DNA from: Acinetobacter proteolyticus | Lineage (GTDB): Bacteria; Pseudomonadota; Gammaproteobacteria; Pseudomonadales; Moraxellaceae | Length of the DNA stretch: 64,000 bases | Assembly (NCBI RefSeq): GCF_000367945.1 | Contig: NZ_KB849179.1 | Coordinates: 3,515,470 to 3,579,469, forward strand | Direction: 5' to 3' | Part shown: positions 1 to 64,000 of the stretch, in pieces | How the letters are laid out: each line of letters begins with the position of its first letter | How positions within the stretch are numbered: position 1 is the stretch's first letter | The notes under the pieces: generated by a model | Database searches by the model: none | Told to the model about the DNA's origin: nothing | The model's input: only the letters and a program-made list of their open reading frames with translations | Position numbers and translations under genes: made by a program

Positions 1-763
1 CGATTGAACCACAAGAAACGGTATTACGCTCACCTACGCCGCCATCTGCAGTTGGGATAAACTTCGGTACGATGAATAAAGAAATACCACGTGTACCTGC
101 TGGCGCATCTGGAAGACGAGCCAATACGATGTGAATAATGTTCTCGGTTAAATCATGCTCACCCGCAGAGATGAAGATTTTAGTCCCAGAGATTTTGTAG
201 GTGCCATCAGCAGCAGGTTCTGCTTTGGTTTTAACTTGACCTAAGTCGGTACCACATTGCGGTTCAGTTAAGCACATGGTGCCTGACCAAGTCCCTTCAA
301 CCAATTTAGGCATATAGGTATTTTTTTGCTCGTCTGTACCGAACTGCATGATGGTATTCATACAGCCTGTGCTCAAGCCTGGGTACATGGTGAATGACCA
401 GTTCGCCGTTCCCATCATTTCAGATTTGATCAGGTTTAAAGACATCGGCAAGCCTTGACCACCAAATTCTTCTGGATAAGAAAGACCTTGCCAGCCACCC
501 ATAACGAATTGGTCATATGCTTCTTTAAAGCCTTTTGGTGTAGTGACTTCGCCGTTGTTAAAGCTACAGCCTTCTTCGTCACCTGACTGATTGAGTGGAG
601 AAAGTACGTTTTCGCAATAATCTGCCGCACCTTCAAGAATCATATCAACTGTTTCAGCATCCGCATTTTGACCACTTGTCAAAGTTTGGTAATGTGCTGG
701 ATAATCTAACATTTCGTTCATCAAGAAACGAATATCACGGAGCGGGGCTTTATAAGCTGGCAT
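1..763 (-). CDS. acyl-CoA dehydrogenase, N-terminal part (runs off the window)
   Basis: Only the first 254 codons are inside the window; the gene continues past base 1. The N-terminus (MPAYKAPLRDIRFLMNEML) matches the extra helical segment that precedes the usual acyl-CoA dehydrogenase N domain in the longer bacterial ACADs of about 590-600 residues. It is followed by the helical domain and the start of the beta domain with the FAD-contact stretch CLTEPQCGTDLG. The family oxidises fatty acyl-CoA or related thioesters to the 2-enoyl-CoA, passing electrons to ETF. The substrate cannot be told from this part. It is divergent from the lipoprotein gene at 1003. A second, shorter ACAD lies at 53.9 kb. 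Confidence 0.9.
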   Translation of the reverse strand, partial: MPAYKAPLRDIRFLMNEMLDYPAHYQTLTSGQNADAETVDMILEGAADYCENVLSPLNQSGDEEGCSFNNGEVTTPKGFKEAYDQFVMGGWQGLSYPEEFGGQGLPMSLNLIKSEMMGTANWSFTMYPGLSTGCMNTIMQFGTDEQKNTYMPKLVEGTWSGTMCLTEPQCGTDLGQVKTKAEPAADGTYKISGTKIFISAGEHDLTENIIHIVLARLPDAPAGTRGISLFIVPKFIPTADGGVGERNTVSCGSI

Positions 764-1002
764 AATCTTAATCCTGTATTTGAATCATTTTGGATTATCT
801 GTTTCGATACTTTGATTATTCACAATGGTGATAAAAATACATTGATAATCACTAGGGAAAAGAATGTCAGAAAAGCGAATTTCCTTGAAGATAAGTTCTT
901 AGAAAAACCACATTTCTGTTGGTGTCAAAACGGATATGAAATGTGAAAATTACTCAATTTTAGAATTGAAAATATAATGATATAAAGGTGTTTGGTAAAG
1001 CT

Positions 1003-3363
1003 ATGCGTTTAAAATATTTAACTTTATGCTTAATGGGTCTAAGTCTTTCGGCATGTTCACAACATGTCATTAAAACCAATACAGCTTCGACCAATCTGGA
1101 ACAGAAAGCCATCAATAGTATCAACGCGATGTATGAATATCCGAGTTATGATTATCGCGGGAAATTTAATATTCATGTTGAACCGAGTCAACAGCATAGC
1201 AATGCAAAAGCAGAAAATGCTGTTCTAGATACGGCATTGAAACAAAAAGTCGATCAATATTTACGTGATCAGAAGGTCAATTTAAACTCAAAACAAAAAC
1301 AAGCGTTGTATGTAGCCTTGGCACAAGAGCAAAAAAGTTCAGGACAAACGAAAGTAGATAAGTTTACCCAGATCATGGCCAATGTCCTCAATGACATGCA
1401 GTTTGAATATGATGGCTCAGTGCATTATCGTCAGAAAATGGGCTCATTTAACCTGACAGCACGTTATGAAAAGCCAACTTTGCTAGTACAAGCTAAAATA
1501 CCGATGGTCGTTGATCTGAATAATTATAAGTTTTATATCAACTATTTTGCTTTGATGCCGTATTTAGTCAATAAAGACAGTCAGAATAATCTGGCTTATT
1601 TAGATTTTTCTAAATATCAGGATATGTTCAAGCAAGTCGATTACAAGAAATTTGCTGAATATGTGAAAGCTTCTGGCGCTGTCTATTATCGTCTTGCAGA
1701 TCAAAATAATATCCAAGCCTTATCGGTTTCTTCTGCTGATCAAGCAGCTGGCGTGGTCGAGAAAATCCGTTTAAAAAGCTCAATTGAAGAACTGATTTTA
1801 CAAGCCAATTTGTATAGCAAGGTCAATGAAAAATACTTCATGCAAAGTGTTCTCAATATTAAAGAAGAGAATCTTGAGAAACTGATTGCCAATGAGGTTG
1901 ATGCTGCAAGTTCATCTAAATCAGAAAAAACCGCTTCATTGTTGGATAAGAAAAATTCAGCGGATGATGCCAGTGTGGTCAGCCAAGAATTGTATCGGTT
2001 GGTGAATAAACACTTTGGCGTGGAGGATGAGGAAACTGAATATGATGCTGAATCGGAAGATAGTGATCAAGCCGAAGAGGATACGGTAGAAGCAGCAGCG
2101 GCACGAGCAGTTGCAGCAGCGGCTGGCGATTCAGAAGCATCTGAATATCCAGAAGTATCCGATGATTCAGACGTATCCGAAGACGAACAGGCGGGTTTAA
2201 CTGAGGAGCAATGTACAGCCCTGCAAAATACGCCAAAAACTACATATGGTGATGCACAGTATTGCCAAAGTATGTATGACATTGATGTCTTTGGTGAGCA
2301 GAAAGCTGAATCTGGTTTCTTGAGTTATATCAATAAATTACAAGCGGTCGAAAAACAGTTTGCGGCATATGATCAAAATCAATTTATTGATGATCAGGGA
2401 TTTAAGGCACTTTGGATCAAGCACCAAGCGGATATTGCAAAAGCATTGCCACCAGTTGAGAAACGAAATCCATTTATTATGGATGTTGGTTTGGATGCCC
2501 AAGGTCGTGCGGTTAAATTAGACTATGATTTGAACTATGGCCTATCTGAATTGAAGTCACGTTTTAGTGTCAAAGCCGATATGCTGATTTCAAATTATGG
2601 CAAAGCCACACCTATTGATCAGGCACAGTTGAAACGCGCCAAGAGTTGGTCAGAAGCAAGCAAAGGCTCGATGCTGGAACAAGCAGTGAGCAGTTTCTCT
2701 GAGAAATTAGGTCAGGCAGGGGTTCAAGAACGTTCAGCAGAACCATATACCATGTCTTTGGAAGATCAACTCAAAGTCATTGCGGAACAACGCTATGATG
2801 CAACGCATGCTTATGATCAAACCTATAAAGCGGTATTTATTGCGAAACTAACAGAAAGCACACCACAGATTGTACAGCGTTATTCAAGCCCAGAGTTGCA
2901 GGAAATTGCCACTGTATATGCATATTGGTATGCCAATGAAGAGGTTTATAATCCAAAAGGGAAAGCCCTGCAAAGCATTGAAGCTTTACAGAAGAAACAT
3001 CATCTTGAAAACGAAGACCAGTTTGATGATACATTGGGTCAAGCGGTGAATCGTATTGTGCTTGATGCCATGCGTGGCGATACAGATCGCCAAGCGTGGA
3101 AAAAGCTACAAGCGCAATATAAGCAACCACAGCAGTTATTTGCCAAACAATATCAAATTCAATTCGAACAAGAGAATGGTGCTTCAAGTGAGGAAAAAGC
3201 CTTACTTGGACAAACCGCAAATATCTTAGGACAAGTGTATGTAGATGCGCGTAAGAATAAATTGTCTGAAAAGTCGATTCAGTCTTTAAAAATCGAGCAT
3301 AACGAATTTATTGATTATGAGATTTTCAAAGAGGTGTATCAGAAAATGCTGACCGTTAAATAA
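1003..3363 (+). CDS. large lipoprotein of unknown function
   Basis: The product is 786 residues from the ATG at 1003; an in-frame GTG at 988 would add five residues, but the signal peptide fits the ATG start. Residues 1-18 (MRLKYLTLCLMGLSLSAC) form a lipoprotein signal with an LSAC lipobox, so the mature protein should be anchored through Cys18. About residues 340-396 are a low-complexity acidic stretch rich in Asp, Glu and Ser with an Ala-rich centre, probably a disordered linker between two folded parts. The rest is soluble and has no further membrane segment. I do not recognise the family. It is followed by a terminator and stands alone. Confidence 0.8.
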   Translation: MRLKYLTLCLMGLSLSACSQHVIKTNTASTNLEQKAINSINAMYEYPSYDYRGKFNIHVEPSQQHSNAKAENAVLDTALKQKVDQYLRDQKVNLNSKQKQALYVALAQEQKSSGQTKVDKFTQIMANVLNDMQFEYDGSVHYRQKMGSFNLTARYEKPTLLVQAKIPMVVDLNNYKFYINYFALMPYLVNKDSQNNLAYLDFSKYQDMFKQVDYKKFAEYVKASGAVYYRLADQNNIQALSVSSADQAAGVVEKIRLKSSIEELILQANLYSKVNEKYFMQSVLNIKEENLEKLIANEVDAASSSKSEKTASLLDKKNSADDASVVSQELYRLVNKHFGVEDEETEYDAESEDSDQAEEDTVEAAAARAVAAAAGDSEASEYPEVSDDSDVSEDEQAGLTEEQCTALQNTPKTTYGDAQYCQSMYDIDVFGEQKAESGFLSYINKLQAVEKQFAAYDQNQFIDDQGFKALWIKHQADIAKALPPVEKRNPFIMDVGLDAQGRAVKLDYDLNYGLSELKSRFSVKADMLISNYGKATPIDQAQLKRAKSWSEASKGSMLEQAVSSFSEKLGQAGVQERSAEPYTMSLEDQLKVIAEQRYDATHAYDQTYKAVFIAKLTESTPQIVQRYSSPELQEIATVYAYWYANEEVYNPKGKALQSIEALQKKHHLENEDQFDDTLGQAVNRIVLDAMRGDTDRQAWKKLQAQYKQPQQLFAKQYQIQFEQENGASSEEKALLGQTANILGQVYVDARKNKLSEKSIQSLKIEHNEFIDYEIFKEVYQKMLTVK

Positions 3364-3380
3364 TTTCTTTATCTTTGATA

Positions 3381-3405
3381 AAAAACCTGCAAAGTGCAGG
3401 TTTTT
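3381..3405. terminator. bidirectional intrinsic terminator
   Basis: ACCTGC (3385-3390) pairs with GCAGGT (3396-3401), flanked by A-rich and T-rich runs that extend the stem. It lies between the convergent ends of the lipoprotein gene and aroE and can serve both. Confidence 0.75.
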
Positions 3406-3423
3406 TATTTTGTGCTTTGATGT

Positions 3424-4212
3424 TTATAAAAAGTCTTTTAGTTCTGGTTTTACCCCGTTCCAGATCGAAAATGCTTCAATCGCTTGACCGACCAGCATAC
3501 CGAAACCATCAGTAGACGGAATTTGACGTTGTTTGGCTTGATCGAGAAAGCTGGAGGGTTTGCCATAAGCCATTTCATAAGCATGATGGAACACTAAGCT
3601 TTCAGGCAGTTGTAGTGTATCCCCGGTTAAACTTGCGGATGTCGCATTAATCACAAGATCAAATTCACCTGTCAATTGATCTAAGCCAATGGCTTTTAGC
3701 TCAGCTTGCGGAACCGCATCTTCTAAATCTGCAAGTAACTGCTCAGCACGGGCGAGGGTACGATTAGCAATCATAATCTGCTTTGCGCCCGCCTGTACCA
3801 ACGGATAGATCACACCACGGGTTGCGCCACCAGCCCCTAAAATTAAAATACGGCTATTTTCTAGGTTCCAACCCAATGCCTGAATTGCTGCAACTAAGCC
3901 TTGACCATCAGTATTATCACCATACAGTTTGCCGTCCTGCATCCACAGCGTATTGACGGCTTTGGCGATCTTGGCACGTTCAGTCAGTTGGTCGCAAAGG
4001 GCAAAGGCTTGTTCTTTAAACGGTACGGTGACATTCATGCCGATGCCGTTGTGTGCAAAGAAATCTTTTACGCCACTTTCGAAACCATCTAAGGGTGCAA
4101 GAATTTTTTTATAGTGTAGATCGACCCCAGTTTTTGCTGCAAACGCATGATGAAGCTCTGGTGAGCGGGATTGTTCAATCGGATTTCCAATAACAGCAAA
4201 TTGTTTGGTCAT
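3424..4212 (-). CDS. aroE: shikimate dehydrogenase
   Basis: AroE reduces 3-dehydroshikimate to shikimate with NADPH, the fourth step of the shikimate pathway to aromatic amino acids. The 262-residue protein has the usual length. Visible motifs are the shikimate-binding SRSPELHHAFA near the start, NVTVPFKE with the catalytic Lys, GDNTDGQGL with the catalytic Asp, and the NADP-binding glycine loop LGAGGATRG. It lies downstream of hemF in the same direction, separated by the toxin-antitoxin pair, so hemF and aroE may have been neighbours originally. Confidence 0.96.
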   Translation of the reverse strand: MTKQFAVIGNPIEQSRSPELHHAFAAKTGVDLHYKKILAPLDGFESGVKDFFAHNGIGMNVTVPFKEQAFALCDQLTERAKIAKAVNTLWMQDGKLYGDNTDGQGLVAAIQALGWNLENSRILILGAGGATRGVIYPLVQAGAKQIMIANRTLARAEQLLADLEDAVPQAELKAIGLDQLTGEFDLVINATSASLTGDTLQLPESLVFHHAYEMAYGKPSSFLDQAKQRQIPSTDGFGMLVGQAIEAFSIWNGVKPELKDFL

Positions 4213-4261
4213 GAGTGATTCACCAATATCATGAGAATGATCAAGGAATATGTTGAGTTAT

Positions 4262-4699
4262 TTAGCGATCTATAGTGTCGGTAAACCAATTGATTTGCCG
4301 TAATCCTTCTATGGCTTGAAAATCTTTGGTATTCCGAGTGACTAGAATTAAGCCCTGAGCCATCGCAATAGCTGCAATCTGTCCATCAACAAAAGGAATA
4401 TTATTTCCCATTTTCTGAGTTTGTATTCTAATTTCTGCATGGATTTTTGCAGCTTGCGCATCATAATCCAAAATCGGAATCAGACTCACCACATCATGTA
4501 AAAATTTTGTGATGAGCTGCTTGCGTTGTCCATCAGGCATTCTCAACCAGCCAAAGCGTAATTCATGCCAGACGATACTTGAAATCGAAATTTCATGTTG
4601 CGCGACATAAAATTGTTGTAAAACGGCTGAGTTCGGTTGAGGTTTGGCCAATTCAGAAATGATATTGGTATCAAGTAAATAACTGATTTGGCTTACCAT
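4262..4699 (-). CDS. vapC: PIN-domain toxin (VapC family)
   Basis: A PIN-domain ribonuclease of 145 residues. The N-terminal YLLDTNIISELAKP carries the first catalytic Asp (D10) and a Glu (E16); the middle FVDGQIAAIAMAQG and the following TRNTKDF carry further acidic residues of the metal site. Such toxins cleave RNA, often initiator tRNA, until neutralised by the antitoxin. Its start overlaps the end of the antitoxin gene by 7 bases, the usual translational coupling of a type II module. The exact RNA target cannot be told from sequence. Confidence 0.9.
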   Translation of the reverse strand: MVSQISYLLDTNIISELAKPQPNSAVLQQFYVAQHEISISSIVWHELRFGWLRMPDGQRKQLITKFLHDVVSLIPILDYDAQAAKIHAEIRIQTQKMGNNIPFVDGQIAAIAMAQGLILVTRNTKDFQAIEGLRQINWFTDTIDR

Positions 4700-4965
4700 G
4701 AAAACTCACGTCCTTGGCTAGTGTCTCGTTCAGTTTGAAAGTCAGTATTCTCAGTATTTAATTCTTGAAGTGCTTGTTGATGCCATTTTTCCCAAGCCTG
4801 CATGAAGTTTTCTGGCTCACCCTGTAATTTTTTATATTCAGAATAAGAAATAAGAACAGCCGAAGTATGCCCATGTTGGGCAATAAAGGTTCTTTGACCC
4901 TGTTGGCTTTGCTGAATTAATTTAGCGAGATTTGCTCGGGCATGTGTAAATGAGATATTAGACAT
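4693..4965 (-). CDS. Phd/YefM-type antitoxin
   Basis: A 90-residue protein whose N-terminal half (SFTHARANLAKLIQQSQQG, then AVLISYSEYKKL) is a Phd/YefM DNA-binding fold, followed by a variable C-terminal half that should wrap the PIN toxin. It is the first gene of the module and overlaps the toxin gene by 7 bases. Antitoxins of this type repress their own promoter, and the tandem TGTACA repeats just upstream are the likely operator. Confidence 0.9.
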   Translation of the reverse strand: MSNISFTHARANLAKLIQQSQQGQRTFIAQHGHTSAVLISYSEYKKLQGEPENFMQAWEKWHQQALQELNTENTDFQTERDTSQGREFSW

Positions 4966-4977
4966 TTTTAATCCTTT

Positions 4978-5005
4978 TTATTGTACATTTTTATTGTACA
5001 TTTTT
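4978..5005 (-). promoter_or_regulatory. tandem operator of the toxin-antitoxin module
   Basis: Two identical 15-base copies (TTATTGTACATTTTT at 4978-4992 and 4991-5005) overlap by two bases, giving a 13-base period. Each is centred on the palindrome TGTACA. They lie 13-40 bases upstream of the antitoxin start. Autorepression is inferred from the family. Confidence 0.65.
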
Positions 5006-5038
5006 AAGGGTGGAAATGTCTATTTCAATAATCAAAAA

Positions 5039-5064
5039 AATCCCTAATAGAAATATTAGGGATT
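5039..5064 (-). terminator. intrinsic terminator of hemF
   Basis: An 11-bp stem (5039-5049 with 5054-5064) with a 4-base loop, followed on the minus strand by a run of seven T. It is just downstream of the hemF stop codon and upstream of the toxin-antitoxin operator, so hemF and the module are separate transcription units. Confidence 0.85.
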
Positions 5065-5072
5065 GCCGCTTT

Positions 5073-6044
<972 letters not shown>

Positions 6045-6144
6045 TTATATCAAAACATAAATCCATAAGAAAAGTAAGGGATTTCTGAATCTATATTCAG
6101 ATACATGAGTTGGGATAAAAAGTTTGGAGAGCCAATAATCCTTT

Positions 6145-6618
6145 TTATTTAGACTGCGCAGCGCGATTCTTTTCGATAAGTCTATTAATTTCTTCGTTAT
6201 ATAGCCAAGTATTTAAAATACCCTCAGAACTTTCCAAGCCAGTAATATCTAAAAAATGTTCAAATGTACCTGCAACTTGCTCTCTATCATCTGTACCAAG
6301 TGAGTCAGGATCAATTTGATGGATACCGTCAGAAAGTATTTTCAGTCGCTGTTGTTTACTTGGTTGAGCCGAGTGCTGATAAAGCTGGATGTACGCTTCA
6401 GCAGTCTGGGCTACTTTTTGATTTAATACTCTTTTCAATTGATTATCTTGAACGCCTGTATATAGATAGCCATCACTTAAAAAATGATCTTGCTGTTGAA
6501 ATTTATGTAATTGATTGATAATTTTAGTATTTAACGTGGATGCTTTATGCTCATTCGCTTGAGTGTAGCCACTTAGTAACAGGAGACCTGTTACTAAGAA
6601 AATACTTAATAATTTCAT
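6145..6618 (-). CDS. small exported protein of unknown function
   Basis: The frame is open from 6699, but the codon-28 ATG at 6618 gives a clean signal peptide (MKLLSIFLVTGLLLLSGYTQA, cleavage before Asn22) and avoids overlap with ribA, so I use it (157 residues). The mature part is helical and hydrophilic, without cysteines. It lies 40 bases downstream of ribA in the same direction and could be read through from it. I do not recognise the family. Confidence 0.7.
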   Translation of the reverse strand: MKLLSIFLVTGLLLLSGYTQANEHKASTLNTKIINQLHKFQQQDHFLSDGYLYTGVQDNQLKRVLNQKVAQTAEAYIQLYQHSAQPSKQQRLKILSDGIHQIDPDSLGTDDREQVAGTFEHFLDITGLESSEGILNTWLYNEEINRLIEKNRAAQSK

Positions 6619-6658
6619 ATTAATGAATACTCTTTTAATGAGTGTGATGACTCTACAC

Positions 6659-7261
6659 TTAGAAATCATCCTTTTTATAGAGATGATCCATACGCTCACG
6701 TTTGGTTTTTAAATATTGTTCATTGAATGGATTGCGGCCCACGGTTAAAGGAACTCGATCAACTACATTGATGCCTAAATCAGTCAGAGCCTTTAATTTC
6801 AAAGGATTATTGGTGATTAATTTCACTTCTTTGACTTGAAGATGATCAAGCATAATGCTGCACATATCATAACGACGCGCATCGGCAGGCAGGTTTAATA
6901 ACAGGTTCGCATCAACCGTATCATGGCCTTGATCTTGTAAGGCATAAGCACGGATTTTGTTGGTTAAACCGATACCACGACCTTCTTGGCGTAAATATAA
7001 AATCACGCCTTGGCCTGCCTCATTAATTAAACGTTGCGTGGCTTGCAGTTGAGGTCCACAATCACATTTCAGTGAGGCAAAAGCATCACCTGTCAAGCAT
7101 TCCGAGTGGATACGCACGAGTACAGGCTGATCTGGAGCCGTTTCTAAACCTTTGGAAAGCGCCACATGTTCTTCACCTGTTGCGGGGTCTTGAAACACGG
7201 AAATATTGAAGTCACCAAAAGCGGTGGGAAGCTTTGATGTTGCAATAAATTCAATCGGCAC
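6659..7261 (-). CDS. ribA: GTP cyclohydrolase II
   Basis: RibA opens GTP to 2,5-diamino-6-ribosylamino-pyrimidinone phosphate, the first step of riboflavin synthesis. Zinc ligands are visible in [17 protein letters not shown], and the substrate site in [20 protein letters not shown]. The open frame extends to 7345, but known RibA proteins begin near [17 protein letters not shown], so the GTG at 7261 is the likely start (200 residues); the extra 28 residues resemble nothing in the family. No FMN riboswitch is visible upstream. Confidence 0.93.
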
Positions 7262-7565
7262 AGAGAGCTCACTATGATAATAAAAACAGTCTGAGTATAG
7301 CCTAATGTATGAAGATTGCGTGAATTGGAATTTCTGATTTTTCACATAAGTTTTTCTTTTTCATACAAAGCACACAATAATGGTTGATAAACAGTGACAT
7401 AATTCAGGATAATCTGCGAGCCAGTCATTAAGATTGACATGCAAATGCTCAGCACTACATCATTTGCTCATGTGGCTGATTGAAGGCAGATCATATTTAA
7501 TTGTATGATTGCCCCCATTTAACCCAGCTTCGGATTTGCCAGGCTTAAAAAGGCTTTGCCACATT
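7262..7565. other. intergenic region between divergent ribA and dxs
   Basis: About 300 bases without a supported gene. It holds the unused upstream part of the ribA frame, the dxs promoter and leader, and a possible second TTGACA hexamer at 7434-7439 without a good partner. No riboswitch or conserved RNA fold was recognised. Confidence 0.5.
7480..7509 (+). promoter_or_regulatory. candidate dxs promoter
   Basis: TTGAAG (7480-7485) and TATGAT (7504-7509) are 18 bases apart, a fair sigma-70 match, and would start transcription about 50 bases before the dxs ATG. Confidence 0.5.
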
Positions 7566-9482
7566 ATGTTGTATACCGAAATTCCAACTCAACGCCCTGT
7601 TACGCCATTGTTAGATGGAATTGATCATCCACAACAATTACGTCAGCTCGCGCAAAGCCAACTCGCACAATTGGCGGATGAGTTGCGTCAATATATTTTG
7701 TATGCAGCAGGACAGAGTGGTGGGCACTTTGGCGCAAATCTAGGTGTGATTGAACTGACAGTTGCCTTACATTATTGTTTTAACACACCAAACGACCGTT
7801 TGGTTTGGGATGTAGGTCATCAAGCTTACCCACATAAAGTTCTGACAGGCCGCCGTGATCGAATTACTACGATTCGTAGTAAAGACGGTTTGGCTGCATT
7901 TCCTGCACGTGACGAATCTGCGTTTGATACTTTTGGTGTAGGGCATTCCTCAACTGCAATTTCAGCAGGTTTAGGTATGGCTTTGGCACGTCGCTACCAA
8001 AAAGATCCGTGTGATGTTGTGGCGATTGTTGGTGACGGCGCAATGACTGCGGGGATGGCTTTTGAAGCCATGAATGACGCCGTTGCACATGATGCTGATT
8101 TAATCGTAGTTTTAAATGACAACGATATGTCCATTTCATGCAGTACGGGCGGTTTTGCGAAACACTTGGCTGCGATTTGGGAAACAGGTCAATTGGTGAA
8201 TGTGAATGAACAAGGCGAAGCTTATGTTCAGCCACATCCAAAGTGGACCTATAATTCACGTTTACATCAATCCGCCACCGATGCCGCTGATAATTTATTT
8301 AAAGCAATTGGTTTTGATTATTTTGGGCCATTTGATGGCCATGACGTGGAACAACTAGCGCAAGTTTTTCATGCACTGAAAAAACGTAAAGGCCCACGTT
8401 TAGTTCATATTTATACCAAAAAAGGTAAAGGCTTTGCGCCTGCAGAAGCAGATCCGATTACCTATCATGCAATTACTAAGATTGCACCTACAACATCTAC
8501 GCCTACAAAAGCATCGACTGTAAAAGCGCCACCTAAATATTCCGATGTGTTTGGACAATGGCTATGTGATGAAGCTGCGCAAGATCAACGCTTACTCGCG
8601 ATTACCCCCGCGATGTGTGAAGGTTCGGGTATGGTGCAATTTGCACAGCAATACCCTGAACGGTTCTTCGATGTGGCCATTGCAGAACAGCATGCGGTGA
8701 CTTTAGCCGCGGGTATGGCTTGTGAAGGTCTAAAACCTGTAGTTGCGATTTATTCGACTTTCCTGCAACGTGGTTATGACCAGTTGATCCACGATGTGGC
8801 ACTGCAAAACCTTGATGTTACTTTTGGAATAGATCGTGCAGGTCTGGTCGGTGAAGATGGCCCGACGCATGCAGGTGCATATGATTATGCTTATATGCGT
8901 ACTGTACCCAACATGGTGATCATGGCACCAAAAGACGAAAATGAATGTCGTCAGATGTTGCATACCGCTTACCTGTATGAAGGGCCAACTGCGGTACGTT
9001 ATCCACGTGGTGTCGGTACAGGTGTTGAGATTCAACAGCAGATGACCACCATGGAAATTGGTAAAGCTGAAATCGTGGCTGAATTTAATTCGGATGCTGA
9101 ACAGCAGATTAGTGTCCTTGCCTTTGGTAGCCGTGTTACAGCATCTATTGATGCTGCTGAACAGTTTGCACAGAAACATGCGGTTGGTGTACGTGTTGTA
9201 AATATGCGCTTTGTGAAGCCATTGGATGAACAGATACTGCGTGACTTAGCGCCACATACTCAACTTTTTGTGACTGTTGAAGAGCATGCGGTGATGGCAG
9301 GTGCGGGCAGTGCCGTCAATGAATTTTTGGCACAAGCACGTATTCTCAAACCGATTTTGAATCTGGGGTTACCAGATAGCTTCTTGCATCAAGCCACCCA
9401 TCAGCAAATGTTGCAAGACTGTGGTCTAGATGCTCAAGGAATTCTCGCTTCAATTGAACACGCGTGGTTTGCTCATCAATAA
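7566..9482 (+). CDS. dxs: 1-deoxy-D-xylulose-5-phosphate synthase
   Basis: Dxs condenses pyruvate and glyceraldehyde 3-phosphate to DXP, the entry step of the MEP isoprenoid pathway, and also supplies thiamine and pyridoxal precursors. The frame is open from 7509, but the codon-20 ATG at 7566 gives the normal 638-residue protein beginning [12 protein letters not shown]. Motifs: GGHFGANLG with His54, the TPP motif [16 protein letters not shown] continuing to NDNDMSIS, and the second-half [15 protein letters not shown] and [15 protein letters not shown]. It is followed by suhB in the same direction after 126 bases. Confidence 0.97.
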
Positions 9483-9608
9483 GTTGATGTAAAAGTTAGA
9501 ATAATTTTTCGCAACATTTTTCCCCTAAAAGCGCTTATATTTGATAGAATATAGGGGCTTTTATGCATTATTCTTTGTCAAAATCTTCAAATTTGTAGTG
9601 GGTGTTCA

Positions 9609-10439
9609 ATGGAACCTATGGTGGTTATGGCTGCGCGTGCGGCTCAAACAGTTGGTCAAGAGCTTTTAAAGGCTCATCAGAATCGTCATAAACTCGATTT
9701 ACAAGTTGAAGAAAAAGGCATTGATGGTCCAGTAACGCGTGTTGACCGTTACTTGGAAGAATTGACAATTGAAACGCTTCGTAAAAGTTATAAAAACCAC
9801 AGCTTCCTTGGTGAAGAGTTTGGGTTACAAGAAGGTAAAGGTCACGATGCAGATTGGTGCTGGGTGATTGATCCTTTAGATGGTACGCAAAACTTTATCA
9901 ACGGCTTTCCACATTTCTGTATTTCGATTGCTGTACAACATAAAGGCGTGACTCAACATGGTGTGATCTATGATCCAGTCCGTGATGAATTATTCTCTGC
10001 AAGTCGTGGTCGTGGCGCAGTGATGAATCAACGCCGTATTCGTGTCAATGTAAAAGATAACTTGGAAAATACTTTCCTTGCAGTAGGTCATCCATACCGT
10101 GCAAAGCGTAATGGTGAAATTGTTTCTTATGCAGAACAACATTTTGCTTCATTATTGGCTGTAACTAAAGCAGGCGCACAAATTCGTCGCGGTGGTTCAG
10201 CTGCATTAGATTTGGCTTATGTTGCTGCAGGTCGTTTTGATGGTTTCTTTGAGTTAGGCTTAAAACCGTGGGATATCGCTGCGGGTGAGTTGATTGTAAA
10301 GGAAGCAGGCGGTGTTGTGGTTGATGCACGTGGTGGTAGTGAATCATTTGACAATGGTCAAGTGCTTGCATGTTCGCTTAAAATGTTAAAACCATTGATG
10401 CAAGCGGTTGTTCCAGCTTGGGGCGATGCTGCAAAATAA
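9609..10439 (+). CDS. suhB: inositol monophosphatase family protein (SuhB-like)
   Basis: A 276-residue Mg-dependent phosphatase. The metal sites are visible in FLGEEFG, WVIDPLDGTQNFINGFPHF and the C-terminal KPWDIAAGELIVKEAGG, all hallmarks of the family. SuhB hydrolyses inositol-1-phosphate and, in E. coli, also works as a cofactor of the rRNA antitermination complex. A hairpin-like CCCCTA/TAGGGG pair at 9524-9556 lies upstream. It ends in a strong terminator. Confidence 0.93.
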   Translation: MEPMVVMAARAAQTVGQELLKAHQNRHKLDLQVEEKGIDGPVTRVDRYLEELTIETLRKSYKNHSFLGEEFGLQEGKGHDADWCWVIDPLDGTQNFINGFPHFCISIAVQHKGVTQHGVIYDPVRDELFSASRGRGAVMNQRRIRVNVKDNLENTFLAVGHPYRAKRNGEIVSYAEQHFASLLAVTKAGAQIRRGGSAALDLAYVAAGRFDGFFELGLKPWDIAAGELIVKEAGGVVVDARGGSESFDNGQVLACSLKMLKPLMQAVVPAWGDAAK

Positions 10440-10452
10440 TTTGTAGATTTAA

Positions 10453-10480
10453 AAAAACCCTCAATATTTTGAGGGTTTTT
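10453..10480 (+). terminator. intrinsic terminator of suhB
   Basis: A 12-bp stem (10453-10464 with 10469-10480) with a TATT loop, whose distal arm ends in a T run. Confidence 0.9.
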
Positions 10481-10502
10481 TTATTTTGGGTTAGTGGAAG
10501 TA

Positions 10503-10841
10503 ATGAAGATTATTTATGAGAATGAGCTTTTTTATATAGAAACCCATCATGAAATACGGGTGAATGTGGATAAAGTTGAAGAGCAAAATATTGATTTTTG
10601 GTTAACTGTGAATGGTAAGACGTTTTCTGGAAGTGCGTTTACACTCGCCAATATTCAATATTTAATGACTAAAGATAATAGAGCAGGTGAGTCTGCTTTT
10701 GGTTCCTATTTTTGGTGTGCCGATATGCTGGTTGTTAAAGAAATAACGATTGAGTGTTTAGTCAGCACGATTGAAAATATATTAAATGATGAATTTTTAA
10801 ATATAGGAAAAATTTTTACTCAAGTACCTAATTATTCTTAA
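10503..10841 (+). CDS. hypothetical protein
   Basis: A 112-residue soluble protein from the ATG at 10503; an in-frame GTG at 10494 is an alternative start, and neither has a well-spaced ribosome binding site. It is AT-richer than its neighbours and rich in Glu, Ile and Asn. It begins MKIIYENELFYIETHHEIRV and contains an aromatic, cysteine-bearing GSYFWCADMLVV. I do not recognise the family; size and style recall small immunity-type proteins, but no toxin gene is nearby, so no function is proposed. Confidence 0.55.
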   Translation: MKIIYENELFYIETHHEIRVNVDKVEEQNIDFWLTVNGKTFSGSAFTLANIQYLMTKDNRAGESAFGSYFWCADMLVVKEITIECLVSTIENILNDEFLNIGKIFTQVPNYS

Positions 10842-10911
10842 TCTTTTGTTTTTACTGTGGCTTGGATACAAATATAAAGGGTGATGAAATTGAAAAAACC
10901 AATTAAAAAAG

Positions 10912-10939
10912 GTGACTTTTAAAATTATTCTGCTATAAT
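10912..10939 (+). promoter_or_regulatory. extended -10 promoter of the helicase gene
   Basis: TGCTATAAT (10931-10939) is a perfect extended -10 box; GTGACT at 10912-10917 is a weak -35 hexamer 16 bases upstream. It is followed by about 270 bases of untranslated leader. Confidence 0.7.
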
Positions 10940-11214
10940 CCGCCCACGCACTTAAATTCCAGTTCATTACCTGAACATTCAGTTCTATTCATATTAGCGC
11001 ACGCTGTCCATAGAGAGGACCACATCTTGCGCCCAAATCGCTTAGCGATTCTTCAGGTTGAGGCAGTAATCAAGCGTGCGTTTAGTCCACATCGTCGTTA
11101 TTCGGATTGCCGCTGAATTTCATCTATTTTCAGCTTGAGTCGCTTTGCCGCTTGTTGCCGATGTCTATTTTTTGTATTTATTAAAATGGAGCACCCACAA
11201 GGGTGAAACTCTCT
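10940..11214 (+). promoter_or_regulatory. long structured 5' leader of the DEAD-box helicase mRNA
   Basis: No open frame of note. An 8-bp outer stem (CGCACGCT 10998-11005 with AGCGTGCG 11073-11080) encloses two hairpins: GTCC/GGAC at 11006-11020 and AATCGC/GCGATT at 11036-11050, so it could fold as a three-way junction. A third hairpin, GCTGAA/TTCAGC, lies at 11112-11134. CACCC (11192-11196) pairs with GGGTG (11201-11205), which covers the likely Shine-Dalgarno sequence. Pairings were found by eye; a regulatory role is inferred. Confidence 0.6.
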
Positions 11215-13131
11215 ATGAGCAAAACTTTTGCCGAATTTTCTTTGCACGAAACCTTACAACAAGCCCTAGAAGGTTTAGGTTTTACGACACCAACTCCTGT
11301 GCAAGAACAAGCGATTCCAGCTGCGTTAGAAGGAAAAGATTTATTGGTTTCAAGCCAGACTGGTTCTGGTAAAACAGCAGCATTCTTACTTCCTACATTA
11401 AACGCTTTAGCGGGTCAGGAAACTTTTGTGCCATTTAAAGATCGCATGAAAGCTGTGACTCAGCCAACAATTTTAGTTATTTCTCCTACACGTGAATTGG
11501 CTCAACAAGTAAGCCAAGACGCGATTGCATTTGTACGTCACATGAAAGGTGTTCGTATTGCTGCAATTATGGGTGGTATGCCTTTTGGCAAACAAATCCA
11601 ACAGCTTAAAGGTGCACAAGTAGTTGTTGCGACTCCAGGTCGTTTACTTGACCTTGTTAACCGTCGTCAATTAAAGCTTGATAAAGTTGAGTCTTTAATT
11701 GTTGATGAAGCTGACCGTATGCTTGATCTTGGCTTTGCTGAAGATTTAGAAGCGATTGGTGAATTAGCTGCAAACCGTAACCAAACGTTGATGTTCTCTG
11801 CAACTTTTGCAGATCGTATTATCCGTCTTGCTGAACGCATGATGAATGATCCACAACGTATTGCGATTGAAACTGGTCACAGCACCAACACTGATGTAAC
11901 TCAAACATTACATTGGACGGATGGTTTTGAACACAAGAAAAAATTACTTACGCATTGGTTATCTGACGAATCAGTAGATCAAGCTGTTGTATTCGCAAGC
12001 ACGCAAGAAGATACCGATATGCTTGCTGAAGAATTAGCTGAAGCGGGCCACTCTGTTGTTGCATTGCATGGTGCGATGCCACAAACCGTTCGTAACCGTC
12101 GTTTACGCAGCATCCGTGAAGGTCGTGCAAAAATCTTGGTTGCAACTGACGTAGCAGCACGTGGTTTAGACGTACCAACAATTTCTCACGTAATTAACTT
12201 CGGTTTACCGATGAAAAACGAAGACTATGTACACCGTATTGGTCGTACAGGTCGTGCGGGTCGTACAGGTCAAGCGGTGACTTTAGCAACTTACCGTGAG
12301 CGTGGCAAAATTCGTGCGTTAGAAGATTATTTAGATGCACGTTTAAATGTATCTGAAATTGAAGGTCTTGAGCCATCTCCACCTCCTGCGCGTTCAGGTC
12401 GTGATGGCGGTGGTCGTGGTCGCGGTGGTCGTGATGGCGGCGGTCGTGGTCGTGGTGGTTTCGGCGGTGGTCGTCGTTTTGAAGGTGAAGGTAGCTTCAA
12501 GCGTCGTGAAGGTGGTGATGACCGTCCACGTCGTAGCTTCGATGACAAACCTCGTGGCGAACGTCCATCATTTGGTGGTGAAGATCGTCCACGTCGCGAA
12601 TTTAATTCAGATCGTCCACGTCGTGAAGGTGGTTTTGAAGACCGTCCACGTCGCGAATTTAATTCAGATCGTCCACGCCGTGAAGGCGGTTTTGAAGACC
12701 GTCCACGTCGCGAATTTAATTCAGATCGTCCGCGCCGTGAAGGTGGTTTTGATGATCGTCCAAAGCGCAGCTTTGGTGGTGAAGACCGTCCACGTCGCGA
12801 ATTCAATTCAGATCGCCCACGCCGTGAAGGTGGTTTCAACGATAAGCCGCGTTTTGATTCGAATGATGACAACCGTGGTAACCGTGTAGATTACAAACCA
12901 CGTCGTGAAGGTAGCTTCGGTGACCGTCCAAAACGTGATTTTGGTGATCGTCCACAACGTGAAGGTGGTTTCGGCGATCGTCCAAAGCGTAGCTTCGGTG
13001 ATGACCGTCCAAAACGCAGCTTCGGCGGTGAAGATCGTCCAAAGCGTAAGTTTGGTAGCGATGATCGTCCAGCGCGCGGTACACGTGAAGAAACTTTCGG
13101 TGGTGACCGTCGTCGCAAAAACGATTTTTAA
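11215..13131 (+). CDS. DEAD-box ATP-dependent RNA helicase with RG-rich tail
   Basis: A 638-residue helicase. The catalytic core spans about residues 1-385: Q motif near TTPTPVQEQAIPA, Walker A SQTGSGKT, PTRELAQQ, TPGRLLDL, the DEAD box VDEADRML, SAT, and motif VI HRIGRTGRAGRTGQ. Residues from about 386 are a basic, glycine-rich tail with RGG-like runs and repeated DRPRRE units that should bind RNA and may promote condensation. Proteins of this kind (RhlE/CsdA-like) unwind rRNA and mRNA structure, often at low temperature. I chose the ATG at 11215, 9 bases after GGGTG; a GTG at 11203 is in frame. The exact subfamily is uncertain. Confidence 0.93.
   Translation: MSKTFAEFSLHETLQQALEGLGFTTPTPVQEQAIPAALEGKDLLVSSQTGSGKTAAFLLPTLNALAGQETFVPFKDRMKAVTQPTILVISPTRELAQQVSQDAIAFVRHMKGVRIAAIMGGMPFGKQIQQLKGAQVVVATPGRLLDLVNRRQLKLDKVESLIVDEADRMLDLGFAEDLEAIGELAANRNQTLMFSATFADRIIRLAERMMNDPQRIAIETGHSTNTDVTQTLHWTDGFEHKKKLLTHWLSDESVDQAVVFASTQEDTDMLAEELAEAGHSVVALHGAMPQTVRNRRLRSIREGRAKILVATDVAARGLDVPTISHVINFGLPMKNEDYVHRIGRTGRAGRTGQAVTLATYRERGKIRALEDYLDARLNVSEIEGLEPSPPPARSGRDGGGRGRGGRDGGGRGRGGFGGGRRFEGEGSFKRREGGDDRPRRSFDDKPRGERPSFGGEDRPRREFNSDRPRREGGFEDRPRREFNSDRPRREGGFEDRPRREFNSDRPRREGGFDDRPKRSFGGEDRPRREFNSDRPRREGGFNDKPRFDSNDDNRGNRVDYKPRREGSFGDRPKRDFGDRPQREGGFGDRPKRSFGDDRPKRSFGGEDRPKRKFGSDDRPARGTREETFGGDRRRKNDF
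12580..12837 (+). repeat. 57-bp tandem coding repeats in the helicase tail
   Basis: Three adjacent 57-base units at 12580-12636, 12637-12693 and 12694-12750, then a 30-base spacer, then a fourth copy at 12781-12837. Each encodes a 19-residue unit beginning EDRPRREFNSDRPRRE. Copies differ at only a few bases. Confidence 0.95.
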
Positions 13132-13155
13132 TCGTTAAAAACCGATAAAAACAAG

Positions 13156-13180
13156 AAGCCAGTTGAAAAACTGGCTTTTT
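13156..13180 (+). terminator. intrinsic terminator of the helicase gene
   Basis: AAGCCAGTT (13156-13164) pairs with AACTGGCTT (13169-13177), with a GAAA loop and a T run. Confidence 0.9.
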
Positions 13181-13241
13181 TATTTTGTGCTAGTCATGTA
13201 AAATTATAAAAATGTGTACTAATTCAAATTTTAAATAAGAA

Positions 13242-13454
13242 ATGAATAGGGTTAAGCAAAATAAAAGTCTTTTGAGTCAAACTTGGTCTTTCATGTGTAG
13301 TGAAGGGCTGCCGTGTCTATTTGTCATTTTGATGCTCTGTAATGGTTTGTTTTTTGCCTATGCATTATTTGATACCAATCACTCAGATTCTTTTAAGGTC
13401 AATTCCCAGCACACCACCAGCCAAACTGTTTCAAAGAACAACTACATAAATTAA
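13242..13454 (+). CDS. small single-pass membrane protein, hypothetical
   Basis: A 70-residue frame with one membrane segment at about residues 22-43 (GLPCLFVILMLCNGLFFAYA) and a polar C-terminal tail. The start ATG has only a weak AAGAA upstream. It sits between the helicase terminator and the mla operon in the same direction, with 93 bases to mlaF. I do not recognise it; it may be a real small gene or a chance frame. Confidence 0.45.
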   Translation: MNRVKQNKSLLSQTWSFMCSEGLPCLFVILMLCNGLFFAYALFDTNHSDSFKVNSQHTTSQTVSKNNYIN

Positions 13455-13547
13455 TAATCTTCATACATCGTTTATCAAAATAAAAACAAGTGTTTAATGT
13501 TTCAGTGTATAGTATGCGTGCATAAAAAGTGCAGGAATGATGCCATT

Positions 13548-14366
13548 ATGAATAACAAAGCTCCTCTCGATGCTGAAGCCTTAATTGAAGTTAAAAACTT
13601 GAGCTTTAATCGAGGAGAACGCGTCATTTATGACGATATCAGCCTCACCATTCGACGTGGTCAAATTACTGCAATTATGGGCCCATCTGGTACAGGTAAA
13701 ACAACCTTATTGCGTTTGATCGGTGGGCAATTGATCCCTGATCAGGGTGAAGTGCTGCTCGATGGCAAGAACATTGCGACCATGTCTCGCCAAGAATTAT
13801 TTGCTGCACGTGCACGTATGGGGATGTTATTTCAGAGTGGCGCATTATTTACCGATATGTCGACCTACGAAAATGTCGCTTTCCCAATTCGTGCACATAC
13901 CAAACTGCCTGAACATATCATTGCAGAATTGGTGGCTTTAAAACTGGAGTCGGTGGGTTTACGTGGCGCTGAACAGTTAATGCCGTCTGAACTGTCAGGT
14001 GGGATGAATCGTCGTGTTGCTTTGGCGCGTGCGATTGCACTTGATCCAGAATTAATTATGTATGATGAGCCTTTTGCGGGCCAAGATCCGATTGTAATGG
14101 GTGTCTTAACTCGTCTAATTCGTTCGTTAAGAGAAGCGCTCGATTTAACCACGATTATTGTCTCGCATGATGTTGATGAGACCCTGTCGATTGCTGATTA
14201 TATTTATGTGGTTGCAGAAGGCAAAATTCAGGGTGAAGGTTCACCTGAACAATTAAAAAATCACGCTTCGCCATTTGTGCGCCAGTTTTTAACAGGTTCG
14301 GTTGAGGGACCTGTCGAATATCAATTTACTCACCAAGCATATTTAGATAACGAGGTTCGTCCATGA
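13548..14366 (+). CDS. mlaF: Mla phospholipid transport ATPase MlaF
   Basis: The cytoplasmic ATPase of the MlaFEDB inner-membrane complex, which moves phospholipids between inner and outer membranes and keeps the outer leaflet asymmetric. The 272-residue product from the ATG at 13548 shows Walker A GPSGTGKTT (45-53), the signature LSGGMNRRVALARAI with the Mla-type LSGGM, and Walker B LIMYDEPFAGQDP followed by the switch His in VSHDVDE. The frame is open from 13497, but the extra 17 residues are not family-like. It overlaps mlaE by 4 bases. Confidence 0.95.
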   Translation: MNNKAPLDAEALIEVKNLSFNRGERVIYDDISLTIRRGQITAIMGPSGTGKTTLLRLIGGQLIPDQGEVLLDGKNIATMSRQELFAARARMGMLFQSGALFTDMSTYENVAFPIRAHTKLPEHIIAELVALKLESVGLRGAEQLMPSELSGGMNRRVALARAIALDPELIMYDEPFAGQDPIVMGVLTRLIRSLREALDLTTIIVSHDVDETLSIADYIYVVAEGKIQGEGSPEQLKNHASPFVRQFLTGSVEGPVEYQFTHQAYLDNEVRP

Positions 14367-15142
14367 ATACGATTGCCTGGTTAGGTAGACTCGTTATTGA
14401 GCGGATAAAGGGGATTGGTGCCGCGGCATTGATGCTCTTGCAAGTTTTGTTTTCCATGCCATCGAAAGGTGGGTTTCAGCGCTTTGTTTATCAGATGTAT
14501 CGTGTCGGGGTAATGTCCCTGCTGATTATCGCTGTTTCAGGTTTGTTTATTGGTGCAGTGCTTGGCTTACAGATGTATAGCATTCTAGTCACTTTCGGTA
14601 GTGAGGCGATGCTGGGTACGGCGATTTCATTGACACTGCTGCGCGAACTGGCGTCAGTGGTGGCAGCATTACTCTTCGCAGGCCGTGCTGGTTCAGCATT
14701 AACCGCTGAAATTGGTTCCATGAAACAAAGTGAACAACTTGCCAGTATGGAAATGATTGGTGTTGATCCACTTAGACAAATCGTGTCTCCACGTTTGTGG
14801 GCGGGGATTGTTAGCTTGCCAATGCTTACTGTGATTTTTGCAACCATTGGTATTATTGGCGGCAAAATGGTGGGTGTTGATTTCTTGGGTGCAGATGAAG
14901 GTTCATTCTGGGGAGGTATGCAAAGCAGCGTACAATTCTGGCATGACGTTTTTAACGGCACCATTATCAAAAGCATTGTATTTGCTTTAATTTGTACATG
15001 GGTAGCGGTATACCAAGGTTATGCTTGTGATCCGACGCCAGAAGGTATCGCGACCGCAATGACGAGAACGGTCGTATATTCTTCACTTTGTGTATTAGGT
15101 TTTGATTTCGTGTTGACTGCGGTCATGTTCGGAGGGATTTAA
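14363..15142 (+). CDS. mlaE: Mla phospholipid transport permease MlaE
   Basis: The 259-residue integral membrane permease of the Mla complex (MlaE/PF02405 family). It has about five membrane segments and the conserved stretch ISLTLLRELASVVAALLFAGR followed by AGSALTAEIGSMK, which contacts the ATPase. It overlaps mlaF by 4 bases and its stop codon overlaps the mlaD start, so it is tightly coupled. Confidence 0.95.
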   Translation: MNTIAWLGRLVIERIKGIGAAALMLLQVLFSMPSKGGFQRFVYQMYRVGVMSLLIIAVSGLFIGAVLGLQMYSILVTFGSEAMLGTAISLTLLRELASVVAALLFAGRAGSALTAEIGSMKQSEQLASMEMIGVDPLRQIVSPRLWAGIVSLPMLTVIFATIGIIGGKMVGVDFLGADEGSFWGGMQSSVQFWHDVFNGTIIKSIVFALICTWVAVYQGYACDPTPEGIATAMTRTVVYSSLCVLGFDFVLTAVMFGGI

Positions 15143-15816
15143 TGAAATCACGTACTAGTGAGCTGGCCGTAGGTATTTTTGTCATTATCTTCGGTATCGC
15201 TCTATTTTTTCTTGCGATGAAAGTCAGTGGTTTAGTCGGTACTAATTTACGTGATAGCTACAGCATGACAGCGCAGTTTGATAACGTAAACGGTTTAAAA
15301 GCACGTGCGAAAGTCACTATGAGTGGTGTGACCATTGGCCGTGTTGAATCGATTACCCTTGATCCTGTGACGCGTTTGGCAACAGTGAAATTTGATCTTG
15401 ATGGTAAGTTGACGAGCTTTAGCCCAGAGCAATTGAAAGAAGTGCAAAAAAATGCACTTGAAGAATTACGCTATAGCGCTGATTATCAACAAGCAGATGC
15501 TGCGAAACAAAAAGAAATGGAACAGCAACTTATCAGTAACATGACATCCATCACCAGTTTGGATGAAGATGCTTATATTATGGTTGCAACCAATGGTCTT
15601 TTGGGGGAGAAATATTTGAAAGTTGTGCCAGGTGGTGGTGTGAACTACTTAAAACGTGGTGACGTAGTTTCAAATACCCAAGGAACCATGGATTTAGAAG
15701 ATTTAATCAGTAAGTTTATTACTGGCGGTGCTGGCAAAGCCACATCAAGCTCAACTGCGACAGAAAGTTCAGCTTCGCAGCCTGCTGCTGAAGCAGAACC
15801 ATCTTTTGTTGAGTAA
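15142..15816 (+). CDS. mlaD: Mla substrate-binding MCE protein MlaD
   Basis: A 224-residue protein with an N-terminal membrane anchor (about residues 8-28) and one MCE domain (about 35-145, including YSMTAQFDNVNGLKARAKV and GLLGEKYLKVVPGG). MlaD forms a hexameric ring with a lipid-conducting pore in the periplasm. The domain carries a charged insertion of about 45 residues in the middle, which I associate with Acinetobacter MlaD. The C-terminus is Ser/Ala-rich and probably flexible. Confidence 0.94.
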   Translation: MKSRTSELAVGIFVIIFGIALFFLAMKVSGLVGTNLRDSYSMTAQFDNVNGLKARAKVTMSGVTIGRVESITLDPVTRLATVKFDLDGKLTSFSPEQLKEVQKNALEELRYSADYQQADAAKQKEMEQQLISNMTSITSLDEDAYIMVATNGLLGEKYLKVVPGGGVNYLKRGDVVSNTQGTMDLEDLISKFITGGAGKATSSSTATESSASQPAAEAEPSFVE

Positions 15817-15835
15817 TTCAGGTTAGGAGATTGAA

Positions 15836-16468
15836 GTGAATACATTATTGAAACAAACTCTAACAGCAAGCGTTTTATCAACTATGCTTGCTAGTGCAGC
15901 ATTTGCAGCACCAACAGAGACCCCACCTGATTTTGTGAAGCGTGTGGCTGATGGCTTGATTACACGTTTAAAAGCAGATAATGCAAAATTACAGAATAAT
16001 CCTGCTTTGGTTCGTACGATTATTCGTCAAAACCTTGATCCTTATGTGGATTCTCAAGCGTTTACCCGTATTGTATTGGGGACATATGCGAATAACCAGT
16101 ATACCAATGCTGCACAACGTGCACAGTTCGAGAAGAATTTCCGTGAAGTGATTATCGAGAACTATGGCGGTGCTTTCGCAAAATATACCAATGAAAGCTA
16201 CACCATGCGTCCGTTCAAATCGACCAACAGCAAAAACCCTGTGGTCACTTTAGACTTCTTGCACAATGGCGAAAAGATTCCAGTATCGTTCCAGTTAACC
16301 GACAAAGGCGATCAATGGAAAGTACGTAATATCAATGTGTCTGGTATTGACCTTGGTTTGCAATTCCGTAACCAGTTTGCGGCAACGGTTCAGCGTAATG
16401 GTGGTGACATCAATAAAGCGATTGCAACCTTTAAACCAGATGCAGACGCTGCTGTAAGCAAAAAATAA
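15836..16468 (+). CDS. mlaC: Mla periplasmic phospholipid-binding protein MlaC
   Basis: The 210-residue shuttle that carries phospholipid between the outer-membrane MlaA complex and MlaFEDB. It starts at a GTG preceded by TTAGGAGA. The signal peptide is about 24 residues, cleaved after AFA. The mature part has the Tol-tol/MlaC fold signature with QNLDPYVDSQAFTRIVLG and DQWKVRNINVSGIDLGLQFR. Confidence 0.94.
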   Translation: MNTLLKQTLTASVLSTMLASAAFAAPTETPPDFVKRVADGLITRLKADNAKLQNNPALVRTIIRQNLDPYVDSQAFTRIVLGTYANNQYTNAAQRAQFEKNFREVIIENYGGAFAKYTNESYTMRPFKSTNSKNPVVTLDFLHNGEKIPVSFQLTDKGDQWKVRNINVSGIDLGLQFRNQFAATVQRNGGDINKAIATFKPDADAAVSKK

Positions 16469-16479
16469 GTAGGTGACGG

Positions 16480-16767
16480 GTGATTCAATATATTGATCAG
16501 CAATTAATTGTGTCGAAGACAATTAATTTTGAAAATGCAGAACAGATCTATCAGGCTGGTTTAAAGCATATTCAGCAACATCAGAATTTTCCTTTGGTTG
16601 TTGATTTGGCCCAGCTTGAACAAGGCAATACTTTATCTTTGGCGGTTTTGGTGCAATGGTTGCGTCAAACCCCTGAAAATAAAGGCCTGCACTTTAAAAA
16701 TGTGTCTGAGAAGATGTTGAAAATCATCCAAGCTTGCCATTTACAAGACGATTTGAAATTGATTTGA
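16480..16767 (+). CDS. mlaB: Mla STAS-domain protein MlaB
   Basis: A 95-residue cytoplasmic STAS-domain protein that stabilises the MlaF ATPase. It starts at a GTG 11 bases after mlaC, with AGGTGACG upstream. The stretch FPLVVDLAQLEQGNTLSLAVL fits the STAS helix-strand signature. It is the last gene of the operon, followed by a terminator. Confidence 0.9.
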   Translation: MIQYIDQQLIVSKTINFENAEQIYQAGLKHIQQHQNFPLVVDLAQLEQGNTLSLAVLVQWLRQTPENKGLHFKNVSEKMLKIIQACHLQDDLKLI

Positions 16768-16788
16768 TTGATCTGGCAGAGTGGAAAA

Positions 16789-16818
16789 AGAGAGCTAAAA
16801 ATAGCTCTCTTTTTTTAT
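16789..16818 (+). terminator. intrinsic terminator of the mla operon
   Basis: AGAGAGCTA (16789-16797), AAAA loop, TAGCTCTCT (16802-16810), then a T run. Confidence 0.92.
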
Positions 16819-16820
16819 GC

Positions 16821-17366
16821 TTAGCTTTTGGGAAAAGCAGAAAATAGCGCCTCACAGCTTGGATATTTTTGATGTAACTTTGCTAAATAATAACTCTGAT
16901 CATATTCTAAAAAAACATCCAATAATTTGATGTTGGATGGAGTATTACTACAGCTTTTAACTTGTCTATCCCATGCCGTAAAGGGAGCAATTGGATGATT
17001 GATCGATATGATATTTTTCTCACAACCTAATAATGCCATAGTGCTGATCTGATAGTTATTGGGAACAGCAGAATCTGCGGGATAGGCAAGACCAATCACT
17101 AAATCATTTGCTTTTATTGTTTTGGCTGGAAAATTACTGTGCCATTGGGTAGGTTTAGGTGTCAATAACTTGGTGAGAAAATGCTGAAATACAAAGCGAA
17201 CATGCTGAAATTCAAATTGATTTTGAGTGTTAGAAGACTGCTTTGGTATAGATTGGACACGTGCTATAAACACATCTTTGGGAGAGTGTGGTGCGCATGC
17301 AAAAGCTGTTGAGATTGAAAGGATTATGTTGAAAAAAAGACATAATCCTTTTCTGTTTAGATCCAT
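16821..17366 (-). CDS. exported protein of unknown function
   Basis: From the ATG at 17366 (181 residues) the N-terminus MDLNRKGLCLFFNIILSISTAFAC is a signal peptide ending before a Cys-Ala-Pro; the longer frame up to 17432 would bury this signal inside, so I reject it. The start lies within the last 10 bases of corA, suggesting coupling to it. Several cysteines (for example in LLGCEKN and VKSCSN) suggest disulfides in the periplasm. The family is not recognised. Confidence 0.65.
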   Translation of the reverse strand: MDLNRKGLCLFFNIILSISTAFACAPHSPKDVFIARVQSIPKQSSNTQNQFEFQHVRFVFQHFLTKLLTPKPTQWHSNFPAKTIKANDLVIGLAYPADSAVPNNYQISTMALLGCEKNIISINHPIAPFTAWDRQVKSCSNTPSNIKLLDVFLEYDQSYYLAKLHQKYPSCEALFSAFPKS

Positions 17367-18370
17367 TTTTTCCAACGGAAGTAAAACATTGGCAAGACGA
17401 GGAAGGCCATCAGAATACCAATCACAATCCAAAAACTGAGGCTGCCATGCGCAAAGGGCAGTACATCGGTGTTCATCCCATAAATACTCGCAATCAACAT
17501 CGGTGGCGCAAGCATACTCGGTAAAATCGAGAATCGACGAATCGTGTCATTCTGTTCGGTATTAATGAATCCAGAGGTGGTATCCAGTAAGAATCGTACT
17601 TTTTGGAACAAGAATGCATCATGTTCGACCAGTGAGCGAACATCTTCACTCAACTCACGAATGTCGGCATCATAAATGTGACTACCTAATGCACGTGGAC
17701 GCGCTAAAAAGGTCAATACACGGCGTAAATCAATTAAACACAGCTGTGCCTTTCCCAGCATATCTTCTTGCTGGGCTAAGCGGGTAATCATGTCATCAAG
17801 GTCTAAAATTTTCTCGCGATGATGGTTATTCAGGACTTCCGTGGAATATCGTTCCAAGTCCTTGTGGATATCTTCCAAGATATCCGCAAGTTCATCCAGT
17901 TTCGCTTCAAGTAAGCCGAGCAAGATCCATGTGGGATCTTTATAATCCATATCATAGTCATTACGACGTGCACGGGCACGAAAGGCACGAAAGGCGACCA
18001 ACTTTTCACCACGCATGGTAAATAAGCGATCTTTATGCAAAATAAATGCAACCGTTTGTACCATGGCTAACATGGGCAAGGAGTCGTCAGTATCACCATC
18101 GACTTGAAAGTTTTTATTCTTTGTTAAAAAATAGGTACTGATATGCAAAATTCCATCATCATCACGGTAAAATCGTGCTGATGAGGAAATGTCTTCAAGC
18201 GATTTTAGGGTCGGTAAGTTTCGGTCATACGCATCCAGAACCCATTGTTGTTCTTCTTGGGACGGGGCGATGAGATCAATCCAGACCAGTTCGGGGTGGA
18301 GATCGAAACCTCCGTTGATGGTTGCATCTTCTAGACTACCGCGCTCTGTGGCATAAAAGGCTTCAAGCAT
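17357..18370 (-). CDS. corA: CorA-type magnesium/cobalt transporter
   Basis: A 337-residue CorA family channel. The long N-terminal domain is cytoplasmic and helical; the two membrane segments are at the very C-terminus, and the selectivity loop YGMNTDV (residues 297-303) lies between them. It imports Mg2+ down the membrane potential as a pentamer. A perfect 8-bp hairpin lies in its 5' leader at 18401-18421. It is divergent from the LOG-family gene. Confidence 0.94.
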   Translation of the reverse strand: MLEAFYATERGSLEDATINGGFDLHPELVWIDLIAPSQEEQQWVLDAYDRNLPTLKSLEDISSSARFYRDDDGILHISTYFLTKNKNFQVDGDTDDSLPMLAMVQTVAFILHKDRLFTMRGEKLVAFRAFRARARRNDYDMDYKDPTWILLGLLEAKLDELADILEDIHKDLERYSTEVLNNHHREKILDLDDMITRLAQQEDMLGKAQLCLIDLRRVLTFLARPRALGSHIYDADIRELSEDVRSLVEHDAFLFQKVRFLLDTTSGFINTEQNDTIRRFSILPSMLAPPMLIASIYGMNTDVLPFAHGSLSFWIVIGILMAFLVLPMFYFRWKKWI

Positions 18371-18400
18371 GTCTTTTTTCCTCGCGCAGTCGATATCATG

Positions 18401-18421
18401 TTTTCGGTCATTTACCGAAAA
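18401..18421. promoter_or_regulatory. perfect inverted repeat in the corA leader
   Basis: TTTTCGGT (18401-18408) and ACCGAAAA (18414-18421) flank a 5-base loop, 30 bases before the corA start and in the region shared with the divergent LOG gene. It could be an RNA hairpin or a protein-binding site; there is no T run suitable for termination of a known transcript. Confidence 0.5.
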
Positions 18422-18542
18422 GCAGCGTGTATTTTAGACAAGGATGAAACGAAAAACACTTGCCTAAACGTTATTTTCTCAAAAATCTTGTTACATAGCC
18501 TACTTTATCAGCATGACAGTTATATAAAACGGTTTTAATTGT

Positions 18543-19127
18543 ATGAATTCTATATGTGTTTTCTGTGGTTCTTCTCTCGGCAATGACCCTATTTATCAGC
18601 AAATGGCAGAGGCTACAGGGCGGGCGATTGCAGCACAGGGTCAAAGCTTGATCTATGGTGGTGGCCGTTCCGGCTTAATGGGTGTTGTCGCCAATAGTGC
18701 GTTACAGGCGGGAGGCCGAGTGATTGGGGTAATTCCCCATGCTTTGGTTGATCGAGAGCTGGCGCATACAGGCCTGAGCGAATTGCATATTGTCAATAAT
18801 ATGCATGAACGTAAAACCAAAATGGCTGAGTTGTCCGATGCCTTTGTGGCCTTGCCTGGTGGTGCAGGCACACTGGAAGAAATTTTTGAGCAATGGACTT
18901 GGAGTCAGTTGGGAATTCATCAGAAACCATGTGCATTTTTAAATGTTGAAGGCTTTTACGATGATCTGCTTAAAATGCTGCAAGGCTCTGTTGAGCGTGG
19001 TTTTAGTCAGGAACGTTTTGTCGATAAATTAATTGTCGCAGAGCAGATTGAGGATATTTTAGCTGCGTTTTCGGTTTATCAACCTGTGACACCGAAATGG
19101 ATGTCAACCGCCGAAATTCAAGCCTAA
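18543..19127 (+). CDS. LOG-family protein (TIGR00730, cytokinin-type riboside monophosphate phosphoribohydrolase)
   Basis: A 194-residue Rossmann-fold protein. The hallmark PGGAGTLEEIFEQWTWSQLG is present, as are the N-terminal VFCGSS and YGGGRSGLMG. The family hydrolyses nucleoside 5'-monophosphates to base and ribose 5-phosphate and was long misnamed lysine decarboxylase. Its physiological substrate in bacteria like this is not settled. It is followed after 10 bases by the NUDIX gene, probably one operon. Confidence 0.92.
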   Translation: MNSICVFCGSSLGNDPIYQQMAEATGRAIAAQGQSLIYGGGRSGLMGVVANSALQAGGRVIGVIPHALVDRELAHTGLSELHIVNNMHERKTKMAELSDAFVALPGGAGTLEEIFEQWTWSQLGIHQKPCAFLNVEGFYDDLLKMLQGSVERGFSQERFVDKLIVAEQIEDILAAFSVYQPVTPKWMSTAEIQA

Positions 19128-19137
19128 GGAGCGATTT

Positions 19138-19533
19138 TTGAAAACCATTACTGTGGCTGCTGCTGTGATTTTGAATGAACACAATCAATTGCTCTTAGTC
19201 CGTAAACAAAATACCCATGCTTTTATGCAAGTCGGTGGAAAGCTCGAAACAAATGAAGCACCTGAAATCACGATGCAACGCGAGATTTTAGAAGAAATTG
19301 GTTGTGAATGTGAATTGAAACAATTCATTGGTCGTTTTGAAACGGCCGCGGCCAATGAACCTGATCATGTGTTGGTGAGTTATGTGTATGCGGTTGAATT
19401 AAAACAGACACCCAAAATTGCCGCTGAAATTGCAGAAATGAAATGGATTGAGTTGAATGACCAATCTACCCTGTTGGCACCACTGACTAAAGAAGTTGTG
19501 ATTCCGTGGTGCCAGCAAAATCAAGCGAGTTAG
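19138..19533 (+). CDS. NUDIX hydrolase
   Basis: A 131-residue NUDIX protein with the complete box: Gly34, Glu40, then REILEEIG (48-55). These enzymes cleave nucleoside diphosphates linked to another group; the substrate is unknown. It starts at a TTG preceded by AAGGAG at the right spacing. Its last 47 bases overlap the end of the convergent comF gene. Confidence 0.9.
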   Translation: MKTITVAAAVILNEHNQLLLVRKQNTHAFMQVGGKLETNEAPEITMQREILEEIGCECELKQFIGRFETAAANEPDHVLVSYVYAVELKQTPKIAAEIAEMKWIELNDQSTLLAPLTKEVVIPWCQQNQAS

Positions 19534-20170
19534 TCGGTTGTGTTTGTGCGGCTGCTACGCAGGCACTATAAATCTGTTGGCAGCCGAGTTGGGTCAGGAC
19601 TTTGGATAATGCGCTGATCGAACTGCCTGTGGTCAGCACATCATCGACAATGAGGACTTTGCGATAACGAATTGAGTTGGGCGGTGCTGCCACAAATTGC
19701 TGTTCAATATCTTCGAGTCGTTCTAAACGTGACAGGCCTTTTTGTGAGTGTTGGGCCAAGCGTTGTACGGGTTGCCAAACGGGAATCTTCAAACTTTTGC
19801 TCAATACCTTGGCGAGAAGAAGGGTTTGATTAAAGCCGCGTTCTGCTAGACGATCAGCCGAAATCGGCATCGGTACAATCGCATGTACTTTAGGAAGTCT
19901 GAGTTGTAATAGTAGGCCATCTAATAGTCTTTGCTGGTGCAGTTTTTGCTCATATTTGAATTGTTGAATGATCCGATCAATTGGATATTGATAATGGCAA
20001 GCAACCAAGACGTGTTGCTGATTGCGCTCAATACTTTGTTTGAGCCAAGGCAATTGTTGCCAGCAACTGTGGCACACACCAAACTGGCGTTTCATGCCGA
20101 TGTCGCAGAGACTGCATGGCGTAAAATAATCAAATAGCTGTTGTGCTGATTTTGCGAGCTGTCTAAACAT
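19487..20170 (-). CDS. comF: ComF-family phosphoribosyltransferase-like protein
   Basis: A 227-residue protein from the ATG at 20170 (the frame is open to 20221). An N-terminal zinc finger is formed by Cys19, Cys22, Cys33 and Cys36, and the C-terminal half is a phosphoribosyltransferase domain with the PRPP motif VLIVDDVLTTGSS. ComF proteins are needed for natural transformation, fitting a competent genus. It starts inside the last few bases of recG and is probably co-transcribed with it. Confidence 0.9.
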   Translation of the reverse strand: MFRQLAKSAQQLFDYFTPCSLCDIGMKRQFGVCHSCWQQLPWLKQSIERNQQHVLVACHYQYPIDRIIQQFKYEQKLHQQRLLDGLLLQLRLPKVHAIVPMPISADRLAERGFNQTLLLAKVLSKSLKIPVWQPVQRLAQHSQKGLSRLERLEDIEQQFVAAPPNSIRYRKVLIVDDVLTTGSSISALSKVLTQLGCQQIYSACVAAAQTQPTNSLDFAGTTESQLL

Positions 20171-22208
20171 AGGCATATCTTGGCGCTTCGGGTAGCCAGC
20201 GTTTGAGTAGACCATCTGCATGTTGTGGATAATCTTTCAGGATTTGCTCAGCCACATAATGCGCTTGGCTAAGCAGATGATCATCCCGTTCCAAACGTGC
20301 CACGCGGAAGCCCATATCCCCGGTTTGTTTGGTGCCGAGTAATTCTCCCGGACCTCGGATTTCCAAATCTTTTTCTGCAATCACAAAGCCATCATTACTT
20401 TCACGTAAAATCGAAAGCCGTTCCTGCCCATTTTGCGATAATGGGGTTTTATACAGTAGGGCACAGAAACTGGCAGTTGCCCCACGGCCTACTCGACCGC
20501 GCAATTGATGCAGTTGAGAGAGACCTAGGCGCTCGGCATTTTCAATCACCATGATCGACGCATTGGGGACATCGACCCCAACTTCAATGACTGTAGTGGC
20601 AATTAACAGTTGGGATTGATTGTCTTTAAAGGCTTGCATGACACTTTGCTTTTCATCAGCCTTCATCTTGCCGTGGACCAAACCAATATTAATGTCTGGA
20701 AAGCGCTCTTTAATTTCTTGATAGGTGGCTTCTGCCGCTTGTGCATCCAAGGTTTCAGATTGTTCCACCAAAGTACAGACCCAATAAGCTTGTTTACCTT
20801 CACGACAATTGGTTGCGATACGTTGCAGCACCTGCTCACGCCGTTCTAGGGGAATGGTTACGGTTTGAATCGGGGTACGTCCAGGCGGAAGTTCGTCAAT
20901 AATCGAGGTATCTAAATCCCCATAAGCACTCATGGCTAAAGTACGAGGAATCGGTGTTGCCGTCATCACCAATTGATGTGGGGTAAATTGATCGGCACCT
21001 TTATTTCTTAAAGCGAGGCGTTGATCAACACCGAAGCGATGCTGTTCGTCAATAATCACCAAGCCAAGTTTAGAAAATCCAACGGTATCTTGAAACAGGG
21101 CATGCGTACCCACGATCAATTGCGCATGACCCTCTTTAATCTGTTGTTCGGCTTGGGTTCGGGCTTTACCTTTCTGCTTACCCGAGAGCCATGCTACTTG
21201 AATGCCTAGGGGTTCAAACCAGCGTTTAAAGTTTAAATAGTGTTGTTCAGCCAAAATCTCCGTCGGTGCCATTAACGCCACTTGCCAATCGGCTTCCAGC
21301 GCATGACAGGCAGCCACGGCAGCCACAAGGGTTTTACCTGCACCGACATCCCCTTGTACCAGACGTAACATGGGTTGATCTTGTTTAAGGTCCTGCAAAA
21401 TTTCCTTGGAAACCCGCTTTTGCGCATTGGTCATCTGAAAGGGCAGGCCCTCTAACAGCTTCTTCGCAAGCACTTTGCTACTACTAAAGCGAGGTGCAGA
21501 AATTTGCCGAATATAGGCACGTCGGGTGAGTAAACTGATTTGATGGGCAACCAGTTCTTCAAAAATCAGGCGTTGTTGTGCAGGATGCGAACCTTGATTG
21601 AGTTGCAGCATATTGGCATCAATCGGGGGCTCGTGGATGTAATGGAGTGCTTGTTTCAGTTCATAGCCATTGCTGTATTTGCTTGGCAATAATTCAGGTA
21701 AGTCATCACTATGATGTTTGAGTGCTTGGCGTACGTATTCACGCAGTTTAGGTTGGGTTAAGCCTTCGGTGCTGGGGTAAATCGCGGTGAGCTGGGTTTT
21801 CGGTAAAGCAGTATGCTGTTGGATCACCTGAATTTCAGGGTGGTATAGCTCCAAACCCCGTGCGCCAACGCGAACTTCACCAAAAATCCGTAATCGTTGC
21901 CCCATTTGGATACGATCAGTCAGGCCTTTATAAATATGATAAAAGCGTAAAGTTACCTTGCCAAAATCATCTTGTAGCAGGGCTGCGAGCGATTTTTTTT
22001 TTCCTGGTGGAAAATCGACAGAACGGACTTCACCTTCAAGCAAGTAACTTCGTCCAACGATCAGCTGATTCATTGGAATAATAGTGCTACGATCTTCATA
22101 GTCACGGGGAAGATGGAATAACAAATCATCCGTGCTAAAAATATGAAGCTTTTCTAAGAGGGTCGCTGCGGCAGCACCAACGCCTTGTAATTGCTGAACT
22201 GATGTCAT
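20163..22208 (-). CDS. recG: ATP-dependent DNA helicase RecG
   Basis: RecG regresses stalled replication forks and branch-migrates Holliday junctions. The 681-residue protein has the N-terminal wedge (OB-fold) domain, Walker A QGDVGAGKT at about residue 283-291, the DEQH box in IIDEQHRFGV, TATPIPRT and the C-terminal QLRGRVGRG. The start is 18 bases from that of the divergent SDR gene, so their promoters must overlap. Confidence 0.96.
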   Translation of the reverse strand: MTSVQQLQGVGAAAATLLEKLHIFSTDDLLFHLPRDYEDRSTIIPMNQLIVGRSYLLEGEVRSVDFPPGKKKSLAALLQDDFGKVTLRFYHIYKGLTDRIQMGQRLRIFGEVRVGARGLELYHPEIQVIQQHTALPKTQLTAIYPSTEGLTQPKLREYVRQALKHHSDDLPELLPSKYSNGYELKQALHYIHEPPIDANMLQLNQGSHPAQQRLIFEELVAHQISLLTRRAYIRQISAPRFSSSKVLAKKLLEGLPFQMTNAQKRVSKEILQDLKQDQPMLRLVQGDVGAGKTLVAAVAACHALEADWQVALMAPTEILAEQHYLNFKRWFEPLGIQVAWLSGKQKGKARTQAEQQIKEGHAQLIVGTHALFQDTVGFSKLGLVIIDEQHRFGVDQRLALRNKGADQFTPHQLVMTATPIPRTLAMSAYGDLDTSIIDELPPGRTPIQTVTIPLERREQVLQRIATNCREGKQAYWVCTLVEQSETLDAQAAEATYQEIKERFPDINIGLVHGKMKADEKQSVMQAFKDNQSQLLIATTVIEVGVDVPNASIMVIENAERLGLSQLHQLRGRVGRGATASFCALLYKTPLSQNGQERLSILRESNDGFVIAEKDLEIRGPGELLGTKQTGDMGFRVARLERDDHLLSQAHYVAEQILKDYPQHADGLLKRWLPEAPRYAYV

Positions 22209-22226
22209 CTCTGGTCAAAGGTGTGT

Positions 22227-23045
22227 ATGCATATTTTATTTATTGGTTATGGTAAAACATCTCAGCGTGTCGCTAAACACTTATTTGAGCAAGGACACCA
22301 CATTAGCACAATAAGTCGCAGTGAAAAAACAGATTGTTACGCGACCCATTATATTCAGGATGTGCAGCAACTCGATTTGGCAGACTTAGCGCCGATTGAA
22401 ATGGTCTATGTGATTCTGGCACCCTCAGAGAGTGGGGTTGATGCTTATCAAGCTACTTATGTTGACAGCATTGCAGCAATTGTTGCAGCACTCAAAGGGC
22501 ATCCTGTACAGCGCATCGTGATTGTGTCTTCGACTCGGGTCTATGGCGAAAATGCAGGGCAAAGGATAGATGATGAATCGCTGATACAGCCTGCTGATGA
22601 GCAAGGGCGCATTCTTCGGGAGATGGAATTACTTTGGCAAGCGCATTATCCGCAACAAAGTATTATTGTTCGCCCAACTGGCATTTATGGAACTTCAATC
22701 ACTCGGCTAAAAAAGTTGGCTGAGCAAACATCGACTTATCCTGCAGTGCATTTTAGTAATCGCATTCATATTGATGATTTGGCCAAGTTTCTAGCCAGAT
22801 TGGCTGATGTCGCTCAAGTTGAGGCGAGTTATATCATCACCAATAATTTACCGATCCCGATGCATGAAATTCTATTGTGGTTTCAACAACAGTTAAACCT
22901 ACCGGCCTTAACACTCTTGTCACAACAACAGACAGGTAAGCGAATCTATGCGACACGACTATCCAATACTGGGTTTCGATTTGACCATTTGATTTGCTTT
23001 AATGACTATGCAGCGGCGTTATTGGCACATAGTAATGAAAAATAA
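22227..23045 (+). CDS. NAD-dependent epimerase/dehydratase family protein (YeeZ-like)
   Basis: A 272-residue extended-SDR type protein. The N-terminal glycine-rich loop is MHILFIGYGKTSQRVA, and YGENAG and RPTGIYG follow at the positions seen in the family. The usual YxxxK pair is not evident, as in YeeZ-type members, so it may bind the cofactor without classic dehydrogenase chemistry. I use the ATG at 22227, preceded by AAAGGTG, rather than the GTG at 22221. Substrate unknown. Confidence 0.8.
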   Translation: MHILFIGYGKTSQRVAKHLFEQGHHISTISRSEKTDCYATHYIQDVQQLDLADLAPIEMVYVILAPSESGVDAYQATYVDSIAAIVAALKGHPVQRIVIVSSTRVYGENAGQRIDDESLIQPADEQGRILREMELLWQAHYPQQSIIVRPTGIYGTSITRLKKLAEQTSTYPAVHFSNRIHIDDLAKFLARLADVAQVEASYIITNNLPIPMHEILLWFQQQLNLPALTLLSQQQTGKRIYATRLSNTGFRFDHLICFNDYAAALLAHSNEK

Positions 23046-23076
23046 TTCGATTAGACTGTAAAGAAAGTTTAAAGAG

Positions 23077-23106
23077 TTGGTATGTATTTTGAATTATAAA
23101 TACCAA
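23077..23106. promoter_or_regulatory. imperfect 30-base inverted repeat
   Basis: TTGGTAT at 23077-23083 mirrors ATACCAA at 23100-23106, extended by TAT/ATA after one mismatch. It lies between the SDR gene and the solute-binding protein gene, without a T run, so an operator is as likely as a terminator. A short TTCC/GGAA hairpin follows at 23111-23123. Confidence 0.4.
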
Positions 23107-23171
23107 TAGATTCCTGAAAGGAACCGCCTAAATTGAGCACGAGGTTTGCTGTACGGCGTAAAGGGTGATAC

Positions 23172-24152
23172 ATGAGAAAAATAATTTGCATGATCTTATT
23201 TGGATTGATCACAACTGCAAGTTGGGCTGCGGAGCAGTCTTGGTGCGTGTTTGATCCTTTAAGTACTCAGGGTGATATCAGCCGTCGTTTACAGGATATC
23301 CGTCTGTACGCACAACAAAATCAAGTTCAGCTAAGCTTTCAAACCTTTAAAAAAGAAAAAGATGCCATACAGGCTTTTGATCAGCGTAAATGTTCGGGTT
23401 TGGTCGCATCCAATTTTAATACCTATCGCTATAACCATTTTATGGGCACAAGCGGAGGGATTGGACTGATTCCGAATAATCGTGTGGCTCGGACATTTCT
23501 ACAACTGTTGAATAATTCAAATATCGAAAAACGCATGCTGAGTGGGGATTATGAAGTGCTGGGTATGATTCCAATTGGGACCGCCTATATGATCATGAAT
23601 ACTCAACAGATTAATAAAGTATCTCAGTTAAAGAATAAAAGCATTGGGATTTTGCAGAATAATCCACCACAACAGGCGCTGGTACAAAGTGTGGGGGCTA
23701 AACCGATCTATGTTGATTTTTCCAATGCGGTGGAATCCTTTAAGCAGAAAAAAATTGATATTTTGGCAGCGCCAGCTTATGGAATATTACCGTATAACTT
23801 GAAAAAGGAATTTGGTGCTGAGACACAAGTGGTGAACTTCCCTATGGCGTATTTTGCGATGAATATCGTGATTCGGCCACAAGGTTACCCAGTAGGCTTC
23901 GGTCATCAAATACGATCTTGGTTTGTGCGCAACAGCAATGTACTTGCTGCCCAAGCCATTCAATGGGAAAACCATTTACCAGCGTATTATTGGGCAGATA
24001 TCTCAGGTTATGAAAAGCAAGGTTATGATGCGATGGTGGTGAAGATTCGAAATCGTTATGTCGATTCCGGCTATTACGATGCCTATTTTGTCGAATTGAT
24101 CAAACGACTGCGCTGTCTGGATGACCCTAAATACTTGGAGTGTCGCCGTTAA
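23172..24152 (+). CDS. periplasmic solute-binding protein, AdeT-like (DUF6091)
   Basis: A 326-residue exported protein: signal peptide of 20 residues (cleavage before EQSW), then a periplasmic-binding fold with KSIGILQNNPPQQALVQSVGA and KKIDILAAPAYGILP. I associate it with the Acinetobacter AdeT1/AdeT2 group, which has been annotated as an RND efflux protein for aminoglycosides but has the look of a soluble binding protein and no membrane segments. A partner TRAP-type permease would be plausible; two such permeases lie 35 kb downstream. Family assignment is from memory. Confidence 0.7.
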   Translation: MRKIICMILFGLITTASWAAEQSWCVFDPLSTQGDISRRLQDIRLYAQQNQVQLSFQTFKKEKDAIQAFDQRKCSGLVASNFNTYRYNHFMGTSGGIGLIPNNRVARTFLQLLNNSNIEKRMLSGDYEVLGMIPIGTAYMIMNTQQINKVSQLKNKSIGILQNNPPQQALVQSVGAKPIYVDFSNAVESFKQKKIDILAAPAYGILPYNLKKEFGAETQVVNFPMAYFAMNIVIRPQGYPVGFGHQIRSWFVRNSNVLAAQAIQWENHLPAYYWADISGYEKQGYDAMVVKIRNRYVDSGYYDAYFVELIKRLRCLDDPKYLECRR

Positions 24153-24236
24153 GTGATTAAAAGAAACGCCAATCTAAGTAGTAATATTGATCAGTAAATC
24201 ATAATTTTGTGATGACTGATTTAAAATCTCTACTCA

Positions 24237-24342
24237 CCCCTCTTTAACAAGAGGGGGATTATTGAGAATCTGAGAGGATTTTAGGTTTCTGAAACTCCCT
24301 CCTTTGAAAGGTGAACTGCGGTTATAGCAGCGCAAGAGGGAG
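24237..24342. repeat. two intergenic hairpins, probably a bidirectional terminator or dispersed repeat
   Basis: CCCCTCTT/AAGAGGGG (24237-24244 with 24249-24256) and CTCCCTC/GAGGGAG (24295-24301 with 24336-24342) lie between the convergent ends of the solute-binding protein gene and plsB. The CT-rich style resembles dispersed Acinetobacter intergenic repeats. Confidence 0.55.
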
Positions 24343-24356
24343 GATTTATTTTCTAT

Positions 24357-26903
24357 TTACGCTTTCTTACGTTTTAAGCGGCGTTTGGCTTGCTGTGATG
24401 CCATGGCCTCTAATGCCTCAGCCAACTCTTCATCGCTAAATGTAGTGATGTGCTGCAACATTTGTAAGGTGGTTTCATCTAACACCAGTTGAGCACCAGC
24501 GGCCATCTCACTGAAATTATCATCATATTCAATGAAACCCTGTTCATTGTTACGAATATAATTCTGTTGCGTCAGAACTTTAATAAAGCTTTGGAATAAG
24601 GCTTTATCGAAGAACTCAGGTGAGTTGAACTCATATAGTACAGAGAGACGTTGACCCAATAAATGACTGAGTTCTTCAACTTGTTTGGTTGAGATATTGC
24701 CTGAACCACGTTGGGTGATCAGTGCCAAAGTCATGTAGTAACGCTCTAAACTCTGTTTGACTGGCATCGCCAAAGTTACCAGTTTTTGATGTTCTTCACT
24801 GTTTGGTGTTGGGCTAAATAAATTACCATCATGATCTTGGAAGATTAAGCCGATCTGCACCAGCGCATTGATATAATTATCAATTTGCTTTTGTAGATCA
24901 GCAGTTTGCCATTTCATGAATAATTCAGCTTTTAAGAACGGATATAAGGTACGAATCACGTTACTTAAATCTGCCTTATTAATTTTACCATTATGTTCAA
25001 CCAGCGAAGCCACCAAGGATGGCAATACAAAGGCATGCAAAATGTTATTGCGGAAGTAAGTCAGTAATACGGCTTGATTATCTTCAATCGCAATAATATC
25101 GCCTAAAACATGCTGCACGCGTTTAATCAGCTTGAGTTTTAGGCCGTAGGCAATAATTTCTTTACCCGATAATGACGTGACTTGTGTGCGTTCGTCATAA
25201 GGTTGTTGAGTCGCCAAATCACGGTAGATATCGAGTTGCTTAGCACAAATTTCTTCATCTAAGGTGTGTTTTGGTGTCGCCAATAAAATTAAAGAGAGTA
25301 GTGAAACAGGATTAATCACCACAGCACGGTTAATGTTTTCTAAAATCAAATTGGCTGAGCTTGCGACAACACCTGAAATCTCGGTGGTACTTGCGGTGTC
25401 TGGTTGAATGTTTTCAGCATCGTGTTGCTTCAGAATATCATTCAGGAACACAGGTTCACCAAAGTTGACGTGTACTTTACCGAAGATACGCTCAATTTTA
25501 CGCAAGGTTTTCACGATGCCAAAAATCGATTCCGCTTCTTTCGGTTTGCCTTGCATTTCACCGACATAGGTCGAGCCTTCCATCAGGCGCTCATAACCAA
25601 TATAGGTTGGGACAAACACGATCGGTTTGGCTGGACCACGTAAATGCCCTTGAATGGTCATCGCCAGCATGCCTGTTTTTGGCGGAAGCAAACGACCAGT
25701 ACGAGAACGACCACCTTCAATAAAGTATTCGATTGGTGTATTGCGCGATAAAATGCTATGCAAATATTCTTTAAATACAGAGGTATAAAGTGCATTACCA
25801 CGGAAAGAACGACGAATAAAGAAGGCACCGCCGCCACGTAATAACTGACCCACAAATGGTAGGTTGAGGTTATCACCCGCAGCGATATATGGAATCATCA
25901 AGCCACGTTTATAAATCACGTAGGATAATAATAAATAGTCGATATGACTACGATGACAAGGGGTATAAACAATTTCATAATCTTTGGCGAGTTCACGCAC
26001 GGTACTGAAGTTGTGTACTTCAACACCGTCATAGAGTTGCGTCCAGAGACGGGTCAGGGCCATATCGGCAAAACGGACTGCTGATGCAGAATAGTCCGAT
26101 ACGATTTCATTGACATAACCAATGGCACGGCGTTCAGCTTCGAGCATACTAATTTTATGCTGAATGCTTTCACGACGAATGGCATCTTGTACCTCAGGAG
26201 ACTTCACCACGGATTGCATCACATTGCGACGGTCTGACAAGTCTGGGCCAAGTACCACTTCACGTTGCTGATCCAAATAGGTGTCTAATGAACTTGCAAT
26301 ATAGGTTGCTGGTGAAACATTTGGGTGGTTGGTCTTGGCATAATCTACCAACTCACGCAAAGATTGCGGTTCGTGAAACTCTAAATAAGATTGGCGGCCA
26401 TGTAAGCCAATATTCATCAGTTGTTTAACTGTACCTGGTGTTGCCCAAGTATCTGAGAATAATAATTTGAACCAAGAATCTTCTTTATCAGGCGAGCGTC
26501 CCCAAAGTACCGTCACTGGAACCAGTTGAATATCAACGTCTGGGTGTTGCTCAAGTGCCTCGACCAGCTGTAACAGGCGCGGTGGGAAAGTTTGGGTATT
26601 AAAAAAATTATTTTCGTTATGATGTAAAAACAGGATGGAGTTTTTTTCTTGATAAGTTCCAAAACTCAATGAATCCAAGGCTGGTTTTAAATTTAGGCGG
26701 CGGGTCTCACCATCGACCACCAATGCATTACTGCGTGAATAATTTTGTAATACATAGCAAACCAACTTATTTGATTCTGTTGCGTTTGGCACTGCTGTGG
26801 TGGATTCTGTAGGAACTTCACCAAGAACATGTGGGGTTACCACAAGGTCAAGTAACTTACTCGAAAGTTGGCGATACATTTGACCAAATCCAGTCTTGGA
26901 CAT
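24357..26903 (-). CDS. plsB: glycerol-3-phosphate 1-O-acyltransferase
   Basis: PlsB acylates sn-glycerol 3-phosphate at position 1 to start phospholipid synthesis at the inner membrane. The 848-residue length fits. Acyltransferase blocks are clear: HRSHID with His317 and Asp322 (HX4D), GGGAFFIRRSFRGN, FIEGGRSRTGRLLPPKTGM and PIVFVPTYIGYERL. The N-terminal and C-terminal extensions are those of PlsB rather than PlsC. It is transcribed alone. Confidence 0.97.
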   Translation of the reverse strand: MSKTGFGQMYRQLSSKLLDLVVTPHVLGEVPTESTTAVPNATESNKLVCYVLQNYSRSNALVVDGETRRLNLKPALDSLSFGTYQEKNSILFLHHNENNFFNTQTFPPRLLQLVEALEQHPDVDIQLVPVTVLWGRSPDKEDSWFKLLFSDTWATPGTVKQLMNIGLHGRQSYLEFHEPQSLRELVDYAKTNHPNVSPATYIASSLDTYLDQQREVVLGPDLSDRRNVMQSVVKSPEVQDAIRRESIQHKISMLEAERRAIGYVNEIVSDYSASAVRFADMALTRLWTQLYDGVEVHNFSTVRELAKDYEIVYTPCHRSHIDYLLLSYVIYKRGLMIPYIAAGDNLNLPFVGQLLRGGGAFFIRRSFRGNALYTSVFKEYLHSILSRNTPIEYFIEGGRSRTGRLLPPKTGMLAMTIQGHLRGPAKPIVFVPTYIGYERLMEGSTYVGEMQGKPKEAESIFGIVKTLRKIERIFGKVHVNFGEPVFLNDILKQHDAENIQPDTASTTEISGVVASSANLILENINRAVVINPVSLLSLILLATPKHTLDEEICAKQLDIYRDLATQQPYDERTQVTSLSGKEIIAYGLKLKLIKRVQHVLGDIIAIEDNQAVLLTYFRNNILHAFVLPSLVASLVEHNGKINKADLSNVIRTLYPFLKAELFMKWQTADLQKQIDNYINALVQIGLIFQDHDGNLFSPTPNSEEHQKLVTLAMPVKQSLERYYMTLALITQRGSGNISTKQVEELSHLLGQRLSVLYEFNSPEFFDKALFQSFIKVLTQQNYIRNNEQGFIEYDDNFSEMAAGAQLVLDETTLQMLQHITTFSDEELAEALEAMASQQAKRRLKRKKA

Positions 26904-27180
26904 TACAAACTCCTAAATAATAATCCTGACATCGAGTCATGATGAACACGACATTCTGCGATATTCTTACATGAAACGGTATGTTATTTTCTGACAAAAT
27001 ATAGCGTATTTGGTAGATTTTATCGTTAAAAATCGTATTTTTAGCGGTTATAAATACAATTAACGTGACGGATGAATCATTTTATCCTGACCATTGTCAT
27101 TTGAATTTGTGGCACAATCAAAATTATCAACCCTGAATGGATTGGTTGATCTCTCCTCATTGATGTTGGAAGGCTATTAC

Positions 27181-28053
27181 ATGAATGCGTTAACTCAAGA
27201 ATTGGTTGAACTGTTGAATCTGGAAAAGTTGGAAGAACATATTTTCCGAGGCAATAGCCGCAATTTGGTAGGCAAGCGAGTGTTCGGCGGACAAGTTCTT
27301 GGACAAGCATTAAGAGCTGCTTCATATACCACCGATCGTCCTGCACATTCTTTACATGCCTATTTCTTGTATGGGGGCGATGTGAATGCACCGATCATTT
27401 ATGAAGTTGATCCGCTCAGAGATGGTAAAAGCTTTGCCAGCCGTCAAGTTCGAGCGATCCAGCATGGTCGTACCATTTTCTCTGCGATGGTCTCTTTTGC
27501 CAATCCAGAAGAAGGCTTGAACTATCAACATAAAGAGCCTGAGTACCCTGAACCAGACACATTAAAGTCTGAGAACGAACTGAAAGAAAGTCTGATTAAT
27601 TTTGTCCCAGAAAATGTACGTGCCAGTTTTATGCGCGAACGTCATGTAGAAATCAGACCGACTCAGTTGATTAATCCGTTCCAGCCGCAGCCAGAAGCGC
27701 CGTTCTATGCGCATTACATTCGAACTCATGATGCGATTCCAGCAGATTTAGATGAAATCTCGCTGCATCAGGCGATTGTTGCTTTCTATTCAGATTTTAC
27801 CTTGATGACCACGGCACTGCGCCCACATGGTTTGTCTTGGATTTCACCGAATTTACAGTGTGCCAGTATCGACCATACCATTTACTTCCATCGTCCACTA
27901 CGTGCAGATGAATGGATGCTTTACGATATGGAAGCGACCATTAGTGCCAGTTCCCGTGGCTTGAACTTTGGGCGTATGTGGCAAAATGGACAACTGGTGT
28001 GTAGTACCGTGCAAGAAGGTTTGATTCGGCTCAGAGAAATCGAAACCCAGTGA
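27181..28053 (+). CDS. tesB: acyl-CoA thioesterase II
   Basis: A double hot-dog thioesterase that hydrolyses acyl-CoA to free fatty acid and CoA. The frame is open from 27094, but the ATG at 27181 follows GGAAGG and aligns with the known N-terminus (LVELLNLEKLEEHIFRG), giving 290 residues. VFGGQVLGQAL and the C-terminal SIDHTIYFHRPLRADEWML and STVQEGLIR are typical. A 7-bp inverted repeat (ATCAACC/GGTTGAT, 27127-27151) lies in the leader. Confidence 0.94.
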   Translation: MNALTQELVELLNLEKLEEHIFRGNSRNLVGKRVFGGQVLGQALRAASYTTDRPAHSLHAYFLYGGDVNAPIIYEVDPLRDGKSFASRQVRAIQHGRTIFSAMVSFANPEEGLNYQHKEPEYPEPDTLKSENELKESLINFVPENVRASFMRERHVEIRPTQLINPFQPQPEAPFYAHYIRTHDAIPADLDEISLHQAIVAFYSDFTLMTTALRPHGLSWISPNLQCASIDHTIYFHRPLRADEWMLYDMEATISASSRGLNFGRMWQNGQLVCSTVQEGLIRLREIETQ

Positions 28054-28070
28054 AAAATGAATCAACACTA

Positions 28071-28095
28071 AAGCCATCATTCTGATGGCTTTTTT
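28071..28095 (+). terminator. intrinsic terminator of tesB
   Basis: AAGCCATCA (28071-28079), TTC loop, TGATGGCTT (28083-28091), T run. Confidence 0.9.
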
Positions 28096-28183
28096 TATCA
28101 TAAGGATGTGACAAAAAATTGCTCGATTCTTCAACATGAGCGTGCCATAGTACGGCTAAGTTAAAACCTTTTATCCATTTACA

Positions 28184-29425
28184 ATGAATTTAAATACGCA
28201 AATTTTGATTGCAGCTGTGCTTGGCGTGGCCTTTGGTTTTTTATTGCTAGCCTATCCCCAGACTGCATTTGTTGATCACAGTTTATATGGCTTGGGTATT
28301 TTAAGTAGCATTTTCATTGGCTTGTTGAAAATGTTGCTGATTCCACTGATTTTTAGCTCGATTGTAGTTGGGGTTTCCAATTTGCAGGCGGGTGGTCAAT
28401 TTGGTCGAGTCTGGAAAATTACTGCATTAAGCTGTTTGACCACCACCACCTTGGCTTTGATTCTGGGAATCAGCTGCGCACATCTGTTTGAAGTGGGCAA
28501 AGGGGTGGATATTCAATTATTCCAGGCCGCAATGGATAGCCATCAAACCCCTGATACCTTAACGCCATCTAGTTTCTTCACCACCTTTATCCAGAATACC
28601 TTGATCAATCCATTTAAGGCCTTTAGTGACGGTAATGTGCTGGCTGTGGTGGTATTTGCTTTATTTCTTGGTGTGGCTTTGGTCAAAGGTGGAGAGCGTT
28701 TCGCTTTGGTCCGCAACATCAGTCAGCAATTCTTTGACATTATGATGATGTTAGTGGGCTGGGTGATGAAACTGGCACCGATCGGGATTTTTGCACTTTT
28801 AGCAAAGTTGATTGCGACTGAAGATCTGTCGGTACTCAGCCGTTTGGTTGAGTTTGCTGCGGTGGTGACAGGCACGACCATTTTCCATGGGGTGGTGGTG
28901 TTACCGGCCTTGTTGTGGATTTTTGGACGGATGAATCCAATTACCTTTTTTAGAGGTGCCCGAACAGCTTTGGTCACAGCATTTGCCACCAGTTCCAGTT
29001 CAGCCACCATGCCATTGAGTATGAAGTGTGCGCAGGAAAATTTAGGAGTGCGACCGCAAACGGCTGGCTTTGTGATCCCATTGGGTACGCAGTTGAATAT
29101 GGATGGTACCGCACTCTATGAAGCGGCAGCAGCTTTATTTATTGCCAACTTGATGGGTTTGGATTTGAGTCTGACTCAACAATTGATTGTCTGCTTAACT
29201 GCCATGATTGCATCCTTAGGTGCACCGGGAATTCCAAGTGCTGGGATGGTTACCATGATCATGGTGCTACAGTCGGTTGGTTTACCTGCCGAAGCGATTG
29301 CGATTTTATTGCCGATTGACCGTGTCTTAGATACCGTGCGTACGGTGGTCAATGTGCAAGGTGACATGATGATCAGTGTGGTGGTTGATCGTTATGCAAA
29401 ACAGGCGGAAGCAGAGTCTAGTTAA
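28184..29425 (+). CDS. dicarboxylate/amino acid:cation symporter (DAACS family)
   Basis: A 413-residue polytopic inner-membrane transporter of the GltP/DctA family. The hallmarks are the serine-rich hairpin loop ATSSSSATMPLS, the NMDGTALYEA motif and the second hairpin LGAPGIPSAGMVTM. It couples uptake of glutamate, aspartate or C4-dicarboxylates to H+ or Na+. Which substrate cannot be decided from these motifs alone. Confidence 0.93.
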   Translation: MNLNTQILIAAVLGVAFGFLLLAYPQTAFVDHSLYGLGILSSIFIGLLKMLLIPLIFSSIVVGVSNLQAGGQFGRVWKITALSCLTTTTLALILGISCAHLFEVGKGVDIQLFQAAMDSHQTPDTLTPSSFFTTFIQNTLINPFKAFSDGNVLAVVVFALFLGVALVKGGERFALVRNISQQFFDIMMMLVGWVMKLAPIGIFALLAKLIATEDLSVLSRLVEFAAVVTGTTIFHGVVVLPALLWIFGRMNPITFFRGARTALVTAFATSSSSATMPLSMKCAQENLGVRPQTAGFVIPLGTQLNMDGTALYEAAAALFIANLMGLDLSLTQQLIVCLTAMIASLGAPGIPSAGMVTMIMVLQSVGLPAEAIAILLPIDRVLDTVRTVVNVQGDMMISVVVDRYAKQAEAESS

Positions 29426-29440
29426 TTTTATACATATAAA

Positions 29441-29468
29441 AAAGCAGGAGAGAATTCCTGCTTTTTTA
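29441..29468. terminator. bidirectional intrinsic terminator
   Basis: AAAGCAGGA (29441-29449) pairs with TCCTGCTTT (29456-29464), flanked by A and T runs, between two convergent genes. Confidence 0.85.
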
Positions 29469-29478
29469 TATTCAAAGC

Positions 29479-30423
29479 TTAAGCAGCTTGTTGTAAGGCA
29501 CGCTTTGCGGCAGGAGAATTATTGAGATAATTCACAGCGTCTTGGGTATTGCCTTCTTTGACCGGGTCATACCACGGCATGAGGTAATCAATTTGTTGTG
29601 CAACCAGCCATGCTGGGCCTGGCAAAATTTTCGCGTCTTTTAATGCAATCTTCGACCATTCAATCCAGATCCATGGTTTAAACAGACTTGGTTTCTTGTC
29701 GGCAAAACGAGGATCTTGGCTCATGATATGTGCTGCACCATCGACCCAAAGGCCGAGTACACCAATAATCACAGCAACACTCATGTAGTAACGTGCGATA
29801 TAACCACCGCCCAAATGACGGTAAAGATCAAATGCAACGGTACGATGTTCGATTTCTTCAGAACCATGCCATTTAATCAGATCGATCATTTCTGGATCTG
29901 CACCGAGTTCTTCCCAACGCTTGTTATACAGGGCATATTTGCCGAGTACGCAGGTCATGTGTTCAACAGTTGCAATCACACCTAGACGGAATAAATCCCA
30001 CTGATGCTCGAGTGCTTTCGGAATTTCTTTATCGAAAGGCTTGTCTGCCAAGACCTTGGTAAATAAGAAATCCATGATGTCGAGATTACGCTGGATATCA
30101 ATATTACGCTGCGTCAAATATTCTTTATTGGCAGAGGTATGCGCAACCGCATGCATTGCTTCTTGGCGAATAAAGGCTTGAACGTCTTGCTTTAATTTTT
30201 CATCGGTAATTTGAGGAAGGACTTTGTTATATAAACGGCAAAACCAAAACTCACCAGCAGGTAAAATATTGTTAATTTCATTAATAAAATAGCTGGCGAA
30301 AGGTTGGTTTGGAATCCAATCCACTGGTGTATTTTCCCAGTCAAATTTTACTTTGCGCGGGAGGATTTTATAGTCAATCGAAGAACCAAGAACTTTGTTC
30401 TTCACAAATGATAGTAATTTCAT
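29479..30423 (-). CDS. metal-dependent hydrolase (PF10118 type, ferritin-like)
   Basis: A 314-residue protein of the predicted metal-dependent hydrolase family PF10118. It is all-helical with paired acidic and histidine motifs expected for a di-metal site: RQEAMHAVAH, the following TVEHMTCVLG and GSEEIEHRTVAFDLY. These have the ferritin-like ExxH spacing, so a di-iron oxygenase-like role is possible. Substrate unknown. A weak membrane-leaning segment near SVAVIIGVLGLWVDGA may sit against the membrane. Confidence 0.8.
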   Translation of the reverse strand: MKLLSFVKNKVLGSSIDYKILPRKVKFDWENTPVDWIPNQPFASYFINEINNILPAGEFWFCRLYNKVLPQITDEKLKQDVQAFIRQEAMHAVAHTSANKEYLTQRNIDIQRNLDIMDFLFTKVLADKPFDKEIPKALEHQWDLFRLGVIATVEHMTCVLGKYALYNKRWEELGADPEMIDLIKWHGSEEIEHRTVAFDLYRHLGGGYIARYYMSVAVIIGVLGLWVDGAAHIMSQDPRFADKKPSLFKPWIWIEWSKIALKDAKILPGPAWLVAQQIDYLMPWYDPVKEGNTQDAVNYLNNSPAAKRALQQAA

Positions 30424-30521
30424 CGTTTAGTCCTAATCGATAGTGCAATGAACCAACACTAAGCAGTATATGAAAACTACCTAGTGTTTGTGTTTAGCAA
30501 TTCGGGACAATTAAAAATTAT

Positions 30522-30543
30522 TTTATGCATCAAGTTGCATAAA
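30522..30543 (-). terminator. probable terminator of engB
   Basis: TTTATGCA (30522-30529) and TGCATAAA (30536-30543) form a perfect 8-bp stem 10 bases after the engB stop codon; on the minus strand it is followed by an AT-rich, T-containing tract. Confidence 0.6.
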
Positions 30544-30552
30544 ATGCACTTT

Positions 30553-31329
30553 TTATTCTTGGATGTCGGTTTCTGAGGCTTCTGGGATCTGACTCAGGTC
30601 AAATTCAACAGGTTGATCCAGTGTGAAATTCAGACGGCCTGCCATTACACTGGCAAGTTCCTCTAGGCCAATACGATTGAGTGAAGAGAATAATTGAATC
30701 GAGAAATCCAATTTCATCTTTTTCAATTGCTGTTTCACTTCTAACAACACTTTGTTGGCTGGGCCACGGTTCAGCTTATCCGCTTTAGTGAGTAGGATAT
30801 GCACAAACAAATGACGTGAATGGGCCCATTCCAACATCATCAAGTCAAAGTGTTGTAAAGGATGGCGAATATCCATCAACAGTACCAAGCCTTGTAAGCT
30901 TTTACGATGGATTAAATAATTTTCCAATTCTTTCTGCCAGACAATTTTCATGGCTTCAGGAACCGCTGCATAACCATAACCAGGTAAATCAACTAAGCGC
31001 TGATCAGGATTACCCAAACTAAAAAAGTTGATCATTTGGGTACGACCAGGTTTTTTAGAGGCGCGTGCCAGTTGCTTTTGATTGGTTAAGGTATTAATTG
31101 CGCTTGATTTACCGGCATTGGAACGGCCTGCAAATGCGATTTCATAACCCGTATCTTCTACGCATAAAGCCAGTTTTGGCGCACTCATCAAAAATTCAGC
31201 TTGGCGTAACCAAGTTAAAGACTGTACTGCATATTCAGTGATTGCAGGATCAGTCTTTTTTTCATAACTGATTTTTTGTTTCGGTGCGAGTTTGGCTTTG
31301 GTGTCTTTCGATTTTTCACTGCGACGCAT
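30553..31329 (-). CDS. engB: ribosome biogenesis GTP-binding protein YsxC/EngB
   Basis: A TRAFAC GTPase needed for late assembly of the large ribosomal subunit. G1 is [11 protein letters not shown]3 is [10 protein letters not shown], and G4 is TKADKL. At 258 residues it is longer than the E. coli protein because of a basic N-terminal extension of about 45 residues and a short acidic tail. It is transcribed alone. Confidence 0.95.
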
Positions 31330-31414
31330 AGAAGCTTACTTTTGAATAGGAATAGCAACGACCATTATAAAGGATGTGAGGCGTTCGCGCGAATCCTTCA
31401 TCTGTATGCGATGT

Positions 31415-31867
31415 TTAAGCTTTCTGAATCAGCTCTAAAAAGTCAATATTTGAGCGTGGGGAAGAAGGAATAATGCCCTGTTGCACGACTTCACCAAGCG
31501 TATATTGATCCAGACTTTGGTAAAAACATTCGAGTGCTTGATCCAAGATGCCCTTCAGTCCGCAATGTGAACGTAAAACGCAGGGTGGGGTATTACATTC
31601 AACAATTTGGTGATTGCCTTGCAGGATTCGAACAATCTCACCAAGTTTCAGCTTTTTCGCTTCTGGGTTTAAATACAGACCACCGCCTTTACCGCGAATG
31701 GTGACAATCCACTGCTGTTTTCCCATAAAGTGAACGACTTTGACCAAATGGTTTTGCGACACATGCAAGTCTTGGGCGATATCTGCAATGGTATACGGTA
31801 CATCACTCGGGCGAGCGACATACATCAGAATTCTGAGTGCATAATCGGTAAATTTATTGAGTTGCAT
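31415..31867 (-). CDS. nsrR: Rrf2-family NO-sensing repressor
   Basis: A 150-residue Rrf2 regulator with an N-terminal winged helix (NKFTDYALRILMYVA, DLHVSQNHLVKVVHFMG) and three cysteines at positions 91, 96 and 102, the same positions as the iron-sulfur ligands of E. coli NsrR. Nitric oxide damages the cluster and releases repression. It lies directly downstream of hmp, and NsrR-like palindromes precede hmp, so the assignment rests on three independent lines. Confidence 0.92.
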   Translation of the reverse strand: MQLNKFTDYALRILMYVARPSDVPYTIADIAQDLHVSQNHLVKVVHFMGKQQWIVTIRGKGGGLYLNPEAKKLKLGEIVRILQGNHQIVECNTPPCVLRSHCGLKGILDQALECFYQSLDQYTLGEVVQQGIIPSSPRSNIDFLELIQKA

Positions 31868-31900
31868 GTATTTTCACTCAATCGATTGCTTGAAATAGAA

Positions 31901-31927
31901 AGGGCCAGTCTAACATAGACTAGCCCT
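31901..31927 (-). terminator. hairpin between hmp and nsrR
   Basis: AGGGCCAGTCTA (31901-31912) pairs with TAGACTAGCCCT (31916-31927) with one mismatch and a 3-base loop. On the minus strand it is followed by TTTCTATTT, so it should partly end hmp transcripts before nsrR. Confidence 0.7.
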
Positions 31928-31946
31928 ATGCAAAATGCAGTGTGGA

Positions 31947-33158
31947 TTAGCTGAGTTTAACCCCACCTGTGCCAAAGGCTTCACTATGAATATTGGCTGC
32001 AGGAATACCACGAGCAAGCAGTGCCTGATGTTGTGCTGCCATAAATGGCATTGGTCCACATAGATAATAATCGGCATTGCTTGGTAATAGTGCAGCATCG
32101 ATGCTATTTAAATCTAAACGTCCAGCAACATCATAGTCTTCACCGAGCTTATCATTTTCGTGTGGAAACTCATACGCCGTAAATGTGCTTAAGCGTGGAT
32201 ACTTGGTTTTAAGTTCCTGAATGTGTTGTTTCATGGCATGTACTTGGCTGCTACGACAGGCATGAATGAAATTCACGGGTTGCGGCAGATCCAAGGTCAC
32301 CAATTGGTTTAACATCGCAATCATTGGGGTTAGACCAACACCACCACTGATAAAGACATTGCGCTTGCTACTATCGATCAGATAGAAATTACCTGTTGGT
32401 GCAGATACTTCAATTTCTGAACCTTCAGCTAAACCATGTAAGGTACTAGATACCCAGCCACCTGCGAGTTCACCTTTTTCATCTTCACGTTTCACTGAGA
32501 TACGTAAATAGTCTGCTTGTGGGCTAGTTGAAAGTGTGTACTGACGCGGCTGTCTTAAGTTGAGTTCAGGTACAAACACGCGGACTGAAATATATTGGCC
32601 TGCTTCATAATGCGGTAATGCACCGCCATCTACAGGCGCGAGGTGGAATGAGGTAATTTCATCACTTTCCACCACTTTTTTGGCAATTTTAAAGTTGCGC
32701 CAGCCTAACCAACTGCCTTGTGTTTGTTGGTGTTGATCATAAATCGCTTTTTCGGTGCTAATAAATAAATCAGCCAATTGACCATAAGCCGCAGCCCATG
32801 CCGCAATTAATGGATCTTCCATTGAAATATTCAGTACTTCACTAATCGAATGTAAGAGGTTTTCACCGACAATGCCGTAATCTGGTGATTGAATATTCAA
32901 GCTCACGTGTTTATGCGCAATCATTTCGACCACAGGTAGAAGTACCGATGGATCTTCAATGTTTTCTGCATAAGCCAAAACTGCGCCTGCGAGTGCTTGG
33001 GCCTGTGCACCACTGCGTTGATGACCCATATTAAAGGTTTCTTTTAAATTAGGGTGATTACCCAACATGCGGTTATAAAAGTATCCAGTCAATGCGACAC
33101 CATTTTCACGCAGAACAGGAACAGTGGCTTTTACTAGGTCAATTTGCTGCGGAGTCAT
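31947..33158 (-). CDS. hmp: flavohemoglobin, nitric oxide dioxygenase
   Basis: Hmp converts nitric oxide and oxygen to nitrate. The 403-residue protein joins a globin domain (about 1-140, proximal His in MIAHKHVSLNI) to a ferredoxin-reductase-like FAD/NAD(P)H domain with RQYTLS, VFISGGVGLTPMIAML and the C-terminal YYLCGPMPFM. Two NsrR-type palindromes lie 26-75 bases upstream of its start. Confidence 0.96.
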   Translation of the reverse strand: MTPQQIDLVKATVPVLRENGVALTGYFYNRMLGNHPNLKETFNMGHQRSGAQAQALAGAVLAYAENIEDPSVLLPVVEMIAHKHVSLNIQSPDYGIVGENLLHSISEVLNISMEDPLIAAWAAAYGQLADLFISTEKAIYDQHQQTQGSWLGWRNFKIAKKVVESDEITSFHLAPVDGGALPHYEAGQYISVRVFVPELNLRQPRQYTLSTSPQADYLRISVKREDEKGELAGGWVSSTLHGLAEGSEIEVSAPTGNFYLIDSSKRNVFISGGVGLTPMIAMLNQLVTLDLPQPVNFIHACRSSQVHAMKQHIQELKTKYPRLSTFTAYEFPHENDKLGEDYDVAGRLDLNSIDAALLPSNADYYLCGPMPFMAAQHQALLARGIPAANIHSEAFGTGGVKLS

Positions 33159-33183
33159 GTTTGATCTCTCTTGGCTATCATTT

Positions 33184-33210
33184 ATAAGATGTATTCAAAA
33201 TACATCTTAT
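33184..33210 (-). promoter_or_regulatory. NsrR-type operator upstream of hmp, perfect palindrome
   Basis: ATAAGATGTATT (33184-33195), a 3-base centre CAA, and AATACATCTTAT (33199-33210): a perfect 12-3-12 palindrome. It closely matches the E. coli NsrR pattern AAGATGCATTT with its mirrored half. It lies 26 bases upstream of the hmp start. Confidence 0.85.
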
Positions 33211-33233
33211 AAGGTGTATTTGCAATGCATATT
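33211..33233 (-). promoter_or_regulatory. second, weaker NsrR-type site
   Basis: AAGGTGTATT, TGC, AATGCATATT: a degenerate copy of the same 10-3-10 arrangement, directly abutting the first site. Two adjacent dimers may give cooperative binding. Confidence 0.6.
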
Positions 33234-33250
33234 TAAATAAAAGCCATAAA

Positions 33251-33286
33251 AAAATTAAGGGATATTAAAATATCACTTAATTTTTA
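33251..33286 (-). terminator. terminator of the HerA-like ATPase gene
   Basis: AAAAATTAAG (33251-33260) pairs with CTTAATTTTT (33277-33286), with an inner GATAT/ATATC pairing. It lies just after the stop codon, with a T-rich run following on the minus strand. Confidence 0.7.
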
Positions 33287-33300
33287 GAAAGATAAGGTTT

Positions 33301-34848
33301 TTATTTACCAAACAGTGAACCCAGTAAACCACGCACAATCTTTTGTCCTGTACTACCACCAAGGCTGCGTGCTGCACTTTTTGCAAAAGTACCGACGATA
33401 TCTTGGGTGAGTTTTTCACGATCACGCTGTGATTTTTCTGCGGCTTTTTGCTGCTCACGGGCAAAGCGTTCTTGTTCTTTGGCCTGTTGCTTGGCCAAAG
33501 CATCTTGCTCTTTGCTTTGTTGTTTGGCTAATTCGTCAGCTTCTTTTTGTTGGGATTGTTGCAATACTTTTTTCTGCAGCATTTCATAGGCACTGTCGCG
33601 ATCTACGGCTTGGTCGTAGACACCCGCCACAATACTTTGCCCAATAATCACTTGGCGTTCTTCAGGCGTGATCGGGATAAAGGAGGAGTAAGGAGGCATC
33701 ACCCAGCCGCGTTCCACAATCTGTGGTGTTCCTTGTTCATCTAGGCAACTAATCAGTGCCTCACCAACAGCCAGTTCGGTAATGGCTTGGTCGACTTTAA
33801 ACTCAGGGTTGGCACGGAAAGTATCCGCTGCAGTTTTGACCGCCTTTTGATCTTTCGGAGTAAATGCACGTAAAGCATGTTGCACACGGTTCCCCAATTG
33901 CCCTAATACGCTTTCGGGTAAATCCAGAGGGTTTTGGGTAATGAAATAAATCCCCACGCCTTTAGAACGAATCAAACGTACCACTTGCTCAATCTTTTGT
34001 TGCAAAGCAGGGCTGGCATTATCAAACAGTAAATGCGCTTCATCGAAAAAGAACACCAACTTTGGCTTGTCCATATCACCGACTTCAGGCAACTGTTCAA
34101 ACAATTCAGACATCATCCAGAGCAGGAAGGTCGCATAAAGCTTTGGTGTGTTCATCAATTTATCAGCAGCTAGGATATTGATGTAGCCGTGACCATTGGT
34201 GTCAGTTTGGATGAAATCGAGAATATTCAGGCTTGGTTCGCCAAAAAACTGTTCGCCACCCTGATCACCTAATGCCAGCAAGTTGCGTTGGATTGCACCC
34301 AGACTGGCAGGAGAAAGATTGCCATATTCAGCCTTGAGGCTGGCTGCATTTTCACTGACATAGGTCAGCATGGCCTTTAGGTCTTTAAAGTCAATCAGTA
34401 ATAGACCTTGATCATCGGCAACACGGAACACCGCCGAAAGCACACCTTCCTGTGTGTCATTCAGATTCAGCATTTGCGCCAATAATAGGGGGCCAATTTC
34501 TGAAATAGTGGTGCGAATCGGATGTCCTTGTTGCCCAAATAGATCCCAGAAAATAACAGGGGATGCGGCAAAAGGCACTGTATCCAATTGCAGGCTTTTC
34601 AGGCGTTCATCAAACTTGGGATTGCTGCTACCTGCTTTGGCCAGACTGGAAACATCACCTTTAGCATCGGCAAGAAACACGGGTACACCAATACGGGAAA
34701 AACTCTCGGCCATCACTTTGAGGGTGACGGTTTTACCTGTTCCTGTAGCGCCGGCAATCAGGCCGTGTCGGTTGGCAAATTTAGAATGTAAAACAATCTC
34801 TTGTGTTGTATCTGTGGTTTTTTTAGCAATAACGATTGGCGTACTCAT
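33301..34848 (-). CDS. HerA/FtsK-like ATPase, DUF853 family (YjgR-like)
   Basis: A 515-residue P-loop ATPase. Walker A is AGATGTGKT near residue 33-41 and Walker B is [14 protein letters not shown] near 262-275, with the family's [13 protein letters not shown] after Walker A. Residues about 415-485 are a highly charged Lys/Gln/Glu coiled coil, and the C-terminus is Gly-rich. The function of YjgR-type proteins is unknown; HerA-like ATPases often act on DNA with nucleases, but no nuclease partner is next door. It follows the cystathionine lyase gene by 19 bases. Confidence 0.9.
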
Positions 34849-34867
34849 TCTTCACCTGTTTTTAATC

Positions 34868-36061
34868 TCAATCGAGCTGTTTTAATGCGTTTTGGATATC
34901 TTGAATTAAATCTTCTGGATGTTCTAGTCCTATACAGAAGCGAACCAATAAACCTTGTTGTAAATGTGTATTTTCCAGCGTACGCATTTGTTTGAGGTCA
35001 TATAGCATGGCCAGACTAACGGGGCCACCCCAACTAAATCCCAATTTAAACAGGCTGAAATTGTCACAGAACTTTCGAATCGCATTGAGATCATATTCAG
35101 GTTTGAAAATGACACTGACTAAGCCTGCGCTTTTTCCAGTACGACAAACTTCTGTCCAGAATTGATGGCCTGCTGCATCAGGATCGCTTGGATGCAGGAC
35201 TTGATTAAATTGTGGTTGTTGTTTGAGCCAGTTGAGTAGGGTCAGGGCACTTTGTGATTGTTGTTCATAACGTAAGGACATATGCGCCAAACTACGTTGG
35301 ATCTGTGCGGTATCATCACCTGAAACAGCAATCCCTTGAATGGCGTGCATCCGGTAGAGTTTATGATGGAGTGCTTGGTCACGGGTCACGACTGACCCCA
35401 TTAGAATATCACCGCCGCCGCTTGGATATTTGGTCAGTGCATGTACGCTGATGTCCATGGCTAGATGTTCATCTGAAAAATCAAAGGCATTAAAAGCCAG
35501 CCCAGCGCCCCATGTATTATCCAGTGCGGTGAGCACGTTGGCTTGCTGCGCTTTTTTTACCAAATTTTTTAAATCTGGAAACTCTAGCGTGACTGAGCCA
35601 GCTGCTTCGAGCCAGATCAGTTTGGTTTTTTCAGTCGGTTGAAAACTATTGGCATCAATCGGATTATAAATTTTAACTGTGATGCCGTAACGATCTTGCA
35701 GATGGTTTAAATGTTCAAGGTTGGGGCCGTAAATATTATCGGCGACCCAGACCTCATCGCCTGTACTTAAAATGGCACTATTCACGAGATTAATCGCTGA
35801 TAATCCACTTGGTGCAAGCAGACAATAGCGGCCGCCTTCAATTTGGGCAATGTTGTCCCCTAATGTAAACGTTGTTGGTGTACCGTGTGTGCCATAACTA
35901 TAGTCATAAGCATCGGTCCAATGGCGGTCAAAAAGGTGCGCTGTGCTTTTAAAAATAATCGTGGATGCACGAAATAAGGGAGGCTGGATGGTTTCAATGT
36001 ATTGAGCGGCTTTTCTTGGTGCGTGAATCAGTTGGGTCTGTGCTTTATTGTGTGTTGTCAT
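34868..36061 (-). CDS. metC: cystathionine beta-lyase (PLP-dependent)
   Basis: A 397-residue Cys/Met metabolism PLP enzyme (fold type I). The PLP lysine lies in SVHALTKYPSGGGDILMGSV, with ALDNTWGAGL upstream supplying the cofactor-binding Asp. MetC cleaves cystathionine to homocysteine, pyruvate and ammonia. The overall pattern (IETIQPPLFRASTI, YGTHGTPTT) fits MetC rather than gamma-lyases, though specificity is inferred. It is the first gene of a probable two-gene unit with the HerA-like ATPase. Confidence 0.88.
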   Translation of the reverse strand: MTTHNKAQTQLIHAPRKAAQYIETIQPPLFRASTIIFKSTAHLFDRHWTDAYDYSYGTHGTPTTFTLGDNIAQIEGGRYCLLAPSGLSAINLVNSAILSTGDEVWVADNIYGPNLEHLNHLQDRYGITVKIYNPIDANSFQPTEKTKLIWLEAAGSVTLEFPDLKNLVKKAQQANVLTALDNTWGAGLAFNAFDFSDEHLAMDISVHALTKYPSGGGDILMGSVVTRDQALHHKLYRMHAIQGIAVSGDDTAQIQRSLAHMSLRYEQQSQSALTLLNWLKQQPQFNQVLHPSDPDAAGHQFWTEVCRTGKSAGLVSVIFKPEYDLNAIRKFCDNFSLFKLGFSWGGPVSLAMLYDLKQMRTLENTHLQQGLLVRFCIGLEHPEDLIQDIQNALKQLD

Positions 36062-36228
36062 GGGGCAAAATCAAATCAATATAATGAGTTAGGGTAAGAG
36101 AAAATCAGCAAAGTCGCCAGTGCTTTGCAGGTTTTGTACAGAATCCGTACAGATTTGGCTCATCATCTAAAACTGGCTTTATTTTTGCTAAGACTAAGTA
36201 TCATTCTAACTACAATAGGTTTTAGCGC

Positions 36229-36957
36229 ATGAAGTCGCATTTAAGAGTGCATTATTTTCAGCACATTGCTGGCGAGGGTTTTGGCAGTTGCTATGACTTT
36301 TTAAAAGCACACAAAGCAAAGATTACCGCCACTGAGTTTTTTGCTTTGCCAGTTGATCTACCTCTGGAATTGGAAGCTCTGCCACGTGTAGATGAGGTAG
36401 ATCTACTGATCATTATGGGGGGCACTATGAGCGTGAATGATGAGGCAAACTATCCTTGGTTGAGACTAGAAAAAAGATGGTTACGCCGCTATCTCGCCGC
36501 AGGCAAACCAGCGATTGGTCTGTGTCTGGGTGGGCAATTGATTGCCAATGCTTTGGGTGCAGCTGTGAGTCGTAATCCGCATCAGGAATTGGGGTGGATG
36601 GATGTTGGGCGTGCTTCGCATGTCCCTGAAGACTATTTTCAAGTCCCAGAACAGTTAAATATTTTGCAATGGCATAGTGAGACCTTTGAGATTCCGAAAG
36701 GGGGGATTCGTCTGGCAGAGAATAAGGTGTGTCGGAACCAAATGTACCAAATTGGACGTAATGTTTTGGGGTTTCAGTTTCATCCTGAAATGACGCCACA
36801 TGCGCTGGCACTGCTGATTGAAAATGAAGAGGACATGGCGGTATTCAATGGCGACTACGTCCAGCCGATGTCTGAATTAAAAAGAACTTTAAAAAGTAAA
36901 TTTGAACAAGGGAATCGATTGCTCAATCAGGCAATTGATTATGTGGTGAGCGCCTAG
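36229..36957 (+). CDS. class I glutamine amidotransferase-like protein
   Basis: A 242-residue stand-alone GATase domain. The nucleophile Cys99 lies in AIGLCLGGQL and the catalytic His in FQFHPEM, followed by a Glu in the usual place. Such proteins resemble the GMP-synthase glutaminase and include GuaA-like and gamma-glutamyl hydrolases. The substrate is unknown. It is divergent from metC. Confidence 0.88.
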   Translation: MKSHLRVHYFQHIAGEGFGSCYDFLKAHKAKITATEFFALPVDLPLELEALPRVDEVDLLIIMGGTMSVNDEANYPWLRLEKRWLRRYLAAGKPAIGLCLGGQLIANALGAAVSRNPHQELGWMDVGRASHVPEDYFQVPEQLNILQWHSETFEIPKGGIRLAENKVCRNQMYQIGRNVLGFQFHPEMTPHALALLIENEEDMAVFNGDYVQPMSELKRTLKSKFEQGNRLLNQAIDYVVSA

Positions 36958-36992
36958 CAATACGTAATTTGATTAAAAAAAGAAAAGAAGAA

Positions 36993-37021
36993 TTGCATAA
37001 GACTTAAACAATCGTTATAAT
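36993..37021 (+). promoter_or_regulatory. promoter of the S10 ribosomal-protein operon
   Basis: TTGCAT (36993-36998), 17-base spacer, TATAAT (37016-37021): a strong sigma-70 promoter. The GC-rich bases right after the -10 box fit a stringently controlled promoter. Confidence 0.85.
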
Positions 37022-37185
37022 GGGCGACCCTCAAATGGAGGGCGTTCACTACGAAGAAAGTAGTTAACGCATTACAGTCGTGGCATCGATCACGACCATA
37101 GTGATTTTCACTGCCCTTGACACTTACCAAAAGGTGAGGTGCGTCATGGGTGATTCTTTATATATTTGGCTTGGAGTTTACTGGT
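37022..37185 (+). promoter_or_regulatory. structured leader of the S10 operon
   Basis: Three successive hairpins are visible: CCCTC/GAGGG (37028-37042), ACTAC/GTAGT (37048-37064 region) and GTCGTG/CACGAC (37077-37082 with 37091-37096). In E. coli the S10 leader is bound by L4 to control the operon; whether this one is too is inferred. Confidence 0.5.
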
Positions 37186-37497
37186 ATGTCTAACCAGAGA
37201 ATTCGTATCCGTTTGAAGTCTTTTGATCATCGTCTGATTGATCAATCTGCTCAAGAGATCGTAGAAACCGCTAAGCGTACTGGCGCACAAGTGTGTGGTC
37301 CAATCCCGATGCCTACTCGCATCGAACGCTTCAACGTTCTTACTTCACCACACGTCAACAAAGACGCTCGTGACCAGTATGAAATCCGCACTTATAAACG
37401 TTTGATCGACATCGTTCAACCAACAGATAAAACTGTTGATGCATTGATGAAGTTGGATCTTGCTGCTGGTGTAGATGTTCAGATCGCTTTGGGTTAA
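37186..37497 (+). CDS. rpsJ: 30S ribosomal protein S10
   Basis: First gene of the S10 operon. The ATG at 37186, preceded by GGAGTTTA, gives the normal 103-residue protein beginning [19 protein letters not shown]; the upstream in-frame start at 37150 is not family-like. S10 binds the small-subunit head and, as NusE, takes part in rRNA antitermination with NusB and possibly SuhB. Confidence 0.98.
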
Positions 37498-37560
37498 GGC
37501 TTTCGGTTAATTAGCTTTATTTATAAGTTGATTAGGCCGCTTTATTAGAGGTTTATGCAC

Positions 37561-38199
37561 ATGGCTATTGGTTTAGTCGGTCGCAAATGTGGTATGACTC
37601 GCGTCTTTACGGATGCTGGTGTATCTGTACCTGTTACAGTTATCGAAGTCGATCCAAACCGCATTACGCAAATCAAAACACTTGAAACTGATGGTTATCA
37701 AGCAATTCAAGTAACTACTGGTGAACGTCGCGAATCGCGCGTAACTAACGCTCAGAAAGGTCACTTCGCGAAAGCGGGTGTTGCTGCTGGTCGTTTAGTT
37801 AAAGAGTTCCGTGTTACTGAAGCTGAGCTTGAAGGCCGTGAAGTTGGTGCTTCTATCGGTGTTGATTTGTTCACAGTTGGTCAAATTGTTGACGTAACTG
37901 GTCAATCAAAAGGTAAAGGCTTCCAAGGTGGTGTTAAGCGTTGGAATTTCCGTACGCAAGATGCTACTCATGGTAACTCTGTATCTCACCGTGTATTAGG
38001 TTCTACAGGTCAAAACCAGACACCTGGTCGCGTGTTCAAAGGCAAGAAAATGGCTGGTCACTTAGGTGACGAACGCGTAACAGTTCAAGGTCTTGAAATC
38101 GTATCTATTGACGCTGAACGTTCTGTTTTAGTTGTTAAGGGTGCTATTCCTGGTTCAACTGGCGGTGACGTTATCGTACGTCCTACCATCAAGGCCTGA
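37561..38199 (+). CDS. rplC: 50S ribosomal protein L3
   Basis: A 212-residue L3, an early-assembling protein near the peptidyl-transferase centre. The conserved loop with [20 protein letters not shown] contains the Gln that is methylated in E. coli. I use the ATG at 37561 (MAIGLVGRK); another ATG two codons upstream is possible. Confidence 0.98.
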
Positions 38200-38210
38200 G
38201 GGGAAATACT

Positions 38211-38813
38211 GTGAATTTAAAAACTGTTTCCGGCTCTGCTGTTGAATTGTCTGAAGTTGCTTTCGGACGTGAATTTAACGAAGCTCTTGTACACCAAGTT
38301 GTTACAGCTTACTTAGCTGGTGGTCGTCAAGGTACTCGTGCTCACAAATCACGTGCAGATGTTTCTGGCGGTGGTAAAAAGCCATTCCGTCAAAAAGGTA
38401 CTGGTCGCGCTCGTGCGGGTTCTATTCGTAGCCCAATCTGGGTTGGTGGTGGTAAAACTTTTGCTGCTCGCCCACAAGATTGGTCTCAAAAAGTAAACCG
38501 TAAGATGTATCGCGGTGCAATGCAATGTATCTTAGCTGAACTTGTTCGCCAAGATCGTCTTGTATTAGTTGAAGAGTTTGCTGTTGCAGCTCCAAAAACT
38601 AAAGAATTGCTTGCAAAACTTACAGACTTGAATGCAACTCGCGCATTGATCATTACAGATGCTGTAGATGAGAACTTGTATCTTGCAGCTCGCAACCTTC
38701 CACACGTTGATGTGGTTGATGCTACTGCTATTGATCCTGTTAGCTTGATCGCATTTGATAAAGTTGTAATGTCTGTAGCTGCTGCTAAGAAAATTGAGGT
38801 AGAACTCGGATGA
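38211..38813 (+). CDS. rplD: 50S ribosomal protein L4
   Basis: A 200-residue L4 starting at GTG after GAGGGG. The long loop with [15 protein letters not shown] lines the exit tunnel. In E. coli, L4 is also the repressor of the S10 operon. Its last four bases overlap the rplW start. Confidence 0.98.
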
Positions 38814-39130
38814 ACAACGAACGTATCTATCAAGTCCTATTAGGACCAGTATTCTCAGAAAAAGCACAAGTTTTAGGTGATACTGCTGGTGTTCAAGTGT
38901 TCAAAGTTGCATTAAATGCAAACAAACTTGAAATCAAAAAAGCAGTTGAGCAGCTCTTTGGTGTTGAAGTTGTAAAAATCAATACAACGATCACTAAAGG
39001 TAAAACAAAACGCTTTGGTAAAACATTAGGACGTCGTTCTGATGTGAAAAAAGCATACGTCACCCTGAAAGCTGGCCAAGATGTAGAAATGGCTGACTTG
39101 GGCGATACCGCTGAAAACGCAGCGGAATAA
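38810..39130 (+). CDS. rplW: 50S ribosomal protein L23
   Basis: A 106-residue L23, which sits at the tunnel exit and docks trigger factor and SRP. The conserved [11 protein letters not shown] and the [20 protein letters not shown] region are present. It overlaps rplD by 4 bases. Confidence 0.98.
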
Positions 39131-39141
39131 GGACGAGAATT

Positions 39142-39966
39142 ATGCCAATTCAAAAATGTAAGCCAACGTCTCCAGGACGTCGCTTTGTAGAGAAAGTGGT
39201 TCATGACCATCTTCACAAAGGCGCGCCTTATGCACCGTTGGTAGAAGCTAAAAAACGTACTGGTGGTCGTAATAACAATGGTCACATCACTACACGTCAC
39301 GTGGGTGGTGGTCATAAGCAAAACTACCGTATTGTTGACTTTAAACGTAACAAAGATGGTATTCCGGCGACTGTAGAGCGCATTGAATACGATCCTAACC
39401 GTACAGCTCATATTGCTTTATTGAAATATGCTGACGGTGAACGTCGTTACATCATTGCACCTAAAGGCTTACGTGCTGGTGATAAAGTTCAATCTGGTAA
39501 CGATGCTCCAATTCGTCCAGGTAACTGCTTGCCACTTCGCAACATGCCAATCGGTTCTACCCTGCATAACCTTGAACTTAAAATCGGTAAAGGTGCTCAA
39601 TTAGCACGTTCTGCTGGTACTTCAGTTCAGTTGTTGGGTCGTGATGGTTCTTACGCTATCGTTCGTTTACGTTCTGGTGAAATGCGTAAAGTCCATGTTG
39701 AATGTCGCGCTGTAATTGGTGAAGTTTCTAACCAAGAAAGCAACCTTCGTTCATTGGGTAAAGCTGGTGCTGCGCGCTGGCGTGGTGTTCGTCCTACCGT
39801 TCGTGGTATGGCGATGAACCCAGTAGATCACCCGCATGGTGGTGGTGAAGGGCGTAGCAAAGGTATTCAACCTGTAAGCCCATGGGGTCAAAAAGCTAAA
39901 GGGTACAAGACACGTACCAATAAGCGTACGACTAAGATGATTATTCGCGACCGTCGCGTCAAGTAA
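39142..39966 (+). CDS. rplB: 50S ribosomal protein L2
   Basis: A 274-residue L2, needed for subunit association and peptidyl-transferase assembly. The C-terminal [15 protein letters not shown] with the functionally important His is present, as is the [16 protein letters not shown]-terminal signature. Confidence 0.98.
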
Positions 39967-39979
39967 GGGAATCTGAATA

Positions 39980-40255
39980 ATGCCTCGTTCATTAAAAAAA
40001 GGTCCATTCGTCGACGCGCATTTGTTCGCTAAGGTTGAAGCTGCGATTGCTGCTAACAACCGTAAGCCGATCAAAACATGGTCACGTCGTTCAATGATCC
40101 TTCCAGACTTTGTTGGTTTAACAATTTCTGTTCACAATGGCCGTAACCACGTTCCAGTAATTGTTACTGAACACATGGTTGGTCATAAATTGGGTGAATT
40201 CGCGCCAACTCGTACCTATCGTGGTCACGGTGTTGATAAGAAGTCTAAACGTTAA
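39980..40255 (+). CDS. rpsS: 30S ribosomal protein S19
   Basis: A 91-residue S19 in the head of the small subunit, paired with S13. It begins [15 protein letters not shown] and contains the conserved [16 protein letters not shown]. Confidence 0.98.
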
Positions 40256-40263
40256 TAGGTGCT

Positions 40264-40596
40264 ATGATGGAAGTAACTGCTAAATTACGCGGTGCCGCTA
40301 TCTCGGCACAAAAAGCACGTTTAGTTGCTGATTTGATCCGTGGTAAGTCGGTTGCACGTGCGATAGACATTTTGAACTTCAGCAACAAGAAAGCAGCTGT
40401 GCTTGTTAAAAAAGCACTTGAATCTGCAATCGCGAATGCTGAACACAACAACAGCTTAGATGTTGATGACCTTAAAGTAACTACGATTTACGTTGATGAA
40501 GGCATGAGCCTTAAACGTATCATGCCACGTGCTAAAGGCCGTGCAGATCGTATTACTAAGCGTACTTGTCACATCACCGTTAAGGTAGGGGTTTGA
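40264..40596 (+). CDS. rplV: 50S ribosomal protein L22
   Basis: A 110-residue L22 whose extended hairpin ([16 protein letters not shown]) lines the exit tunnel, the region where macrolide-resistance changes occur. Two consecutive ATG codons open the gene after AGGTG; the first is used. Confidence 0.97.
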
Positions 40597-40597
40597 T

Positions 40598-41350
40598 ATG
40601 GGTCAGAAGGTTCATCCAATCGGTATCCGCCTAGGTGTTGTGAAACGCCATAACGCTAACTGGTATGCGAATCCGAAACAATACGCTGAATACTTGCTTA
40701 AAGATCTTCAAGTTCGTGAGTTTTTAATCAAAAAACTTAAAAACGCGATGATCAGCAATATTCTTATCGAACGTCCTACTGGCGCTGCTAAGGTAACAAT
40801 TAGCACTGCTCGTCCTGGTATCGTTATCGGTAAAAAAGGCGAAGATATTGAGAAATTACAGCGCGAACTCACCAACATTATGGGTGTTCCAGCTCAAGTT
40901 AGCATCAATGAAATTGATCGCCCTGACTTGGACGCACGTTTAGTTGCTGAAGCGATTGCTTCTCAATTAGAAAAGCGTGTTATGTTCCGTCGTGCTATGA
41001 AGCGTGCGGTTCAAAACACAATGCGTGCTGGCGCTAAAGGTATCAAAGTTGAAGTTTCTGGCCGTTTAGGTGGTGCAGAGATCGCTCGTACTGAGTGGTA
41101 TCGTGAAGGTCGTGTACCTTTGCATACGCTTCGTGCTGACATCGACTATGCTACTATGCGTGCAGAAACAACATACGGTACGATCGGTGTTAAAGTTTGG
41201 ATTTTCCGTGGTGAGATCTTAGGTGGCATGAAACAAGTCATGAACCCTGCTCCTGCTGAAGAGCGTCCAGCTAAACGCGGTCGTGGTCGTGGTGAAGGTC
41301 AAGAGCGTCGTGGTCGTCGCGGTGACCGTGCTGCTGACAAGGGAGAATAA
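40598..41350 (+). CDS. rpsC: 30S ribosomal protein S3
   Basis: A 250-residue S3 with the KH domain ([15 protein letters not shown]) and the [25 protein letters not shown] region, at the mRNA entry site. The C-terminal tail from about residue 215 is rich in Arg, Gly and Glu and is longer than in E. coli. Confidence 0.98.
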
Positions 41351-41353
41351 TCC

Positions 41354-41767
41354 ATGTTGCAACCTAAACGTACCAAATTCCGTAAAGTGCACAAAGGCCG
41401 TAACACTGGTCTAGCGCATCGTGGTAGTACAGTATCATTTGGTTCGATTGCAATTAAAGCAACTGAACGTGGTCGTATGACTGCGCGTCAGATTGAAGCT
41501 GCACGTCGTACCATTAGCCGTCGTATCAAACGTGGTGGTAAAATCTTCATCCGCGTATTCCCAGACAAACCAATTACCGAAAAGCCATTAGAAGTTCGTA
41601 TGGGTAAAGGTAAGGGTAGCGTGGAATACTGGGTTTGTCAGATCCAGCCAGGTAAGATCCTGTACGAAATTGAAGGTGTTAGCGATGAGTTAGCGCGTGA
41701 AGCTTTTGCTTTAGCTGCTGCTAAACTCCCGTTTAAAACCACTATCGTGACTCGGACGGTGATGTAA
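41354..41767 (+). CDS. rplP: 50S ribosomal protein L16
   Basis: A 137-residue L16, which helps place A-site tRNA. It contains the conserved [17 protein letters not shown] start and [19 protein letters not shown]. Its last base is shared with the rpmC start codon. Confidence 0.98.
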
Positions 41768-41964
41768 TGAAAACTAAAGATCTACGTGAAAAGTCGGTAG
41801 AAGAGTTGAAAGCTTTGCTTGATGAGCAACAGCTTAACCAATTCCGTCTTCGTATGGCGAAAGCAACTGGTCAATTAGGCAAATCGCATGAAGTGCAAAT
41901 TGCTCGTAAGACAATTGCTCGTATTAAGACACTCCTTACCGAAAAACAGGGGAACGGACAATGA
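41767..41964 (+). CDS. rpmC: 50S ribosomal protein L29
   Basis: A 65-residue helical-hairpin protein at the tunnel exit. The [20 protein letters not shown] segment is typical. It overlaps rplP by one base and rpsQ by four. Confidence 0.98.
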
Positions 41965-42218
41965 GTGAAAAAACAGTCCGCACGTTAACCGGCAAAGTCG
42001 TAAGCGACAAAATGGACAAGTCTATTGTTGTGCTTATTGAACGCCGCGTTCAACACCCGTTGTATGGCAAATCAATCCGCCGTTCAACTAAATTACACGC
42101 TCATGATGAGAACAATGTTGCTAAATTAGGCGACTTGGTAACCATCAAAGAAAGCCGCCCAATTTCTAAAACTAAAGCTTGGACTTTAGTGGAAGTAGTT
42201 GAAGCTGCTGCTGAGTAA
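41961..42218 (+). CDS. rpsQ: 30S ribosomal protein S17
   Basis: An 85-residue OB-fold primary rRNA-binding protein. [18 protein letters not shown] and the [20 protein letters not shown] block are typical. It is the last gene before the intergenic hairpin that marks the S10/spc boundary. Confidence 0.98.
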
Positions 42219-42233
42219 TTAGACGTTCTTGTT

Positions 42234-42291
42234 GCATCATCGGACAATTTCGAGTACTCTTTGAGCCTTTCGAAATTGTGACCGGTGATGC
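42234..42291 (+). promoter_or_regulatory. 20-bp hairpin between rpsQ and rplN
   Basis: GCATCATCGG (42234-42243) pairs with CCGGTGATGC (42282-42291) with one G-U pair, and ACAATTTCGA (42244-42253) pairs perfectly with TCGAAATTGT (42270-42279). The two stems stack, with a 2-base bulge and a 16-base loop. It sits at the boundary between S10-type and spc-type genes; only TTTT follows, so it is not a classic terminator. Confidence 0.8.
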
Positions 42292-42310
42292 TCGGTTTTG
42301 GAGTAGGGCA

Positions 42311-42679
42311 ATGATTCAAACCGAAAGTATGCTCGACGTAGCAGACAATAGTGGTGCACGCCGCGTACAATGTATTAAAGTACTTGGTGGTTCACACCGT
42401 CGTTATGCTTCAGTTGGCGATATTATTAAAGTTACTGTAAAAGAAGCAATTCCACGCGCACGTGTTAAAAAAGGTGACGTGATGAATGCTGTAGTTGTTC
42501 GTACAAAATTCGGCATCCGTCGTCCAGACGGTTCAGTTATTCGTTTCGACGATAACGCAGCTGTTATTTTGAACAACAACAAAGCTCCGATTGCGACTCG
42601 TATCTTCGGACCAGTGACTCGTGAACTTCGTACTGAACAGTTCATGAAAATCATTTCATTGGCTCCTGAAGTTCTATAA
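42311..42679 (+). CDS. rplN: 50S ribosomal protein L14
   Basis: First gene of the spc block. The ATG at 42311 gives the normal 122-residue L14 beginning [21 protein letters not shown]; the in-frame GTG at 42278 lies inside the hairpin and is not used. L14 contacts the small subunit and binds silencing factor RsfS. Confidence 0.98.
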
Positions 42680-42688
42680 GAGGCAATC

Positions 42689-43006
42689 ATGGCTAAGATT
42701 AAAAAAGGCGATCAAGTAATTGTGATCGCAGGTAAAGAAAAAGGCAAACAAGGTATCGTTTTGTCTGTTTCTGAAGATCGAGTTAAGGTCGAAGGCCTTA
42801 ACTTAGTGAAGAAGCATCAAAAGCCAAACCGTGTAACTGGCGCTGAAGGCGGCATCGTTACTCAAGAGGCTACGCTTCATATTTCAAACGTGGCAATTTT
42901 TAATGCTACAACCCAAAAGGCTGACCGTATTGGTTACCAAGTGATTGAAGGCGCGAAAACTCGTGTTTATAAATCAAATGGTGAATCAGTGGCGGTAGCG
43001 AAGTAA
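42689..43006 (+). CDS. rplX: 50S ribosomal protein L24
   Basis: A 105-residue KOW-domain protein that initiates large-subunit assembly. [18 protein letters not shown] is the KOW motif. Confidence 0.98.
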
Positions 43007-43021
43007 TAGGTTGAATAGGCA

Positions 43022-43558
43022 ATGGCCAGACTTAAAGCACGTTACAACGACGAACTTAAAGCAAAGTTACAAGAAGAACTTAGCGTTAAGAATGTGATGG
43101 ATATTCCTCGCATCACAAAAATCACTCTTAACATGGGTGTAGGCGCAGCTGCAACTGATAAGAAATTATTAGATGGCGCTGTTGCTGATATGCAACTCAT
43201 TGCTGGTCAAAAACCAGTTGTGACACTTGCTCGTAAATCAATCGCTGGTTTCAAAATCCGTGATGGTTGGCCGATCGGTTGTAAAGTTACTTTACGCGGC
43301 GACCAAATGTACGAATTCTTGGATCGTTTGATCTCGATCGCAATCCCTCGTATCCGTGACTTCCGTGGTTTCTCTGCGAAATCATTTGATGGTCGTGGTA
43401 ACTACTCTATGGGTTTAAAAGAGCAAATCGTTTTCCCTGAAATCGATTTTGACAAGATTGATCGTATCCGTGGTTTAGACATCACTATTACGACAACTGC
43501 TCGTAGCGATGACGAAGGCCGTGCGCTTATGCGTGCATTCGGCTTCCCGTTCAAATAA
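43022..43558 (+). CDS. rplE: 50S ribosomal protein L5
   Basis: A 178-residue 5S rRNA-binding protein in the central protuberance. [10 protein letters not shown] and the [19 protein letters not shown] loop are typical. In E. coli the S8 repressor site overlaps the start of this gene; I did not find a clear mimic here. Confidence 0.98.
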
Positions 43559-43567
43559 GAGGTCGAT

Positions 43568-43873
43568 ATGGCTAAGAAAGGTATGATTAATCGCGAATTG
43601 AAACGCGAAAAGACAGTTGCTAAATACGCTGCAAAACGTGCTGAATTAAAAGCAACGATTGCAAATGTAAATGCAAGTGACGAAGAACGTTTCGAAGCGA
43701 CATTAAAGTTACAGGCATTGCCACGTAACGCATCTCCAGTACGTCTTCGTAACCGTTGTGGTTTAACTGGTCGTCCTCATGGTTACTTCCGTAAGTTCGG
43801 TTTAAGCCGTAACAAATTACGTGACACAGTAATGCAGGGTGATGTACCAGGCGTTGTTAAGGCAAGCTGGTAA
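43568..43873 (+). CDS. rpsN: 30S ribosomal protein S14
   Basis: A 101-residue S14 of the C-minus (zinc-independent) type: only one cysteine is present ([13 protein letters not shown]), not the four of the zinc form. It assembles late in the head of the small subunit. Confidence 0.98.
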
Positions 43874-43884
43874 GGAGCGACTAA

Positions 43885-44280
43885 ATGAGTATGCAAGATA
43901 CCGTTGCCGACATGTTAACACGTGTTCGTAACGCACAAATGGCGAAGAAACAAACTGTTTCTATGCCTTCTTCTAAGTTGAAAGTTGCAATTGCAAACGT
44001 ACTTCAACAAGAAGGTTATATTTCAGACGTAGCAGTTGCTCAAGAAGAGACAAAAGCTACTCTGACAATTACTTTAAAATATTTCGAAGGCAAGCCTGTT
44101 ATCGAAACCGTTAAACGCGTAAGCCGTCCAGGTCTACGTCAATATCGCGGTAAAGATAAAATTCCTAGCGTTAAGCAAGGTTTAGGTATTGCAATTGTTT
44201 CTACAAGCAAAGGCATCATGACTGATCGCGCTGCACGTGCTGCGGGCGTCGGTGGTGAAGTTATTGCTTTTGTTTCTTAA
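43885..44280 (+). CDS. rpsH: 30S ribosomal protein S8
   Basis: A 131-residue primary 16S-binding protein. [15 protein letters not shown] and the C-terminal [20 protein letters not shown] are diagnostic. In E. coli S8 represses the spc operon. Confidence 0.98.
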
Positions 44281-44293
44281 TAGGTGATTCCTC

Positions 44294-44827
44294 ATGTCTC
44301 GTGTGGCTAAAGCCCCAGTAACTGTACCTAATGGTGTAACAGTTACTCAGAACGGCCGGCAGGTCGAAGTGAAAGGCAGCAAAGGTACATTGTCTTTCAA
44401 CCTGCATGCGCTGGTCGAGCTAAAACAGGAAGAAGGTAAACTTCAACTTGCTCCAGCTAAAGAGTCGAAAGACGCTTGGATGCAAGCTGGTACTGCTCGC
44501 GCTGTATTGAACAACCTTGTAAAAGGTGTTAGCGAAGGCTTCGAACGTAAGTTACAGCTTGTTGGTGTTGGTTATAAAGCTGCGGTTAAGGGTACTTCTG
44601 TAAACCTTAACCTTGGTTACTCACACCCAATTGACTACGCTTTACCTGAAGGTGTAACAGCGGAAACTCCAACTGCGACTGAAATCATTTTGAAATCAGC
44701 AAACAAGCAGTTGTTAGGTCAAGTGGCAGCGGAAATCCGTGCATACCGTGCTCCTGAACCATATAAAGGTAAAGGTGTTCGTTATTCGGATGAAGTTATT
44801 CTTCGTAAAGAAGCTAAGAAGAAATAA
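44294..44827 (+). CDS. rplF: 50S ribosomal protein L6
   Basis: A 177-residue protein with two similar domains near the factor-binding site. [20 protein letters not shown] and the C-terminal [20 protein letters not shown] are typical. Confidence 0.98.
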
Positions 44828-44841
44828 GGCGCGAGGTTCTT

Positions 44842-45192
44842 ATGAACGAAAAGAAACAAACCCGTTTGCGTCGTGCGAAAAGCACACGCTTGCACATTCG
44901 TGCATTGGGTGCGACTCGTTTGTGTGTAAACCGCACTCCGCGTCACATCTATGCGCAAGTTATTTCAGCAGATGGTGGCAAAGTTTTAGCGCAAGCTTCA
45001 ACTTTAGATGCATCTTTGCGTAGTGGTACTACTGGTAACGTGGAAGCGGCTACGAAAGTTGGTGCTTTGATCGCAGAACGTGCTAAAGCAGCTGGTGTTA
45101 CCAAAGTTGCATTTGACCGTTCTGGTTTTAAATATCATGGTCGTATCAAAGCCTTGGCTGATGCTGCTCGTGAAGGCGGCTTGGAGTTCTAA
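44842..45192 (+). CDS. rplR: 50S ribosomal protein L18
   Basis: A 116-residue 5S rRNA-binding protein. It begins [20 protein letters not shown] and ends with the [20 protein letters not shown] block. Confidence 0.98.
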
Positions 45193-45194
45193 TC

Positions 45195-45692
45195 ATGGCG
45201 AAAGTTGAACAAAACGAAGGTCTCGTTGAAAAGCTGGTTGCCGTTGATCGTGTAGCCAAGGTTGTTAAAGGTGGTCGTATCTTCTCTTTCACAGCATTAA
45301 CTGTTGTGGGCGATGGTAATGGTCGTGTAGGTTTTGGTCGTGGTAAAGCACGTGAAGTTCCAGCTGCTATTTCTAAAGCACTTGAAGCTGCTCGTCGTAA
45401 CATGATCACTGTAGACCTTGCGGGTACTACTTTACAACACCCTGTGAATGCTCGTCATGGCGCAAGCCGTGTATACATGCAACCTGCTTCAGAAGGTACT
45501 GGCGTAATTGCTGGTGGCGCTATGCGTGCTGTTCTTGAGGCTGCAGGTGTACATAACGTACTTGCTAAATGTTATGGTTCTACAAATGCTGCTAACGTAG
45601 TAAACGCAACTTTCAAAGGTTTGCGTGATATGACTTCTCCTGAGAAAGTCGCTGCGAAACGTGGTCTTTCAGTAGAACAAATTCAAGGGTAA
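45195..45692 (+). CDS. rpsE: 30S ribosomal protein S5
   Basis: A 165-residue S5 that affects decoding fidelity; it has the dsRBD-like N domain ([20 protein letters not shown]) and the [19 protein letters not shown] block. It starts two bases after the rplR stop codon. Confidence 0.98.
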
Positions 45693-45698
45693 TCAATC

Positions 45699-45875
45699 AT
45701 GAAAACGATTAAAGTTACCCAGACTAAGTCTTCATCGCATCGTTTGAAAAATCACAAACTTTGCCTTCAAGGTTTAGGTCTGCGTCGTATTGGTCATACT
45801 GTAGAAGTGCAAGATACGCCTTCTAACCGTGGTATGGTCAACAAAGTTTACTATATGGTTAGTGTAGAGGAATAA
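45699..45875 (+). CDS. rpmD: 50S ribosomal protein L30
   Basis: A 58-residue protein beginning [16 protein letters not shown], with [21 protein letters not shown] in the middle as in the family. It lies 6 bases after rpsE and 3 bases before rplO, in the expected spc order. Confidence 0.97.
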
Positions 45876-45878
45876 GCC

Positions 45879-46319
45879 ATGACTCTGCGTTTAAATGAAC
45901 TTGCACCTGCAGAAGGTGCTAAGCGTGAACACCGTCGTCTAGGCCGTGGTATCGGTTCTGGCGTTGGTAAGACTGGTGGTCGTGGTATCAAAGGTCAAAA
46001 CTCACGTAAAAGTGGTGGTACTCGTCCGGGCTTTGAAGGCGGTCAAACTGCGTTATATCGTCGTTTACCTAAATTCGGTTTCACTAGCCAAATCGCTTTG
46101 AAAACTGCTGAAGTACGTTTGTCTGAGCTCAATAAAGTTGAAGGTGATGTTGTTAGCCTTGAAACTTTAAAAGCTGCGAATGTTGTTCGTCGTGACCAAA
46201 TTCGTGCTCGCATCGTTCTTTCTGGTGAAATCACTCGCGCATTCACTGTTAAAGGTGTTGTGTTGACTAAAGGCGCTAAAGCTGCTGTTGAAGCTGCTGG
46301 CGGTAAAGTCGAGGAGTAA
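45879..46319 (+). CDS. rplO: 50S ribosomal protein L15
   Basis: A 146-residue late-assembly protein. The Gly/Arg-rich N-terminal extension ([18 protein letters not shown]) and RLPKFGFTS are typical. Confidence 0.98.
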
Positions 46320-46325
46320 TCTCGA

Positions 46326-47684
46326 GTGTCTATGACTCCTAGTTCTTCAGGTCATGTCAACATGATGAAAGGCCAACCATTTCATGTGAAATACCGTGAA
46401 ATTATTCGTCGATTAATGTTCTTGATTGGCGCGTTATTGGTCTTTCGACTAGGAGCGCATATTCCGTTGCCGGGGATTGATAACGTAGCGCTAGCACAGT
46501 TTTTTAAAGCTAATGAAGGTACCTTCTTAGGTTTATTTAACATGTTCTCTGGTGGTGCGTTAGAACGCATGTCGATTCTGGCATTGGGAATTATGCCGTA
46601 CATTTCTGCATCGATTATCGTGCAGTTGATGTCGACTGTAATTCCTTCGCTAGAAGCTTTGAAAAAAGAAGGCGAGCAAGGCAAACGTAAGATCAATCAA
46701 TATACACGTTATGGCACCTTATTTCTTGCACTCGTGCAAGGTATCGGGATGTGTGCTGGTTTGATTAGTCAAGGTATTACCTTAACGTCAGGCTTGGCAT
46801 TCTACGTTCCAGCACTGACTTCGTTAGTTGCAGGAACGATGTTCTTGATGTGGTTGGGCGAGCAAATTACCGAACGTGGTGTTGGTAATGGTATCTCGAT
46901 GATCATTTTCGCAGGAATCGTGGCAGGTTTGCCAAATCTTGTGATTCAGTCGTTTACGTCTGTACAGAATGGTCAGGGTAGTTTAATTGGTTTAGCTGTA
47001 TTCGGTTTACTCTCATTAGCCGTTTTAGCTGCGATCGTGTTTATTGAAAAAGCACAACGTCGTATTCCAGTGAACTACGCACAAAAACAACAAGGTCGTC
47101 GTGTATTTACTGCACAGCAAACACATTTGCCGTTAAAAATTAACATGGCAGGTGTGATTCCAGCAATTTTTGCAAGCTCATTGTTATTATTTCCAGCGAG
47201 CTTGGGACAATGGTTAGGAAGTGCTGATCCAAATGCAGGGATTGTGAAGCGTAGCCTACAAGATCTGGCATTGGTGTTATCGCCTGGACAGCCGTTGTAT
47301 CTAATGCTCTTTGGCGCGTTAATTATCTTCTTCTGTTATTTCTATACGGCGCTTGTATTTAGCCCGAAAGAAGTATCAGAGAATTTAAAGCGTAGCGGGG
47401 CATATGTGCCTGGTATCCGTCCAGGTGAGCAAACGGCTCGTTATTTAGATCATATCCTTAACCGTTTGACCTTCATCGGTGCAATCTACATTACCGTGGT
47501 ATGTTTAATGCCAATGGTGCTACAAAGTTCGTTTGGTATTCCATTCCATTTGGGTGGAACATCTTTACTGATTGTAGTGGTAGTCGTAATGGACTTTATG
47601 GCGCAACTCCAAGCGCACCTTACTTCGCATCAATATGATAATCAAACGTTAATGAGAAAAACGACTGCTCATCCTAAGGGATAA
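46326..47684 (+). CDS. secY: preprotein translocase subunit SecY
   Basis: The 452-residue channel subunit of the Sec translocon with ten membrane segments. Visible signatures are [16 protein letters not shown], the [14 protein letters not shown] periplasmic stretch and the cytoplasmic [20 protein letters not shown] loop that contacts ribosome and SecA. It is followed by rpmJ as in most gamma-proteobacteria. Confidence 0.98.
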
Positions 47685-47705
47685 GCGCACTTAGAAGGTT
47701 TCATC

Positions 47706-47822
47706 ATGAAAGTACAAGCTTCTGTAAAGAAAATTTGTGGTAGCTGTAAAGTTATCCGTCGTAATGGGGTAATTCGCGTAATTTGTAGCGCAGAACCTCG
47801 TCATAAGCAGCGTCAAGGTTAA
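47706..47822 (+). CDS. rpmJ: 50S ribosomal protein L36
   Basis: A 38-residue zinc-ribbon protein with [19 protein letters not shown] and a later [12 protein letters not shown]; the three cysteines and one histidine form the zinc site, so this is the C-plus form. It closes the spc block. Confidence 0.97.
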
Positions 47823-47837
47823 TTTAATTAAGACCTG

Positions 47838-47894
47838 TTGATTTCAGTAGGCTAATTAGGTTATTATCCGCCCCTCAAGATTTTTGTGGGGCGG
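47838..47894 (+). promoter_or_regulatory. candidate alpha-operon promoter and leader hairpin
   Basis: TTGATT (47838-47843) and TATTAT (47862-47867) form a possible promoter with an 18-base spacer. CCGCCCC (47868-47874) pairs perfectly with GGGGCGG (47888-47894), immediately downstream and about 35 bases before rpsM. In E. coli, S4 controls this operon through a leader pseudoknot; equivalence is inferred. Confidence 0.5.
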
Positions 47895-47929
47895 TTGATT
47901 ATCTTGACTGCCTTTTTGGAGAAAATTGA

Positions 47930-48286
47930 ATGGCTCGTATTGCCGGTGTAAACATTCCGGATAACAAGCATGCTGTTATCTCTCTCACGTATATTTTTGG
48001 TGTAGGTCGCCACACTGCTAAGAACATCTTGGCTGCTGTAGGTATCACTGAAACTACTAAAATCCGTGAATTAGATGATGCTCAGCTTGATGCGATTCGT
48101 GCAGAAGTTGCTAAGGTTCCGACCGAAGGTGATTTACGTCGCGAAATTTCCATGAACATTAAACGTTTAATGGATTTAGGCTGCTACCGCGGTCTTCGTC
48201 ATCGTCGCAGCTTGCCTGTTCGCGGACAACGCACCAAAACTAACGCACGTACCCGTAAAGGTCCGCGCAAACCGATTAAGAAATAA
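47930..48286 (+). CDS. rpsM: 30S ribosomal protein S13
   Basis: A 118-residue head protein that bridges to the large subunit. [20 protein letters not shown] and the C-terminal [20 protein letters not shown] are typical. It follows a GGAG ribosome binding site. Confidence 0.98.
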
Positions 48287-48305
48287 GATTTCTGGAAGCT
48301 AAAAG

Positions 48306-48692
48306 ATGGCTAAAGATACTCGCGCACGCAAGAAGGTCACTCGTACCGTCTCTGAAGGTGTCGCACACATTCACGCTTCTTTTAATAACACCATTGTTAC
48401 GATTACCGATCGTCAAGGTAATGCATTGGCTTGGGCTACCTCAGGTGGACAAGGCTTCCGTGGATCACGTAAATCAACACCGTTTGCTGCTCAGGTAGCT
48501 GCTGAAGTTGCTGGTAAAGCTGCTTTAGACTACGGTTTGAAAAACTTGGACGTCCTTGTAAAAGGTCCTGGTCCTGGTCGTGAATCTGCGGTTCGTGCAT
48601 TAGGTGCAGTGGGTTATAAAATTAACAGCATTACCGATGTGACTCCAATTCCGCACAACGGTTGCCGTCCACCTAAAAAACGTCGCGTGTAA
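48306..48692 (+). CDS. rpsK: 30S ribosomal protein S11
   Basis: A 128-residue platform protein. [18 protein letters not shown] and the C-terminal [18 protein letters not shown] are diagnostic. Confidence 0.98.
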
Positions 48693-48704
48693 GGAGAAAC
48701 ATTC

Positions 48705-49331
48705 ATGGCTCGTTATATTGGTCCAAAATGCAAACTCTCTCGCCGCGAAGGGACAGACCTGCAATTAAAATCTGGCGTTAAACCGTTTGACGTTAAGACT
48801 AAAAAACATGCTAAAGCTCCTGGCCAACATGGCGGAGCTCGTGGTAGCAAACAATCAGAGTACTCACTACAATTACGTGAAAAACAAAAAGTACGTCGTA
48901 TGTACGGTGTGTTAGAGCGTCAATTTAGTAACTACTACAAAGAAGCTGCTCGTGTGAAAGGCGCAACAGGTGAAAACTTGTTGAAATTGCTTGAAAGCCG
49001 TCTTGATAACGTTGTTTATCGCATGGGTTTTGGTTCTACACGTGCAGAAGCTCGTCAGTTAGTATCTCACCGTAGCATCACTTTGAACGGTCGTCGTGTT
49101 AACATTGCATCTATCCAAGTTAAAGCTGGTGATGTAATTGCAGTACACGAAGGCGCTAAACAACAATTACGTATTAAAAACGCAATTGAATTAGCTGCTC
49201 AACGTGGTATCCCTGCTTGGATGGAAATTGACCATTCTAAGTTAGAAGGTACGTTTAAAGCTGCACCAGATCGTTCTGATTTACCTGCTGAAATCAACGA
49301 AAGCTTGATTGTAGAATTGTATTCTAAATAA
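48705..49331 (+). CDS. rpsD: 30S ribosomal protein S4
   Basis: A 208-residue primary 16S-binding protein with the S4 RNA-binding domain ([20 protein letters not shown]). In E. coli it represses the alpha operon. There is no N-terminal zinc-finger cysteine set. Confidence 0.98.
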
Positions 49332-49349
49332 TCCTTGAGGTAGCAATAA

Positions 49350-50357
49350 ATGACGCGTACTGCAAACGAGTTTCTAACTCCGCAAGCGATCAAGGTCGAA
49401 GCGGTGAGCGGGACCTCGGCAAAAGTGATTCTGGAACCTTTAGAGCGTGGCTTTGGTCATACTCTAGGTAATGCTTTACGTCGCATTCTATTGTCTTCTT
49501 TACCTGGCGCTGCTGTGGTTGAAGTAGAAATAGAAGGTGTCGAGCACGAGTACAGTACTTTAGAAGGCTTGCAGCAGGACATCGTCGAGCTCTTGCTGAA
49601 CCTAAAAGGATTGTCTATTAAGCTGTTCGATCAAAATGAAGCATATTTGACATTAGAGAAACAAGGAGCGGGTGACGTAACTGCAGCTGACCTTCGTTTA
49701 CCTCATAATGTTGAAGTGGTTAACCCTGATCATTTAATCGGTACTTTGAGTTCTACAGGTTCATTAAAAATGCGCCTGAAAGTTGCTCAAGGTCGTGGTT
49801 ATGAAACATCTGACTCACGTTTCCCTGAAGGCGAAACACGTCCTGTAGGTCGTTTACAGTTAGATGCTTCTTATAGCCCAATCAAGCGTGTTTCATACAC
49901 AGTAGAAAATGCTCGTGTTGAACAACGTACCGATCTTGATAAGTTAGTGATCGATCTTGAGACTAACGGAACTGTTGATCCAGAAGAAGCAATCCGCAAA
50001 GCGGCAACAATCTTGCAACAACAAATTGCAATTTTTGTTGATCTTCAGAAAGATCAAACTCCAGTTGCTCAAGAACCTCGCGAAGAAGTTGACCCGATCT
50101 TGCTTCGTCCAGTAGATGATCTCGAGCTTACTGTTCGTTCTGCTAACTGTTTGAAGGCAGAAAATATTTACTACATTGGTGATCTTGTTCAACGTACTGA
50201 AGTTGAGTTGTTAAAAACTCCTAACTTAGGTAAAAAATCGTTAACAGAGATCAAAGATGTTTTGGCATCGAAAGGTTTACAACTCGGCATGCGTTTAGAG
50301 AACTGGCCACCAGCTAGTCTCCGTATGGATGACCGTTTTGCCTATCGTAGCCGTTAA
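49350..50357 (+). CDS. rpoA: RNA polymerase subunit alpha
   Basis: The 335-residue alpha subunit. The N-terminal domain ([20 protein letters not shown]) drives assembly of RNA polymerase; the C-terminal domain (from about residue 250, with [17 protein letters not shown] and [13 protein letters not shown]) binds UP elements and activators. Confidence 0.98.
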
Positions 50358-50375
50358 TTAAGTAGGACTATCACC

Positions 50376-50741
50376 ATGCGTCATCGTAATAGTGGTGTGA
50401 AATTAGGCCGTACAAGCAGCCATCGTAAGGCGTTGTTCCAAAATTTAACGAATGCTTTAGTTGAGCACGAGTTAATTAAAACAACTTTACCTAAAGCGAA
50501 AGAACTTCGCCGCGTTGCTGAGCCTTTAATCACTTTAGCTAAAAACGATACAGTAGCAAACCGTCGTTTAGCGTTTGCTCGTACTCGTTCTGCAGCAACT
50601 GTTGGTAAATTATTTACCGTTCTTGGCCCTCGTTACAAAGAACGTAACGGCGGCTATCTTCGTGTTCTTAAAGCGGGCTTCCGTGCAGGTGATGCTGCAC
50701 CGATGGCTTACGTTGAACTCGTTGACCGTGAAGTAAAATAA
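50376..50741 (+). CDS. rplQ: 50S ribosomal protein L17
   Basis: A 121-residue L17 with [20 protein letters not shown] at its start. It ends the ribosomal block and is followed by a strong terminator. Confidence 0.98.
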
Positions 50742-50776
50742 TACTTCTACGTGTAGAACAGTCAGTTGTTCCAAAA

Positions 50777-50806
50777 AAGACCGGTGTAATAACCGGTCTT
50801 TTTTTA
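50777..50806 (+). terminator. intrinsic terminator of the alpha operon
   Basis: AAGACCGGT (50777-50785) pairs with ACCGGTCTT (50792-50800), followed by a long T run. Confidence 0.93.
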
Positions 50807-50900
50807 TTGTTTATTTTTAATTACTTTTGCACATAATTTTAGATTGAGTATTCTGCTAAATTATTAGATCGCTCGATTATAAAAATTTAAATAGACAAAT

Positions 50901-51398
50901 ATGTTAAATATTGAGATTAAAATTCTTGGTGTTAACGTGCTGAATGATTTTAGAGCAATCAGACTTTCAGCATTAGCAAAAGCCCCGGAAATGTTTGGTT
51001 CTACTTATAGTATAGAAGTAGTGAATCCATTAAGTTTTTTTGAGCGTTGCTTATCTAGTTCTACGATCTTTGGTGTTTATCACAAAGACAGAATTATTGG
51101 TTTAGCGACTTTAACCCGAGAGACGGCAACAAAGCTTTCTCATAAGGCTTATTTATCAAGCGTATTTATCGAACCTGAATTTCAAGGGCTAGGAATTGCA
51201 AATAGATTGCTTACAACTGTTATTGAACATAGTAAACAATATCTAGAACAAATTTTACTTATTGTCGCTGATGATAATCAGCCAGCAATTAAGCTTTATA
51301 AAAAGTTTGGCTTTCAAACTTATGGGGTAGAGTCAAAAGCATTAAAAAATAACGCAGAATATACGGATGAGATTTTGATGAAACTTTTTTTACCCTAA
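50901..51398 (+). CDS. GNAT-family N-acetyltransferase
   Basis: A 165-residue acetyltransferase with the acetyl-CoA binding motif A: SVFIEPEFQGLGIANRLL (the Q/RxxGxG/A core is QGLGIA), and AIKLYKKFGFQTYGVE near the end. Substrate unknown. The gene is AT-richer than the ribosomal block before it, has a poor ribosome binding site and stands alone, so it may be an accessory insertion. Confidence 0.88.
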   Translation: MLNIEIKILGVNVLNDFRAIRLSALAKAPEMFGSTYSIEVVNPLSFFERCLSSSTIFGVYHKDRIIGLATLTRETATKLSHKAYLSSVFIEPEFQGLGIANRLLTTVIEHSKQYLEQILLIVADDNQPAIKLYKKFGFQTYGVESKALKNNAEYTDEILMKLFLP

Positions 51399-51728
51399 AA
51401 CACATGTCTATCTTCTGTCTGATATCAAGTTATTCCGTGAAGCTGTTTACAGGGATATTTTCAAGTAATAGAGCTATTGCTTAAATATTTTCATACTTGA
51501 TTCTGAATGGGGTATCTCTTTAAGTATTTCATGACGATAGGTGACTTATCGTTTGAATAGCCCCCTGACAAAATAAATCCAAGCAAAAATCTCAGGTTTT
51601 TTTAGCCTTCAATTTCTTAAAGATGTCCCGAAGTGATATGAAAAAACCGATGAATGACCAAACTTGACATTGCGTATTGTCAAATTTGTGCTTTAATAAA
51701 GTCATGGTTTATACAGGGTATAAAAAAA
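51399..51728. other. 330-base intergenic region
   Basis: No supported gene. Apart from the inverted repeat at 51664-51683 near the monooxygenase start, I see only AT-rich sequence and a short CGATA/TATCG repeat at about 51535-51551. Confidence 0.5.
51664..51683. promoter_or_regulatory. inverted repeat upstream of the monooxygenase
   Basis: TTGACA (51664-51669) and TGTCAA (51678-51683) mirror each other around an 8-base centre, 46 bases before the ATG. The first arm is also a consensus -35 box, so a repressor bound here could block a promoter. Confidence 0.5.
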
Positions 51729-53219
51729 ATGGAAAAGCAAGTTGATGTATTAATTATTGGCGCAGGTATCTCTGGGATTGGGTTAGCTGTGCATCTCTCT
51801 AAGAACTGTCCACAACGTAAATTTGAAATCTTAGAACGTCGTGATAGTTTTGGCGGAACATGGGATTTATTCCGTTACCCTGGTATTCGTTCTGACTCAG
51901 ATATGTCAACCTTTGGTTTTAATTTTAAACCATGGGCAAAAGACAAAGTATTGGCCAGTGGTGCTGAGATCAAAGGTTATTTGAGCGATGTCATCAGTGA
52001 AAATCAGTTAAAAGATAAAATTCATTTTGGTCATCGTGTTCTTTCTGCAAACTACGATTCGGCAAAGAAAAAATGGGCTGTTGAAATCGAAGACAGTAAC
52101 AAGAAAAAGCAAACTTGGTCAGCAAACTTTGTGATGGGTTGTACCGGTTACTATAACTATGACCAAGGTTATGCACCGAAATTTCCAAAGCAAGAAGACT
52201 TTAAAGGTCAATTGATCCATCCACAACATTGGCCAGAGAACTTAGATTACACAGGCAAGAAAGTGGTGATTATTGGGAGTGGTGCCACTGCAATTACACT
52301 GGTTCCTTCAATGGTGAAAGGCGGTGCAGGGCATGTAACCATGTTACAGCGTTCTCCTTCTTATATTGCGACAATTCCCTCAATTGACTTTATTTATGAA
52401 AAAACCCGTAAATTTATGTCTGAAGAAACCGCATATAAATTTACCCGTGCACGTAACATCGGTATGCAACGTGGTATCTATGCATTGGCACAGAAATATC
52501 CAAAAACAGTGCGTCGCTTATTGTTGAAAGGCATTGAGTTACAGCTAAAAGGTAAAGTGGATATGAAACACTTTACGCCGAGCTATAATCCTTGGGATCA
52601 ACGTCTGTGTGTCGTGCCAGATGGCGATTTATTCAAGGCATTACGTGAAGGTCATGCCAATGTTGAAACTGATCAAATTGAAAAATTCACAGCGAATGGC
52701 ATTCAATTGAAATCAGGTAAACACCTTGAAGCAGACATCGTAATTTCAGCGACAGGTTTGGAAATCCAAATCTTGGGTGGTGTAAAAGGCACGATTGATG
52801 GTAAGCCAATGGATACTTCTCAGCACATGCTGTATCAAGGTGTGATGGTCAGTGATGTACCGAATATGGCGATGATCATTGGTTATATCAACGCGTCTTG
52901 GACCTTAAAGGTTGATATTGCAGCGGATTATATCTGTCGTTTGCTTAATCACATGGACAAAAATGGCTATGATGAAGTGATTGCACATGCTGATCCAGCA
53001 TTACGCGAACACGATACCATTATGGGCAAAATGTCTTCAGGTTATATCGCACGTGCGGCCAATGTGATGCCGAAACAAGGTAAAAAAGCACCGTGGAAAA
53101 TTACCAATAACTATCTTGCAGACCGTAAAGAATTGAAAGATGCATCATTCAGTGATGAGGTTTTACACTTCCATAAACGTGGTGAGCAAGTGAATCGTAA
53201 GCCAAAATTGGTATCGTAA
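51729..53219 (+). CDS. flavin-containing (Baeyer-Villiger type) monooxygenase
   Basis: A 496-residue FAD/NADPH monooxygenase. The FAD loop is IIGAGISGIGLA near the start, the NADPH loop IIGSGATAITL is in the middle, and FKGQLIHPQHWP matches the FxGxxxHxxxW/P fingerprint of class B flavoprotein monooxygenases. These oxidise ketones to esters or heteroatoms using oxygen. The ATG at 51729 is preferred; the open frame from 51654 precedes the FAD domain with unrelated residues. Substrate unknown. Confidence 0.9.
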   Translation: MEKQVDVLIIGAGISGIGLAVHLSKNCPQRKFEILERRDSFGGTWDLFRYPGIRSDSDMSTFGFNFKPWAKDKVLASGAEIKGYLSDVISENQLKDKIHFGHRVLSANYDSAKKKWAVEIEDSNKKKQTWSANFVMGCTGYYNYDQGYAPKFPKQEDFKGQLIHPQHWPENLDYTGKKVVIIGSGATAITLVPSMVKGGAGHVTMLQRSPSYIATIPSIDFIYEKTRKFMSEETAYKFTRARNIGMQRGIYALAQKYPKTVRRLLLKGIELQLKGKVDMKHFTPSYNPWDQRLCVVPDGDLFKALREGHANVETDQIEKFTANGIQLKSGKHLEADIVISATGLEIQILGGVKGTIDGKPMDTSQHMLYQGVMVSDVPNMAMIIGYINASWTLKVDIAADYICRLLNHMDKNGYDEVIAHADPALREHDTIMGKMSSGYIARAANVMPKQGKKAPWKITNNYLADRKELKDASFSDEVLHFHKRGEQVNRKPKLVS

Positions 53220-53239
53220 TTATCTCTTGAAATGATTTA

Positions 53240-53270
53240 AACCCTATGTTGATACATAGGGTTTTTTTAT
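53240..53270 (+). terminator. intrinsic terminator of the monooxygenase gene
   Basis: AACCCTATGT (53240-53249), TGAT loop, ACATAGGGTT (53254-53263), T run. Confidence 0.92.
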
Positions 53271-53343
53271 CTGTGCTAGGTTTTAATCAGATGAATATCG
53301 CGTATATTGAGCAGATTAGAAAATTTAGATTAGGGATAATTCG

Positions 53344-53844
53344 ATGAAACAATTACTCATCTTGGGGACGTTATTTTTCACTACATTGGCCTTTGCTGAT
53401 GAGGTCAAACAAAAACAAATCATTGCACAAAAACTGGTATCTGTTGATGGGACAGAGCAAGGTTTGCAAAACACCGATAAGATGATTTTAGAACAAATAC
53501 GTATGCGTTTGCCCAAAGATCTGCCTGAAAGCTTTTATACTGATTTAAGCAAGAATTTGAATAGTGAACAGCGTAAGCAATTTATTGTGCAGCGCTATGC
53601 GGAGAGCTTTAGTGAAAAAGAATTACAGGCGGCGTTGAACTTCTATCAATCTGCCGAAGGCAAGGCATGGGCAAAGAAAGCCAGTGATGTGGGCAGTGAA
53701 GTCGCACATTTCACTACGCAAAATGCCCGTACCGCGTTGAATACCACCATGCAACAACATATTGATCATCCAACTGTTAAGCAACTGATGGCAAGGATGA
53801 ATCCACAGCCTGTTCCAGCAGTTGAAAAGAAAGAGCAGAAATAA
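53344..53844 (+). CDS. exported DUF2059 protein
   Basis: A 166-residue periplasmic protein. The signal peptide MKQLLILGTLFFTTLAFA is cleaved before DEVKQ. The DUF2059 region is visible at about 90-125 (QRYAESFSEKELQAALNFYQ then SAEGKAW). The function of the family is unknown. The terminator after it also serves the convergent acyl-CoA dehydrogenase gene. Confidence 0.85.
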   Translation: MKQLLILGTLFFTTLAFADEVKQKQIIAQKLVSVDGTEQGLQNTDKMILEQIRMRLPKDLPESFYTDLSKNLNSEQRKQFIVQRYAESFSEKELQAALNFYQSAEGKAWAKKASDVGSEVAHFTTQNARTALNTTMQQHIDHPTVKQLMARMNPQPVPAVEKKEQK

Positions 53845-53875
53845 AAAAGATCGTGCATTCTGCACGATCTTTTTT
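53843..53875. terminator. bidirectional intrinsic terminator
   Basis: AAAGATCGTGCA pairs with TGCACGATCTTT around a 3-base loop, flanked by A and T runs, between convergent genes. Confidence 0.92.
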
Positions 53876-53888
53876 ATGGTTGGAGAGA

Positions 53889-55061
53889 TTAGAGCGTACG
53901 TGAAATCAGTTCTTTCATGATTTCATTGGTGCCCGCATAGATACGATTGGCACGGTTATCGATATAAGCACGTGCAATTGGATATTCCAACATATAACCA
54001 TAACCACCATGCAATTGTAGGCAATCATCAACCACTTTTGAGAACATGTCTGAAATCTTGTATTTGGCTGCGGCTGCGGCATCCACACCTAAACTTTCTT
54101 CGAGTTGGAGTTCCATACAACGATCGAGATAGGTGCGGCAAAAATCAATCTCAGTACGTAATTCTGCCAACTTAAAGCGGGTATTCTGGAAGGTACTAAT
54201 GGCTTTGCCAAAGGCTTTACGATCTTTGGTGTATTGTACAGTATGAGCAAAGGCCGCTTCTGCGCCTGCTTGGCAGATAATTGCCACTAACATGCGCTCC
54301 CACGCCAATTCTTTCATCAGCATGATAAAGCCCATACCTTCCATGCCTAATAGGTTTTCTTTCGGGACACGGACATTATCAAAGAACAATTCGCAGGTAT
54401 CTTGGCCTTTCATCCCAATTTTGTTCAGTGGTTTACCTTTGCTAAAACCTGCACGATCTGCTTCGACAATCAGTAAGGATAAATTGGCTGAACCTTTTTC
54501 ATTGTTACCTGTCTTACACACCACAATGGCCATATCGCAGAGATAACCATTGGTAATGAAGATTTTTGAACCATTAATGACATATTCATCGCCATCCAGT
54601 ACCGCAGTAGTACGAACAGCTTGTAAGTCAGAACCTGTACCTGGTTCAGTCATGGCAATCGCAGTGACTGCTTCGCCTGTGGCCATTTTCGGTAACCACT
54701 GTTGTTTCTGTGCTTCATTACCAAAGTTATTGATGTAATTGGCAACGATGTCTGAATGCAGAGAGAAACCCGTGCTTGAATCCATGGCATAAGCTTGCTC
54801 TTCGATCAGAATCATACTGTAAAGACGGTCCACGCCGGAACCACCGTATTGCTCTGGCATGGTGGTACACAGTAAGCCAAGTTCACCGGCTTTATTCCAT
54901 AAGTCACGATCAACATGCTGTTGTTTCTCATATTTTTCAATATTCGGAACCACTTCTTTTTCATAGAATTTACGCACGGTTTCGCGGAATGCTTCGTGGT
55001 CTGAAGTAAACAGTTTGCGTGGCAGCATGTTTGGAACTGGACGAATAGCACCTGATTGCAT
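53889..55061 (-). CDS. acyl-CoA dehydrogenase
   Basis: A 390-residue ACAD of standard size. Signatures: AIAMTEPGTGSDLQAVRTTA in the beta domain, and the C-terminal LQLHGGYGYMLEYPIARAY then GTNEIMKELISR with the catalytic Glu region of long-chain/isovaleryl-type members. It introduces a double bond into an acyl-CoA and reduces ETF. Substrate chain length cannot be told. Confidence 0.94.
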   Translation of the reverse strand: MQSGAIRPVPNMLPRKLFTSDHEAFRETVRKFYEKEVVPNIEKYEKQQHVDRDLWNKAGELGLLCTTMPEQYGGSGVDRLYSMILIEEQAYAMDSSTGFSLHSDIVANYINNFGNEAQKQQWLPKMATGEAVTAIAMTEPGTGSDLQAVRTTAVLDGDEYVINGSKIFITNGYLCDMAIVVCKTGNNEKGSANLSLLIVEADRAGFSKGKPLNKIGMKGQDTCELFFDNVRVPKENLLGMEGMGFIMLMKELAWERMLVAIICQAGAEAAFAHTVQYTKDRKAFGKAISTFQNTRFKLAELRTEIDFCRTYLDRCMELQLEESLGVDAAAAAKYKISDMFSKVVDDCLQLHGGYGYMLEYPIARAYIDNRANRIYAGTNEIMKELISRTL

Positions 55062-55249
55062 TTGTTATTTTTCCCTAGTGTATTGAATTTAAATCATCTT
55101 GATCACCATACAAGAAATTGAAAATAGTGAACAATGTGATCAATGCTCAATTTGCTTGATGTATTTGGTCACTTGAGAAAAAACGCTGCGAACTTAGAGG
55201 GGGATCGGGTACACTAGCAATCAAATTGTTAGCCAGTATGGAACCAATG

Positions 55250-55507
55250 ATGTCTGATGAAATGACACTGGAAGAGCGTAAGGTTGTATATCGTGCCCGT
55301 CGTGGTTTAAAAGAAATCGATGTGTATTTCGACCCGTACGTTAAAAACTACTATTTAACTGCTGATGCTGCTGAAAAAGCCTTATTTGCCGAGCTCGTCG
55401 ATCAAGAAGACCCAGATTTATTGGATTGGTTTATGGAAGTGGGTGAGCCACCGCGTATTGAGTTAAAAGAGTTTATTCTCAAACTCAAACATTATGTGCA
55501 TGGCTAA
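55250..55507 (+). CDS. sdhE: succinate dehydrogenase flavinylation factor SdhE
   Basis: SdhE helps insert covalent FAD into SdhA and FrdA. The protein shows the conserved RARRGLKEIDVYFDPYV with the RGxxE motif and ends YVHG. The frame is open from a TTG at 55226 with in-frame ATGs at 55238, 55247 and 55250; the last gives an 85-residue protein of normal length with GGA six bases upstream. It overlaps the next gene by 8 bases. Confidence 0.93.
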   Translation: MSDEMTLEERKVVYRARRGLKEIDVYFDPYVKNYYLTADAAEKALFAELVDQEDPDLLDWFMEVGEPPRIELKEFILKLKHYVHG

Positions 55508-55889
55508 TTCTGCTTTTGAGTTGCAATACAGTCGTTTTGCGCTTGTACTGCAACTCTTGTTGTTTCTCTTTATTGTGGGCTTAGTTTATTCATTAGTTAC
55601 ATTTTGGTGGTGGTTACTGAGCTTTGCGATGATGACCATCGCATGGTTATCGTTTTTGCGGCAACCCCAAATTAGGCGTTTTGAATACTTAGATCACCAA
55701 GACTGTTCATTCGAATTTTCTGATCCGACCTTGAAAATTCAGCGTAGACAGATTGTCAAAATATTGGATCACCAGCTCTATATTGCCCTCTATTTTTCTC
55801 ATAAAAAGCATAAACCCTGCATTATTTGGTGGGATCAATTGTCACATTCGCAATGGAAAAAGCTAAAAGTACATGCAAAACTAAGCTGA
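55500..55889 (+). CDS. YgfX/CptA-like small membrane protein
   Basis: A 129-residue protein with two membrane segments (about residues 15-33 and 36-54) and a cytoplasmic tail ending in a Lys-rich WKKLKVHAKLS. It starts within the end of sdhE, the same arrangement as sdhE-ygfX in E. coli, where YgfX (CptA) was reported as a toxin-like regulator of division. Sequence similarity is modest by eye; the call rests mainly on position, size and topology. Confidence 0.75.
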   Translation: MANSAFELQYSRFALVLQLLLFLFIVGLVYSLVTFWWWLLSFAMMTIAWLSFLRQPQIRRFEYLDHQDCSFEFSDPTLKIQRRQIVKILDHQLYIALYFSHKKHKPCIIWWDQLSHSQWKKLKVHAKLS

Positions 55890-56013
55890 TTGTTTGACAA
55901 TTCTACAACTGTATAAAATTAATAAAAATATAAATTTCAATATTTTAATGTTTTTTGGTTATCATTTTTCTTAAATTGTTAGATTAAATGCTCTAAAAAA
56001 TCGTGAAAATTAT

Positions 56014-56028
56014 GATTGTCAGACAATC
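56014..56028. promoter_or_regulatory. perfect 15-base palindrome
   Basis: GATTGTC, A, GACAATC: a perfect 7-1-7 inverted repeat 69 bases before the first micro-membrane protein. A transcription-factor site is inferred. Confidence 0.5.
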
Positions 56029-56096
56029 TGGCGATCAAGTCAGATTTATTTTCGTTAAAGTACAAACACCAACGTAAAGGGTGGTGGAGGTCCTAA

Positions 56097-56303
56097 ATGG
56101 AAATTCCAACATGGTCGTTTCTGGTGATCGCAATTATTTTTGCGATTGTAGTAGGAAGAGCAGGAACTTTACTCAGGGAATATCTTGAATCACGTCAACC
56201 CCAAGTTGCAGTGACCAAGAGAAAGAGATTGAAAGTGTCGTCAATATATCACTCTCCCGTGAATATCGATGATGAACGCCAATCTAGTATCTACCAAAAG
56301 TAG
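56097..56303 (+). CDS. micro-membrane protein, copy 1
   Basis: A 68-residue protein after a strong GGTGGAGGT ribosome binding site. Residues 1-33 hold one membrane helix and an amphipathic end (MEIPTWSFLVIAIIFAIVVG then RAGTLLREYLE), followed by a basic, probably cytoplasmic tail (VTKRKRLKV). It is a clear paralogue of the 33-residue protein that follows. I do not recognise the family. Confidence 0.75.
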   Translation: MEIPTWSFLVIAIIFAIVVGRAGTLLREYLESRQPQVAVTKRKRLKVSSIYHSPVNIDDERQSSIYQK

Positions 56304-56326
56304 ATACACAAGTGTAGGAGGTCTCT

Positions 56327-56428
56327 ATGGAGATTTCAATGTGGATGTTTCTAGTAATTGCAATCGTTATGGCGATCGTAGTAGGAAGAGCTGGAACATT
56401 ACTCAAGGATTATTTTCAACAAAACTAA
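56327..56428 (+). CDS. micro-membrane protein, copy 2
   Basis: A 33-residue protein after TAGGAGG. It consists of one membrane helix plus a short end (MEISMWMFLVIAIVMAIVVG then RAGTLLKDYFQQN). It matches the first 30 residues of copy 1 at about two thirds of positions, including an identical VVGRAGTLL, and lies 23 bases after it. Both carry their own strong ribosome binding site and many differences are synonymous, which argues for real translation. Confidence 0.75.
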   Translation: MEISMWMFLVIAIVMAIVVGRAGTLLKDYFQQN

Positions 56429-56461
56429 AATATAAAGAGTTTCACGATTTTACCAGTTAAT

Positions 56462-56502
56462 AAGTAGCATGTGCTGAACCGTCGCAATGCTACTTTTTTT
56501 TG
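56462..56502 (+). terminator. intrinsic terminator after the micro-membrane genes
   Basis: AAGTAGCAT (56462-56470) pairs with ATGCTACTT (56487-56495), 16-base loop, then T run. Confidence 0.85.
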
Positions 56503-56662
56503 CCTGAAATTTCTGTTACCCCGCCCAAGTGTCAATTCATTCCTTTGTGATTTGTGTCAAAATGTCCAGGTTAAAATTAGAGCAATTACTCTTTAATTCA
56601 GGTTTTGCATCTGATAATGTACAGCTAAAAGGAAAAAACAAATTATTAGAGGGACAGGAAGT

Positions 56663-57802
56663 ATGTCTAAACTCCAGAAAATTGGACAAGGTGTGGCGGT
56701 TGCTGTATTGACAACATCGATGCTATCAGGATGTTCATATGTGATTAAAACAGGTGCCAATGTGGCACTTGGTTTTGGTGAAAACCATATTGTTCCACCA
56801 ATTTTGGCGATGGATGATGCTGAAATGGTGTGTAACTCAGGCAATGCTTTAACCCCTGCTGTGATGTCCACCAAAGATATGGGGGCTGATCCGACCCGTA
56901 TGGCTGTGTTACTTTATACTGCTGCCGGTGTTTGTGCTGAAAACCAAGCCTTGGAAGCCGAATTACGTTATCTACGTGCCTCTAAAGCCGGTCAGGTTTC
57001 AGAAGCACAAGATGCTCGTATTGAACAGAAACGTTGGGCAGGGATTGCAGCTGAGCGTCAATATGCAGGCTATCAACTTTTTGCCAATCGTTGGGAAACT
57101 AAATACAAATATAAGTTAGGCGACTCATGCCCAACCATGCGTAATGATCTAGACCAAACCGTTTATTTACTTGGTATGGTGAGTGGTTTACAAGCCATGA
57201 CCAACGATATTAACTCGGGTGGTGCGATCAATGTACCTAAAGATATTGCAGGTATTGTTGAACGTGGTATGGCGTGTTTAGACAATGAAAAATTCTGGGG
57301 TGCGCCAATGGCAACCCGCGCGGTCATTTGGACCTTATTACCAGGCGCAGGTGACGGTAAACCTGAACCTTATGCCACCATGAAGCAATCTATGGCCATT
57401 GGTGAGAAGAAGGGTGTTCGTTTAGCACATGCACTCTATGCAGTTGCTGCACAAGCCAGTGGTGATGATGCCAAACTCCGTGATGCTTTCCGCTCATATG
57501 CTGCAGCAACAGGTGAAGATAAACCTGCAAATCCACAGTTCAGATTGATTGATAAAATGGCCGGTTTGATGGTTCGTGGTATCGCAGATCGTTATTGGAC
57601 TGAAAATACCGGTGTTAGAGCGAGCGATGAAGGCTTAACCACATTCTGGGATGACAAACAAGAAAGCTCGGCAGAGTTAGACTCATTGTTTGATGGCGGT
57701 GGTGACGGAGCTCCTGCGCAGGATCAAGCTGCCCCAGCACAAGACCAAGCCGCCCCAGCACAGGAAGAAACTGCGCCAGCACAAGAAACACCAGCTGAGT
57801 AA
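56663..57802 (+). CDS. lipoprotein, possibly TRAP-associated (TatT-like)
   Basis: A 379-residue lipoprotein: signal ending LSGC with Cys24 as the anchor, then a largely helical body (EAELRYLRASKAGQ, AAERQYAGYQLFANRW) and a C-terminal low-complexity tail with repeats of APAQDQA. It lies upstream of a rhombosortase and two TRAP-type permeases in the same direction. Helical TPR-like lipoproteins (TatT) accompany some TRAP transporters; that role here is inferred from position and helical content only. Confidence 0.7.
   Translation: MSKLQKIGQGVAVAVLTTSMLSGCSYVIKTGANVALGFGENHIVPPILAMDDAEMVCNSGNALTPAVMSTKDMGADPTRMAVLLYTAAGVCAENQALEAELRYLRASKAGQVSEAQDARIEQKRWAGIAAERQYAGYQLFANRWETKYKYKLGDSCPTMRNDLDQTVYLLGMVSGLQAMTNDINSGGAINVPKDIAGIVERGMACLDNEKFWGAPMATRAVIWTLLPGAGDGKPEPYATMKQSMAIGEKKGVRLAHALYAVAAQASGDDAKLRDAFRSYAAATGEDKPANPQFRLIDKMAGLMVRGIADRYWTENTGVRASDEGLTTFWDDKQESSAELDSLFDGGGDGAPAQDQAAPAQDQAAPAQEETAPAQETPAE
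57711..57800 (+). repeat. short coding repeats at the lipoprotein C-terminus
   Basis: About four 21-base units encoding APAQDQA or close variants (APAQEET, APAQETP). Likely a flexible tail in the periplasm. Confidence 0.8.
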
Positions 57803-57814
57803 CCTGAATTAAAC

Positions 57815-57860
57815 GACCTTTTACGGGTGAAACATCTAAACTTGTAAAAGGTCTGTTTTT
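57815..57860 (+). terminator. intrinsic terminator of the lipoprotein gene
   Basis: GACCTTTTAC (57815-57824) pairs with GTAAAAGGTC (57844-57853), then T-rich sequence. It separates the lipoprotein gene from the rhombosortase. Confidence 0.8.
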
Positions 57861-57878
57861 TGAAGAGGTAAATGCTAG

Positions 57879-58448
57879 ATGAAAGATCAAATATGGATAA
57901 GGAAAATCATTTTGATCGCGATATGTATTTCCATATCGGCTTGTCTACAGGTGTTTGCGGATCATTTTATTTATTGGCGGCCTATCTTACTCACTGAGTT
58001 CTGGCGTATCTGGACCGCACATTGGGTGCATGTGGGGTGGATTCATTTTCTACTGAATATGATGGCCTTTGCCTGTTTGCCTTTTATTTTTCCGCATGTG
58101 CGTAATTGGCATTTAGGCGCATTACTCTTAATTCTGCCCCCGTTTATTAGTTTTATTTTTTATTTTTATTTGCCTTATATTGATGCCTATGCTGGGCTAT
58201 CTGGGGTTTTGCATGGTCTTTATACCGCAGTCGGCGTCGTGTATTTGCAATATAAGAACGAACGAAAATTTGCAATCTTGGTCTTAGCATTGATTGCGGT
58301 AAAACTGATTTGGGAAAATACCTTTGGGCAAACAGGAACAGCCCAGTTAATTGGAAGCCCAGTATTGACCGAGGCGCATTTGATTGGCGCTATCGGTGGT
58401 TTGCTCTGCGGTTTGAGTTACTTATTAATAAGAAAGATAAAAAATTAA
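57879..58448 (+). CDS. rrtA: rhombosortase (rhomboid-type intramembrane protease)
   Basis: A 189-residue polytopic serine protease of the rhomboid superfamily. HWVHVGWIHFLLNMMAF (48-64) is the rhomboid His/Asn region, GLSGVLHG carries the nucleophile Ser108, and EAHLIGAIGG carries the His167 partner. The compact size and spacing fit rhombosortases, which cleave GlyGly-CTERM proteins at the cell surface. No GlyGly-CTERM protein is encoded in this window. Confidence 0.85.
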   Translation: MKDQIWIRKIILIAICISISACLQVFADHFIYWRPILLTEFWRIWTAHWVHVGWIHFLLNMMAFACLPFIFPHVRNWHLGALLLILPPFISFIFYFYLPYIDAYAGLSGVLHGLYTAVGVVYLQYKNERKFAILVLALIAVKLIWENTFGQTGTAQLIGSPVLTEAHLIGAIGGLLCGLSYLLIRKIKN

Positions 58449-58501
58449 AAAATAATGATCATTTGATGAATAAGCTTAACAATAATTCCATGGGTACAAA
58501 G

Positions 58502-58604
58502 AGGGATTGGTTATAGCGAGGATAATTGTATTCTCTATCAACCATGTACATTGCAAGATTCGACATCTTCGGAGGGGTGTTGATCACAATAAACTGGAAT
58601 AGAT
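58502..58604 (+). promoter_or_regulatory. conserved leader of TRAP permease 1
   Basis: About 100 bases closely matching the leader of the second permease (61214-61317); the last 71 bases align without gaps. It contains the hairpin TCGACATC/GGTGTTGA (58560-58567 with 58576-58583), which pairs using two G-U pairs, with loop TTCGGAGG. Confidence 0.75.
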
Positions 58605-60815
58605 ATGCAACATGATCAACAGAAAAAAACTGGATTAGGTCTACTGAGTTATATTTGGACCGAGTGGATATCAACCTTTGTTATCCTTTTCTTATTACTC
58701 ATGACATTGATTATTGGCACGGGAGAAATGATCCACGGCCAGTTATTACGCATGGGGGAACGTTTGTATGGTGACCCTGCGATTGGAATGCAGTATTCAT
58801 TCCTTCGCGCCGAACCAGAAAAACCCACCTGTGACCGAAATCCCAATATCGATGCACAAGTTCAAGAGCAGATGCGGATGAATGCTGCCGATGAATTTGC
58901 CAGCATGTTTGGCGTGGCTTCTGAATCTGATGTACGCGCTTCTTTGATGGCGGCGCAGCAACAATGTGAAGAAAAATATCAATTTTATGATAAGGCAATG
59001 ACGCATATCGAGGCACATCCAAGTGTGCGGACCTATCGTCAGATTGAAACCAGTTTCTTTGGTATCTTTAAATTTGGTACAGAAAACCGTGCTTTATTCT
59101 TAGTGATTATGGTGGTGTTTGCGGCAATCACTGCCACTTTAAAGACTCATCATATTGGCTTACGCAGTCCAGCCACGAAAATTGATTTCCGTATCTATAG
59201 CATTGCGATGCTGATCGGGAATAGTTTGTTGACTTCATCGGTGATGAGTCAATATCGATCTGTGATGAACTCTGGTGTTCCGATCAGTCTGGAAATGACG
59301 CTGATTTATTGGTTATGGATGATTTTATTTGCAGTACTGACCTTGATCAGTCTATATCAGTTGATTAAGTCACCTACGCCAACCCGAGAAGGGGGAAGTG
59401 TTGGTTTAGCCTTCCTTAGCGTACCACTTTATGCCTATATGGCGATTATTACAGGGGTTGCCTTTACCATCTTCATGGCCTATCCAATGGGGCAAGGGAT
59501 TTATTTAGGGCAGTTGGTTGAGTTCTCGAGTATTTTCTTAAATCTGGCCCTGTTTATTTGGGCGGGCATGCTGTTAAAACAGACGCGCATTGTCGATTTA
59601 TTCCTCAATATCTTGCGTCCGTGGAATCTGGCACCTGAAACATTAACTTGGTTAATCTTAATTGCTGCGGCTTTACCGACGGCCTACACCGGCGCTTCGG
59701 GTATTTTCGTTATTGCAGCGGGTGCAATTATTTATAAAGAAGTCTGGAATGCAGGTGGGCGTCGCCAATTTGCTTTGGCTGCAACTGCACTGTCAGGTTC
59801 GCTTGGGGTGGTGCTTCGTCCATGTCTATTGATCGTGGTTGTGGCGTCATTGAATAAAGAAGTGACCACTGACCTGCTGTATCAATATGGCATGTACACC
59901 TTCTTATTAACCTCAACCTTATTCTTGGTGATTGCGCTGTTTTTTGCCGAACAGAAATTTAGAATTGCACCGTTCAAAATTGCCTTGCCAAAGTCGTTAC
60001 GTGCATTTGTGCCTGTATCACCTTATATCGTGATTTTCATTCTGATCTGGTTGTTCTATAAACATGCTTTGGCCACAGATCTGAATGAATTTACTGCACC
60101 TGTAATGATGCCAGTGATTTTATTACTGATGGTGTTGTTTGATAAATTACGTAAAGAACCTGCACCCTTAGCACCCGTTGGGCATTGGGACAGTACCTTG
60201 AATAGTTACACCATTCCGGCGGATGGTTCTCAACCTGCTGCGCCAATCAACCCCGCAGATGATCCGCGTAATCCTGTGCGCCGTGTTTCTTTTGGTAAAG
60301 CCTTGCATGTATCGACCAGTGAGACGGTTGGGCATATTGGGGCTTTGGTGATCCTCATGGCACTTTCGGTGAGTGTGGGTGGTTTCCTTGAACAGATCCA
60401 TATCATGGAAACTTTCCCGCAAGATATTAACAGCACCTATGTGGTGATCACACTGATTGTGTTGTTGATGATTTTTGTGGGCATGATTATGGACCCATTT
60501 GGGGCGGTGATTTTAATTACTGCAACCGTTGCGCCAGTGGCTTATCAGTATGGCATTGATCCTGTGCATTTCTGGATGATTGCATTGATTGGTTTTGAAT
60601 TGGGCTATGTCACGCCACCAGTTGCACTGAATCATTTATTGGCCAGACAGTCGATTGGTGATGCCGAAGTGGCAGAAGCGGATGCTGAAGTACGTCATTT
60701 GTCCTTCTTCTATCGCTATGAGCGCTGGATTTTACCGTTACTGGTGATGGTGCCTGCAATTCTGATCATTGCCTATGTTCCTTATACCTTTAAATTGTTT
60801 GGCTGGTATAGCTAG
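58605..60815 (+). CDS. TRAP-type transporter large permease, fused form, copy 1
   Basis: A 736-residue polytopic protein. Residues 1-40 hold the first membrane segment; about 41-160 form an extra-membrane domain with Cys76 and Cys121; several DctQ-like helices follow; and from about 300 on it is DctM-like, with LTWLILIAAALPTAYTGASG, VGMIMDPFGAVILITATVAP and ELGYVTPPVALNHL. TRAP systems use a soluble binding protein and sodium to import organic acids. No binding-protein gene is adjacent. It resembles copy 2 along its whole length. Confidence 0.88.
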   Translation: MQHDQQKKTGLGLLSYIWTEWISTFVILFLLLMTLIIGTGEMIHGQLLRMGERLYGDPAIGMQYSFLRAEPEKPTCDRNPNIDAQVQEQMRMNAADEFASMFGVASESDVRASLMAAQQQCEEKYQFYDKAMTHIEAHPSVRTYRQIETSFFGIFKFGTENRALFLVIMVVFAAITATLKTHHIGLRSPATKIDFRIYSIAMLIGNSLLTSSVMSQYRSVMNSGVPISLEMTLIYWLWMILFAVLTLISLYQLIKSPTPTREGGSVGLAFLSVPLYAYMAIITGVAFTIFMAYPMGQGIYLGQLVEFSSIFLNLALFIWAGMLLKQTRIVDLFLNILRPWNLAPETLTWLILIAAALPTAYTGASGIFVIAAGAIIYKEVWNAGGRRQFALAATALSGSLGVVLRPCLLIVVVASLNKEVTTDLLYQYGMYTFLLTSTLFLVIALFFAEQKFRIAPFKIALPKSLRAFVPVSPYIVIFILIWLFYKHALATDLNEFTAPVMMPVILLLMVLFDKLRKEPAPLAPVGHWDSTLNSYTIPADGSQPAAPINPADDPRNPVRRVSFGKALHVSTSETVGHIGALVILMALSVSVGGFLEQIHIMETFPQDINSTYVVITLIVLLMIFVGMIMDPFGAVILITATVAPVAYQYGIDPVHFWMIALIGFELGYVTPPVALNHLLARQSIGDAEVAEADAEVRHLSFFYRYERWILPLLVMVPAILIIAYVPYTFKLFGWYS

Positions 60816-60836
60816 GTGTAAGACGTTAAAGATCAA

Positions 60837-60864
60837 AACAAGCACCTGAGGGTGCTTGTTTTTT
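60837..60864 (+). terminator. intrinsic terminator of TRAP permease 1
   Basis: AACAAGCACC pairs with GGTGCTTGTT around a short TGAG-type loop, followed by a T run. Confidence 0.9.
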
Positions 60865-61213
60865 GTAAGAGAAACAGGATTGACTGTTAGGGAGATAAAA
60901 TTCGGGTGAAAAAAGTACAATAGATGAATTTAGACTAGTGATGATTATTATGTGATTAAAATAACATTTTGAGATCGAAGTAGTTATGCTATAAATAGAC
61001 GAAAAAGATGGAGTAGCTTAGTTTAGGGCGAATTTATCTTATGATAGAGGGAACGGTAAAAAGACAATTTAGTGCGCTAAATTGTTAATTAAAATAAGGA
61101 TGAAATTAGAGGGCAGTCGAGAGTACATATAAATTGATAAAAACAACCAACAAAAAAGTGATTGCAGTCATTCTTTTTTCTAAAAGTTTGCTGCAAATTT
61201 AAGCGGTTTAAAA
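60865..61213. other. AT-rich spacer between the two TRAP permeases
   Basis: About 350 bases without a supported gene. A perfect ACAATTTAG/CTAAATTGT hairpin lies at 61065-61086, and TTGAGA with TATAAA (60969-60995) is a weak promoter candidate. I saw no gene remnant or insertion-sequence end. Confidence 0.5.
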
Positions 61214-61317
61214 AGGGATTGGTGATTCAAAGGGTAAATTCATTTATCTATCAACCATGGACATCGCATGATTCAACATCTTTGGATGGATGTTGATAAC
61301 AATAAATTGGAATAGAC
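61214..61317 (+). promoter_or_regulatory. conserved leader of TRAP permease 2
   Basis: Second copy of the leader described at 58502. Here the hairpin is a perfect TCAACATC/GATGTTGA (61273-61280 with 61289-61296), with loop TTTGGATG, 22 bases before the ATG. Confidence 0.75.
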
Positions 61318-63522
61318 ATGCAAAATGATCAAGAGAATAAGACTGGATTAGCCCGGTTAGGCTATATCTGGAATGACTGGATATCAACCTTCATTATTCT
61401 TGCTTTGTTGCTAATGACTTTGCTTATTGGTACAGGCGAAATGATTCACGGTCAGATGCTTCGTATGGGGGAGCGTTTATACGGTGATCAAACAACAGGG
61501 ATGCAATACTCGTTTTTACGTGCTGAACCTGAAAAACCATCTTGTGATCGACATCCAAACATTGATGCACAAGTTCAAGAGCAGATGAAAGCCAATGCTG
61601 CCGATGAATTTGCGAGTATGTTTGGTGCAGCTTCTGAAGCTGATGTGCGTGCGTCTTTATTGGCAGCACAACAACAGTGTGAAGAAAAATACCAATTCTA
61701 CGATAAAGCAATGAAACATTTGGAAGCGCATCCAAGTATTCGTACCTATCGTAAAGTTGAAACTACCTTCTTCGGTATCTTTAAACTCGGTTCTGAAAAC
61801 CAAACTGTTATTTTGTTGGTGATGGTACTGTTTGCTTCAATTACAGCGTCTTTACGTTACCATCACATTGGTTTGCGTGCACCAAAAACCAAAATTGACT
61901 TCCGTGTTTATTCGGCGTTAATGGTTGCGGGTAATGCTCTACTTAGCTACTCCGTCGTCAGTCAATATCATTCAGTCTTGAATTCTGGGGTTGAGGTTGC
62001 GGGTAAAACGGCTGTCTTATATTGGCTGTGGATTGCACTGTTTGTGTCTCTGACCATTATCAGTATTTTCCAGTTCATCTTTATTCCAAAAACAGCACAA
62101 CCGAAAGGTAACTTTGGTTTAGCCTTACTCAGCGTGCCGTTGTATGCCTTCATGTCTTTGGTGACAGGGATTGTATTTACCTTCTTCATGGATTATCCAA
62201 TGGGGCAAGGGATTTACTTGGGTATCTTGGTTGAATTCTCGGGTATTTTCTTAAATCTGGCATTGTTCATCTGGGCAGGTATGTTACTGACCCAGACCCG
62301 TGTCATGGATTTATTCTTAAATATCTTACGTCCATGGAACTTGGCACCTGAAACCTTAACCTGGTTAATCTTGATTGCAGCTGCGATTCCAACAGCCTAT
62401 ACGGGTGCTTCGGGGATTTTCGTTATTGCAGCGGGTGCGATCATCTATAAAGAAGTCTGGAACTCTGGTGCACGTCGTCAATACGCCTTAGCTGTATCGG
62501 CAATGTCAGGTTCTTTAGGTGTGGTGATTCGTCCATGTTTACTCGTCATCCTGATCTCGATGCTGGACAGCCGTCATGTAACATCGACGGAATTATTTGA
62601 TCACGGTATCTATGTCTTCTGGTTAACAGCGTTCATCTTCTTGGGTGTTTCTCTGATTCTTGCTGAAGAAAAATTCCGTGTGAACTCGCCTAAAATCGCC
62701 GTGCCAGGCATGTTACGTGCCTGCGTACCTGTGATTCCTTATGTGATCATTGGTTTTGCTGTGGTGATGTTCTATAAGCTTGCTTTAGATACGTCAATCA
62801 ATGAGTTTACTGCGCCAATGATTTTACCGTTGGTGTTGATTGCAATGATCTTGTTTGACAAATTATTTGCGTCAAAACTTGCACCTGCACCAGTAGTAGA
62901 TCCTAAGCATGAAGCTTTGGTTCGTGAACATGAGAAAAAATCAGAATTCTTGAAATCACATGATCCTCATGGCAGCAAGAGCTTTGGTTTTGGTGGTGCA
63001 CTTCGTTTTGCAACCTCGGAAACAGTGGGTCACATTGGTGCCTTAATCCTATTGATGGCCTTGTCTGCAAGCGTGGGTGGTCTAATCGAACGTGCTGAAG
63101 TGGTTGAGTTATTACCGACTCACTTGGGTAATATCTATATTTCACTTGCCTTCATTGCGTTATTACTTGCGATTATTGGGATGACAACTGATCCATTTGG
63201 AGCGGTGATTCTGGTTGCTGCAACGGTTGCGCCTGTCGCCTACGAGAATGGTATCCATCCGATCCACTTCTGGATGATCGTATTGGTGGCATTCGAATTT
63301 GGTTATGTAACGCCGCCGGTCGCTTTGAACCACTTGCTGACGCGACTCTCCGTCGGGGACGAGGAGGTCTCGGCTGCCGATAAGGAAGCGAAAGAGAAAT
63401 ACACCAGTTTCTACTTCCGCTATGAACGTTGGATCTTGCCAATTATCGTATTGTTCTCATCGTTGGTGTTGGTGACCTATGCACCGTATATCTTCCAGAT
63501 GTTTGGCTGGTATAAGCACTAA
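61318..63522 (+). CDS. TRAP-type transporter large permease, fused form, copy 2
   Basis: A 734-residue paralogue of the protein at 58605 with the same layout: first membrane segment at about 20-38, extra-membrane domain with Cys76 and Cys121 at identical positions, DctQ-like helices, and the DctM part with LTWLILIAAAIPTAYTGASG, IGMTTDPFGAVILVAATVAP and EFGYVTPPVALNHL. The extra-membrane domain is highly conserved between copies; the cytoplasmic loop near residues 520-550 is the most divergent part. Confidence 0.88.
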   Translation: MQNDQENKTGLARLGYIWNDWISTFIILALLLMTLLIGTGEMIHGQMLRMGERLYGDQTTGMQYSFLRAEPEKPSCDRHPNIDAQVQEQMKANAADEFASMFGAASEADVRASLLAAQQQCEEKYQFYDKAMKHLEAHPSIRTYRKVETTFFGIFKLGSENQTVILLVMVLFASITASLRYHHIGLRAPKTKIDFRVYSALMVAGNALLSYSVVSQYHSVLNSGVEVAGKTAVLYWLWIALFVSLTIISIFQFIFIPKTAQPKGNFGLALLSVPLYAFMSLVTGIVFTFFMDYPMGQGIYLGILVEFSGIFLNLALFIWAGMLLTQTRVMDLFLNILRPWNLAPETLTWLILIAAAIPTAYTGASGIFVIAAGAIIYKEVWNSGARRQYALAVSAMSGSLGVVIRPCLLVILISMLDSRHVTSTELFDHGIYVFWLTAFIFLGVSLILAEEKFRVNSPKIAVPGMLRACVPVIPYVIIGFAVVMFYKLALDTSINEFTAPMILPLVLIAMILFDKLFASKLAPAPVVDPKHEALVREHEKKSEFLKSHDPHGSKSFGFGGALRFATSETVGHIGALILLMALSASVGGLIERAEVVELLPTHLGNIYISLAFIALLLAIIGMTTDPFGAVILVAATVAPVAYENGIHPIHFWMIVLVAFEFGYVTPPVALNHLLTRLSVGDEEVSAADKEAKEKYTSFYFRYERWILPIIVLFSSLVLVTYAPYIFQMFGWYKH

Positions 63523-63532
63523 CAGTTGAAAT

Positions 63533-63562
63533 AAAAAAGCACCTTCGGGTGCTTTTTTATTA
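63533..63562 (+). terminator. intrinsic terminator of TRAP permease 2
   Basis: A perfect stem (63533-63543 with 63548-63558) closed by a TTCG tetraloop, followed by T. Confidence 0.93.
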
Positions 63563-63586
63563 TTATTTTATTGAAGGAGTTAATCT

Positions 63587-63895
63587 ATGAAAGCATTGAG
63601 TCAGACAGAGTACCAAGCAACTTTTTCCCCTGCTATGTTAGATGTCACGGAGAGTGCGGAGGAAATTGTAGATTTATGGGGCTATGCTGATCCTGTGATT
63701 GAACAGCTGTATCACTCCTGCACTGCATGGGAATGGTATGTAAAACATATTTATGAAAGCCGAGACGGGCAATTCCAGCATCTTAATATTCCAGTGCCCT
63801 TAGATAACACTTATCTTGTTATCGTTGTTGATAAGCCAAAACGGGAAATTCTAGGTCATTATGTACTAGATTTGCACCCTTACCCAAAGCATTGA
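63587..63895 (+). CDS. hypothetical protein
   Basis: A 102-residue soluble protein after a good AAGGAG site. It begins MKALSQTEYQATFSPAMLDV and has aromatic patches (CTAWEWYVKHIYE) and a hydrophobic C-terminal strand region (TYLVIVVDKPKREILGHYVL). No signal peptide or membrane segment. Not recognised. Confidence 0.75.
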   Translation: MKALSQTEYQATFSPAMLDVTESAEEIVDLWGYADPVIEQLYHSCTAWEWYVKHIYESRDGQFQHLNIPVPLDNTYLVIVVDKPKREILGHYVLDLHPYPKH

Positions 63896-63897
63896 GC

Positions 63898-64000
63898 TTA
63901 CAGTACTAACCTTTTTGACTTTGATCCTTTTATCAATGGGCTACATAACAAAATCGCTGAGAGAATAATGCCAAAACCAATCACACTGTATAAATCAGGC
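63898..64000 (-). CDS. C-terminal end of a membrane protein (runs off the window)
   Basis: The minus strand is open from the window edge to a TAA at 63898. The 33 visible residues (PDLYSVIGFGIILSAILLCS, then PLIKGSKSKRLVL) look like the last membrane helix and short basic tail of a transporter. Too little is present to name the family. It is convergent with the preceding gene, three bases apart. Confidence 0.6.
   Translation of the reverse strand, partial: PDLYSVIGFGIILSAILLCSPLIKGSKSKRLVL

What the first reader, a model, noticed from the sequence alone, without database searches (positions are those of the whole stretch)
58502..61317. Duplicated leader with a pairing-preserving hairpin in front of two TRAP permeases
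The roughly 100 bases before each permease are copies of one another, with the last 71 bases gap-free. Within them an 8-bp stem differs at two positions, and both differences turn A-T pairs into G-U pairs, so the fold is kept while the sequence drifts. The loop holds a GGA (TTTGGATG or TTCGGAGG), the core of CsrA/RsmA sites, and sits just upstream of the start. An in-frame mini-ORF in copy 1 is broken in copy 2, so the RNA, not a peptide, looks conserved. CsrA control is inference.
Basis: partly seen in the sequence, partly recalled or inferred. Interest (0 to 1): 0.6.

Follow-up and report, generated by a model that had tools for sequence, protein, structure and literature searches.

The report
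CsrA-type leader of Acinetobacter TRAP permeases
The RNA in front of two transporter genes in an Acinetobacter genome folds into hairpins that, across most of the genus sampled, hold up a GGA signal of the kind bound by the global regulator CsrA, so these transporters are probably under CsrA control, although binding itself has not been shown.

Summary
The two leaders are about 80% identical, the last 71 bases gap-free, and the 8-bp stem differs at two positions, both A-U to G·U, with GGA in the loop. The duplication itself is weak evidence: leader similarity does not follow permease paralogy (81% leader with 64% protein; 63% leader with 79% protein between orthologs), and within the window's clade there is no covariation above shuffles.

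Across the genus the case is strong. Of 117 distinct leaders, 93 have a GGA-in-loop hairpin at -6 kcal/mol or better, against 11% of shuffles and 10% of 399 other upstream regions. Two or more ANGGA: 67 of 117 against 5 of 399. Stem arms covary over 37 sequence clusters (0 of 5000 arm swaps reach the observed pairing). The site is usually in hairpin 1; the window's clade has it in hairpin 2 (-34), without the A of A(N)GGA. The GGA at -9 is mostly unpaired. The genome has one CsrA.

Best reading: a CsrA/RsmA-type leader, most likely repressing translation. Binding is inferred. No Rfam family matches.

The parts
58508..58544 (+). Copy 1, hairpin 1 (position of the ANGGA hairpin of most other species); its GGA at 58520-58522 is predicted to be paired
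   Evidence: MFE fold; unpaired probability of this GGA 0.07
58560..58583 (+). Copy 1, hairpin 2, the stem of the finding; loop TTCGGAGG with GGA at 58571-58573 (-34)
   Evidence: GGA unpaired probability 1.0
58596..58598 (+). Copy 1, GGA of the ribosome-binding region (-9 to -7)
   Evidence: unpaired probability 0.91
58544..58615 (+). Copy 1 mini-ORF, out of frame with the permease and overlapping its start; not conserved in copy 2, L003 or L010
   Evidence: sequence
58605..60815 (+). Permease copy 1, 736 aa, DctM family
   Evidence: Pfam PF06808 E 5.1e-17
60839..60865 (+). Terminator-like hairpin with T run after copy 1 (read by eye; the scan did not list it)
   Evidence: sequence
61192..61198 (+). 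Copy 2, upstream block TGCAAAT, promoter or regulator site of unknown kind
   Evidence: TGCA[AC]A[TG] in 68 of 117 leaders (170 bases searched) against 11 of 399 control regions (130 bases searched)
61220..61257 (+). Copy 2, hairpin 1 (GGG where most other species have GGA)
   Evidence: MFE fold; helix counts
61259..61261 (+). Copy 2, GGA of AUGGAC between the hairpins (-59), an A(N)GGAX match
   Evidence: unpaired probability 0.77
61273..61296 (+). Copy 2, hairpin 2, the stem of the finding; loop TTTGGATG with GGA at 61284-61286 (-34)
   Evidence: GGA unpaired probability 1.0
61298..61305 (+). Copy 2, AACAATAA, a match to the Hfq/Crc motif AAnAAnAA just before the ribosome-binding region
   Evidence: AANAANAA in the last 34 bases of 61% of 44 cluster representatives against 22% of 399 controls
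61309..61311 (+). Copy 2, GGA of the ribosome-binding region (-9 to -7)
   Evidence: unpaired probability 0.81
61318..63522 (+). Permease copy 2, 734 aa, DctM family
   Evidence: Pfam PF06808 E 5.9e-15

Best explanation
The ~100-base leader is a CsrA/RsmA-type 5' untranslated region typical of Acinetobacter. A hairpin presents a GGA (usually ANGGA) in its loop, and a second GGA lies in the accessible ribosome-binding region. The most likely working is that of E. coli glgC: CsrA binds the hairpin loop (and, where present, a single-stranded ANGGA between the hairpins), and the other face of the dimer reaches the GGA at -9 and keeps the ribosome off, so that the permease is made when CsrA is titrated or scarce. 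Shown here: hairpins, loop GGA, covariation, extra ANGGA motifs, accessible GGA at -9, presence of CsrA. Inferred: CsrA binding, and the sign of the effect (repression likelier than activation). The two leaders in the window resemble each other because leader sequence has been exchanged or homogenised between the two permease genes (inferred from pairwise identities), and in this clade the loop GGA sits in hairpin 2 instead of hairpin 1. The confidence is for a CsrA-type leader of either sign; the first two rivals can be true together with it.
For: 104 of 117 distinct leaders have a GGA-in-loop hairpin at E<=-2 and 93 of 117 at E<=-6; at E<=-6 that is 79.5% against 11.3% of 1170 dinucleotide shuffles and 10.3% of 399 other upstream regions. 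Among 11 gene families of the same loci with at least 12 members the permease is first (77% of 81 upstreams, mean upstream identity 0.37); the second (64% of 42, a 131-aa family) scores through the coding sequence of the preceding gene, and the other nine are at 13% or less. Two or more ANGGA: 67 of 117 against 5 of 399. With the site chosen without folding, 37 sequence clusters give 3.46 of 7 Watson-Crick pairs with matched arms and 2.45 with swapped arms, 0 of 5000 permutations reaching it; registers off the stem's diagonal are reached by 137 to 2314 of 5000. GGA in the last 18 bases: 114 of 117, controls 120 of 399; mean unpaired probability 0.75 over 43 representatives. One CsrA of 87 aa in the own genome, and CsrA in 37 of 37 genus genomes sampled. 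The spacing from the hairpin-2 GGA to the GGA at -9 is 22 nt, inside the 10-63 nt bridging range reported for CsrA (PMC7652899, passages).
Against: No binding or expression data. The window's own loop GGAs (UUUGGAUG, UUCGGAGG) lack the A of A(N)GGA, and copy 1 has no ANGGA at all in the stretch tested. The covarying register makes the loop NGGANN; the register of the ideal ANGGAX hexaloop (2+3+1) is not enriched (2.11 against 1.99, 1333 of 5000; ideal from PMC4005645, passages). In the enriched register 11 to 19 of 37 clusters lack a standard pair at each of the eight positions. A at -2 of loop GGAs is 27 of 37, but 39 of 68 also in control loops. 13 of 117 leaders have no loop-GGA hairpin at E<=-2, three of them with GGG instead. 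Most SELEX hairpins had four or fewer contiguous pairs (PMC7652899, passages), and these stems are mostly longer. From hairpin 1 the spacing to -9 is about 63 nt, the upper end of bridging. Within the window's clade there is no covariation above shuffles. Clusters share ancestry, so permutation counts are not probabilities. Outside the genus 7 of 20 upstream regions also have a GGA loop at E<=-6, so the loop test alone is less specific there.
Confidence: 0.72

Rival explanations
1. Same leader, same protein, opposite sign: CsrA binding to the 5' hairpins protects or opens the mRNA and raises permease expression.
For: Deletion of csrA in A. baumannii ATCC 19606 gave a mutant unable to use a broad range of carbon sources including amino acids (PMC8567240, abstract and passages), so some uptake or catabolic functions need CsrA. 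In most species outside the window's clade the hairpin lies well upstream of the start (mostly -69 to -83).
Against: A GGA also lies in the last 18 bases of 114 of 117 leaders, and that region is already open (mean unpaired probability 0.75), which leaves little for CsrA to open.
Confidence: 0.2
2. Hfq (with Crc) is the main regulator: it binds the A-rich tail just before the ribosome-binding region, as in carbon catabolite repression of Pseudomonas; the hairpins are secondary.
For: AANAANAA in the last 34 bases: 61% of 44 representatives against 22% of 399 controls and 18% of shuffles. Five ARN triplets in a row: 30% against 0% of controls and 1% of shuffles. The CA-motif consensus AAnAAnAA is quoted in PMC8312277 (one passage).
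Against: Does not explain the GGA loops, extra ANGGA motifs or stem covariation. A-rich tails can also simply help translation (general knowledge). Hfq and Crc were not searched in this genome.
Confidence: 0.15
3. Anti-Shine-Dalgarno switch: in this clade the 3' arm of hairpin 1 (UCUAUCAACCA) pairs with UGGAAUAGA at the start site, and a ligand or temperature chooses between the folds.
For: RNAalifold picks this pairing in the consensus of 25 clade leaders, with each of its 8 pairs kept in 23 to 25 of 25.
Against: None of its pairs has a change on both sides. Over 44 representatives, complementarity of a leader to its own start region is no better than to swapped ones (-6.52 against -6.57 kcal/mol; shuffled leaders -6.13).
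Confidence: 0.07
4. Structured leader without a dedicated binder (mRNA stability or ribosome standby only).
For: Both hairpin regions are more stable than shuffles (mean z -1.65 and -2.10 over all 117 leaders; the same windows in 100 controls -0.35 and -0.28).
Against: Does not predict a fixed GGA in the loop while the stem letters turn over.
Confidence: 0.1

Closest known systems
E. coli glgC leader repressed by CsrA (as described in PMC7652899, passages)
   Same: GGA in a hairpin loop upstream plus a GGA at the ribosome-binding site; several GGA motifs in one leader.
   Different: Different gene; glgC's hairpin is described as just upstream of the ribosome-binding site, whereas the GGA hairpin of most Acinetobacter leaders lies about 60-65 nt upstream of it. 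CsrA binding is untested here.
Pseudomonas fluorescens hcnA and RsmZ stem-loops bound by RsmE (PMC4005645, passages)
   Same: A(N)GGA in the loop of short hairpins, and single-stranded GGA between hairpins.
   Different: In most Acinetobacter leaders the A can pair with a U across the loop, so the ANGGAX hexaloop is not the covarying register; in the window's clade the loop GGA lacks the A.
Hfq/Crc-controlled leaders of Pseudomonas (CA motif, quoted in PMC8312277, one passage)
   Same: A-rich AAnAAnAA-like run next to the ribosome-binding region of a transporter gene.
   Different: As far as I know (recalled) GGA hairpins are not part of that system.

Membership tests
CsrA/RsmA-regulated mRNA leader | GGA presented in a hairpin loop or single strand | tested here: met
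   104 of 117 leaders (E<=-2), 93 of 117 (E<=-6), against 10-11% at E<=-6 in controls; both window copies have it in hairpin 2
CsrA/RsmA-regulated mRNA leader | A(N)GGAX core | tested here: inconclusive
   ANGGA in 109 of 117 leaders against 122 of 399 controls; A at -2 in 27 of 37 loop sites against 39 of 68 control loops. Copy 2 of the window has it in the linker, not in its hairpin-2 loop; copy 1 has no ANGGA, only an AGGA in a paired stretch
CsrA/RsmA-regulated mRNA leader | High-affinity form: ANGGAX hexaloop directly on the stem | tested here: not met
   Register 2+3+1 not enriched (2.11 against 1.99, 1333 of 5000); enriched register is 1+3+2. The paper describes weaker bound forms without this geometry, so this bears on affinity, not on binding as such
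CsrA/RsmA-regulated mRNA leader | More than one site, one at the ribosome-binding region, 10-63 nt apart | tested here: met
   GGA in the last 18 bases in 114 of 117 (controls 120 of 399); window spacing from -34 to -9 is 22 nt
CsrA/RsmA-regulated mRNA leader | CsrA encoded in the same genome | tested here: met
CsrA/RsmA-regulated mRNA leader | CsrA binds the RNA and changes expression | not testable with these tools
   No such data met in the listings and passages
Hfq/Crc target | AAnAAnAA near the ribosome-binding site | tested here: met
   61% of 44 representatives against 22% of controls; present in copy 2 as AACAATAA, not in copy 1 (CACAATAA)
Hfq/Crc target | Hfq and Crc bind and repress | not tested
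   -
Rfam families (riboswitches, known leaders) | Covariance-model match at gathering score | tested here: not met
   0 matches in the window; none of the 7 weak matches at E<=5 lies in the hairpins named here
Leader-peptide attenuator | Conserved short ORF | tested here: inconclusive
   The mini-ORF's frame is slightly more open than shuffles (1.02 against 1.44 stops; ATG-open 7 of 44 against 3.8, sd 2.0), and an ATG at -75 to -45 opening at least 15 codons is in 44 of 117 leaders against 31, sd 5, in shuffles (14 of 44 representatives against 11, sd 2.9; controls 99 of 399). The peptides differ and the frame breaks between close relatives

The most novel reading that the evidence does not exclude
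A genus-specific leader that reads two global carbon regulators at once: CsrA through a GGA hairpin and Hfq/Crc through an ARN-rich run at the ribosome-binding region. The CsrA site has moved from one hairpin to the other in one clade while the architecture stayed, and leaders have been passed between tandem permease genes as exchangeable modules.
Probability: 0.2. Interest if true: 0.6.

Novelty: new member of a known kind. Interest (0 to 1): 0.42.

Why it matters
In the paper searches made here (mostly listings) I saw no map of CsrA-bound RNAs in Acinetobacter; the one Acinetobacter CsrA paper looked into (PMC8567240, abstract and passages) is about mutant phenotypes. A conserved, testable leader in front of a widespread transporter family (146 of 175 genus genomes) would offer a well-defined candidate target, and a case of a protein-binding RNA site turning over under constraint.

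Tried and rejected
Rfam at gathering and at E<=5: nothing relevant. Sigma-70 and terminator scans: nothing listed, so the transcription start is unknown. Clade-only covariation: not above shuffles, so not used as support. Anti-Shine-Dalgarno pairing: not supported beyond the clade. Leader peptide: unlikely, not excluded; a slight excess of open frame is told in the membership table. Extension beyond the genus: 20 upstream regions from other genera of the family; 7 of 20 have a GGA loop at E<=-6 but 0 of 20 have two ANGGA, and by eye I see no shared architecture; start choice there is uncertain, and two of the 20 (L224, L225) are the same genes as L065. Binding-protein partner of the permease: no DctP in the genome, three weak TAXI-like hits. 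The arm-swap test picks sites by folding and is biased towards pairing; choose sites without folding. The 44 representatives are the best-folding member of each cluster, which biases the z-score of hairpin 1; one search repeats it on all 117.

Dropped or left out: one search kept the best 80 of 111 relatives (79 loci). L057 was dropped (start outside the locus). Of 150 places printed (a cut list), 80 were fetched as leaders, 30 were held as L111-L140 but not used, and 40 were not fetched; the choice was mine, by eye. For five leaders (L208-L211, L218) the start was moved to the nearest in-frame ATG. Of 169 leaders 117 are distinct; two of these (L065) are from Alkanindiges, not Acinetobacter. 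The 399 controls are not deduplicated by gene family, include coding sequence, and have mechanical longest-ORF starts.
Full report
What was checked. The window lies in an Acinetobacter genome: its permeases are 98.5% and 99.6% identical to those of A. gyllenbergii CIP 110306 (L003). The finding concerns the ~100 bases before two DctM-family permeases of 736 and 734 aa (58605-60815, 61318-63522), downstream of a rhombosortase gene (57879-58448). The description is accurate: gap-free last 71 bases, an 8-bp stem with two A-U to G·U differences, loop GGA at -34 in both copies. The mini-ORF of copy 1 is out of frame with the permease.

What the two copies do and do not show. Leader identity does not follow permease paralogy. 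Copy 1 and copy 2 leaders are 81% identical while the proteins are 64%. The copy-2 leader and that of its ortholog in A. nosocomialis (L023) are 63% identical while the proteins are 79%. The leader of the copy-1-type gene of A. haemolyticus (L067) is 90% identical to the copy-2 leader while the proteins are 65%. In another clade L071 (copy-1 type) and L032 (copy-2 type) share 85% of the leader and 66% of the protein. The simplest reading is that leaders were exchanged or homogenised between the paralogs after they diverged; this is inference from pairwise identities of 15 genes, and no tree was built. On 25 clade leaders the named stem is 99.5% paired, but 4 of its 8 pairs never vary and 3 change on one side only. 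The covariation score of the whole two-hairpin structure (0.071) is not above shuffles (0.068; 89 of 500 reach it).

Test across the genus. I collected 169 leaders, 117 of them distinct: 2 from the window, 87 from the 79 named loci (one locus, L057, dropped) and 80 from unnamed genus genomes. Two of the 117 (L065) are from Alkanindiges. The recurring plan, read by eye, is an upstream TGCAAATTT-like block, hairpin 1, a linker often with AAGGA, hairpin 2, an A-rich tail, GGA at -9, ATG. A hairpin with GGA in its loop is present in 104 of 117 at E<=-2, 98 at -4 and 93 at -6. At E<=-6 the rates are 79.5% for leaders, 11.3% for 1170 shuffles and 10.3% for 399 other upstream regions; at -10 they are 41.9%, 1.1% and 1.5%. 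Of 16 loop trinucleotides tried, GGA is the commonest in leaders at each threshold. A per-family control puts the permease first of 11 families (77% of 81). The second (64% of 42) scores because the scored stretch lies in the conserved coding sequence of the preceding small gene (GGUUUAUGGAAGU, read as WFMEV in the 93-aa ORF at 55226-55507), and the other nine are at 13% or less. Exceptions at E<=-2 are 13 of 117: L050 copy 1, both L065 genes, L032, L033, L051, L052, L055, L056, L061, L078, L152 and L184. L032, L033 and L061 carry GGG at the place of GGA.

Covariation. Taking, without folding, the first ANGGA between -92 and -58, 96 leaders fall into 37 sequence clusters. In register 1+3+2 matched arms give 3.46 Watson-Crick pairs of 7 and swapped arms 2.45; none of 5000 permutations reaches the observed value. 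The two neighbouring registers on the same diagonal behave alike. Seven registers off that diagonal are reached by 137 to 2314 of 5000 permutations, among them the 2+3+1 register of an ANGGAX hexaloop (1333 of 5000). With only leaders that have a single GGA there (62 leaders, 26 clusters) the result is 3.35 against 2.36, 0 of 5000. Pairs 3 to 5 of the stem take five or six standard types across the 37 clusters, while 11 to 19 of the 37 lack a standard pair at each of the eight positions, so loop size and register vary. Clusters share ancestry, so the permutation counts are not probabilities. Both hairpin regions are more stable than shuffles (mean z -1.65 and -2.10, all 117 leaders; 100 controls -0.35 and -0.28).

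Other sites. Two or more ANGGA occur in 67 of 117 leaders and 5 of 399 controls; at least one in 109 of 117 and 122 of 399. GGA in the last 18 bases: 114 of 117 and 120 of 399, but control starts are mechanical. At E<=-3 the loop GGA is in the hairpin-1 region in 66 leaders, in the hairpin-2 region in 26, in both in 8 and in neither in 17. Of the window's leaders, copy 2 has AUGGAC in the linker (-59), UUUGGAUG in the hairpin-2 loop (-34) and UUGGAAU at -9. Copy 1 has UUCGGAGG (-34), CUGGAAU (-9) and a GGA buried in hairpin 1 (unpaired probability 0.07). Against the published core A(N)GGAX (PMC4005645, passages) the window's loop sites are imperfect, and copy 1 is the poorer target.

Peptide. 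Over 44 representatives the frame of the copy-1 mini-ORF has 1.02 stops in 22 codons against 1.44 in shuffles, and 7 of 44 have an ATG-open stretch of at least 12 codons against 3.8 (sd 2.0); the other two frames are not more open than shuffles. An ATG at -75 to -45 opening at least 15 codons is in 44 of 117 leaders against 31 (sd 5) in shuffles, and in 14 of 44 representatives against 11 (sd 2.9); in controls 99 of 399. The peptides differ between groups and the frame breaks between close relatives. I read this as weak evidence for a peptide at best.

Mechanism. The genome has one CsrA of 87 aa, with MLILTRR at its start and VHREEIYQRI in its middle. CsrA is in 37 of 37 genus genomes of the sample and in 58 of 58 with other families of the order. 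The layout fits the glgC model of a hairpin-tethered dimer reaching the ribosome-binding site (PMC7652899, passages), with a 22-nt gap in the window. Repression is the likelier sign; activation is not excluded, as csrA deletion in A. baumannii costs the use of amino acids and other carbon sources (PMC8567240, abstract and passages). A second input is possible: the tail is enriched in AANAANAA (61% of 44 representatives, 22% of controls, 18% of shuffles) and in five ARN triplets (30%, 0%, 1%), the motif class of Hfq/Crc (PMC8312277, one passage).

Limits and novelty. Nothing here shows binding. Outside the genus the permease occurs (13 of 16 genera of the family sample have a match, own genus included and some weak). 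Of 20 upstream regions taken there 7 have a GGA loop at E<=-6 and 0 have two ANGGA, and by eye they do not show the architecture. In the open library searched, I met no paper that links CsrA, Acinetobacter and this permease. These are search listings, except for passages of the papers named above and of PMC12455925, where the terms TRAP, C4-dicarboxylate and tripartite do not occur. It is filed as a new member of a known kind, probable but unproven.

Noticed in passing
58605-60815 and 61318-63522: The DctM permeases have no DctP (PF03480) match anywhere in the genome, and only three weak TAXI-like (PF16868) hits elsewhere, so how these permeases receive substrate is unclear.
   Followed up: partly
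61192-61198 and upstream of other leaders: A TGCAAATTT-like block, mostly 109-126 bases before the start, recurs in 68 of 117 leaders (11 of 399 controls, searched over 130 rather than 170 bases); I do not see it before copy 1 of the window. Promoter element or regulator site unknown.
   Followed up: partly
58605-60815 against 61318-63522: Nucleotide identity of the two permease genes is a mosaic along the gene (60-base steps from 39% to 85% in the coding part), with high blocks in the first half; gene conversion is possible.
   Followed up: no
G100:C9:471324-474842: In one genus genome the permease is split into two matches with a stop each, possibly a decaying gene.
   Followed up: no
G000:C3:2704780-2705169: A third, weaker DctM-like match in a 523-aa open frame elsewhere in the genome (L243).
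   Followed up: no
57879-58448: Rhombosortase (TIGR03902, 142.7 bits) directly upstream of the permease pair.
   Followed up: no
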